This document shows positions 1-41,708 of a stretch of 41,708 nt of DNA, piece by piece. Under the pieces are notes generated by a model, which was given only the letters and a program-made list of their open reading frames with translations, ran no database searches and had not been told where the DNA came from. How positions within the stretch are numbered: position 1 is the first letter of the stretch; the number at the start of each line of letters is the position of its first letter. A program made the position numbers and the translations under genes. Where the stretch lies: NCBI GenBank assembly GCA_017553445.1, contig JAFZMD010000066.1:1-41708 (forward strand), written 5' to 3'. The DNA comes from Methanobrevibacter sp. (GTDB lineage: Archaea; Methanobacteriota; Methanobacteria; Methanobacteriales; Methanobacteriaceae).

Positions 1-500
1 GTAGTGATTTGGCTGTTAGTGTTGCTTTGAGTGAGGCTGTTAACGATAAAGTTATTGTTAGTGTTGGTGGTAAGGATTATACTGTTAATTTGGTTGGCGG
101 TAAAGGTCAACTCACTGTTTCTGGTTTAGCAGCCAATACTTATGTTGTTTCTGCTAGTTATGCTGGTAATCAAAACTTGAGTTCTGCTAGTGCTACTAAG
201 TCTGTTAGTGTTAATAAGAAGTCTGCTTCTATTACTGTTGTTGCTAATGATGTTGTTTATGGTAGTGATTTGGCTGTTAGTGTTGCTTTGAGTGAGGCTG
301 TTAACGATAAAGTTATTGTTAGTGTTGGTGGTAAGGATTATACTGTTAATTTGGTTGGCGGTAAAGGTCAACTCACTGTTTCTGGTTTGGCTGGTGGTAG
401 TTATGTTGTTTCTGCCAGTTTTGCTGGTAATCAAAATTTGAGTTCTGCTAGTGCTAAAAAATCCGTTAATGTCAATAAGGCCAATTCCACTATCTCAGTC
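1..500 (+). repeat. Tandem Ig-domain DNA repeat, 261-bp period
   Basis: Bases 1-127 are identical to 262-388 by reading the two stretches side by side. The similarity continues with scattered changes to about base 480. The period is 87 codons, so copy-number change would keep the reading frame. The array probably continues to the left of the window. Confidence 0.9.
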
Positions 501-3500
501 AATGCTAAGGATATTTTAATAGGTGAAGTTGCAAACATTAACATTATTATGGGTGAAGATGAAACCGGTCAGTTAAAAGTTACTTTAAGCGATGATAAAG
601 GGGTCATAAGCACTACAACACTTAACATTGCATCCAAGAATATTTTGCTTCCAATTTCTGATTTGAAGGCTGGTGAATATGATGTTTTAGTAAGTTATGC
701 TGGAGATAATAACTACTTAGGAACTTCCAGTTCTGACTCATTTAAAGTCTCAAAAAGAAATCCAAAAATAATCCTCGATGCTCCAAACATTAAAGAAGGT
801 AAAGATGCAGTAATCACTGTTAATATTGCCAATGCAACAGGCAGTGTTGTTGTTAAAGTAAATGGTAATGAAAATACTTTATCTTTAGTAAATAATAAAG
901 CAGTTTTAACTTTATCTGGTTTGGCAATTGGATCATATGATGTAAGTGTAAGTTACGCAGGTAATGATATTTTATTGGCTGGCGTAAATACCACTACTTT
1001 TGAAGTGGAATATTATAAATACACTTATAAAGACTTGCAGGCTCTTATTGATGGAGCTTCCACTGGTAAAACCATTAATTTGGAAAGGGATTATGCATAT
1101 GACCAAAGCGTTGATAATAATGTAATAACCATAAATAAGGCAATTACTATTAATGGTAATGGTCATGTTGTAGATGCTCTTGGAAAAGCAGGAATATTTA
1201 AAATAACTGGAAATAATGTTGTTTTAGATGATTTGGTATTAATAAATGCTAATGCTGTTAAAGGAGCTGCCGTATTTATCGCAGGATCTGATGTGACTGT
1301 TCAAAATACGATACTTGAAAACAACACTGCTGAGAGCGGTGCCGGAATATATTCCGAAGGTTTAAAAACAAGCATCATCGGATCCACATTTACAAATAAT
1401 GTGGCCAATGTCGGTGCTGGTGCAGTTTTATATGGAGATGATGCAACAATATTCAAATCCAACTTCACATCCAACGAAGCAAATCTCGGTGCCGGAGCTG
1501 TCTCTTATGGTTTGAGAACAAATTGTACTGAATCAATCTTTAAAAACAACTCCGTTGTTATTGAAGACTTATTGTCTTCAAGTGATTTACTCAAATTATC
1601 ATTAGATGATTTGTTGAAAGCACAGACAAATAATGGTATTGGTGCAGGTTTAGTACTTTATGGTGACGATGCTATTGTTTCTGATTCACAATTCATTGGA
1701 AATGATGCAAAAGAAGGTGCAGGTCTTGTTGTGGGAGCAAATAATTGTATTGTGTCTGGTTCTGTATTTGAAGATAACACTGCTGACAGCGGTGCCGGTG
1801 TTGTCATTACTGGTGAAAATGCTAGCGTCTTATATTCAACATTTACAAATAACAATGCTGAAGAAGGTGCGGGTCTTGTAATTAACGGTACCAATACAAC
1901 GGTTTCAGAATCTGAATTCAATAAAAACAGTGCTAAAGAAGGTGCAGGTATCCTCGTTCAAGCTAAAAATACGACCGTAACTAACTCTTCATTCGAACAG
2001 AACACTGCAGAAATAGGTACGGCCATACTGGTTGAAGAAGAGGCATCACTTATCATTGAAGAGAACGATGTTTCAGATAAACCTTTAACTGTCGCATATA
2101 TCTCTAGTTTGGAGATTATTGTTGATTCGGTTGAAGTTAATGAGGATGTAACCATTAAAGTTGTTGTAAAATCAGCATCCATTTATCCAATTTCCGGTAC
2201 TGTTACAATTAAATTTGCCAATGAGGAGTATAAAGTTAAAGTTGAAAATAATTCTGCAATTAAAGTGATTTCAGGATTGCCTGCTGGTGTATATGATGTT
2301 TCAGCCAAATATTCTGGAGATGTAAATCACACCTCCAGTTCAGCTGCCGGAAACTTCACTGTTTCAAAAATTTCAAATGTGAACATTACAAGTGAAATTG
2401 ATGGAGCATACAGCGGTGAACGTTCAAATATAACCTTTAACTTACCGGAGGATGCAACTGGAACTGTTACAGCTACTGTTAATGGTAAAAAATACAATGC
2501 TCCAGTAACTAATGGTTCAGCTACCATTACTCTGGACAAATTGCCTGTTGGTGATTATAAAGTAGATATGCAGTATTCTGGTGATGATAAATATGCAAGC
2601 GTTAAATATACTACAGATATTGCTATAGAGTCATCTATCGTTATCAATGCACCTGATTTAGTCAAATATTATAAAGGACCTGAACGTTTTGTTGTTACTG
2701 TAACTGACTATAAAGGCAATGTCATTTCTGGCGAAAATGTTACCATTAACCTCAATGGAAAAGATTACATTAGAACCACTGATGATAAAGGTGTCGCTTC
2801 AATGGCCATTAATTTAAACAGTGGAAAATATAATGTAACTGTTAAATATGGTGATTGTAGTGTTAATTCAACCATTACAGTAAAATCTACCGTTAGCGGA
2901 CAAAATGTTACTAAAATGTTTAGAAACGGCACTCAATACTATGCTACTTTCATTGATACAAATGGAAATACATTAGCAAACAATACTGAAGTCGAGTTTA
3001 ACATTAATGGAGTTTTCTATAAACGATACACTAATGAAAAAGGTGTAGCTCGTATGAACATTAATTTAAACCCTGGTGAGTATATTATCACTGCTAAAAA
3101 CCCTAAATCTGGTGAAATGTATACAAACATCATTACTGTGTTATCTACAATTGTTGAAAACAATGATTTAACCAAGTACTATAAGAATGCTTCCCAGTAT
3201 TCACTTAAACTACTTGACGCTCAAGGTAATCCTGTAGGTGCTGGTGTAGAGGTTAAATTAAACATTAATGGTGTATTTTACACAAGATCATCAAATGCTT
3301 CTGGTTATGTTAATATGAATATTAACTTAGTGCCGGGAACTTATACCATTACTGCAGAATATAATGGTTTAAGAGCATCAAACACTATTAAAGTCTTGCC
3401 TGTAATCGAGACTAAGGATTTATCCATGAAATATAAGGATGGATCTAAGTTTGAAGCTAAGATTTTGGATGGTCAGGGTAAACCTTATGCCGGTCAGGAG

Positions 3501-3653
3501 GTAACATTCAACATTAATGGTGTATTCTACAAAAGAACTACTGGTGAAGATGGTATTGCTCGCTTAAGCATTAATTTATTGGCGGGTAAATACATTATCA
3601 CCACTATGTACAATGGTTTAAATGCTGCAAACAAAGTTACTATTTCAAGTTAA
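1..3653 (+). CDS. Adhesin-like surface protein, 5'-truncated by the window
   Basis: The reading frame is open to base 1, so the true start and signal peptide lie outside the window. The visible 1217 codons hold four Ig-like repeats of about 85 aa (bases 1-1010), a right-handed parallel beta-helix of the NosD/Pmp type (about 1017-2090, recurrent 'GAG' and 'NNTAE' turns), two more Ig-like repeats (about 2105-2640), and four C-terminal repeats of about 84 aa (about 2640-3650) sharing a core 'NINGVFYKR'. The C-terminal repeats resemble Big_1-like modules of Methanobrevibacter adhesin-like proteins (family knowledge). There is no C-terminal transmembrane anchor, so retention would have to be through binding to the wall or to other proteins (inference). 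Bases 1-480 use GTT, GGT, AGT and GCT almost exclusively, unlike the rest of the gene. Probable role: cell-surface adhesion. The ligand is unknown. Confidence 0.85.
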   Translation, partial: SDLAVSVALSEAVNDKVIVSVGGKDYTVNLVGGKGQLTVSGLAANTYVVSASYAGNQNLSSASATKSVSVNKKSASITVVANDVVYGSDLAVSVALSEAVNDKVIVSVGGKDYTVNLVGGKGQLTVSGLAGGSYVVSASFAGNQNLSSASAKKSVNVNKANSTISVNAKDILIGEVANINIIMGEDETGQLKVTLSDDKGVISTTTLNIASKNILLPISDLKAGEYDVLVSYAGDNNYLGTSSSDSFKVSKRNPKIILDAPNIKEGKDAVITVNIANATGSVVVKVNGNENTLSLVNNKAVLTLSGLAIGSYDVSVSYAGNDILLAGVNTTTFEVEYYKYTYKDLQALIDGASTGKTINLERDYAYDQSVDNNVITINKAITINGNGHVVDALGKAGIFKITGNNVVLDDLVLINANAVKGAAVFIAGSDVTVQNTILENNTAESGAGIYSEGLKTSIIGSTFTNNVANVGAGAVLYGDDATIFKSNFTSNEANLGAGAVSYGLRTNCTESIFKNNSVVIEDLLSSSDLLKLSLDDLLKAQTNNGIGAGLVLYGDDAIVSDSQFIGNDAKEGAGLVVGANNCIVSGSVFEDNTADSGAGVVITGENASVLYSTFTNNNAEEGAGLVINGTNTTVSESEFNKNSAKEGAGILVQAKNTTVTNSSFEQNTAEIGTAILVEEEASLIIEENDVSDKPLTVAYISSLEIIVDSVEVNEDVTIKVVVKSASIYPISGTVTIKFANEEYKVKVENNSAIKVISGLPAGVYDVSAKYSGDVNHTSSSAAGNFTVSKISNVNITSEIDGAYSGERSNITFNLPEDATGTVTATVNGKKYNAPVTNGSATITLDKLPVGDYKVDMQYSGDDKYASVKYTTDIAIESSIVINAPDLVKYYKGPERFVVTVTDYKGNVISGENVTINLNGKDYIRTTDDKGVASMAINLNSGKYNVTVKYGDCSVNSTITVKSTVSGQNVTKMFRNGTQYYATFIDTNGNTLANNTEVEFNINGVFYKRYTNEKGVARMNINLNPGEYIITAKNPKSGEMYTNIITVLSTIVENNDLTKYYKNASQYSLKLLDAQGNPVGAGVEVKLNINGVFYTRSSNASGYVNMNINLVPGTYTITAEYNGLRASNTIKVLPVIETKDLSMKYKDGSKFEAKILDGQGKPYAGQEVTFNINGVFYKRTTGEDGIARLSINLLAGKYIITTMYNGLNAANKVTISS

Positions 3654-3690
3654 AGATTAATATCTTTAACTTATTCTTTTTTAATTTTAT
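3649..3690 (+). terminator. Palindromic terminator containing the stop codon
   Basis: GTTAAAGAT (3649-3657), a four-base loop TAAT, then ATCTTTAAC (3662-3670) form a perfect 9-bp stem followed by a T-rich tract. The TAA stop of the adhesin gene lies inside the left arm. Confidence 0.75.
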
Positions 3691-4017
3691 ATTGTCTGAT
3701 GCAATTTTTGCCTTAGAGGTTACTATTTCTTAAAGTTCTTTAAAAATTCAAATAATTGCTGATGTGGTTGATATTTTTCAATAATCAACAAATCAATTAA
3801 TTCAGTTTAATTTTTTTTAAAATAATAAATTGATTATTCATTTTTTTTTAAGATATTCAATCAAAATATAATTCTTTATCATTTTTTATCTATTCTACTT
3901 GTTTTTTAATAAAATATATATATTCACATTGATATACCTAAAAATGAATAGGAATTATCGCCTATAATTTCTATTTGTTTTCATTAATTGACTGGACCAG
4001 GGGGTGAAAATAGAAAA
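3691..4017 (+). promoter_or_regulatory. AT-rich spacer with TATA box for the giant DUF11 gene
   Basis: This spacer is strongly AT-rich and holds no credible gene. A TATA-like element lies at 3911-3924 (AAAATATATATATT), which would put transcription start near 3945. A strong Shine-Dalgarno GGGGGTGA lies at 4000-4007, ten bases before the ATG at 4018, and decides that start over an in-frame TTG at 3988. Confidence 0.5.
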
Positions 4018-7000
4018 ATGAAAGGCAAGACGTTTATTGTGATAATGGCTATATTTATTATTCTATGCTCATTTCAAGCTGCAAGTGCATTTGAAGACAA
4101 TAATTTAACTCAAAGTGATGTTTCAGCTGTTGAGGATGTTCAATTTACGGATACTGTAGTTGTCCAGGATGAATCCGCCAATCAATCGGTTGAAGTTCCG
4201 GACGTAGACAACGCTAAAATTGAAAAATCATCTGCTATAGGATCTGATGATTTGTTGCAGGTTAGTTCGGACGGTGAAAACATTTTGGAAGCAGTTCATA
4301 CTCCGGGAGTTTTTGTCTACACTGTTGATTATGACCCTCAGTATCAGGACGTTGATGAAGTGCCTCTTGAAAGGTTTTTCAAGGCGGTTTACTGGGGAAT
4401 TAGGGATTATGTCCAAAGCCATGGCAGTAAGCCTACCGAATGGGATGTTTTCTTATGCAACAAAACATTTACCGGAGGTTACGGCGATGCTGGTGTCGGC
4501 ACAATACAGACAGGTTATCTCTCTTCAGACGGCTCTCGTGTTCGCTATTTGACATTCAACGGTATGAATTATAACCCTTATGTTGCTTTAACCATACATC
4601 TCTATGGTGGATATGATAAGGATGATGGATTAACTTCAACTCTGGATTTGACAGATTATGGTGCAGATTGCGCAATTATAGATTTCAGTACTTCTGATTC
4701 TTCAATCACTGGAATCAATTTCAGGAATTTCGATGTAAATAAGCATGCAAACACTGTAAATCCTGACAGTGAAACCCCATTTGTTAAGTTGGGTGATGGA
4801 AGTAATCCGAGTTATATGCCTGAAGCATTAATCAAGGATTGCACCTTTGAAAACATCACGCTCAATCCAAAACAGCCGTTATACGCGGTTGGTGATGTTG
4901 GTGATTTGTATTACGATAATTATTATTATGACCAGGTATCTCTGGACAGGTTTTTCAAATTTGTCTTCTGGGGTGTCAGGGATAAAATCGCTAATCAAAT
5001 TAAAAACGGCAAAACCCCGACCTGCGAATGGAATGTATATTTATGTAACAATACATTCACCGGAGGATATGGGGAATTGGGTATCTCAACAATAAATACG
5101 GGATATACATCTTCGGATGATTATGTTCGTGCCCAGTATCTGACATTCAGAAATTTCTTCAAATACAATTATGGCATTGATTTAAATGTCACGGTTCATT
5201 TATATGGAGGATATGACCAGACCGACGGTTTGACATCAACTTTGGATTTAACAAATTACGGCGCTTCACATATCCTTATGGATTTAAGCGGAGGTTCTTC
5301 TTCACTCACCGGATTGAATATTATCAACTTCAACGCTTCAAAGCATGATTATGCTAGCTGGGAGGATTATTCAAAGCCGTTTATTTTCTTGGGTGATGAT
5401 AAAATCTCAAATTACCAGTCAAATATAATTAACTGTACTTTCCAAAATATTACGCTAAATCCTAAGCAGCCTATTGTCAGAATGGCATTCGTTGCCGGTC
5501 CTCAGGACAGCTCTAAGATTGTAAATTCAGGAGGTCTTGTTGAAGGCTGCAGGTTCTTGAACAATAGTGCATCTCAAATGATTGCAATCAGCGGTCCTGT
5601 AGATGATCTTAAGCATAATGATTGGGGTCCTATCTTTTACGGATTCAGGGCCAACAACAATGAATTCATTGGAAATGTCGGTAATCAGGAATTTAATTCA
5701 AATCTCAAGTCATTAGGTCTTTGTATTAAACTGTGGAACGAAGTGTTCAATGCAACTTTGGACAATAACCGCTTTATCAACAACACCAATGCAGTGCATG
5801 GTGCGGCTTATTGTATCATAGGTTTTAATGCAACAATAACTAATAACTACATTGAAGGAAACGAGGCAGTCTTCGGTGCGGGTATTGAAGCTCACAACGG
5901 TAATATTACTGTCAGCGATTCTGTCTTTGTAAATAATGCTGCAAAAGGAAATCATTCTCAACATCCGTTTAGGGATGGTAGTGGTGCAGCCATTGCACTT
6001 TTGGGATGCAACAACTACATTTACAACTGTACTTTTATAAATAACACTGCAGAAGGCCATGCCGGTGCAATAGATATTGTAGGTGATGACAAGACATTGC
6101 CTGACGGAACCGTTTACTATCTGGTTGCAGATAACACGGTGATTGAAAATTCAAAATTCTTTGATAATCTTGCACATGACTATGCCGGTGCGGTACACAT
6201 TAACGGTACAAATACAAGAATCGACAATTCCACTTTTGAAGGCAATAATGCTTCACATGCCGGTGCGGCTAAATTAATCGGTGAAAACGCAACTATAGTA
6301 AACTCTTCATTTAGCTATAACAACGCTATTCAGGGCGGTGCATGTTATGTTGAAGGCAATCACTCAAAAATTTTAATGTCCACATTTACTAATAACAATG
6401 CAACACGTGACTTATCCAATGTAAGGCCAGATTCTTCCAGGATAACTGCAGGTGGCGCAATATACTTTATCGGTAACTATGTAGACGTGATTGACTCAAT
6501 ATTTACTGAAAACAATGCAGACGGAGAGTATACTAATAGCAATGCTGAAGGTTTAGGCGGAGCCATTTACATTGCCGGCAAAAACCTAAATTTCTATAAT
6601 AATACTTTCACTGATAATGCGGCCGTATTGGGTGGTGGTGTATTTATTAAAGGAGAAAATGTTGCTGCCAGTCTAATGAACTTCACCGGAAACAAAGCTG
6701 TTCAGGGTGGAGCCTGTTATGATGAAGGTCAAAACATTGTCCTTACTAAAATCGTTGCCGCTTTCAATGAAGCTGTTCAGGGTGGTGCGGTATATGCCAA
6801 TAGTGATGAACTGACAATATCCGATTCCGAATTCAATTGCAATTATGCTGTTGAAGGAGGTGCATCTTATATTGCCGGTAAAAATAATCTAATCACGCAA
6901 TCCTACTTTAGCTTTAACAATGCAACTTATGATTTAAGATTAAACACAAAAGGCACTGATAAGAAAACCAAAGGAGGAGCCATATATCTTGGAGGTCCGA

Positions 7001-10000
7001 CAAACGTTATAGAAAATTCTAAATTCTATAACAACACTGCTGTTGCCACTAACGAATCAACTGAAATCATACAGACTACGCCGGGTCTTTTAGGTGCTTA
7101 CCTTGAAACCAATGGTGTTGATGATGACGGTTTGGGTGGAGCAATTTATGTTGGTGAAAATAACAACAGAATTAACTCAAATAGTTTCGATTATAATACG
7201 GCACGTAACGGATCTGCAATATATAATGACGCATCAGGCACATCATTCAATGATGACTCATTCGTTAAAAATCAGGCATGGTCATACATATTGGAAGTAA
7301 ATGCAACTCCGGAAAAATCATACTATGGAACTCCTGTTTCAATTAATGTTTACAACTATGTTGCCGGAGACAATATCCTAAACGCCATCTACAATGCTAA
7401 GGATGTTGGAGACGTTACATTCAACAATGTGGCTTATGTTATCAACGATGATGAATCCCAAATTGAAAGAACGCCTGCAAGTGACACACACCCTGTTTTA
7501 GGTGCTAGTGAAGGCAAATTATACCAGGATGCACGTGAAAGATATCAGCCTATTGTGGTTGAAATCTATGACGGTGATGGTGATGTCATTGAAAACAGAA
7601 CGGTTTTAACTGACTTGTACGGTAATTACACATTTGAACTTTTGGGTTTGGCTCCTGGAGATTACTCCATATTGGCTTACCATCCGGAAGATAGAAATTA
7701 CAAATGGATCATTACTCAAAACACTTTTGAAGTAATTCCGATTGTCAATCTTAGCGTCAATAAAGTCGTTGACTTTGATGATGCCATTGTTGGAGATATT
7801 GTTACATTTACAATTAAAGTTACTAACAATGGACCATGTAACGCTACAAAAGTAAGTATAAACGACACATTACCTGCTGGCCTAAGCTTAGTCGACGGCA
7901 ATCTAAATCATGTCGTTGATTTCATGGAAGTTAACGGAACATATGAGTTCACCGTTAAAGCCAAGACCCAAAGATTAGGCACATTCACTAATGAGGTAAG
8001 TGTCAACTGTTTCGAAAATGAAACCGTTAAAACTGACAATGCTACGGTTAAGGTCTTTGTGACTGATATTAAAATCAATAAGACTGCTGATGTGCATTCT
8101 GTTTTAGTTAATGATTTGGTTAACTTTACCATTGTTATCAGGGATCATGGCGGTCTCCGCGCTACTGGTGTAACGATTTATGATACTTTGGATGATGCCT
8201 TTGAGTTTGTCGCTGCTGGCGGCAATTATGCTAGAAACGGTCAGGATATCGTTTGGAATGTTGGTACTTTGGCTCCTGAGCAGACATATACTACTTGGCT
8301 TCAGGTCAGGGTTGTTAAAAATGGCACATTTGAGAATGTGGCTCTTGTAAACTGTACGGAAGAACCTACGCTTCAGGATGACAATGATTCTGTTGAAGCA
8401 AGATATGAGGTTGTCCTGGATATTGATAAGGTTGCTGACTTTGAGGACGCTATTGTTGGTGATTTGATTACGTTTACGATTACTGTTACTAATAATGGTC
8501 CATCTAACGCTACAAATGTTGTAATTGAAGATGTGCTGCCTGACGGTTTAACCTTTGTCGAAGGTAATTTAAGTCAAACTCTCAAGCTATTGGAGAGCGG
8601 TGATTCTTACACATTCACTGTTACGGCAAAGACTACTGCGCTAGGTAACTTCACAAATGTCGTATCCACCTACTGTGATGAGAACAGCACAGTTAAATCT
8701 GATAATGCTACCGTTGAAGTGTTTGTAACTGATTTAAGACTTAATAAGACTGCTGATGTGCATTCTGTTCTGGTCAATGATTTGGTTAACTTCACTGTTA
8801 CAGTTAGGGATCACGGTGGTCTTCGTGCTAATGATGTGAGGATTTATGATACTTTGGATGATGCCTTTGAGTTTGTTGCGGCCGGAGGTAACTACATTAG
8901 AAATGGTCAGAATATCGTTTGGAATGTTGGTGCTTTAGCTCCTGAGCAGACCTATAGTACTTGGGTTCAGGTCAGGGTTATTAAAAACGGCACATTTGTA
9001 AATGTGGCTCTTGCTAACTGTACGGAAGAGCCTTCTCTTAGACATCATAACGACACTGTTGAAGCAAGATACGATGTTGTCTTGGATATTACAAAAGATG
9101 TGGATTATGATGACACTATTGTTGGTGATTTGATCACTTTCACGATTACTGTTACTAATAATGGTTTGTCAAACGCTACAAATGTTGTTATTGAGGATGT
9201 CCTACCTGATGGCTTGGAGTTGGTTGACGGTAATTTAAGTCAAACTCTTGACATCTTGAAAGGAGGAGAATCTTACACATTCGCTGTTAAGGCCAGAACT
9301 ACTATGTTAGGTAACTTCACAAATGTCGTATCCACTTCCTGTGATGAGAACAGCACTGTCAAGTCAGATAATGCTACTGTCAGGGTATTTGTGACTGATA
9401 TTAAAATCAATAAGACTGCTGATGTGCATTCCGTTTTGGTTAATGATTTGGTTAACTTTACCATTGTTATCAGGGATCATGGTGGTCTTCGTGCTACTGA
9501 TGTGAGGATTTATGATACTTTGGATGATGCCTTTGAGTTTGTCGCTGCTGGAGGTAACTACGTCAAAGACGGTCAAAAGATTGTTTGGAATGTTGGTGCT
9601 TTAGCTCCTGAGCAGACCTATACTACTTGGGTTCAGGTTAGGGTTGTTAAAAATGGCACATTTGAGAATGTGGCTCTTGTAAACTGCAGTGAAGAACCTA
9701 CGCTTCAGGATGACAATGATTCTGTTGATGCAAAATATGATGTAGTTCTTGATATCACTAAAGTTGTGGATTATGATGATGCTATTGTTGGTGATTTAAT
9801 CACGTTTACGATTACTGTTACTAATAATGGTTTGTCTAATGCTACAAATGTTGTTATTGAGGATGTCCTACCTGACGGTTTAACCTTGGTTGAGGGTAAT
9901 TTAAGTCAAACTCTTGGTCTATTGAAAGGCGGTGAATCTTACATATTTACAGTTAAGGCTAAGACTACAATGTTAGGTAACTTCACAAATGTGGTGTCCA

Positions 10001-13000
10001 CTTCATGTTATGAAAACAGTACGGTTTTAACTGACAATGCTACTGTCAGGGTCTTTGTGACTGATATTAAGATTAATAAGACTGCTGATGTGCATTCTGT
10101 TTTAGTTAATGATTTGGTTAACTTTACCATTGTTATCAGGGATCATGGTGGTCTTCGTGCTACTGGTGTGAGGATTTATGATACTTTGGATGATGCGTTT
10201 GAGTTTGTCGCTGCTGGTGGTAACTACGTCAAAGACGGTCAAAGAATCGTTTGGAATGTTGGTGCTTTAGCTCCTGAAGAGACCTATACTACTTGGGTTC
10301 AAGTTAGAGTTGTTAAAAACGGCACATTTGAGAATGTGGCTCTTGTAAACTGCAGCGAAGAACCTACACTTCAGGATGACAACGATTCTGTTGATGCAAA
10401 ATATGATGTAGTTCTTGATATCACTAAGGTTGCTGACTTTGAGGACGCTATTGTTGGTGATTTAATCACGTTTACGATTACTGTTACTAATAATGGTTTG
10501 TCTAATGCTACTAATGTTGTTATTGAGGATTCATTGCCTGACGGTTTAACTTTGGTTGACGGTAATTTAAATCAGGTTGTTGATCTTTTAGCTCCTGGTG
10601 AGTCTTACACATTCGCTGTAAAAGCTAGAACCACTATGTTGGGTAATTTCACAAATGTTGTATCTACTTCCTGTTATGAAAATAGTACTGTCAAGTCAGA
10701 TAATGACACTGTCGAAGTGTTTGTAACCGATTTAAGACTTAATAAGACTGCTGATGTGCATTCTGTTTTAGTCAATGATTTGGTTAACTTCACTATCACT
10801 GTTAGAGACCACGGTGGTCTTCGTGCTACTGATGTGAGGATTTATGATACTTTGGATGATGCGTTTGAGTTTGTTGCGGCAGGAGGTAACTACGTCAAAG
10901 ATGGTCAAAGAATCGTTTGGAATGTTGGTATTTTAGCTCCTGAAGAGACCTATACTACTTGGGTTCAGGTCAGGGTTGTTAAAAACGGCACATTTGAGAA
11001 CGTAGTTCTTGCAAACTGTACTCAAGAGCCTTCTCTTAGACATCATAACGACACTGTTGAAGCCAGATATGATGTTGTCCTGGATATAACAAAAGATGTG
11101 GATTGTGATGATGCTATTGTTGGTGATTTAATCACTTTCACGATTACTGTTACTAATAATGGTTTGTCTAATGCTACTAATGTTGTTATTGAGGATTCAT
11201 TGCCTGACGGTTTAACTTTGGTTGACGGTAATTTAAATCAGGTTATTGATCTTTTAGCTCCTGGTGAGTCTTACACATTCGCTGTAAAAGCTAGAACCAC
11301 TATGTTGGGTAATTTCACAAATGTTGTATCTACTTCCTGTTATGAAAACAGTACGGTTTTAACTGACAATGCTACTGTCAGGGTCTTTGTGACTGATATT
11401 AAAATCAATAAGACTGCTGATGTGCATTCTGTTTTAGTTAATGATTTGGTTAACTTTACCATTGTTATCAGGGATCATGGTGGTCTTCGTGCTACTGATG
11501 TGAGGATTTATGATACTTTGGATGATGCGTTTGAGTTTGTCGCTGCTGGAGGTAACTACGTTAAAGACGGTCAAAAGATTGTTTGGAATGTTGGTAGTTT
11601 GGCTCCTGAAGAAACCTATACTACTTGGGTTCAAGTTAGGGTTATTAAAAACGGCACATTTGAGAATGTGGCTCTTGTAAACTGCAGTGAAGAACCTACG
11701 CTTCAGGATGACAACGATTCTGTTGAAGCAAAATACGATGTTGTCCTGGATATTACAAAAGATGTGGACTTTGAGGACGCTATTGTCGGTGATGAATTGG
11801 TTTTCACCATTACTGTTACTAACAACGGCAAATCCAATGCTACAAATGTTGTTATAAATGATGAATTGCCGGATGGTTTAACTTTAGTCGATGGTAATTT
11901 AAACCAGGTTATTGAAATTTTAACTCCTGGCGAATCTTACACATTTGCTGTAAAAGCTAAAACTACCGCATTAGGCACATTTACTAACGTTGTAACAGTA
12001 TCATGCTTTGAAAATAGCACTGTCAAATCAGATAATGCTACTGTTGAAGTATTTGTAACTGATTTAAGACTCAACAAAACTGCAGATGTGCATTCCGTAT
12101 TTGTCAATGATCTGGTTAACTTCACTATTACAGTTAGGGACCATGGCGGTCTTCGTGCTACTGATGTGAGGATTTATGATACTTTGGATGATGCGTTTGA
12201 ATTTGTTGCAGCTGGCGGAAACTACACTAGAGAAGGCCAGTATATCGTTTGGAATGTTGGTGCTTTGAATCCTGAAGAAACCTATACTACTTGGGTTCAG
12301 GTTAGGGTTGTTAAAAACGGTACATTTGAGAACATAGCTCTTGCAAACTGTACTCAGGAACCTTCCCTTAGACATCATAACGATACGGTTAAAGCACATT
12401 ATCCTTTAGAGTTATCAGTTATCAAGGTAGCTGTTGACAAAATTGTCTACAATGGTGATAAGGCAAGCTTTAAGATTACTGTTGAAAATGATGCAAATGC
12501 TGAAATTAACGGTATCTTTATTGATGAAATAATTCCTGAAGGATTAGTTTATGACTATTTCATCGGCTCTAATTGGACTAATGATGGAACTAAATTCTAT
12601 TATAATGCTCCTTTAGGTGTTGGTGAAAGTGTTGAATTAACAATTGTCGTAAAAACTACAAAATCAGGTAATTTCACAAATAAAGTTATTGCAGGCGCTT
12701 ATGATGTAGCAAATCATACTGCTGAAGATAACGTATTGGTTTACACTCCTAGCATCACTGTAATAGAGGATGTCGATAAAGCATCAGTTGCCGTAGGTGA
12801 AACAGTTGTATTTACTATAACTGTAATCAATACTGGTGATTGTACTCTTGGCGATGTCTTTGTTATTGATGAGCTTCCGGATTCATTAGAATTCATTAGT
12901 TTTAATGGGGACGGATGGACTAAAGAGGGTAACAGATACCTATACTCAGGCAGCCTGGCTGCTGGCGAAAGTATAAGCTTCACTATAGTATGCAATGCTA

Positions 13001-13242
13001 CAAAAGCAGGAAATGTTACAAACGTTGTTGTTGCAGGATCAAATGCCACTGGAAACGTAAGTGATAGTGTTGATGTTTCCATTAGTGACAATGTTGTTCC
13101 TGATAAAAAACCGGTAAAAGACGTTGCTGATGAAAAACCTGCAAAACATACTGTTGTTGATGCAAAAGCTACTGGTAATCCAATAATCATGTTATTATTG
13201 ATTATTTTTGTGCTTGTTCCTTTAAGAAGACGTAAACACTAA
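4018..13242 (+). CDS. Giant DUF11-repeat adhesin-like protein with C-terminal anchor
   Basis: A 3074-aa surface protein. It begins with a signal peptide (positively charged MKGK, hydrophobic core, probable cleavage after 'AASA'). A unit of about 198 aa is duplicated in tandem (each copy has 'RFF', 'WG-RD', 'FTGGYG' and ends 'NITLNPKQP'). A Pmp/NosD-like beta-helix with 'GGA' turns follows to about residue 1090. A short CNA-B/SdrD-like module (about 1178-1240, 'DLYGNYTFELLGLAPGDY') leads to sixteen DUF11 (TIGR01451-type) domains, about 1242-3020. The tail reads TGNP, a hydrophobic stretch (about 3054-3068) and RRRKH, the layout of a sortase or archaeosortase sorting signal or simply a membrane anchor. 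The start at 4018 is set by GGGGGTGA. The protein is expected on the cell surface as a long stalk (DUF11) presenting a beta-helix head (inference). The ligand is unknown. A sortase is encoded at 17655-18377. Confidence 0.9.
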   Translation: MKGKTFIVIMAIFIILCSFQAASAFEDNNLTQSDVSAVEDVQFTDTVVVQDESANQSVEVPDVDNAKIEKSSAIGSDDLLQVSSDGENILEAVHTPGVFVYTVDYDPQYQDVDEVPLERFFKAVYWGIRDYVQSHGSKPTEWDVFLCNKTFTGGYGDAGVGTIQTGYLSSDGSRVRYLTFNGMNYNPYVALTIHLYGGYDKDDGLTSTLDLTDYGADCAIIDFSTSDSSITGINFRNFDVNKHANTVNPDSETPFVKLGDGSNPSYMPEALIKDCTFENITLNPKQPLYAVGDVGDLYYDNYYYDQVSLDRFFKFVFWGVRDKIANQIKNGKTPTCEWNVYLCNNTFTGGYGELGISTINTGYTSSDDYVRAQYLTFRNFFKYNYGIDLNVTVHLYGGYDQTDGLTSTLDLTNYGASHILMDLSGGSSSLTGLNIINFNASKHDYASWEDYSKPFIFLGDDKISNYQSNIINCTFQNITLNPKQPIVRMAFVAGPQDSSKIVNSGGLVEGCRFLNNSASQMIAISGPVDDLKHNDWGPIFYGFRANNNEFIGNVGNQEFNSNLKSLGLCIKLWNEVFNATLDNNRFINNTNAVHGAAYCIIGFNATITNNYIEGNEAVFGAGIEAHNGNITVSDSVFVNNAAKGNHSQHPFRDGSGAAIALLGCNNYIYNCTFINNTAEGHAGAIDIVGDDKTLPDGTVYYLVADNTVIENSKFFDNLAHDYAGAVHINGTNTRIDNSTFEGNNASHAGAAKLIGENATIVNSSFSYNNAIQGGACYVEGNHSKILMSTFTNNNATRDLSNVRPDSSRITAGGAIYFIGNYVDVIDSIFTENNADGEYTNSNAEGLGGAIYIAGKNLNFYNNTFTDNAAVLGGGVFIKGENVAASLMNFTGNKAVQGGACYDEGQNIVLTKIVAAFNEAVQGGAVYANSDELTISDSEFNCNYAVEGGASYIAGKNNLITQSYFSFNNATYDLRLNTKGTDKKTKGGAIYLGGPTNVIENSKFYNNTAVATNESTEIIQTTPGLLGAYLETNGVDDDGLGGAIYVGENNNRINSNSFDYNTARNGSAIYNDASGTSFNDDSFVKNQAWSYILEVNATPEKSYYGTPVSINVYNYVAGDNILNAIYNAKDVGDVTFNNVAYVINDDESQIERTPASDTHPVLGASEGKLYQDARERYQPIVVEIYDGDGDVIENRTVLTDLYGNYTFELLGLAPGDYSILAYHPEDRNYKWIITQNTFEVIPIVNLSVNKVVDFDDAIVGDIVTFTIKVTNNGPCNATKVSINDTLPAGLSLVDGNLNHVVDFMEVNGTYEFTVKAKTQRLGTFTNEVSVNCFENETVKTDNATVKVFVTDIKINKTADVHSVLVNDLVNFTIVIRDHGGLRATGVTIYDTLDDAFEFVAAGGNYARNGQDIVWNVGTLAPEQTYTTWLQVRVVKNGTFENVALVNCTEEPTLQDDNDSVEARYEVVLDIDKVADFEDAIVGDLITFTITVTNNGPSNATNVVIEDVLPDGLTFVEGNLSQTLKLLESGDSYTFTVTAKTTALGNFTNVVSTYCDENSTVKSDNATVEVFVTDLRLNKTADVHSVLVNDLVNFTVTVRDHGGLRANDVRIYDTLDDAFEFVAAGGNYIRNGQNIVWNVGALAPEQTYSTWVQVRVIKNGTFVNVALANCTEEPSLRHHNDTVEARYDVVLDITKDVDYDDTIVGDLITFTITVTNNGLSNATNVVIEDVLPDGLELVDGNLSQTLDILKGGESYTFAVKARTTMLGNFTNVVSTSCDENSTVKSDNATVRVFVTDIKINKTADVHSVLVNDLVNFTIVIRDHGGLRATDVRIYDTLDDAFEFVAAGGNYVKDGQKIVWNVGALAPEQTYTTWVQVRVVKNGTFENVALVNCSEEPTLQDDNDSVDAKYDVVLDITKVVDYDDAIVGDLITFTITVTNNGLSNATNVVIEDVLPDGLTLVEGNLSQTLGLLKGGESYIFTVKAKTTMLGNFTNVVSTSCYENSTVLTDNATVRVFVTDIKINKTADVHSVLVNDLVNFTIVIRDHGGLRATGVRIYDTLDDAFEFVAAGGNYVKDGQRIVWNVGALAPEETYTTWVQVRVVKNGTFENVALVNCSEEPTLQDDNDSVDAKYDVVLDITKVADFEDAIVGDLITFTITVTNNGLSNATNVVIEDSLPDGLTLVDGNLNQVVDLLAPGESYTFAVKARTTMLGNFTNVVSTSCYENSTVKSDNDTVEVFVTDLRLNKTADVHSVLVNDLVNFTITVRDHGGLRATDVRIYDTLDDAFEFVAAGGNYVKDGQRIVWNVGILAPEETYTTWVQVRVVKNGTFENVVLANCTQEPSLRHHNDTVEARYDVVLDITKDVDCDDAIVGDLITFTITVTNNGLSNATNVVIEDSLPDGLTLVDGNLNQVIDLLAPGESYTFAVKARTTMLGNFTNVVSTSCYENSTVLTDNATVRVFVTDIKINKTADVHSVLVNDLVNFTIVIRDHGGLRATDVRIYDTLDDAFEFVAAGGNYVKDGQKIVWNVGSLAPEETYTTWVQVRVIKNGTFENVALVNCSEEPTLQDDNDSVEAKYDVVLDITKDVDFEDAIVGDELVFTITVTNNGKSNATNVVINDELPDGLTLVDGNLNQVIEILTPGESYTFAVKAKTTALGTFTNVVTVSCFENSTVKSDNATVEVFVTDLRLNKTADVHSVFVNDLVNFTITVRDHGGLRATDVRIYDTLDDAFEFVAAGGNYTREGQYIVWNVGALNPEETYTTWVQVRVVKNGTFENIALANCTQEPSLRHHNDTVKAHYPLELSVIKVAVDKIVYNGDKASFKITVENDANAEINGIFIDEIIPEGLVYDYFIGSNWTNDGTKFYYNAPLGVGESVELTIVVKTTKSGNFTNKVIAGAYDVANHTAEDNVLVYTPSITVIEDVDKASVAVGETVVFTITVINTGDCTLGDVFVIDELPDSLEFISFNGDGWTKEGNRYLYSGSLAAGESISFTIVCNATKAGNVTNVVVAGSNATGNVSDSVDVSISDNVVPDKKPVKDVADEKPAKHTVVDAKATGNPIIMLLLIIFVLVPLRRRKH
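4340..5472 (+). repeat. Duplicated N-terminal unit, about 594 bp
   Basis: Two copies end in the same 'NITLNPKQP' motif about 594 bases apart (near 4855-4878 and 5449-5472). Both carry 'RFFK-V-WG-RD', 'LCN-TFTGGYG', 'LYGGYD', 'DGLTSTLDLT-YGA' and 'SLTGLN/SITGIN'. The DNA has diverged well beyond that of the DUF11 array, so this duplication is older. Confidence 0.75.
7741..12402 (+). repeat. Seven 666-bp units, each two DUF11 domains
   Basis: The conserved ACTGAT/ACCGAT site opening each 'VTD' domain falls at about 8062, 8728, 9394, 10060, 10726, 11392 and 12058: exactly 666 bases apart each time. Each unit is one 'A' domain ('DITK', 'VTNNG', 'LPDGL') and one 'B' domain ('NKTADVH', 'RDHGGLRA', 'YDTLDDAFEF'). 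Two further, diverged DUF11 domains follow to about 13080. Confidence 0.9.
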
Positions 13243-13249
13243 ATTTTAA

Positions 13250-13295
13250 ACTTTTTTGGGGGTTTAAAACCCTCATCTTTTTAACTTTTTTTTCA
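13250..13295 (+). terminator. Terminator of the giant DUF11 gene
   Basis: GGGTTTAAAACCC (13260-13272) forms a short GC-containing hairpin. It is followed by T-rich sequence with runs of five and eight T, just after the TAA at 13240-13242. Confidence 0.7.
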
Positions 13296-13730
13296 AACTG
13301 ACTATTTTTATCTAAATACTCATACATCACATCCCAATTATTTTTTAAAATATGTCAATCTTTCGTTTAAATTAATTTAATCTTTGATTAAACGCTATAA
13401 TTTTTCATCAACTTATTGTTTGGTGATAGCTATTTTTAATTATTTTACACTTTGTCTTGGGCCTGTAAAGAGGTACCTTTTGATTATTAAATTTGTGGGA
13501 TGGGGAATGTTTTAATTCACAATGATGTTTTAACTTTTCTCTTTCTTTCTCTTGCAACAGGCAAAACAATATTTAAATTAATTGTCAATACTCCTCTTGC
13601 GATATTAATTGCTGAAAATTTAGCACAAATCAAATATTGCATTCTCATTTCTATATCAAGTCCCACTTCAGGTATGGAATTTCGTAATTTTTCCATTAAA
13701 AAAGACTTCAAAAAAAGAACATGAAAAAGT
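13296..13730. other. Long intergenic region without a convincing gene
   Basis: Two short opposed ORFs overlap here (74 aa on +, 13500-13724; 64 aa on -, 13517-13711). Neither has a clear Shine-Dalgarno or a family I recognise. An 8-bp palindrome AGGTACCT sits near 13470-13477. The base composition of 13500-13700 is less A/T-monotonous than a usual spacer here, so a decayed gene or a small RNA is possible, but nothing proves either. Confidence 0.3.
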
Positions 13731-13810
13731 ATTTTAAATATAGAAATTAAAAATAATAGTATTATTGACTAAGTTTTTTACTTTTTCAATTTTCAAAAAC
13801 CAAGAGGTTA
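13731..13810 (+). promoter_or_regulatory. Putative ppsA promoter and ribosome-binding site
   Basis: A TATA-like TTTAAATATA at 13733-13742 would give a leader of about 50 bases. AGAGGT at 13803-13808 is spaced eight bases from the ATG at 13817. Confidence 0.45.
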
Positions 13811-13816
13811 TATTTC

Positions 13817-16093
13817 ATGTATGTTCAAAAATTTGAGGATTTAAACAAATCTGATATTGCAATTGCAGGTGGTAAAGGTGCTAATTTGGGAGAATTAACA
13901 CAAGCAGGCATTCCTGTACCGCCAGGTTTTGTAGTAACTGCTGAAACTTATCAGAAATTCATGGAAGACACCGGAATTAATGATAAAGTTTTAGACATTT
14001 TAGATAAAATTGATATTAACGATACTAAAGCTCTTCAAGCTGCGGCTGAAGAAATTAAAGCTATTATCGTCGAAACCCCTATTCCAGAAGACATGATCAT
14101 GTTTATCAAAGAAGCTTATAATCAACTCTGTCAGAGGGTAGGTGAAGACGATACTGATGTAGCTATCAGGTCATCCGCTACTGCTGAAGATTTACCTGAA
14201 GCTTCCTTTGCAGGTCAACAAGACACTTTCTTACACGTAAGTGGTGACGAAGAGGTAATAGAATATGTTAGAAAATGTTGGGCATCCTTATTTGAAGCAA
14301 GGGCAATTTTCTATCGTGAAGAAAACAACTTTGAACACTCCAAAGTATTGATTGCTGTTGTTGTTCAAAAGATGGCCGTTGCCGATAAGGCAGGAGTAAT
14401 GTTTACCGTAAACCCATCAACCGGTGAGGAAATAGCTTTAATCGAAGGATCCTGGGGTCTTGGTGAAGCGGTCGTATCCGGAGATGTAACTCCTGACAAC
14501 TATCAGGTTGACAAAGCAAATAATGAAATTATCAATGTTACTATTTCTGATAAAAAGGTAATGTATACCAACGATGAAAGCGGAACAAGTATTAAAGTTG
14601 ATGTTCCTGAAAAATTAAGAATGGAACGTGTTTTATCAGACGAAGAACTCATTGAATTGACTGAAATGGGTAAAAGAGTACAGGCTCACTACGGCGAACC
14701 TATGGATACCGAATGGGCATTTGAGAGAGACAACCTATTCCTGCTTCAGGCAAGACCAATCACAACATTAGGGGACGCTGAAGGTACTGAAGATGATGGT
14801 GACAGTGTTGAAGGTGAAGTCTTGGTGAGAGGTTTAGGAGCAAGCCCGGGCATTGCTACAGGTCTGGTAAAAATCGTTTTAGACATTGATGAATTGGATA
14901 AAATCGAAGAAGGGGATGTCATGGTTACAACAATGACCACTCCTGATATGGTGCCTGCTATGAGAAGAGCAAGCGGTATTGTAACTGATGAAGGTGGTGT
15001 AACCTGTCACGCTTCAATCATCTCCCGTGAATTGGGTATTCCTTGTGTTGTCGGAACAGGTGACGCTACAAAAGCCTTAAAAGAAAACACCGGCGTTACA
15101 TTGGACGGTAAAAAAGGTTTAGTATTTGAAGGTATTAAGGAAGTTAAGGAAGATGCCCCTCAAGCTCAAGTAGTGGCTGGTGAAGCTCCAATCTTAACAG
15201 TAACTGAAGTTAAAGCTAATGTAAGTATGCCTGAAGCAGCAGAAAAAGCAGCTGCAACCGGTGCAGATGGTGTTGGACTTTTAAGAACCGAACACTTGAT
15301 GTTGACTGCCGGAGTGCACCCTGGAAAATTCATCGCTGACGGAAGAGAAGATGAACTGATTGATACAATAGCCGACAATGTTCAGATTGTTGCCGATGCA
15401 TTCTATCCAAAACCTGTATGGTACAGAACCCTTGACGCACCTACAGATGAGTTCATCACTTTGGAAGGTGGAGAAAACGAACCTCGCGAACATAACCCTA
15501 TGCTCGGTTGGAGAGGTATCAGAAGGGAGTTAGACCAACCTGAAATCCTTAAATGCGAATTCAAAGCTATTAAAAAATTGCATGAAAAAGGATACACAAA
15601 CATTGGTATCATGATTCCATTATCACAATCTCCTGCTGAACTCGTTAAAGCTAAAGAGTTATGTGCTGAAGTCGGATTCATCCCTCACAAGGATGTTGAC
15701 TTTGGTATGATGGTGGAAATCCCTGCAGCTGCAATAATTATTGACGAATACTTAAAAATCGGTGTGGACTTTGTAAGTTTAGGAACCAACGATTTAACCC
15801 AATACACACTTGCAGTTGACAGAAACAACGAATTTGTAGCAAAACACTATACTGAAGAACACCCTGCAGTAATGAAACTGATTGAAAGAACTATCAGAAA
15901 ATGTGCTGAAGCAGGAGTTACATGCAGTATCTGCGGTCAGGCAGGAAGTGTTCCACATATCGTTGAAAAACTCGTTAAATTTGGAATTACCAGTGTAAGT
16001 TCAAATGCAGATGCAATAGCTGAAGTCAGAAAGACTGTAGCTCGTGCTGAACAAAAAATTATTTTAGAAGCTGCCCGTAAGCGTCTAGAATAA
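13817..16093 (+). CDS. ppsA: Phosphoenolpyruvate synthase (pyruvate, water dikinase)
   Basis: It converts pyruvate, ATP and water to PEP, AMP and phosphate, the entry to gluconeogenesis from pyruvate in autotrophic methanogens, in the cytosol. All three domains of the PEP-utilising family are present in the 758 aa. They are the N-terminal ATP-grasp-like domain ('GGKGANLGEL', 'RSSATAEDLPEASFAGQQ'), the swivelling phosphohistidine domain with the catalytic His at about residue 398 in 'GGVTCHASI', and the C-terminal PEP-binding barrel with 'GLLRTEHL' and the active-site Cys at about 706 in 'SICGQAG'. The length is normal for archaeal PpsA and nothing is missing. It appears monocistronic, with its own promoter and a T-tract after the stop. 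Confidence 0.96.
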   Translation: MYVQKFEDLNKSDIAIAGGKGANLGELTQAGIPVPPGFVVTAETYQKFMEDTGINDKVLDILDKIDINDTKALQAAAEEIKAIIVETPIPEDMIMFIKEAYNQLCQRVGEDDTDVAIRSSATAEDLPEASFAGQQDTFLHVSGDEEVIEYVRKCWASLFEARAIFYREENNFEHSKVLIAVVVQKMAVADKAGVMFTVNPSTGEEIALIEGSWGLGEAVVSGDVTPDNYQVDKANNEIINVTISDKKVMYTNDESGTSIKVDVPEKLRMERVLSDEELIELTEMGKRVQAHYGEPMDTEWAFERDNLFLLQARPITTLGDAEGTEDDGDSVEGEVLVRGLGASPGIATGLVKIVLDIDELDKIEEGDVMVTTMTTPDMVPAMRRASGIVTDEGGVTCHASIISRELGIPCVVGTGDATKALKENTGVTLDGKKGLVFEGIKEVKEDAPQAQVVAGEAPILTVTEVKANVSMPEAAEKAAATGADGVGLLRTEHLMLTAGVHPGKFIADGREDELIDTIADNVQIVADAFYPKPVWYRTLDAPTDEFITLEGGENEPREHNPMLGWRGIRRELDQPEILKCEFKAIKKLHEKGYTNIGIMIPLSQSPAELVKAKELCAEVGFIPHKDVDFGMMVEIPAAAIIIDEYLKIGVDFVSLGTNDLTQYTLAVDRNNEFVAKHYTEEHPAVMKLIERTIRKCAEAGVTCSICGQAGSVPHIVEKLVKFGITSVSSNADAIAEVRKTVARAEQKIILEAARKRLE

Positions 16094-16126
16094 CTTTTTT
16101 TCTTTTTTTCTTTTTTGTATTTTAAC
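16094..16126 (+). terminator. T-tract terminator after ppsA
   Basis: Three T-runs of six or seven interrupted by single C's, immediately after the stop and without a clear hairpin. This is the usual archaeal T-tract termination signal. Confidence 0.5.
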
Positions 16127-16143
16127 TATTAATAGATGATTTT

Positions 16144-17304
16144 ATGAATGATTTACCGATAAACAAAGATGAAATTCTAAAAGAATTGGATTCAATTCAG
16201 GAAAAAGATTTAAAATATTCAAGTGGCCGTATTTTAGGCTCAATGTGCACAGAAGCACATCCCTTTGGAAAAGAGGTTTATATAAAATTTTTTGACAGCA
16301 ACTTGGGAGACCCTGGCTTATTTAAGGGAACCAAATCAATTGAAGAGAAAACCGTTCAGATTATTGGTGAGTTGTTAAATCTGGATAAGGCTTATGGAAA
16401 TATTGTAACTGGAGGAACCGAAGCAAATATCATGGCCATAAGGGCCGCCAGAAATCATGCAAGAAAATATAAAAACATCAAAAACGGCGAAATAATACTT
16501 CCGAGATCCGCTCACTTTTCATTTAAAAAGGCAGCCGACATGATGAATCTCAAGATTGTGGAAGCGGATTTGGATGAAAACTATAAGATTAATGTTGGAT
16601 CCGTCAAAAGTAAAATCACTCCAAATACTGTAGCTATTGTTGCAATTGCCGGGACAACCGAATTGGGTATGATTGATCCGATTGAAGAAATATCTGAGAT
16701 TGCTCATGAAAACAATATCTATTTCCATGTTGATGCCGCATTCGGTGGTTTTTCAATTCCCTTTTTAAGGGATTGCGGTTATGATTATCCTGAATTTGAC
16801 TTTAAATTGCCTGGAGTTTCATCCATAACGGTAGATCCCCATAAGATGGGTCTGGCACCGATTCCTGCGGGAGGAATAATTTTTAGAGAAAAAGAGTATC
16901 TGGAAGTTATGGCTGTGGATTCTCCGTATCTGACGGTTAAAACCCAATCCACTATTGTCGGAACCCGTATCGGAGCTTCAACAGCTGCAACATATGCTCT
17001 TTTAAAGTATTTCGGCAGGTCAGGCTATTCAAAGCTGGCTGAAAATCTTATGGAAAACACTTTCTTTTTAAAGGAGTCTCTGGAAAAAATAGGTTATGAA
17101 GTAATTGTCGAACCGGAACTGAATATCATTGCATTTAATCATCCTGAAAAAAGTCCGGAACTGTTGTCTGAAGAATTGGAAAAAATAAATGGGTGGAAAG
17201 TTTCAGTTGCAAACTGTCCAAATGCAATCAGGATTGTTTTAATGAACCATGTAACTAAAACTCACTTAAAAGAATTTTTATCTGATTTGGAGAAATTATA
17301 TTAA
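16144..17304 (+). CDS. mfnA: L-tyrosine decarboxylase (MfnA)
   Basis: A PLP-dependent group II decarboxylase of 386 aa. In methanogens MfnA decarboxylates tyrosine to tyramine, the first step towards methanofuran. Members can also act on aspartate to give beta-alanine for coenzyme A, so substrate range is not certain from sequence. Visible features: '[10 protein letters not shown]' (PLP phosphate region), 'HVDAAFGGF' (Asp contacting the PLP ring) and 'VDPHKMG', whose Lys at about residue 234 should form the Schiff base. The ATG at 16144 has only a weak GATGAT-like Shine-Dalgarno. Its stop overlaps the stop of the convergent mptD by three bases. Confidence 0.93.
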
Positions 17305-17654
17305 ATCTCTTCAACATACATCAATGGATAATTCAGCTCCTCAATGTATTCTATTCTGATGACTGCCTTCACATCGTCGACCAGGGTATGTATCCTGACG
17401 TCAAGCATATCGCCGGAAAGTGAAATGTAGTCGAATTCGGTATTGTCATTTAAATTTATTTTGACTTCAACGTCTTCAATTGCCGGCTGCAGTTTAAATG
17501 ATTCTTCTATTGTTCGCTCCAATCCTTCCTTTGTATCTTTATTTACAGGTGTTCCTACAAACTGGTGGAATAATGCGCCCATGCTTATCCCGCCTTCGAA
17601 TATGGCACGTTCACGGGATGTTATGTTGGAGAAATATTTCTCATTAACATCCAT
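17301..17654 (-). CDS. mptD: Archaeal dihydroneopterin aldolase (MptD, DUF381 family)
   Basis: A 117-aa protein with the family's signature '[20 protein letters not shown]' near the N-terminus. MptD cleaves 7,8-dihydroneopterin to 6-hydroxymethyl-7,8-dihydropterin and glycolaldehyde, an early step in tetrahydromethanopterin synthesis. It is unrelated to bacterial FolB. The length matches the archaeal family. Its ATG follows the sortase stop directly, and its Shine-Dalgarno (GGAGG) lies inside the 3' end of the sortase gene, so the two are translationally linked. That pairing looks like co-transcription rather than shared function (inference). Confidence 0.9.
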
Positions 17655-18377
17655 TCACATTCCTCCATTCAGGAATATGATTTTATCGTATATCGCCTGC
17701 GAGGAAATCGGATTAAAGCAGAAATAGAATAAGATTACACTTATGATTAACACAGCAGCTAAAATGTATGGTCTTGAATCTTTCGGATAGACAAATGCTA
17801 TGACCAGACCAACAACCAGGAACGCTCCAGCTATCATCCATGCATAGGATTCCTTTGGATTGTCATTAATTATTTTTTCATCTATTCCGCTGACGTTTGT
17901 CCTTTCACCTTCAACAATCAGCCGGTTTTCTGTTGAACCAATAGGATCACATGTGATTAATAATACTTTGTTTCCTGTATTATTAACGTCTAAATGGTAT
18001 GTTGCAGGTACTATTGTCTTATTCGTAACGGTATAGTTGACCTCTCCCACTTCTGGCCATTCCAAGGTTATGATATCTCCATTTTCAAGTTCATTCAATC
18101 TTAGGAAAGGAGATCCCTGAAGTGTTCTGTGTCCGAAAATAACAACATCACCGTTTGTTGGAATTGATGATTTTTCATCTATCATTACACCTAAATCCAA
18201 GGATATATTGTTCATCTTTTCATTTATCCCCACTTTATCTACAATCACAACAGGGGAGGTAATATTTTTCTCAGTTATGGTTTTGTGAGCAAAATAATTA
18301 ACTTCTCCTGCGGCATATAAACCTATTATCAGAATACAAATGATTACAATAATAGTTGAAATACTCGGTTTGTTCAT
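17655..18377 (-). CDS. Sortase-family cysteine transpeptidase
   Basis: A 240-aa protein with an N-terminal transmembrane helix (about 6-24), a sortase beta-barrel and two C-terminal transmembrane helices (about 180-197 and 203-221). The catalytic triad is visible: His83 in 'VIFGHRT', Cys143 in 'LLITCDP' (TLxTC-like) and Arg152 in 'STENRLIVEG'. Sortases cleave a C-terminal sorting motif and attach the protein to a cell-envelope nucleophile. In a pseudomurein archaeon the acceptor is not known to me. The added C-terminal helices resemble class B/C/F-like architectures, but I cannot assign a class. It lies 37 bases after the DUF515-like gene and directly before mptD, all on the - strand. A plausible substrate is the TGNP-tailed protein at 4018-13242 (inference). 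Confidence 0.9.
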   Translation of the reverse strand: MNKPSISTIIVIICILIIGLYAAGEVNYFAHKTITEKNITSPVVIVDKVGINEKMNNISLDLGVMIDEKSSIPTNGDVVIFGHRTLQGSPFLRLNELENGDIITLEWPEVGEVNYTVTNKTIVPATYHLDVNNTGNKVLLITCDPIGSTENRLIVEGERTNVSGIDEKIINDNPKESYAWMIAGAFLVVGLVIAFVYPKDSRPYILAAVLIISVILFYFCFNPISSQAIYDKIIFLNGGM

Positions 18378-18414
18378 AATATCATCTTTATATCTTTAAT
18401 ATAATATAATTTTT

Positions 18415-19578
18415 CTATCCGGAATATGTTGAATTAATTTCACCTGCCATCCATGATGGTGCCTTTGTGGTCGGTATCGTCAAAACTATGCTGTCCATAT
18501 TGTTTATGATGAATGTAACCTTATCATGAGGTACCTCAATTAAAAGCATATATTCTGCATCCAAATCTCCCAAATTGATTTCCCTTTCATAATTTGACAG
18601 CTTGACACCATAATCTCTAAGCATATCCAAAGTGGTCTTTTCATCATAGCCCTGTACTATCGCTCCCTTAAGCATTTCCAGGACATTTGAAGAAAATGTC
18701 TGTGAATTTTCATTTGGATTGGTATTGTTTCCCTCAACAACAGTATTTCCTTTTGAATATTCGGAGTCTATCTCGCCGTTGTCCTCATATCTCATTATTG
18801 ACAGTACAGTACATCCGCACACGTCGGCTTCACTTTTGTTTGCATCTACGGAATCATTGAACAGGCTGTCGTTGTTGTTTTTATAGATGTCAACTATGCT
18901 TCCGACACCTATCAGTCCGGCTCCTGCCTGCAGTCGGGAAACTAGGATTGGAACGGAAACGGTATCGGGCTTTTTAAACAGCATATCAGATAATTTTTCT
19001 GCAGTATTGTCATTTACAAGTTCAATCGCTTCATTTGCAGACATTATGACATTTCTTGAATCGTTTTCATAAACAACCATGGTACGATTGAACTGATCGG
19101 TATTTGCATGGATGCATTGTATATGGAACTTTTTCCAATCACGGGTTGCCGATTTTAAAATGTTGATTGATTTTACCTCATAGACATTGTTGGCATCATT
19201 GATTTCGTTTTCTATTTCAAAGACGCTTCCGGCATCAGCCAGAGGTCCTTTGTATAATGAATGCAGTTCGTTTAATTTTGCTGTTTTTTCTTCATTAAGC
19301 TCTTGCTGTGCAGGTTCATAAATTATAAAGTAATATGCTGAAATTATCAGTGTCAATATGATAATTGTCGTGATGATTTTTCCAATTTTTCTTTTTTTCT
19401 CATCACTTATATTATCAGACGCTTTATTTTTAAATAATGAACCTAATTTATTGTTAAAAGCTTCTATTGCAGTTATTTCATTTTCTTGTTTTAGTTTTGG
19501 CCTTGGAATTTCATTATTTTTCAAATCATCTAGTTCACCAAATCCTTTAAGATAGGGTGAATCCTTTGGCTTTTTCAT
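18415..19578 (-). CDS. DUF515-like membrane-anchored protein, function unknown
   Basis: A 387-aa protein with a cytoplasmic N-terminus of about 65 residues rich in charged residues, one transmembrane helix (about 66-86) and a large extracellular part. That part begins with a probable coiled coil ('PAQQELNEEKTAKLNELHSLY') and contains a segment 'VSVPILVSRLQAGAGLIGVG' reminiscent of SAF/CpaB-RcpC domains of pilus assembly. The whole agrees with my memory of archaeal DUF515 (Pfam), which I could not check. The start ATG has GTGAGGG six bases upstream. It heads the - strand group DUF515, sortase, mptD, so a role in envelope assembly alongside the sortase is possible (inference). An 11-bp inverted repeat lies 30-77 bases upstream of the start. 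Confidence 0.6.
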   Translation of the reverse strand: MKKPKDSPYLKGFGELDDLKNNEIPRPKLKQENEITAIEAFNNKLGSLFKNKASDNISDEKKRKIGKIITTIIILTLIISAYYFIIYEPAQQELNEEKTAKLNELHSLYKGPLADAGSVFEIENEINDANNVYEVKSINILKSATRDWKKFHIQCIHANTDQFNRTMVVYENDSRNVIMSANEAIELVNDNTAEKLSDMLFKKPDTVSVPILVSRLQAGAGLIGVGSIVDIYKNNNDSLFNDSVDANKSEADVCGCTVLSIMRYEDNGEIDSEYSKGNTVVEGNNTNPNENSQTFSSNVLEMLKGAIVQGYDEKTTLDMLRDYGVKLSNYEREINLGDLDAEYMLLIEVPHDKVTFIINNMDSIVLTIPTTKAPSWMAGEINSTYSG

Positions 19579-19607
19579 ATTAAACCCTCACTAACTTTAA
19601 TAAAATC

Positions 19608-19655
19608 AGGCATTCGGACGGGTATAATGCTGTGAAATTCAAAATCCGAATGCCT
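19608..19655. promoter_or_regulatory. 11-bp perfect inverted repeat upstream of the DUF515/sortase operon
   Basis: AGGCATTCGGA (19608-19618) is repeated inverted as TCCGAATGCCT (19645-19655) with 26 bases between. It is GC-richer than its surroundings and lies in the expected leader or promoter of the - strand operon. It could be an operator for a dimeric regulator, or a leader hairpin. Confidence 0.5.
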
Positions 19656-20047
19656 AAAAAGCTCTTTTTGAAATCTTTTTCATTAAAAATTTCTAAAAAA
19701 CTTTAATATTAGTATTAACATCGTCATTATTAAGTTTAACTTATATTAGAGGTTTAAATTATCGTTTAATTGCATTTTAAAGCTTTGAAGGTTATTTTTC
19801 AAAAAAATAATATTTGTCAACATGTTAAAAAAATTGCTTTCATTGATAAAAATTGTCTTAAAAAACTATTAATTTTTCAATAAAGATAAAATATATATAA
19901 GAATTTAAAGTAATTTAATATTGTTAGACCTTAATTAATAGTACCTTATTTCAGCGATTTCTTTATGGCTAAACTGAGGGTTTTAAGTAATTTAACTATT
20001 AATTAAATGTATTTAGAACTTGTATTAATATAATTGTGAGTAGTTAA
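19656..20047 (+). promoter_or_regulatory. AT-rich region with promoter for the 20048 gene and a long leader
   Basis: No gene seen. A strong TATA-like element AAATATATATA is at about 19888-19898, which would start transcription near 19922, giving a leader of about 125 bases before the ATG at 20048. The stretch 19922-19985 is less AT-monotonous than its flanks. A second TATA-like TAATATAAT lies at about 20024-20033. So either the gene has a long leader, or a small RNA precedes it. Confidence 0.35.
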
Positions 20048-20686
20048 ATGATAGAAGATAATATACGCATTCTTAGGCAGGCAGCGCGAATCACATCGGA
20101 TAACCAGTCAGTTGATGATAGTATTTGGTGTGTAATTGCGGGCAATGTGGATTTAATAGATAAAATTGCTTATAAAGCTATTGCATCAAAGAATAGCGTA
20201 AAAATTCTATTCAGAGAACATGTTGTATTAAATGAAGGAAAACTCAATAAGAAATTTGATTTTATCATGTTATATGGTAATTCCAGAAAAATTGAAGAGT
20301 TTGGAAGGAATGCCCTATCAATGGGAGGGGCCTTTATAAAAGTCTCCCATCTCTACTTGAAAGAGGGATCAAAATCAATGGTTTTTGTTGCTCCGGATGA
20401 TACAATAAGAAAATCCGTTTCAATCATTGAGAAATCAAGAATTCCATTTGCGATTCTGCAGGAATCACAGACAACGGGATTCATCAACGTTGAAATGGAT
20501 GATTCTGTTAAACTGCCGGGTTTTATTAAATCTGCTTTAAAACCATTTTATAATGCAAATGAGGTTGTTTTATCAACAATACTTATTTCAGTTGAAAATG
20601 ATGAAGACGTTGAAAAGGTTCAAAGTATTGCTACATCTAATAAAATATTTGTTATAGATTTTAAAGATATTATAACGGAGGATTAG
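20048..20686 (+). CDS. Conserved-looking hypothetical protein upstream of mreB
   Basis: A 212-aa soluble protein I do not recognise. It has no signal peptide or transmembrane helix. The composition suggests an alternating alpha/beta fold ('WCVIAGNVDLIDKIA', 'FDFIMLYGNSRKIEEF', 'IFVIDFKDI'). Its stop TAG at 20684-20686 lies two bases before the mreB ATG, and the mreB Shine-Dalgarno (GGAGG) lies within its last codons, so the two are translationally coupled. That argues for a partner role in the MreB-dependent cell-shape or wall-growth system (inference). The start at 20048 has only a weak GTGAG upstream. Confidence 0.7.
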   Translation: MIEDNIRILRQAARITSDNQSVDDSIWCVIAGNVDLIDKIAYKAIASKNSVKILFREHVVLNEGKLNKKFDFIMLYGNSRKIEEFGRNALSMGGAFIKVSHLYLKEGSKSMVFVAPDDTIRKSVSIIEKSRIPFAILQESQTTGFINVEMDDSVKLPGFIKSALKPFYNANEVVLSTILISVENDEDVEKVQSIATSNKIFVIDFKDIITED

Positions 20687-20688
20687 TC

Positions 20689-21762
20689 ATGAATATTTTC
20701 GGAAATGATGAGGAAGAACAAGAAGTTGTTGATACCAGAGTGATTAGTAATAGTTTAGGGATAGATTTAGGAACTTTAAACACTGTTATAGCTAAACCGT
20801 CAGGTGACAAATTTGACTTATACCAAATTCCATCTGTTGTTGCAGTTAAAAAAGATGATCCAAGTGAAGTTTTAGCTGTTGGTGAAGAAGCTAAAAAAAT
20901 GTTGGGAAGAACTCCTGAAGATATTCTTGCAGTAAGGCCACTTAAAAAAGGTGTAATTGAAAATGTTGTACAGGCACAGGCTTTACTAATTAAAGCAATG
21001 CAGATTGGTATCAACGAAGGAGAAAGTGTTGGAAGAATTGTTATCGGTATTCCTGGTGATGCATCTGAAGTAGAAAAAAATGCAGCTGAAGAAATCGGAA
21101 GAAAAGCAGGTGCACAAAATATTCTTGTAATCAGTGAAGGTCTTGCAGCAGCTATTGGGGCCGGACTTCCTATAGCAGAACCAAATGGTACTATGGTTGT
21201 GGATATGGGTGCAGGTTCAACAGATATTGTAATCATTTCCCTTGGTGGTATCAATGATATTGAAACCGTAAGATGCGGTGGAGATGACATTGATAATAAA
21301 ATAGTAGAACTTGTAGCAGAAAGATACGATGTAGCAATTGGTATTCATGATGCGGAATCTGCAAAAATGGAAGTTGGAATGGTACACTGTTCAGAACAAC
21401 TTGAAAACTTAAGCGTAGAAGTAATCGGAAAATCCCTAGAAACCAACAGGCCTAAAAAAGTTGTCATTGACTCAATGCTTGTAGCGGATGCAGTTGAACC
21501 GTTTATGCAGGACATTGTTGACGGTTTAAATGTAATTTTAGAAAGATTGTCTCCGGAATTAATGATGGGAGTTTATAACAATGCTGTCGCTGTTGGAGGA
21601 AGCTCAAGACTTCGCGGTATTAAAGAAAGAATATTCGACGAAATTTCTATTCCTATAGAAGTATCAGACGATCCGATGACTGTTGTTGCAAAAGGTACTG
21701 CTATTGTTGCAGCCGAACCTCTTGCATTAGAACCGGAAGTACGTTTAAGAGCAATGAAATAA
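20689..21762 (+). CDS. mreB: MreB/Mbl-like actin-family cell-shape protein
   Basis: A 357-aa actin-superfamily ATPase. The nucleotide-binding motifs are intact: phosphate-1 'SLGIDLGTLNTVIA' (about 22-35), phosphate-2 'VVDMGAGSTDIVII' (about 168-182) and the adenosine motif 'AVGGSSRLRGI' (about 301-311). In bacteria MreB forms membrane-associated filaments that steer wall synthesis. In archaea, MreB-like proteins are found in the pseudomurein-walled rods (family knowledge), so a role in guiding pseudomurein insertion is the natural inference. It starts two bases after the preceding hypothetical gene with Shine-Dalgarno GGAGG. An acidic N-terminus of about 20 residues precedes the actin fold, where some bacterial MreBs have a membrane-binding helix; this one is not amphipathic. 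DnaK is excluded by length. Confidence 0.88.
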   Translation: MNIFGNDEEEQEVVDTRVISNSLGIDLGTLNTVIAKPSGDKFDLYQIPSVVAVKKDDPSEVLAVGEEAKKMLGRTPEDILAVRPLKKGVIENVVQAQALLIKAMQIGINEGESVGRIVIGIPGDASEVEKNAAEEIGRKAGAQNILVISEGLAAAIGAGLPIAEPNGTMVVDMGAGSTDIVIISLGGINDIETVRCGGDDIDNKIVELVAERYDVAIGIHDAESAKMEVGMVHCSEQLENLSVEVIGKSLETNRPKKVVIDSMLVADAVEPFMQDIVDGLNVILERLSPELMMGVYNNAVAVGGSSRLRGIKERIFDEISIPIEVSDDPMTVVAKGTAIVAAEPLALEPEVRLRAMK

Positions 21763-21797
21763 TTTTAATTAATTATTTCTCTTTTTTTATTTTTTTT
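21756..21797 (+). terminator. Palindromic terminator containing the mreB stop codon
   Basis: GAAATAATT (21756-21764), loop TTAATT, AATTATTTC (21771-21779): a perfect 9-bp stem followed by runs of seven and eight T. The TAA stop (21760-21762) is within the left arm. Confidence 0.75.
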
Positions 21798-21804
21798 GAT
21801 TTGC

Positions 21805-22440
21805 ATGGACATTTTAGGTATTGATGAGGCCGGCAGAGGTTCTGTTTTAGGTCCGCTAGTAATAGCCGGGGTTGTCATCGATAATCGTAAAGAATCTATT
21901 TTAGAAAATATGGGTGTTAAGGACTCAAAAAAATTAACTCCCGAACGAAGAAAGGTTTTGGCCCGAAAACTTAAAAAAATGTTTGAATATGATACTGTTA
22001 TCTATTCTGCCCAAGACATTGATAACATGCGCTCCCAAGGCATCAATTTAAATGAAATTGAGAGAAAGGGAATGCAGGAACTTATAATAAAGCTTGATTT
22101 TGATGAAGCGATTGTCGATGCCGTTGATGTGAAGCCGTTAAGGTTTCAGGATAAGCTTCAAAGGGCAACAGGCAAAACCGTCAGGGCAGAACACAAGGCC
22201 GATGACAAATATATTGAAGTAAGCGCTGCTTCAATTATAGCTAAACAAACAAGAGATGAAGCAATAGCTGAAATTAACAAATGTTTTGAGGATGTTGGTG
22301 GAATTGGTTCAGGATATCCTTCAGATCCGACAACCAAAAAGTTCCTGTCAAATTATACATATAAGGAAATGCCGGGCTTTGTTAGAAAATCATGGTCGAC
22401 TGTTTCAAAACTTAAAGATGTTCAAACAACATTAATTTAA
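21805..22440 (+). CDS. rnhB: Ribonuclease HII
   Basis: It cleaves the RNA strand of RNA-DNA hybrids, removing primers and misincorporated ribonucleotides. The 211 aa match archaeal RNase HII. The metal-binding acidic residues are visible in 'GIDEAGRGS' (Asp7, Glu8), 'IVDAVDVKPL' and 'KADDKYIEVSAASIIAK', with the GRG loop that senses the ribonucleotide. I chose the ATG at 21805 because it places 'MDILGIDEAGRG' at the family's normal N-terminus. An upstream in-frame TTG at 21796 would lie inside the T-tract of the mreB terminator. The Shine-Dalgarno is weak. Confidence 0.95.
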   Translation: MDILGIDEAGRGSVLGPLVIAGVVIDNRKESILENMGVKDSKKLTPERRKVLARKLKKMFEYDTVIYSAQDIDNMRSQGINLNEIERKGMQELIIKLDFDEAIVDAVDVKPLRFQDKLQRATGKTVRAEHKADDKYIEVSAASIIAKQTRDEAIAEINKCFEDVGGIGSGYPSDPTTKKFLSNYTYKEMPGFVRKSWSTVSKLKDVQTTLI

Positions 22441-22444
22441 TTTT

Positions 22445-22462
22445 AAAATAGCTATTTTTAAG
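22445..22462 (+). terminator. Palindrome after rnhB, probable terminator
   Basis: The 14-base palindrome AAAATAGCTATTTT lies at 22445-22458, just after the stop, and continues into T's. Confidence 0.45.
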
Positions 22463-22525
22463 TATATGAAAAAATAAATTAATCTTATAAATGTTTATTA
22501 AATTTAATTTTGTATGAGGATAAAT

Positions 22526-23365
22526 ATGATTATTGAATATATTTCGCCAATCTTTACGGGAATGATGGATATTTTATCCCAGGGAGGACTTATAACATAT
22601 GTGCTTCTTTTCTTGGGCATTTATGGTCTTATCCTTTCTCTTAGAAAGATTGCTTATCTTAAAAAAATTAGTCGAGTTGATACCACCGAAATATTTGGTG
22701 TTGTAACCGCATCAATGGAGCGGGGCGGAGCTGTTGAAGCGCTAAAGCAAATCAACAGATTTAAAAATCCAGTATCCCGTATTATTTCTGAAACTTTAAA
22801 AATCGGTTATAAAAATAAAACTGAAGTGGAAGAAAGTATGGAACAGATTTTCATTGTTGAAGTGGCTAAAATGACAAAAGGTTTGAGTACCATTAAAACC
22901 ATTACGGAACTCGCTCCTTTCATCGGATTAATCGGTACTGTTATCGGTATTTGGATGACTTTCAAATCTTTAGGTGTAAATCCTAACTCTGCCGCTATGG
23001 CAGAAGGTATTTATGTGGCACTTACCACTACAATTATGGGTTTATTTGTTGTTATTATTCTTTTACCGATTTATACTTATATTCAAGGGCTTATTTCAGT
23101 TGAAATGGACAAAATCGAACTTGCTACAAAAATGACTAATTGGGGATTTGCTGTGGTGAAAGTTAGAGTTGAATCCAATGTTGAATGTGCTGTTGCGGCA
23201 CTTCAAGAAGCAGAGGGTGTTGTTAATACTAGATTGATTTCAGATCCTTATGCTAATATTAAAGTTTCCTTTAAGCCAAGTATGTTGGATAAAAGTATTT
23301 CAAATATTATTTTAGAGAAATGTAATGTGAATGCAGAGATTACTGAAAGTAAATTAAGACAATAA
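22526..23365 (+). CDS. MotA/TolQ/ExbB-family proton-channel protein
   Basis: A 279-aa membrane protein with the family's three-helix plan. A first helix is at about 20-38, then a long cytoplasmic loop, then two helices at about 128-150 ('LAPFIGLIGTVIGIWMTF') and 165-190 ('ALTTTIMGLFVVIILLPIY'), the conserved TolQ/ExbB core. About 70 residues follow the last helix, an extension beyond the common domain with no motif I know. ExbB-type proteins pair with ExbD to couple proton flow to work across the envelope. The ExbD-like partner is the next gene. The ATG at 22526 has GAGG six bases upstream and is preferred over the in-frame ATG at 22514, which overlaps that Shine-Dalgarno. Confidence 0.88.
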   Translation: MIIEYISPIFTGMMDILSQGGLITYVLLFLGIYGLILSLRKIAYLKKISRVDTTEIFGVVTASMERGGAVEALKQINRFKNPVSRIISETLKIGYKNKTEVEESMEQIFIVEVAKMTKGLSTIKTITELAPFIGLIGTVIGIWMTFKSLGVNPNSAAMAEGIYVALTTTIMGLFVVIILLPIYTYIQGLISVEMDKIELATKMTNWGFAVVKVRVESNVECAVAALQEAEGVVNTRLISDPYANIKVSFKPSMLDKSISNIILEKCNVNAEITESKLRQ

Positions 23366-23374
23366 GTGGTTATC

Positions 23375-23785
23375 ATGGCAATTGATATTAAATCATATAA
23401 AAAAAAGTTTTTAGATGACCAGAAACCGAATATTAATTTGGTTCCATTTATTGATATTCTATTTACAATAATGATTTTTCTAGTTGTTACTAGTAATTTC
23501 TCAGCAGTTGATGCGCCAATTGACGCTACGGATAGTGGTGCTACTGGCAAACCGAATGTGACTGATGTTTCTGGTGACGCTGAATATTATATTGTACCTG
23601 TTGCCAATTTGCACAAGGTCACTGTTAATGGTGTCGACAGGTCTGATGCCATTTCCGGCGGTGCTGTTGGAGTTCAGGCGAAAGTTATGGACGAAGGACA
23701 AATGTCGATTAAGCCTGGAGAGATTATAATTACCACTCCTGGTGGAATTTCTCCTGAGAAAGCTGTTCAACGTCCAAATACTTAA
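23375..23785 (+). CDS. ExbD/TolR-like protein
   Basis: A 136-aa protein with a short cytoplasmic N-terminus, one transmembrane helix (about 24-40) and an extracytoplasmic domain of about 95 residues. The helix begins 'NLVPFIDILFTIMIFLVV'. The Asp at about residue 27 is the proton-carrying residue conserved in ExbD/TolR. The C-terminal domain ends 'GEIIITTPGGISPEKAV', shorter than many bacterial ExbDs. The ATG at 23375 has GTGGT upstream; a GTG at 23366 is in frame but overlaps that site. It follows the ExbB-like gene by nine bases. No TonB or TolA-like protein is visible nearby, so what the pair drives is unknown. Confidence 0.82.
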   Translation: MAIDIKSYKKKFLDDQKPNINLVPFIDILFTIMIFLVVTSNFSAVDAPIDATDSGATGKPNVTDVSGDAEYYIVPVANLHKVTVNGVDRSDAISGGAVGVQAKVMDEGQMSIKPGEIIITTPGGISPEKAVQRPNT

Positions 23786-23800
23786 TTTAGGAGAGATTGT

Positions 23801-24427
23801 ATGTATACTGGGAGGATATTATCCGTAGGGATGAATACTGATGGTAAACCTTTTGCTGCATATAGGGTATCAAGCAGGTCATTTCCTAACAGGCAATGTT
23901 TAGGCTTTGATACAAGAGCGGCAGTTGTTCCGAAAGAAGGTTTTGAAAAGGATATTTTTAAAAATACCTATATCGCTTATAACAGTCTTCGTATTGTTGG
24001 TGATACTGCAATAATATCAAACGGTTCTCATACCGATGTCATTGCAGATAAAATCTCTTTGGGAATGAATATTAAAGATGCATTGGCTTATTCATTGCTT
24101 ACAATGGATTATGAAAAAGATGATTATAATACTCCAAGAATTGCTGGTGTTGTAACATCTTCAGATAATAAGGATGAATATAAATGTTTTATTGCAATTG
24201 TTAGCGACAAGAAATTGTTAGTTGAAGAAGTGCCTTATGGTGAGGCCGCATTTATATCAACATATGGCAGTCAGGTACCTGATCCTGTTGATTTTGATGC
24301 AAAAACAGCAACCGATGCTGCTAAATTTATTTTTGATGAAGGTACTTTTGCAAATTATGAAAAGCCAGTCACTTCTTGTGCTACTGTTTTTGATGGAGAA
24401 TGGGCAATAGATGTCTATAATCCATAA
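23801..24427 (+). CDS. purO: Archaeal IMP cyclohydrolase (PurO)
   Basis: It closes the second ring of the purine, converting FAICAR to IMP, the last step of de novo purine synthesis. PurO is an archaeal enzyme unrelated to the bacterial PurH. The 208 aa begin '[31 protein letters not shown]', typical of the family, and the length is normal. TTAGGAGAGATTGT gives a good Shine-Dalgarno for the ATG. It sits 15 bases after the ExbD-like gene. From memory the same neighbours occur in Methanothermobacter, so the link is old but functionally unexplained. Confidence 0.93.
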
Positions 24428-24453
24428 TTTTTTATTTTTTTTAAGATGATACT

Positions 24454-25218
24454 ATGGAAATCAAATTAATTGGCTTAGAAGGTATTCCTTTAGTTAAGGC
24501 CGGAGACAATATTGCAGAAATTATTAAAGACTCTATTTTGGCCATGGATTATGACTTGAAAGACGGAGACATTATTCTAATTGCCGAAACATTAATTTCA
24601 AAAGCTGAAGGAAATATCATTGAATTAAATGAAGTCGAACCGTCTGAAAAAGCGCACGAAATAGCTGAAATCTGCAAAAAGGACCCGAAACTTGTTGAGG
24701 TTATTTTACAGAATTCAACAGAAATTGTTGAAGTCGGCCCTAATTTTATTATCTGTGAAACCAAGCACGGTTTTGTCTGTGCTAATGCAGCTATTGATGA
24801 ATCTAATGTTGAAGATGGTCTTGCCACTCCTATTCCGGAAAATCCTGACGAATCCGCTTTAAAAATTAGACAATACTTGGAAGATGAATTTGGAAAGGAT
24901 TTGGCGGTAATCGTAACCGATACTCAGGGAAGAGCGTTCAGAGTCGGCGCTATCGGAACGGCTATTGGATGCAGTGGAATTAATCCTTTATGGGTTAGGG
25001 TTGGTGAAAAAGACCTGTACGGCAGAGAGCTTGAAACAACAGAAATTGCAACTGCCGATGAACTGGCCAGTGCAGCTTCATTAATTATGGGTCAGGCTGA
25101 TGAAGGCCTTCCTGTTGTTATAATTTCAGGGTTCTGCGCTTTTAATCATTTGAGGGATGATTCTTCAAATATTAATCCATTGCTCAGGCCAAAAGAATTT
25201 GATGTATTTAGAAAATAG
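24454..25218 (+). CDS. cofE: Coenzyme F420-0:L-glutamate ligase (CofE)
   Basis: It adds glutamates to F420-0 with GTP, giving the gamma-linked polyglutamate tail of F420, the hydride carrier of methanogenesis. The 254 aa fit CofE: '[18 protein letters not shown]' at the N-terminus, '[21 protein letters not shown]' in the middle and '[23 protein letters not shown]' near the C-terminus. There is no C-terminal nitroreductase-like FbiB domain, as expected in archaea. cofD follows eight bases downstream, so the last two steps of F420 assembly are co-transcribed. Confidence 0.95.
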
Positions 25219-25226
25219 GGATTATT

Positions 25227-26132
25227 ATGATTACTGTTTTATCCGGGGGTACTGGTACTCCAAAATTATTGCAGGGAATTAAGGAAGTTGTAAATCCTGA
25301 AGATTTATCCATTATAGTCAATACTTTGGAAAATGATTATTTTTCAGGCGTTTATGTTTCAGCAGATATTGATACGGTATTGTATACGATGGCAGACATG
25401 ATTAATGATGAGCTTTGGTATGGCGTTAAAAATGATACTTTCATCACCAATGAAAGGCTTGCTGAATTATCATCTCCGGAGCTGCTTAGAATAGGAGACA
25501 TTGATAGGGCTACAAAAATACAGAAGACCCTTTTGATGCAAAATCATTCTCTTGAAGAAAGTGTTGATATTCAACGAAAACATATGGGCATAGCTTCAAA
25601 AATCATCCCAATGAGCAATGAAAATTCCGACATTAAAATCATAACTGATATTGGTGAGCTGGAATTTCATGATTTCTTAATAAAGCATCAGTGTGAGCCT
25701 GAAGTAGAAGACGTTGTTTTTTCCGAGGTCGCACCTGCAGAAAGTGTGATTGATACAATTGAAAATTCCGATGCAGTAATAATCGGACCATCAAATCCGG
25801 TAACTTCAATATTGCCTATACTCTCTCTAAAGGGTGTAAGAGAAGCACTTAAAAAGACATGTGTTGTTGCAGTTTCTCCAATAATTGGAAACGATTCTGT
25901 TTCAGGTCCTGCTTCCAAATTTATGAAAGCTTTAGATATTGAAGTGTCTTCATTGGGTGTTGCCAAGTTATATGAAGACTTTTTGGATGTAATGGTAATT
26001 GATGAAAAAGATGAAAATTTAAAAGATAGTATAGGCGAAATTATTAATAAAGTAATAATTACAAATACTATAATGAATAGTTCAGATGCCAAAATAAATT
26101 TAGCAAAAAAAATTTTGGATGGCATCTTATAA
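25227..26132 (+). CDS. cofD: 2-phospho-L-lactate transferase (CofD)
   Basis: It transfers the phospholactyl (or related) moiety from the guanylylated donor to the deazaflavin Fo, making F420-0, the substrate of CofE. The 301 aa show the CofD fold's start '[14 protein letters not shown]', the Asp-bearing '[19 protein letters not shown]' and the '[13 protein letters not shown]' nucleotide-binding region. The ATG at 25227 is preceded by AGGGATT. It ends 16 bases before arfA. Confidence 0.95.
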
Positions 26133-26148
26133 TTAAGGCGGTAATGTA

Positions 26149-26910
26149 ATGATACAGATGACTTTGATACAAATTGATAATTATGGTCCATGGACAGTCA
26201 CTCCAAGGCCACGAACAGAATCAGATTTACAAATGTTACAGGCAAGTTTATTTGCAGATTTAAATAACCATTTTGGTAATAAGAAAGGTTTGGTTTTCTT
26301 CACAAGATTTGATAATCTGCTTGCAATTTCAAACGGTTTAAACGAAGAAGACCATTTAAGAATTCAAAGATCTATTAGAAACAGATATCCAATAACAATA
26401 AGTATGGGTGTTGGAGCAGCAGAAACTCCTCATGAAGCTCAAAAATTGGCTACAATCGCTCTTCAAAAAGAAGGCGGTGCGCAATCATCACAAAGAAAAG
26501 AAATTTTAGCTATTGACAGTTTGGTGTCAGAGGAAGACAGTTTTGTTCAGGCAGCCCATATTGACATTAACAGTGTAACGGAAACATTGACAGACATTGA
26601 ATCTGCATTCGATACAAGTTTCATGGTTAACAAAGCTCAACATTACTTAATGACCAAATTAATTAAAAAAGGTGCATTATTGTTCTTCATTGGTGGAGAT
26701 AATTTCATGTCTCCATGTAATGGATTAAGTGAAGAAGAAATTAAAGAAATATTGGTTGAAATTGATGTGGAAATTGGCATTGGCCTTAAAGCTGGAATCG
26801 GAAGAGGAAAAAATGCTGAAGATGCAGCTTATATGGCGGATATTGGACTTGAAGAAATCCGTGACCGTGACAATGAACCTTGGACTTGGGTAATCGAAAA
26901 AGAATATTAG
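26149..26910 (+). CDS. arfA: GTP cyclohydrolase III (ArfA)
   Basis: It opens GTP to the formylated pyrimidine FAPy, the first step of archaeal riboflavin and deazaflavin (Fo/F420) synthesis. The 253 aa start '[19 protein letters not shown]', the N-terminus characteristic of the Methanocaldococcus enzyme, and contain 'FTRFDN', 'QKLATIALQ' and '[11 protein letters not shown]', a GGDEF-like loop from the palm-type fold shared with nucleotide cyclases. Shine-Dalgarno: AGGCGGT. Its position directly after cofE-cofD places the first and the last steps of F420 synthesis in one operon. Confidence 0.95.
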
Positions 26911-26921
26911 GGGGATTTCAA

Positions 26922-27650
26922 ATAAAGGTAGTTGCACCAATGGCTGGAATAACAGATGCCGAATTTTTAAATAAGGTTATTCCCTATGGTTTTGATGCAG
27001 TTACTTTAGGCGGATATAGCTTGGATGAAAAGACTATTGAAGCATCTCAAAAAATAATTGAAAGGGGAAGAAAGGAATTCCACTTTGAATTGGAAGAAAT
27101 CATTCCCCACATGGAAAGTGAAGTCAATAAAATTAAAGAAATCCATCCGGATGTAAGCGTCAGTGCAAATGTAAGGTCAATAAATCCAGAACCAATAATT
27201 GAAGCCTCTAAAATAAAGAACTTGGATATCATAGAACTGAACTGTCATTGCCGTCAAGAGGAAATTACTTCAATTGGTTGTGGACAGGAAATGCTGAAGC
27301 GTACAGATCTGGCAGATTTTATTTCTCAAATTGCTGATAATGCAGAAAGTGAAGTTTCCGTTAAAATCAGAGCAAACGTCGGGGGAATCGATACTTTAGA
27401 GATTGCTAAAACAATTGAAGATGCAGGTGCGGATTACCTGCATTTGGATGCGATGGATCCTAATGTTTTTGATGCAGACTGGAAATTACTGGAAAATGTC
27501 TGTAAAAATACTGATATTAGAGTTATTGGAAATAATTCAATAGATTCTGCTGATAAAATAAAGAAAATGTATCTGTGTGGGGTATATGGCTTTTCAATAG
27601 CCCGTGCAATAATTTCCGGAACTTTAAATTTTGATATTTCTAATTTTTAA
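26922..27650 (+). CDS. NifR3-like TIM-barrel protein, dihydrouridine-synthase related
   Basis: About 242 aa with the dihydrouridine synthase/NifR3 layout: 'APMAGITDAEF' at the first strand, 'ELNCHCRQ' and a C-terminal 'VIGNNSIDSADKIKKM' flavin-phosphate region. It fits the archaeal NifR3-related family (TIGR00736-like). A true tRNA-dihydrouridine synthase role is unproven, because the usual 'NxGCP' is replaced by 'NCHC'. The start is unusual. No ATG precedes the first strand. An AUA codon at 26922 lies six bases after GGGGGA and aligns with the expected N-terminus 'KVVAPMAG'. The alternatives are TTG at 26880, overlapping arfA by 31 bases, or ATG at 26940, which deletes the first strand. Confidence 0.8.
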   Translation: MKVVAPMAGITDAEFLNKVIPYGFDAVTLGGYSLDEKTIEASQKIIERGRKEFHFELEEIIPHMESEVNKIKEIHPDVSVSANVRSINPEPIIEASKIKNLDIIELNCHCRQEEITSIGCGQEMLKRTDLADFISQIADNAESEVSVKIRANVGGIDTLEIAKTIEDAGADYLHLDAMDPNVFDADWKLLENVCKNTDIRVIGNNSIDSADKIKKMYLCGVYGFSIARAIISGTLNFDISNF

Positions 27651-27712
27651 ATCAAAAGTATTATTAACATTCATGTTTAAATTTATTATTATATATACAA
27701 TAGGTGATTTTG

Positions 27713-29311
27713 ATGAATTTTATAACTCTTAAAAACATTACCAAATCCTTTAATGGAGTGGATGTTTTAAAAGATATTAACTTAACTATTGATGAAGGGG
27801 AAACTTTAGGTATTTTGGGGCGTAGTGGAAGCGGAAAATCCGTTTTAATTAACATGCTTAGAGGAACAAAGGATTATTGGCCGGATTCCGGTAAAATATT
27901 ATTAAATGTCGCAGTATGTCCTGATTGTTTAACCATTGAACCTCCTTCTCACGATGGTGAAAAATGCAGTTGCGGATGTGAATTATCTGTTCAGGAAGTT
28001 GATTTCTTTAACTGTGACAGAAAGTTATTTGCAGCTATTAGAAGAAGAATCTCCATCATGTTGCAGCGTAACTTCGCACTGTATGATGAAGAAACCGTAA
28101 TTGAAAATGTAATGAGAGCAATTGGGGACCGTTTACCATATGAGGAAAGTCTCTATAAGTCTTTGGAATTATTGGAAATGGTTCAAATGAACCACCGTAT
28201 TACCCACATTGCACGTGATTTGAGTGGTGGTGAAAAACAAAGAGTTGTGCTTGCAAGACAGCTCGCTAAAAATCCAATGTTATTCTTAGCAGATGAACCG
28301 ACAGGTACTCTAGACCCACAAACCGCAGTAAAACTTCACAACACTTTAAAAGAAGGTGTAAAAGATGAAGGAATCACCATGCTGATTACTTCCCACTGGC
28401 CTGAAGTCATGACAGAACTTGCAGATAAGGTAGTGTGGCTTGAAAACGGTGAAATCAAGGAAGAAGGAGATTCCAAAACTGTTGTTGATAACTTCATGGC
28501 AACCGTTCCTGTTCCTAAAAAGCCGGAAATACCTGAATTCGGTGAACCTGAAGTGGTATTGGAAGATGTTAAAAAACATTATTATTCAATTGAAAGGGGA
28601 GTCATTAAGGCGGTTGACGGTGTTTCCTTAACAATCAACAAAGAAGAAATCTTCGGTATCGTAGGTTTAAGCGGATCCGGTAAGACCACCACAACAAGAA
28701 TGCTAATGGGATTAACCGAACCAAGTAGTGGAGATATTAAAATCAAGCTTGGGGATGATTGGATTGACATGACAAAAGTAGGTCCTCTTAATCGTGGCCG
28801 TATCATGCCATATATTGGATTATTACACCAGGAATATTCATTATATCCGCATAGGGATATTTTAGGTAACTTAACTGATGCTATCAGTTTGGATTTGCCT
28901 GCAGAATTTGGTAAAATTCAGGCTATCCATGCATTAACTACTGTAGGATTTGATGATGCAACAGCACCATCCATTTTAGAAAAATATCCTGACGAGTTAA
29001 GTGTAGGAGAAAAACATAGGGTTGCTCTTGCACAGGTATTGATTAAAGAACCTAAACTTGTAGTGTTGGATGAACCTACAGGAACAATGGATCCTATTAC
29101 TCGTGTTGTTGTTACAGATTCAATATTGAAAGCACGTGCTGAATTGGAACAAACATTCATTATCATTTCTCACGATATGGACTTTGTCTTGGATGTTTGT
29201 GACAGGGCTGCTTTAATGAGAGGAGGAAAACTATTGGATATAGGCACTCCTGAAGATATTGTTAATCAGCTAACACCTGACGAAAAAGAAGATATGCTTA
29301 AAAGAGAATAA
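27713..29311 (+). CDS. atwA: Methyl-coenzyme M reductase activation component A2 (AtwA), twin ABC ATPase
   Basis: A 532-aa protein with two ABC ATPase domains in one chain and no membrane part. First domain: Walker A 'GRSGSGKS', signature 'LSGGEKQ', Walker B 'LFLADEP'. Second: 'GLSGSGKT', 'LSVGEKH' and 'LVVLDEP'. The first domain carries a Cys-rich insertion ('CPDC' and 'CSCGC', about residues 67-92) typical of component A2, which likely binds metal. A2 with ATP helps reduce the nickel of F430 to the active Ni(I) state in methyl-coenzyme M reductase (family knowledge). The ATG at 27713 is chosen for GGTGAT five bases upstream. A GTG at 27704 is in frame but overlaps this site. Confidence 0.93.
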
Positions 29312-29322
29312 TTCTCTTTTAT
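29300..29322 (+). terminator. Palindromic terminator containing the atwA stop codon
   Basis: AAAAGAGAAT (29300-29309), A, ATTCTCTTTT (29311-29320): a perfect 10-bp inverted repeat ending in T's, with the stop TAA at 29309-29311 at its centre. Confidence 0.75.
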
Positions 29323-29368
29323 TCATTTATAGACTTTTACTTAATGTTTGTACCATTTTTGTAAAAAT

Positions 29369-29461
29369 ATTCTTGGGCTGTTATCCTCTTGTGAGTAATA
29401 AGAATTTACCAAGCTATCCCCCGTTGTCCTACGGGTTCCGATATAATAATTTTATCTTTTT
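29369..29461 (-). ncRNA. Candidate reRNA/omegaRNA scaffold at the TnpB element's right end
   Basis: Read on the - strand just after the tnpB stop, there is a hairpin CCCGT-AGGACA-ACGGG (29435-29420). Then comes GGGGATAGCTTGG, and a second imperfect stem bounded by ATTCTT (29405-29400) and AAGAAT (29374-29369). CTTGG and CCAAG within it can also pair. TnpB guide RNAs are made from the 3' end of the gene and the right end in this way (family knowledge). The 3' boundary, and so the guide, is not determined. Confidence 0.5.
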
Positions 29462-30589
29462 TTAGGATATTAATTTTATTCCTTCTTTGAGTATGTTTTT
29501 TGCTGCGTTGGTGTCTCTGTGGTTTTTTGTTCCACATGATGGACAGGTCCATTTGCGTATTTCTAGTTTTAAATCTTCATATTGGTATCCGCAGATGTTA
29601 CATGTTTGGCTGGAAGGATAAAATCGATTGATTTGTACGAATTTTTTCCCGTACCATTCTGCCTTGTATTTGATCATCCGTACTAGTTTGTACAGGTTTA
29701 TTCTTTGTAGTTTTGGTGCCCATTTTTTGTTTTGAAACATTCCTTTGATGTTTAGGTTTTCCATTGAGATTATGTCATAGTTTTGTACTAGTTTTTTGCT
29801 TATTTTATGGTATTTTTCTTTGATTTTGTTGTTTCTTTTGTTTACCCATTTGTGGTATGTTTTTAGTGTTTTTTTGTAGTTTTCGCTCATGTATTTTTTT
29901 CTTGATAATTTTTTCTGGTATTTTTTAATCATTTCCTCCTCTTTTTTTATGTCTAGTTGTTCTATTTCTTTGCCGTTGGAGAGTGTTGCTAGTTTTTTGA
30001 ATCCTAAATCGATGCCTATATTTTCTCCGGTTTTTTCCAGCTCTTTTACTGTGGTAGTTATGTTAACTACTGCATAGTATTTTCCATTTTCTCTTTTAAC
30101 AGTTACATTGTTAATTTTTGAGTTTTTCAGGAGTTTATGGTACTCCTTACTGGTATGGTGGTGTACATAACCCAACTTGGCTAAACGTATTCTTTTATTT
30201 GTAACACGAATGTTGTTGCCATTTTTCTGTATCCTGAAAGATTGTTTAGGATTATTTCTGGATTTAAACCTAGGATAACCATAACCTTCTTTAAAAAACC
30301 TGTTAAATGCTTGTACTAGGTCACGGAAAACTTGCTGTTGACTTGTGGACTCACCATCACGCAAAAATGGAAATTCAACCTTCAACATCTTCAACATCAT
30401 GTTAAAATTCCTTATATTCGCATTCAATGGATAACCATGTAACTGAAATTGTTTACGCAATCGATTATACTTGGAAAGAAGTTGATTCCAAATAAAACGA
30501 GCATTTTTCATATTCTGCTCCAAAACACCAACCATCCCATCATCCGGAAAAATCTCCAACACCAAACCCTTCTTAACAACATTAACCAT
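29462..30589 (-). CDS. tnpB: RNA-guided endonuclease TnpB
   Basis: A 375-aa TnpB, close to the usual 370-410. The split RuvC site is complete: Asp194 in 'IGIDLGFKKLATLSNG', Glu277 in 'ISMENLNIKGMF' and Asp359 in 'HRDTNAAKNIL'. The zinc ribbon is intact: Cys330 and Cys333 in 'CNICG', Cys349 and Cys352 in 'CPSCG'. The N-terminal helix-turn-helix-like region and WED-like part are present, so nothing suggests decay. TnpB proteins cut DNA next to a short motif, directed by a right-end-derived RNA, and help the element persist at its site. The ATG at 30589 has AGAGGTG seven bases upstream. It lies between atwA and the peptidase, in a stretch otherwise of housekeeping genes. Confidence 0.94.
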   Translation of the reverse strand: MVNVVKKGLVLEIFPDDGMVGVLEQNMKNARFIWNQLLSKYNRLRKQFQLHGYPLNANIRNFNMMLKMLKVEFPFLRDGESTSQQQVFRDLVQAFNRFFKEGYGYPRFKSRNNPKQSFRIQKNGNNIRVTNKRIRLAKLGYVHHHTSKEYHKLLKNSKINNVTVKRENGKYYAVVNITTTVKELEKTGENIGIDLGFKKLATLSNGKEIEQLDIKKEEEMIKKYQKKLSRKKYMSENYKKTLKTYHKWVNKRNNKIKEKYHKISKKLVQNYDIISMENLNIKGMFQNKKWAPKLQRINLYKLVRMIKYKAEWYGKKFVQINRFYPSSQTCNICGYQYEDLKLEIRKWTCPSCGTKNHRDTNAAKNILKEGIKLIS

Positions 30590-30816
30590 AACTACACCTC
30601 TCCAAATAAGTATTAAATTTAATTAAATATGCCTTAAACAATAAAAATCAAAGTTCAAAGCCATATTTTTTTTCAAATATAAAACTACAAAGAATAATAT
30701 TAACCTCATATAACTTATCATTTTTCCGAGAGCATTTGAAAAGTATTCCGAACATTCATAAAAATATAGGTTCATACAAAATGTAAAAACAAATGGATAA
30801 AACTTTTAGTAATATA

Positions 30817-31476
30817 CTATAATATTTTTTTAATTTCTCTCCATTTTGGACAATTTTTATCCATCAGCATTTTAAATTTTTTTGAATGATTAAATTCAAT
30901 CAAATGACATAATTCATGTATAAATACATACTCTAAACATATTTTGGGCTTTTTAGCCAAGTTCAAATTAAGAGTAATGACTTTGTTTTTCTTGCAATTT
31001 CCCCAATTTTTCATTTTACGGATTTTTATATCTTCAGGCTTTTCACCAACGATTTTTGTACACTTATCATAAATATTATCTATTTCATTTTGAAGTTCCC
31101 GTCTATAAAAATCTTCCAATGTTTTTTGACGATTTTTAATTTTGCTTCTTTTTGAAACGGGCAGGTAAAGGACATCATCTTTTACAAAAGCGCTTTTAAT
31201 GTTATTGGCTATTAGCTGCAAGGTGTATTCCTCACCCCAAATAAGGTGTTTTTCACCATTTAAATATTTCAAATCGGGAAGATATTCCTTTTTTTCAATT
31301 TGTGAGCGCTTGTCTATAATCCAGTCCATTTTGGAGTTTACAAACTCAATGATTTTATCATCACTTACAAAATAAGGGGCTGAAATTTTAACATTACCTT
31401 CCGGAGGAATAACTCGAAGGTACATGTTTTTAATGTTTTTTCGCTGAATTATAATGTTGATTCCGTTTATTTCCAT
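30817..31476 (-). CDS. YgjP-like (DUF45) zinc metallopeptidase
   Basis: A 219-aa soluble protein with the zinc motif HExxH as 'HELCHLIEFNHSKKF' near the C-terminus, followed by 'CPKWREIKKIL', the family's usual ending. 'KNWGNCKKNKVITLNLNLA' before it is also typical (YgjP, DUF45/M48-like). The substrate is unknown. In bacteria, homologues sit near restriction systems or stand alone. I chose the start at 31476 because GAGGG lies eight bases upstream and the protein then begins 'MEINGINIIIQRKNIKNMYLRV', as in homologues. In-frame ATGs at 31506 and 31527 lack good sites. It is divergent from the marker 9 gene. Confidence 0.82.
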   Translation of the reverse strand: MEINGINIIIQRKNIKNMYLRVIPPEGNVKISAPYFVSDDKIIEFVNSKMDWIIDKRSQIEKKEYLPDLKYLNGEKHLIWGEEYTLQLIANNIKSAFVKDDVLYLPVSKRSKIKNRQKTLEDFYRRELQNEIDNIYDKCTKIVGEKPEDIKIRKMKNWGNCKKNKVITLNLNLAKKPKICLEYVFIHELCHLIEFNHSKKFKMLMDKNCPKWREIKKIL

Positions 31477-31689
31477 TAATTTTCCCTCAGTTATAATTAA
31501 ACTCATGTTGATGTCATTTTTTTTCAAAACATAATCAAATTATTGATGATGTCATTACTGATGAATCATATTATGTGCTTTATTAATAATAGTAATTTTT
31601 GTAAAAGGATGGAATAAAGCAATATTTTACAAAGTATTATATATTGTCATTTAGAGAAATTAAAATGTTATATTTTATGGTGAATTATT
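31477..31689 (+). promoter_or_regulatory. Divergent promoter region, TATA box for the marker 9 gene
   Basis: An AT-rich spacer between divergent genes. A TATA-like TATTATATAT at 31635-31644 would start transcription near 31667, 23 bases before the ATG at 31690. Confidence 0.4.
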
Positions 31690-32172
31690 ATGACTTGGGA
31701 AGATGCACCATCTCATATATGTAGGGGTGGAGATGTTAGGGGACTTGCTTTTTGTTGTCCTCCTGTCAAACCATGTCCTGTTTTAAATGCATTGGAGGAA
31801 GTAAATTTAACTCCTCAGGAATATATTCAAATTAAAACGGAGTTTGGCAGAAATACAAGATTAGGTGAAGGTGCAGGTACTTGTTTCGGTTCATTAATTT
31901 GGTGTTGCAAACCATCAAAACCTTGTCCTTTAAGAGACATGACTTTAAGAAATATGGGAATGAGTTATGATGAGTATTTGGATTTAAAAAAGGAGCTTTC
32001 AGAAAAATTGATTGGTGTTCAAAAACCGGAACCTGATGCACGAGCTGAAGCGCTTGCTAATACATTCGACATTTCAAAACTTGAAGCTATGAATGTTTTA
32101 ACCGAATGCAATAATGACTTAAGGAAAGCAGTTAGCGTTCTTAAAGCAAAATCTTTAGAGAATTCTGATTAA
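31690..32172 (+). CDS. Methanogenesis marker 9 protein, Cys-rich, with UBA-like tail
   Basis: A 160-aa protein with two copies of the marker 9 motif: '[10 protein letters not shown]' (about 21-30) and '[10 protein letters not shown]' (about 71-80). With the single Cys in 'HICRG' and 'GTCFG', this makes eight Cys in the first 80 residues, as in the family (TIGR03280-type as I recall). The domain is reported only in methanogens. It probably binds metal and its function is unknown. Residues about 117-157 ('[32 protein letters not shown]') look like a UBA/TS-N three-helix domain. Some family members are fused to a NifR3-like barrel. Here that barrel is a separate gene at 26922-27650. Precorrin-2 dehydrogenase starts two bases after the stop. 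Confidence 0.85.
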
Positions 32173-32173
32173 A

Positions 32174-32803
32174 ATGGATTGGACTGCTCTTTATTTAAAA
32201 ACTTCTGGATTAAAAGTATTTATTTTAGGTACGGGCGAAGTTGCAACTAGAAGAGCAAATAAATTTTTAGACCATGGGGCGACCGTAAAACTTGCCGGCA
32301 GCTCAATTGATGATGAGTTAATGACTAAAGGAGCCACGCTACACTCAACTGATGAAGTGGATGATTTGGTTAACTGGTCAGATTTTGTTGTAATTGCCAG
32401 TGGCGATAAAAAATTGTCTGATTATGTGGCGGGCATCTCTCATGAAAAATTAGTTAACCGCGCAGATTTTCCTGATGATGGGGATATAATTGTTCCGACA
32501 AGTTTCAATATTGGGGATATTGAAATTTCTATTTTTACCAATGGCAAAAGTCCGTTGATGGCAAGGCAATTAAGAAAAAGAATACAGTCCATCATCACCG
32601 AAGAGGATATTTTGGAAATAGAGCTTCAGGATTATTCACGTTCACTTTTAAAAGAAATCATTCCTGACCAGAAGGATAGGCGGGATTATTTATATAAAAT
32701 CTTTGAAGATGAAGATATTCAAACATTAATAAGTGCAGGAGAAATTGATAAGGCAAAGGCGGTTATTCGTGAGTCAGTAGGGAGGGATTTTGATGATACT
32801 TAA
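32174..32803 (+). CDS. Precorrin-2 dehydrogenase / siroheme-synthase N-domain (Met8p/CysG-N type)
   Basis: A 209-aa NAD-dependent dehydrogenase that oxidises precorrin-2 to sirohydrochlorin, the branch compound for siroheme, cobamides and F430. 'VFILGTGEVATRRANKFLDHGATV' is the Rossmann nucleotide-binding motif of the family, and 'LVNRADFPDDGDIIVPTSF' and 'ISIFTNGKSPLMARQLRKRI' are its later signatures. There is no methyltransferase domain, as in Met8p and archaeal homologues. Ferrochelatase activity is possible in such proteins but not shown. It overlaps hemA by 11 bases. Confidence 0.9.
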   Translation: MDWTALYLKTSGLKVFILGTGEVATRRANKFLDHGATVKLAGSSIDDELMTKGATLHSTDEVDDLVNWSDFVVIASGDKKLSDYVAGISHEKLVNRADFPDDGDIIVPTSFNIGDIEISIFTNGKSPLMARQLRKRIQSIITEEDILEIELQDYSRSLLKEIIPDQKDRRDYLYKIFEDEDIQTLISAGEIDKAKAVIRESVGRDFDDT

Positions 32804-33998
32804 CATAAGGGTTGATCATAAGATTGCAGATATTCAATCTATGGAGAATATTTCAAAAGAAATAGATGAATTATTCGATAAATTACAGGAAAAATATTCC
32901 ATTAACGAATATGTGGAAATATCTACCTGTAATCGTAAGGAATATTATATTCACAATGAAAACATCGCTTTTGATGACGAATTGCTGTCCCATGAAAATC
33001 AAAGCATTATCATTGAATATGGTGGAGCATCTGTAATGCATCTGCTTCGTATGACTTCCGGTTTGGAGTCAATGATTGTCGGTGAAGACCAAATTTTGGG
33101 CCAGGTAAAGGATGCCAAGGCCAAAGCCGTAAAGGAACATCACTGCGGCAAATCCCTGGATTTAATTTTTACAAAAGCTATTCATGTAGGTCAGGTTGTC
33201 AGAAACAAAACCAATATCAATAAAGGTTCAGTTTCCATCGGGTCTGCTGCTGTTGATTTGGCCGAATCTCATCTGGGAGATTTAAATGGCAAATCTGTTT
33301 TGGTTGTCGGTGCCGGAAAAATGGGAAAGCTTGTAGCTAAGGCATTGGCAGAAAAAGATTTGAATGCAATATTTGTGGCCAACAGGACTTTCTATGTTGC
33401 TGTTGAACTTGCTGAGGATTTGGACGGAACTGCTATTTTATTTTCACAACTTGACGAATATTTGAAAAATGCCGATTTGGTAATCAGTGCAACCAGTGCA
33501 CCCCATTCAATCATAACCAAGCAAAGGCTTGAAAATATTGGTTTGGATGATTATGGGTTGATGATGGTTGATATTGCAAATCCTCGTGATATTTCTGAGG
33601 ATGTTAAAGAATTGGGCATTAAATTATTCAACATTGACGATTTACGTGAAATTGCTGATTATAATACAAAGCTTCGTGAGAAGGAATTTGATGAAGCAGA
33701 AATCATCATCAATGAAGAGTATGTTTTACTTAAAAATTCATTTAAAATAATGGAAGTTGAAGATTTACTATCTAGTTTAAGGACATCTATGGAAGAGATA
33801 AGACAACGTGAAACAAAAAAAGCATCTTCAAAGTTGTCTAATGTAGATGGCAGTAGTAAAATTCTCAATAATCTGACAAATTCAATAGTCAATAAGATAT
33901 TCTTTGACATTTCACAGAATCTAAAACAGGCTGCACAGGATGAAAAACAGGATATACTGAAATCAGCAGAATATATTTTTGATTTTAATGGGGAATAG
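32793..33998 (+). CDS. hemA: Glutamyl-tRNA reductase
   Basis: It reduces glutamyl-tRNA(Glu) to glutamate-1-semialdehyde, the first committed step of C5-pathway tetrapyrrole synthesis, feeding F430, cobamides and siroheme. The 401 aa contain the catalytic Cys in 'ISTCNRKEYY' (about residue 46), 'GLESMIVGEDQILGQVKDA', the NADPH-binding 'LVVGAGKMGKLVAKAL' and a C-terminal helical dimerisation region. The ATG at 32793 has GGAGGGAT upstream and overlaps the end of the precorrin-2 dehydrogenase gene, so the two are coupled. Confidence 0.95.
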   Translation: MILNIRVDHKIADIQSMENISKEIDELFDKLQEKYSINEYVEISTCNRKEYYIHNENIAFDDELLSHENQSIIIEYGGASVMHLLRMTSGLESMIVGEDQILGQVKDAKAKAVKEHHCGKSLDLIFTKAIHVGQVVRNKTNINKGSVSIGSAAVDLAESHLGDLNGKSVLVVGAGKMGKLVAKALAEKDLNAIFVANRTFYVAVELAEDLDGTAILFSQLDEYLKNADLVISATSAPHSIITKQRLENIGLDDYGLMMVDIANPRDISEDVKELGIKLFNIDDLREIADYNTKLREKEFDEAEIIINEEYVLLKNSFKIMEVEDLLSSLRTSMEEIRQRETKKASSKLSNVDGSSKILNNLTNSIVNKIFFDISQNLKQAAQDEKQDILKSAEYIFDFNGE

Positions 33999-34025
33999 GT
34001 TGCATTTATTTATTCAAACATTCCC
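33991..34025. terminator. Bidirectional terminator between convergent hemA and AAA ATPase
   Basis: GGGAAT (33991-33996) pairs with ATTCCC (34020-34025). The loop carries the end of both genes: the hemA stop at 33996-33998 and the opposing stop at 34010-34012. The stem is only 6 bp. Confidence 0.45.
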
Positions 34026-35131
34026 TTAACGTTGTTTGTCTTTATTTTGCTGGATTTAAAAGCATAATCAATATCGTCCATATCAACAGTATCTTTATCA
34101 CTGGCTATTGCATGGTGAAGTGCAGTTTTAAGTATTTTTTCTTTAATGTCTCTTCCAGACATATTTTTTGATAACTTAACCAACTTTTCAATATCTGCAC
34201 TGCATTCTAATGGCAGTGTCTTTATATTTCTTTCAAATATTTCTTTTCTTTCGTTATCGTCAGGAAGCTTGAATTCAATTTCCTCTTCAAAACGGCTTCT
34301 GATGGCATTGTCCAGTGAAGACGGATTGTTTGTAGCACAAATCGTTATGACTGATTCATTTTCTTCAATTCCGTCCATTTCAGTTAAAAGGGCATTGACG
34401 ATTTCGGAAACGTCACCTCTCAATGCCTGAAATGACCTGTGAAGTGCTATAGCATCAATTTCATCAATAAAAATTATTGATGGTGAATTTTTAGATGCCT
34501 TTTCAAACAAATCATGTATTTTGGATGCTGCATCACCGACATGTTCACCGATTAATGAAGTTGCTTTAACCAGATACAAAGGAACATCAACCTCTCCTGC
34601 AAGCCCTTTAACAAGCATGGTTTTGCCCGTACCTGGATTGCCGTAGAACAATACATTTTTCGGAGCCCAAGTGCCGAAACTTTCAGGTTTTTTAAGGAAT
34701 TTTTCAATGACCTTAATTTTATTTTTCGCATTTTCCTGACCTATAACGTCTGAAAGTTTAATGTTGCTTCTTGTTGATTTGAGATTGGAATCCTTGTTCT
34801 TTTCAATAATGATGTTAATTTTAGTGTTTTCAGAAATTATTGAGTTTTCAGGCTTTACGGATATTACTTTAAATGCAAAATCCGGGATGATTTTTTGATC
34901 AAAAAGATATGAGCCACTGGTGACTTCCATACCTAACCACTGGTCACGGGCATACTGTTCGAATAAACGTTTATCCGTGATTTCTAAAGCGTTTTCCATT
35001 AATTCAAAGTCAAAAGGATAGCCTGCAGTTTTTAAAACCATGCACTCAGCATTATTTTTATTGTCTGAAGTGAAAATGGAAGATTTTTGGCTTTGGCTTT
35101 TAGATTCGCTTTTTTTAGAATTGTTTTTCAA
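34010..35131 (-). CDS. AAA-family ATPase, PAN/Cdc48-related
   Basis: A 373-aa protein with a lysine- and serine-rich tail (about 1-25), a domain of about 90 residues with no known motif, then one AAA module (about 125-360). The module has Walker A 'GNPGTGKT', Walker B 'IIFIDEID', sensor-1 'CATNNPSSLD' and the second region of homology 'AIRSRFEEEIEFKLP'. It therefore should hydrolyse ATP and form a ring. The substrate is unknown: a chaperone or unfoldase role is inferred from the family. It begins with TTG at 35131, supported by a perfect GGTGAT five bases upstream. It is divergent from the metallophosphoesterase across 81 very AT-rich bases with TATA-like sequences in both directions. Confidence 0.85.
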   Translation of the reverse strand: MKNNSKKSESKSQSQKSSIFTSDNKNNAECMVLKTAGYPFDFELMENALEITDKRLFEQYARDQWLGMEVTSGSYLFDQKIIPDFAFKVISVKPENSIISENTKINIIIEKNKDSNLKSTRSNIKLSDVIGQENAKNKIKVIEKFLKKPESFGTWAPKNVLFYGNPGTGKTMLVKGLAGEVDVPLYLVKATSLIGEHVGDAASKIHDLFEKASKNSPSIIFIDEIDAIALHRSFQALRGDVSEIVNALLTEMDGIEENESVITICATNNPSSLDNAIRSRFEEEIEFKLPDDNERKEIFERNIKTLPLECSADIEKLVKLSKNMSGRDIKEKILKTALHHAIASDKDTVDMDDIDYAFKSSKIKTNNVKGMFE

Positions 35132-35212
35132 AAAATCACCAAGTTTTAATTTATATAAATAACATTCTTAATATATATTATTATATTATATAAAATTTTG
35201 GAGTTTAGATTA

Positions 35213-36280
35213 ATGAGTTTTAGAACAAGAAGGGTCATTATCTCGACACCATTCTATATGGTATTTGAATTTTTCCTATTAAAATATACCTTTTTATTGT
35301 TGGGCGGCTGTGATGATGTATATGTAATGATTTTGGCTTTATTGATTGGGATGCTGCGTTTGGTGCCGATGTTTTTTGAGGCTAGAAAATCTACAGTTCC
35401 GGGCAGGTTTTTAACCACTGTTGATGGCGTTTGGATGTGGGTATCCTTAATGCTTTTGATAGACATTTTGATAATCTACATACTCGGTATGTTCATAACC
35501 CTTTCCTTTGAAATTAAGGTAGCATTACTGGCTATTGTGCCTATATTGGGTGTTTATAATTATTATAAAGCACACAAACTGGTTGTCAATGAAAAAACCT
35601 TGAAATTGGAAAATTTAACTCATGATATCAATATTGTTCATTTGTCTGATGTTCATTTCGGTTCCGTACGGCACAAAGAGATTATTCGCCAAATTGCAGA
35701 TAGATTAAAGGAACTTGAAGACACATGTGAAATAGCTATAATTTCGGGAGATTTGGCTGACGGATCTTCAATTGTTGAAAAGGATGACTTTTTGGCATTT
35801 AAGGAAGTTGGTATGCCCATCGTATTCACTCCGGGAAATCATGATTTCTATATTGGCATTGAAAACGTATTTGAAGCCTGCAGAAATGCGGGAATCATTA
35901 TTTTGGATAATGATTCAATTGAATTCGAAGGCCTGAATATTTTCGGTTTGACATTTAGCTTTGAAGACAGGTCTCATCCAAAAATTGATGAATCTTTAAT
36001 TAAGGAAGGTTTTGTAAATATTATCAATTACCATGTTCCATATTATTGGGATGAATTTTCAAAAATAGGCTTTGATATTCAGTTGTCCGGCCATACTCAT
36101 GGGGGACAGTTCTATCCTGCAGTAAACTTTGCAGAAATATTGTTTGGGTATAACATGGGGTTATTTAAAGATTCTTTGGGCAGATACTTGCATGTAACGA
36201 CTGGTGTCGGGTCAATGGATACCCCAATGAGATGGGGAACCGATTCCGAATTGGTAATCCTAAAATTGAGGAAAAATTAA
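35213..36280 (+). CDS. Membrane-anchored metallophosphoesterase, YaeI/LpxG-like
   Basis: A 355-aa protein with about four transmembrane segments (about 9-30, 37-55, 72-95 and 100-118) and a calcineurin-type phosphoesterase domain. The metal-binding motifs are all there: Asp146 and His148 in 'SDVHFG', 'GDLAD' (about 179-183), 'GNHD' (208-211), 'NYHVP' and 'GHTHGGQ'. The arrangement is that of predicted membrane phosphohydrolases acting on lipids such as pyrophosphoryl lipids. The archaeal substrate is unknown. The ATG at 35213 has TTGGAG nine bases upstream; a TTG at 35198 overlaps that site. Its stop overlaps the convergent endonuclease IV-like gene by four bases. Confidence 0.88.
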   Translation: MSFRTRRVIISTPFYMVFEFFLLKYTFLLLGGCDDVYVMILALLIGMLRLVPMFFEARKSTVPGRFLTTVDGVWMWVSLMLLIDILIIYILGMFITLSFEIKVALLAIVPILGVYNYYKAHKLVVNEKTLKLENLTHDINIVHLSDVHFGSVRHKEIIRQIADRLKELEDTCEIAIISGDLADGSSIVEKDDFLAFKEVGMPIVFTPGNHDFYIGIENVFEACRNAGIIILDNDSIEFEGLNIFGLTFSFEDRSHPKIDESLIKEGFVNIINYHVPYYWDEFSKIGFDIQLSGHTHGGQFYPAVNFAEILFGYNMGLFKDSLGRYLHVTTGVGSMDTPMRWGTDSELVILKLRKN

Positions 36281-37113
36281 ATCATATTTTCATATAATTC
36301 CTTCATCTTTAAAGCATCAATGTCTCTAAGTGGAGTTTCACAAATGATATTGGCTTTCCAACCGTTATCTATAAGGTTTGCAAGTAAATCTTCAATTTGG
36401 GGACCGTATTCATCACTTTCATCTAATGTATGGTGCTTAACCTCTCCATGGGATGCATATTCAATAGTTGTAAAATGGCAATGCAGACGGTCGATGTCCA
36501 GGTTATCTTCCAGAGTTGAAAAAATGCAGTTATAATCGTCTTTTTTAGTTAAATATCCTCTTCCTCGAGCATGGACATGTGCAAAATCAATTGTAGGCTC
36601 GAAATGGTCAAAACTTGAACATAACTCAATAATTTCTCCGATATTTCCTTGCTGTGTTCTTTTACCTGTGGTTTCCGGAGCAAAAGTAAACTCTTCAATG
36701 CCTTCAGCTTCAAGCTCTTCAAACAGACGATTAACTGTCTGTTTAGAAACTTCCATTGCTTTTTCGGGCTTTTGATTTGTATAAAACCCTGGGTGGAAAA
36801 CAAGTCTATAAGCACCCATCCATTCACCTGCACGTGCAGTGGCTATTAAATGACCGATGCTTTTATCGATTTTTTCGCTGTCTTTAGCACATAGGTTAAT
36901 ATAATAAGGACCGTGCATTGAAATTAAAATATCAAATTTCTCTGATTCTTCTTTCAATATTCTGGCAGACCCCTCACCAATTCTAACGCCGTAAGGGGAT
37001 TGATATTCATAAGAATCAAGTCCTATCCTTTGAATATATTTTGGAGCTTTATAAGCTGCTCCTTTATAATTAACTGGACTTCCTGCAGGTCCGAAAAAGA
37101 CTTTATTTTTCAT
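36277..37113 (-). CDS. nfo: Endonuclease IV-like TIM-barrel protein (AP endonuclease family 2)
   Basis: A 278-aa TIM barrel with the tri-zinc site residues of the Nfo family in order: His in 'SMHGPYYINL', His in 'LVFHPGFYT', Glu in 'FAPETTGK', Asp and His in 'TIDFAHVHARG', His in 'LHCHFT' and Glu in 'ICETPL'. It would cut DNA at abasic sites in base-excision repair. The archaeal branch is slightly divergent, so the activity is inferred. I chose the ATG at 37113, which gives 'MKNKVFFGPAGSP'. The longer frame to 37203 would run into the gap gene and its terminator. Confidence 0.87.
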   Translation of the reverse strand: MKNKVFFGPAGSPVNYKGAAYKAPKYIQRIGLDSYEYQSPYGVRIGEGSARILKEESEKFDILISMHGPYYINLCAKDSEKIDKSIGHLIATARAGEWMGAYRLVFHPGFYTNQKPEKAMEVSKQTVNRLFEELEAEGIEEFTFAPETTGKRTQQGNIGEIIELCSSFDHFEPTIDFAHVHARGRGYLTKKDDYNCIFSTLEDNLDIDRLHCHFTTIEYASHGEVKHHTLDESDEYGPQIEDLLANLIDNGWKANIICETPLRDIDALKMKELYENMI

Positions 37114-37119
37114 TTTAAT

Positions 37120-37163
37120 CAAAAATATTAAAAAAGAGTAAATAAGGGAATTATAAAATTCCC
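37120..37163 (-). terminator. Palindromic terminator containing the gap stop codon
   Basis: GGGAATT (37146-37152), loop ATAA, AATTCCC (37157-37163): a perfect 7-bp stem spanning the gap stop (37151-37153). It is followed on the - strand by T-rich sequence including a run of six T. Confidence 0.72.
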
Positions 37164-38167
37164 ATAGCTTTATTGGTTTTTGCAATTGATTTTTCGTTAT
37201 CACTTTCCATTTCTAAAAGTGCACGAATAGCATCAATATTTTCTGGAACAACATCAGATTCTTGGTGTACTGCTTGCATGTAGAATAATTCGTTTCCTAC
37301 AACGTTGATTGATTCTTTCCATACTGGAATTTCGTATAAATCATTCCTGCTTCTACCTAATTCCTTAGCATATTCCATTAATTCAGCAGTAGATCCTAAT
37401 CCTTCTTCTGCAGAAACAACAATTACTCTTGAACGTTTTTGTAATGCTTCAACAATTTCATCGGTTTCCACTTCGTTGTTGATTTCAACCATGATGTTGT
37501 GTTGGTGCATTAAGGTTGTAGGTACGAGTAAAGCCATTGTGGTAACGTCAATGCCTTCCATAACGGTTTTCACGTCAGGACCGTGGTGAGACGGTACTTT
37601 TGGAGGGTTAGGTACAATAGCGTTAATTGGACCTTTCTTTATTTCAGATGGGTCTGATCCTCTTCTGACCATTACTGCTCTGACTTTTTTAATGTCTGCT
37701 ATTGGGTCAATTGTGCTTAATGTACGGGTAAGGCCTGTAGTGTTACAGGATACTACTCTGGTATAGTCTTTACCGTAAGAATCATCATAATTGGAAATAG
37801 CATTAAATGAAAGGCCAGTAAGTTCGTGATCTTCTCCGCCTTGGTAAATTGCTTTTACACCTGCTTTTTTATACATTTCAAGGTTTTGCGGACCGATTGT
37901 TCCTGGAGTACAGTCAACAACAACATCTGCTTCCTGAATCATGTCTTCAACAGTTCCTGCAATTTCGATTCCTGCATCTTTAAACATCTGTTCTCTTTCA
38001 GGAATTCCAATGTATAAAGGATAACCTTTTTCTTCAACTGCAGTTCTTGCTTCGTAGTTTGGTCTAGTTTTACTAACACCAATCACTTTCATATCATCTT
38101 GAGCTGCAACAGCATCAGCAACTCTTTTACCGATAGTTCCATATCCATTAATTGCAACAGTTTTCAT
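37151..38167 (-). CDS. gap: Archaeal glyceraldehyde-3-phosphate dehydrogenase (phosphorylating, type II)
   Basis: It interconverts 1,3-bisphosphoglycerate and glyceraldehyde 3-phosphate, mainly in the gluconeogenic direction in methanogens, and pairs functionally with ppsA in this window. The 338 aa begin '[20 protein letters not shown]' (Rossmann motif) and carry the catalytic Cys141 in '[14 protein letters not shown]'. These are archaeal class II features rather than bacterial 'SCTTN'. AAGGGATT gives its Shine-Dalgarno, and a TATA-like TTTTATATAATTT lies at about 38214-38226. Confidence 0.96.
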
Positions 38168-38367
38168 TTTAATCCCTTAGAATTTAATCTATGGATTTAA
38201 TTTTATTTTTTAAATTATATAAAATTTGATATTTTAATTAGGATATGGGCTATATAATTAAAAAATAGTTCATCTTTTTAATTTTCTATTTGATTTAAAT
38301 AATATGAGATATATATTAATTCATAAGCTCTTTTGAGTTTTATCATTAAATTAACAAAGGTGAAAAA
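38168..38367 (+). promoter_or_regulatory. Divergent gap/DUF4013 promoter region
   Basis: An AT-rich spacer. A TATA-like ATATATATTA at 38309-38318 faces the DUF4013 gene, whose Shine-Dalgarno AAAGGTGAA lies five bases before its ATG. The gap promoter faces the other way near 38220. Confidence 0.45.
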
Positions 38368-39078
38368 ATGGAAATTGGTGAAATTATTAAAGATGCATTA
38401 GTGTATCCATTTAACAATATTGTTTCATTACTTCTTTATATGGTTTTAGGTATTATTGCATGTGTTGTTGCTGGCGGAACTATTGTATCCATTATTTTAG
38501 GTCAAAATTATAATAATTTAATCGCAATTATTGGATCAGGAATTATTGGAACTGTTGTGTTCTTACTTATTTTCTTTATAATTGCCGGATATGAATTGGA
38601 TATTATCAAATATGGTATTAACAGAGATCCTAACGCTCCTGGATTTGATATTGTCAGACAATTTATCAATGGGGTTAAATCATTTGCTGTAGGTATTGTT
38701 TATTACATTATTCCAGTTATAATCGGAGCTATTTTAGCAGTCATATTCCAGCACTGGTTATCCGGATTAATATCTTTCATTATAGCAATTGTTTTCTCAT
38801 TAGCAGCAATAATGGCTCAATGTAGATTAGCTAAAACAGAAGATGTGTTTGATGCATTATCAGTTGGTCAAGCAATCGGCGATATTTCAAGAGTCGGTAT
38901 TGTAAAACTCATTCTATTAATTGTTATTATTGTAGTAATTCTAGTGGTATTATACGTTATTGCTGGAGTAATTATGCGTTGGAATACTACTGTTGGCGGA
39001 ATAATATTGGGTATTCTTGGAGTTTACACCGTTTTCTTCATATCTAGAGCTACCGGTTTATTATACTCAGATGTATAA
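38368..39078 (+). CDS. DUF4013-family polytopic membrane protein
   Basis: A 236-aa integral membrane protein with about six hydrophobic helices, starting 'MEIGEIIKDALVYPFNN'. It has the family's middle motif: 'GYELDIIKYGINRDPNAPGFDIVRQFINGVKSFAVGIVYYIIP'-type sequence, meaning a charged loop then 'FINGVK' and a long hydrophobic run. DUF4013 proteins are common in Methanobrevibacter, often in several copies, and their function is unknown. It is monocistronic, with its own TATA box. After the stop a stem ACCATT/AATGGT encloses T-runs, a likely terminator. Confidence 0.8.
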   Translation: MEIGEIIKDALVYPFNNIVSLLLYMVLGIIACVVAGGTIVSIILGQNYNNLIAIIGSGIIGTVVFLLIFFIIAGYELDIIKYGINRDPNAPGFDIVRQFINGVKSFAVGIVYYIIPVIIGAILAVIFQHWLSGLISFIIAIVFSLAAIMAQCRLAKTEDVFDALSVGQAIGDISRVGIVKLILLIVIIVVILVVLYVIAGVIMRWNTTVGGIILGILGVYTVFFISRATGLLYSDV

Positions 39079-39164
39079 ATAAACCATTATTTTTTTCTTT
39101 TTTTTTAAAATGGTGATTAAATAATAATTTTTTTTTAAAAAAAGTAAATAAAATAGATAAAAAT

Positions 39165-39377
39165 CTATTCTACTTTAAATCCGGCTTCTTCAACCGCTTC
39201 AGCCAAATCAGCATCGCTTACTTTATCACTGTCTAATGTGATTTTGGTAATTCCTGAGTCTAAATCAGCTTTTGCATCTTCAACTCCATCAACATCAGTT
39301 AATGATAATTGTACAGCATTTACGCAGGAAGGACAGTGCATTCCTACAACTTTAATTTCTTTTTCTTCGAGTGCCAT
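39165..39377 (-). CDS. HMA-domain copper chaperone (CopZ-like)
   Basis: A 70-aa heavy-metal-associated domain with the metal motif as 'GMHCPSCVNA' (Cys15 and Cys18), followed by the usual beta-alpha-beta pattern to 'EEAGFKVE'. Such proteins carry Cu(I) to a P1B ATPase. The start at 39377 is one base after the ATPase stop, and its Shine-Dalgarno GGAGG lies in the last codons of the ATPase gene. An upstream in-frame ATG at 39392 overlaps that site. The ATPase itself lacks an N-terminal HMA domain, so this small protein probably supplies it in trans (inference). Confidence 0.9.
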   Translation of the reverse strand: MALEEKEIKVVGMHCPSCVNAVQLSLTDVDGVEDAKADLDSGITKITLDSDKVSDADLAEAVEEAGFKVE

Positions 39378-39378
39378 A

Positions 39379-41271
39379 TTAAAAGCCTCCATGTTTTTTA
39401 TAGTTATATTTTTTTAATTTTGTTTTATTTAAATTTTTATCATTGCTTTGTTTTTTATTTTTGTGGGAAATTCTGTAACTGATTAAGGTTGAAGAGTATA
39501 TTATTACAACAACGGAGCCTATATTATGGATTAATGCTCCTTCAATAGGATTTAAATATCCCAATATTGCCAATCCCATGGCCAGTATATTTAAAAATAA
39601 TGCAAATCCAATGCTTCTATTTATAATGCTGACAGTTTTTCTTGCAATTCCAATCAAATGGGGAATGTCTTCTATATTGTCATTAATTAATGTAATATTT
39701 GCTGCTTCAACACTGATATCACTTCCAATGTCTCCCATAGCTATTCCCACATCTGCTTTTCTTAAGGATGGTGCATCATTTACTCCATCTCCAATCATTG
39801 CAACCCTGTGTTTTAGATTTTGCTCTTTTTTGATGTATTCCAGTTTATCTTCAGGTAAACAGTTTGATTCAACGTTTCTAATTTTTATTTCATCAGCAAT
39901 GGATTTTGCTATTTTTTCATCGTCTCCAGTAAGCAGTGTAGTTTTGATTCTTAACCCTTTTAATTTTCTGATTGTTTCTTTTGAAGTTTTGCGCAATGTA
40001 TCTCGAAGCAATATTTTTCCAATAATTTCACAATCTTTTGCTACATATATTGTGCTTTCGCCTTTTTTGGTTTCATTATTATATTTTAAAGGAATATTTT
40101 CTAATTCTAAAAGTTTCTTATTTCCGGCGATTATTTTAGAACCGTTTATGGATCCGCTAATGCCTTTGCCGATATCCATCTTAAAGTTATTGACCTCAGC
40201 AAATTCTTTTTTATTATAATGTTTTACAATTGCCTTTGCTAAAGGATGTTCGGATTTTGATTCTAGGGATGCCGCTAAATACATCATTTCTTTAGGGTTA
40301 TTTGAAATAACTTTAACAACTTTTGGGGTTCCATAGGTTAATGTTCCAGTTTTGTCAAAAATCAATTCATCAACATGAGCCAATTCCTCTAAAGACTGCC
40401 CGTCCTTTACTAAAATGCCATATTTTGTTAAGTTTCCAATTGCTGCCATAATTGCAGTTGGTGTTGCCAGAACCAATGCACATGGGCAGAATACCACTAG
40501 AATAGTAACTGATCTTGTGATTTCAAATGTATATAGATAGGTCAATATTGCAGATATAAAAGCTATTACAACAATTAAAGTTGCCCATTTGTCTGCCTGG
40601 CGAACAATTTTCGCATTTTCTGGTTTGGATGTTTCAATCAGTTTAATTAGCTTTTGAAGGGAACTGTCCTGGCTGATTTTTGTTGTTTTCATTGTAAATG
40701 ATCCATAAAGATTTATCGTTCCGCTGTATACTTCATCATTTTCTTTTTTATCAACTGGCAGTGATTCTCCAGTCAATGTTTTTTGGTCTATTGAGCTTTC
40801 TCCATTAATGATAATTCCATCTGTTGGAATGCTTTCGCCTGGAAGTACTTTTATTATATCTCCAACATTTATATCATCAACAGGTATTTTTTCTTCTATT
40901 CCATTTTTAATTCTTGTTGCAAATTGGGGGGTCATATTTACAAGTTCTTTTATTCTTCCTTGAGTTTTTTTAACAGTATATTCTTCTAGAAATCCTCCGA
41001 TAGCCATAATTGTTGCAATTTCACCAGCTGCAAATGTTTCACCAATAATTATTGATGCTATAATGGCTATTGAGACTAGTAAGTCTGCTTTTATATCAAA
41101 TTCTCTAATTAATCCTTCAATGCATTCTTTAAATATAGGTGTCCCGCATAATATAATAGCTATCCATGATAAATAATCTATTTGCAAAATTAAACTTGCT
41201 AATAGGCTTATCGCAGATATGGCTAGTGATATCATGTTTATTTTTTCATGCTTGTCAAATGTGAGATTCAT
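39379..41271 (-). CDS. P1B-type heavy-metal-exporting ATPase, probably copper
   Basis: A 630-aa membrane ATPase with the metal-path motif CPC in 'VVFCPCALVLATPTAI' (about 262-264), the phosphorylated Asp in 'DKTGTLTYGTP' (about 306), 'TGES' in the actuator domain, 'SEHPLAKA' and 'GDGVNDAPSLRKADVGIAMG'. CPC fits Cu(I) or Zn/Cd transport. The last helices contain 'HNIGSVVVIIYSS' and lack the 'YN' of classic CopA, so sequence alone leaves the metal open. The CsoR repressor and its operators point to copper. There is no N-terminal HMA domain. I chose the ATG at 41271 for GGGGTTGAT just upstream; the ATG at 41286 overlaps this site. A CsoR-type operator lies at 41296-41313. Confidence 0.9.
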   Translation of the reverse strand: MNLTFDKHEKINMISLAISAISLLASLILQIDYLSWIAIILCGTPIFKECIEGLIREFDIKADLLVSIAIIASIIIGETFAAGEIATIMAIGGFLEEYTVKKTQGRIKELVNMTPQFATRIKNGIEEKIPVDDINVGDIIKVLPGESIPTDGIIINGESSIDQKTLTGESLPVDKKENDEVYSGTINLYGSFTMKTTKISQDSSLQKLIKLIETSKPENAKIVRQADKWATLIVVIAFISAILTYLYTFEITRSVTILVVFCPCALVLATPTAIMAAIGNLTKYGILVKDGQSLEELAHVDELIFDKTGTLTYGTPKVVKVISNNPKEMMYLAASLESKSEHPLAKAIVKHYNKKEFAEVNNFKMDIGKGISGSINGSKIIAGNKKLLELENIPLKYNNETKKGESTIYVAKDCEIIGKILLRDTLRKTSKETIRKLKGLRIKTTLLTGDDEKIAKSIADEIKIRNVESNCLPEDKLEYIKKEQNLKHRVAMIGDGVNDAPSLRKADVGIAMGDIGSDISVEAANITLINDNIEDIPHLIGIARKTVSIINRSIGFALFLNILAMGLAILGYLNPIEGALIHNIGSVVVIIYSSTLISYRISHKNKKQSNDKNLNKTKLKKYNYKKHGGF

Positions 41272-41295
41272 TTCTATCAACCCCATTAGTATAGG

Positions 41296-41313
41296 TATAC
41301 CCCCTATGGTATA
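41296..41313. promoter_or_regulatory. CsoR-type operator in front of the P1B ATPase
   Basis: TATACC-N6-GGTATA, with C-rich centre CCCTAT. It overlaps the expected transcription start: a TATA-like TTTAAAAA lies about 25 bases upstream on the - strand. Confidence 0.75.
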
Positions 41314-41332
41314 TGCTAATTTTTAAAAAAAA

Positions 41333-41593
41333 TTAAAGTCTGGAGTAGTATTCTAAAATTGATGAAATATCTCCCAATGCTTCATCAGCATCACCATCAT
41401 TAATGGCTTCTTTTACACAATGTTCAAGGTGTCCTTCCACTATGATGTGTCCAACCTTATGTAGTGCTGATTTTGAAGCATTTACCTGCATTAAGATTTG
41501 TTCGCAGGGAATATCTTCATCTATCATACGGTCAATTGCATTGATTTGGCCGATGATTTTTTTAAGTCTTCTATGTAAATTTTCACTATCCAT
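41333..41593 (-). CDS. csoR: CsoR-family copper-sensing repressor
   Basis: A small all-helical DUF156/CsoR protein, 86 aa from the ATG at 41593, or 90 aa from a TTG at 41605. The ligand set is Cys in 'DIPCEQIL', then His 25 residues later and Cys four after that in 'GHLEHC'. That is the exact Cys-His-Cys spacing of Mycobacterium CsoR (C36, H61, C65) and differs from RcnR (Cys-His-His) and CstR (Cys-Cys). Apo-CsoR binds operators and lets go on Cu(I). The N-terminal 'RRLKKIIGQINAIDRMI' is the family's helix 1. Both candidate operators flank this gene. Start uncertain: neither site has a strong Shine-Dalgarno. Confidence 0.92.
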   Translation of the reverse strand: MDSENLHRRLKKIIGQINAIDRMIDEDIPCEQILMQVNASKSALHKVGHIIVEGHLEHCVKEAINDGDADEALGDISSILEYYSRL

Positions 41594-41617
41594 ACATTCT
41601 TTCAAAATAACACAACC

Positions 41618-41635
41618 TATACCTACTAGGGTATA
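41618..41635. promoter_or_regulatory. CsoR-type operator in front of csoR
   Basis: TATACC-N6-GGTATA, with centre TACTAG: the same half-sites and spacing as at 41296-41313. A TATA-like ATTTATATAC on the - strand at about 41648-41657 would start transcription inside it, giving autorepression. Confidence 0.75.
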
Positions 41636-41708
41636 TGGATTTTTTAGTATATAAATATTGTTATATGAATTTTTTTAATATTGGCAAATATTAATACTTT
41701 ATTTATAA

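Follow-up and report, generated by a model that had tools for sequence, protein, structure and literature searches.

Two palindromes flanking the csoR gene of a gut Methanobrevibacter contig are very probably the operators of the adjacent CsoR-family repressor, which would control both its own synthesis and that of an ATPase-HMA operon and would be released from the DNA by metal. The window analyzed here is the whole of contig C90 (41,708 bases, ending at 41708) of a 1.96 Mb assembly, and along its minus strand, counted from the contig end, lie a TATA box, a palindrome, csoR, a second palindrome, a P1B-type ATPase gene and a gene for an HMA-domain protein. The relatives of the contig that carry names are Methanobrevibacter from rumen and gut.

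In the mechanism that we propose, apo-CsoR would bind a TAC-X8-GTA dyad over the start regions of its own promoter and of the ATPase-HMA promoter and block transcription from both, until a thiophilic metal (most likely Cu(I) or Zn(II)/Cd(II)) occupies the Cys34-His59'-Cys63' site, to which Cys4 may contribute another ligand, and CsoR lets go. The pump and its chaperone would then be made, the pump exporting the metal and the HMA protein acting as carrier, and newly made CsoR would close the loop.

Locus organization and promoter geometry

The first candidate operator (TATACCTACTAGGGTATA, 41618..41635, 5' of csoR) joins the half-sites TATACC and GGTATA through the spacer TACTAG, and its position and dyad are kept in 58 congeneric csoR genes; the second (TATACCCCCTATGGTATA, 41296..41313, between csoR and the ATPase gene) has the spacer CCCTAT and is kept in 56 congeneric loci. 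Neither the window nor the rest of the assembly has another exact copy of TATACC-N6-GGTATA, and an 8 Mb first-order Markov simulation with the same dinucleotide make-up produced none, which bears out the observation of identically spaced palindromes before csoR and the ATPase gene made in an earlier, sequence-only reading of this DNA. Allowing one mismatch adds three sites in the genome, for a total of five against 16 for a reversed control pattern; because the control yields more matches, we make no claim for additional regulon members in this genome.

The csoR gene (41333..41605, minus strand) encodes a 90-aa CsoR/RcnR-family repressor (PF02583, E=1.1e-24) and begins with a TTG codon at 41605, a start supported by an ATG at the same codon in relatives. 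Its TATA box (TTTATATA, 41648..41655, minus strand; present at the same offset in 49 of 58 congeners) is centered 25 bp upstream of the center of the csoR palindrome, and an A/T-rich, TATA-like box of the ATPase promoter (about 41321..41328, minus strand; same-offset box in 50 of 56 congeneric loci) is centered 20 bp upstream of the center of the ATPase palindrome. The usual archaeal TATA-to-start distance is ~26 bp, so that the predicted operators cover or abut both predicted starts, as had been expected from the sequence alone; this geometry would fit simple repression through blocking of the polymerase.

The ATPase gene (39379..41286, minus strand) specifies a P1B-type metal ATPase of 635 aa (TIGR01525, 567 bits; alignment to LpCopA), although a GG-rich stretch just 5' of it that is kept in relatives suggests that translation perhaps starts at the ATG at 41271 rather than at 41286. 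The 3' end of this gene is overlapped by the start of the HMA gene (39165..39392, minus strand), whose CopZ-like product, a putative metallochaperone, carries the motif MHCPSC (PF00403, E=1.6e-13) and matches CopZ models at scores below the NCBIfam cut-offs.

Conservation of the sites and their association with csoR

We surveyed 139 genomes of the family, 98 with PF02583 and 41 without it. The exact motif is present in 87 of the 98 csoR-positive genomes and in 5 of the 41 csoR-negative ones (Fisher p about 3e-18, to be taken as a measure of association and not of independent events, since the genomes are related), and the reversed pattern, found in 45/98 and 21/41 of them respectively, has no such link. 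The check that the sequence-only reading had proposed, a search for the palindrome upstream of orthologous genes in relatives, comes out in its favor. A motif-free test, in which all TAC...GTA dyad spacings were counted around 101 csoR genes, returned the TAC-X8-GTA dyad in 81 upstream and 81 downstream regions, as against no more than seven regions for each of the spacings 5-7 and 9-13 and no more than 21 for spacings 3-4. Two fixed sites ~321 bp apart flank csoR in nearly all genomes of the window's genus, and the csoR-side profile of these congeners consists of a TTTATATA box followed by ATACCC-n3-TAGGTATA, with the region's highest conservation in the palindrome half-sites. The palindromes hence behave as predicted CsoR operators in a layout common to relatives, and the earlier suggestion of an autoregulated csoR holds up at this level. 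In one genome (L110, G029), csoR is tandemly duplicated, with operators between the copies and after the second and none seen before the first.

The regulator

The csoR product of the window contains PF02583 only and has no helix-turn-helix, as is typical of the CsoR/RcnR repressor family, and among solved structures its closest match is a CsoR (4m1p, E=1.9e-15). Its ligand residues, Cys34, His59 and Cys63, have the 25/4 spacing given in the sequence-only reading and are near-invariant in about 100 relatives. That reading took the spacing as the mark of a Cu(I) sensor; the Cys-His-Cys arrangement stands, whereas specificity for Cu(I) does not follow from it, because the Ni sensors of the family use C-H-C too (InrS combines it with an N-terminal ligand) and because the clade has a fourth conserved Cys.

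This residue, Cys4 in the start motif KxCMD, is near-invariant in Methanobrevibacter, Methanosphaera and the bacterial members of the clade, unlike in characterized Cu(I) CsoRs, which have no such conserved N-terminal Cys. It aligns near the N-terminal ligand position of the Ni/Co sensors InrS and RcnR, members of the same family, and may likewise serve as a ligand; in InrS and RcnR, however, the ligand is His, and the Cys of the window protein lies about two positions along. The residue before the first Cys of the triad is usually Pro, as in InrS, in contrast to the Tyr of the aligned copper CsoRs.

The pump and the identity of the metal

Alignment to LpCopA places CPC in TM6 (FCPCALVLATP), LN in TM7 and HNxGS in TM8 of the window pump, which is without an N-terminal HMA domain. 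LpCopA has YN and MxxSS at the corresponding sites of TM7 and TM8, and these together with CPC constitute the signature of P1B-1 Cu+ ATPases (PMC3573892), of which the window pump has the CPC and neither of the other two elements. The combination of CPC with HN has been termed 'P1B6-like' and is exemplified by M. tuberculosis CtpC, a zinc exporter for which manganese has also been proposed (PMC9374683); the window pump resembles CtpC in having CPC and an HN in the last TM helix, whereas its partners are CsoR and the HMA protein and that of CtpC is PacL1 (DUF1490). A domain search of the window found no DUF1490/DUF6110 partner gene beside the pump.

The same genome encodes a canonical P1B-1 CopA on contig C47 (826 aa, with two CASC HMA domains, YN and MALSS) and a P1B-2-like pump on contig C16. 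Contig C71 (L284) carries a second HN-type P1B ATPase, which has a His-rich C-terminal tail and orthologues across the genus. No X8 site was found upstream of these three pump genes within the sequence checked (up to 600 bp; only a short stretch for the C71 pump, whose gene is close to its contig end).

Read as a canonical copper system, the locus would unite a CsoR that senses Cu(I), an ATPase that exports Cu+ and CopZ in what the sequence-only reading called a complete copper regulon. The C-H-C triad with its 25/4 spacing, the CopZ-like HMA gene and the likeness of the sites to type-2 CsoR operators are all consistent with this, and similar regulons of gut Firmicutes are treated as copper regulons in PMC4938975; the pump, however, has HNxGS in place of the YN and MxxSS of the P1B-1 table (PMC3573892), the canonical CopA on C47 has no site, Cys4 is conserved and Pro replaces Tyr before the first Cys. 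The claim of a complete regulon is unsupported, because the pump is HN-type and the P1B-1 CopA lies elsewhere in the genome without a site, and we regard canonical copper control as a serious contender that falls just below an even chance. A P1B6-like pump under a CCHC sensor of another metal, most likely Zn/Cd and possibly Fe, is suggested by the CPC and HN that are the signature of the zinc exporter CtpC (PMC9374683), by the listing of P1B-6 as Fe(II) (PMC7558416) and by the DUF6110-P1B6 operons and FeoA that follow the same operator in Methanosphaera (see below). The window pump nonetheless has a CopZ-like HMA protein instead of a DUF1490/DUF6110 partner, and C-H-C sensors of the CsoR family with CopZ neighbors mostly respond to Cu(I); we consider control by another metal quite conceivable, if somewhat short of an even chance.

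Two further readings concern the regulator itself. Many Methanosphaera copies of the palindrome are distant from csoR, and one genome (G122, 72% complete) has four sites and no csoR that we could find, as would be expected if the palindromes served another DNA-binding regulator and stood beside csoR by chance; we hold this to be very unlikely, given that the sites track csoR across two domains of life, disappear without it and are similar to a proven CsoR operator. A persulfide or sulfide sensor of the CstR type would suit an anaerobic, sulfide-rich habitat, and an X8 G-tract site is also present at one Streptomyces regulator whose gene adjoins rhodanese genes, but the conserved metal-binding His59 and the metal-pump targets do not fit such a sensor and the unit has no sulfur genes, which leaves this reading with hardly any probability.

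Relation to characterized CsoR systems

The operator of Streptomyces lividans CsoR, ATATACCCCTNAGGGGTATAT, requires its TAC/GTA dyad for binding (PMC3902906). The predicted CsoR operators of the window share with this system the regulator family, a TA-flanked C/G-tract pseudopalindrome with a TAC/GTA dyad (the traits of a type-2 operator) and targets comprising csoR and copZA-type genes; they differ in having X8 where the S. lividans operators have X9, and Cys4 and a pump without the Cu+ signature are particular to the window. The spacing, X8 against the X9 of characterized operators, is one of the points that count against the operator reading. A Staphylococcus epidermidis plasmid operon, csoR-copA-copZ (CP053006.1, L307), has the same gene order of csoR, ATPase and HMA chaperone as the window; unlike the window, it has X9 operators, no KxCMD N-terminal Cys and an ATPase annotated as copper-translocating.

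An independent study of gut Firmicutes (Hobbs 2016, PMC4938975) inferred CsoR-type autoregulation together with control of P-ATPases. The CsoR meta-regulon of that work, which deals with Firmicutes only, resembles the window in that C-H-C regulators control themselves and a P-type ATPase, often from dual sites, and the window differs from it in its archaeal promoter context and in the CopZ-like gene of its operon. Dual sites 25 bp apart occur in our Terrisporobacter loci (L212 and L214).

CsoR, the type-2 operator and the CsoR-P-ATPase regulons of gut Firmicutes are already known (PMC3902906; PMC4938975). For methanogens, a search of the open-access literature yielded a csoR annotation for M. 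ruminantium (PMC7772410) and no operator; nor did we find there a CsoR clade distinguished by X8 and Cys4, a link of this clade to HN-type pumps or the Methanosphaera regulon. Should binding be demonstrated, a methanogen would possess a set of CsoR-type operators, and a single repressor with its operator, both of bacterial style, would serve bacterial and archaeal promoters alike. The consensus offers a search pattern for studies of metal homeostasis in the principal methanogens of humans and ruminants, and the linkage of regulator, operator and pump from genome to genome makes the question of what P1B6-type pumps transport testable.

Distribution beyond the Methanobacteriaceae

The unit is not specifically archaeal, since the same CsoR clade and X8 operator, together with an orthologous pump, occur in gut bacteria, and the supposition that the consensus belongs to an archaeal branch gives way to that of a type-2 operator shortened by 1 bp. 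The nearest CsoR relatives outside the family come from gut Clostridia (Terrisporobacter, 66-67%; Flavonifractor, 63%), Parasutterella, Mailhella, Actinobacteria and Methanomethylophilaceae, and no CsoR was found outside the Methanobacteriaceae in the same phylum (152 genomes). Where bacterial members of the clade have the orthologous pump downstream, an X8 palindrome lies between csoR and the pump in 16 of 17 loci, and a member on a Roseburia plasmid has an X8 site too, whereas ordinary CsoR loci (S. epidermidis, Acetoanaerobium, Priestia, Sagittula) use X9, which makes X8 a trait of the clade, with exceptions. Four loci of clade members from Methanomethylophilaceae/Methanomassiliicoccaceae (L237, L238, L244, L247) have X9 sites, two per intergenic region, that precede a related HN-type pump.

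Several single loci show further variation. Anaerocolumna (L243) has five X8 operator-like sites in tandem at exact 20-bp intervals, 110-30 bp upstream of csoR. The csoR of an Oscillospiraceae locus (L217) lies directly 3' of a P1B6-like ATPase (31% to the window pump), which ties the clade to P1B6 pumps in bacteria also. The Streptomyces palindrome mentioned above lies 71 bp upstream of its CsoR-family regulator (L312).

In the ATPase tree, the csoR-linked archaeal and bacterial pumps form one group, apart from the site-less paralogues of the Methanobacteriaceae; the bacterial phyla are intermixed within this group and the sampled archaea are separate. This mixing suggests that the history of the pump may include transfer; the tree does not fix the deep order, and we claim no direction. 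In those csoR-negative genomes of the window's genus that we searched, nothing closely orthologous to the cognate pump turned up, and among the top matches is the C71-type paralogue (45-48% identity), which has no site. Two genomes of another genus (g6) encode a 52% pump homologue with HNxGS and have no csoR, and no palindrome was seen at these homologues (one with <300 bp of upstream sequence).

A wider set of sites in Methanosphaera

In Methanosphaera, csoR follows rpiA-like genes, apart from the pump, and most of the csoR genes there have no upstream site, from which we conclude that autoregulation was lost; this, too, weighs against the operator reading. The pump orthologue retains a site in trans in six genomes, and several genomes have 5-8 exact copies of the motif each, most of them close to TATACC(C/T)(A/T)TAGGGGTATAGG and with a TATA box at a fixed offset. 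Expanded CsoR-type operator sets of up to eight per genome are found at L152, L155, L161, L165, L168 and L286-L290. Downstream of the Methanosphaera sites lie DUF6110-P1B6 operons (PF19605, E=2.5e-7), FeoA (E=9.8e-19), genes for DnaJ-domain proteins and genes for small proteins of 33-46 aa, which fall into several families and in many cases contain a membrane helix. This coherent set of sites across genomes, the pump included, is best read as a regulon on which CsoR would act in trans, and it is the most interesting lead of this analysis. We suggest, tentatively and with more doubt than belief, that the CCHC/X8 CsoR clade of gut archaea and bacteria senses a non-copper metal for P1B6 and P1B6-like pumps and that in Methanosphaera it has expanded into the trans regulon with DUF6110-P1B6 operons, FeoA and the small membrane proteins. 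Located 3' of csoR or the operators in four loci (L157, L160, L169, L171) is a conserved family of ~40-46-aa membrane proteins (one member tested gave no Pfam match), of which MNGIIKKIGLAIVQVLMAIIMLIGLFYLHIYETKPIY is an example.
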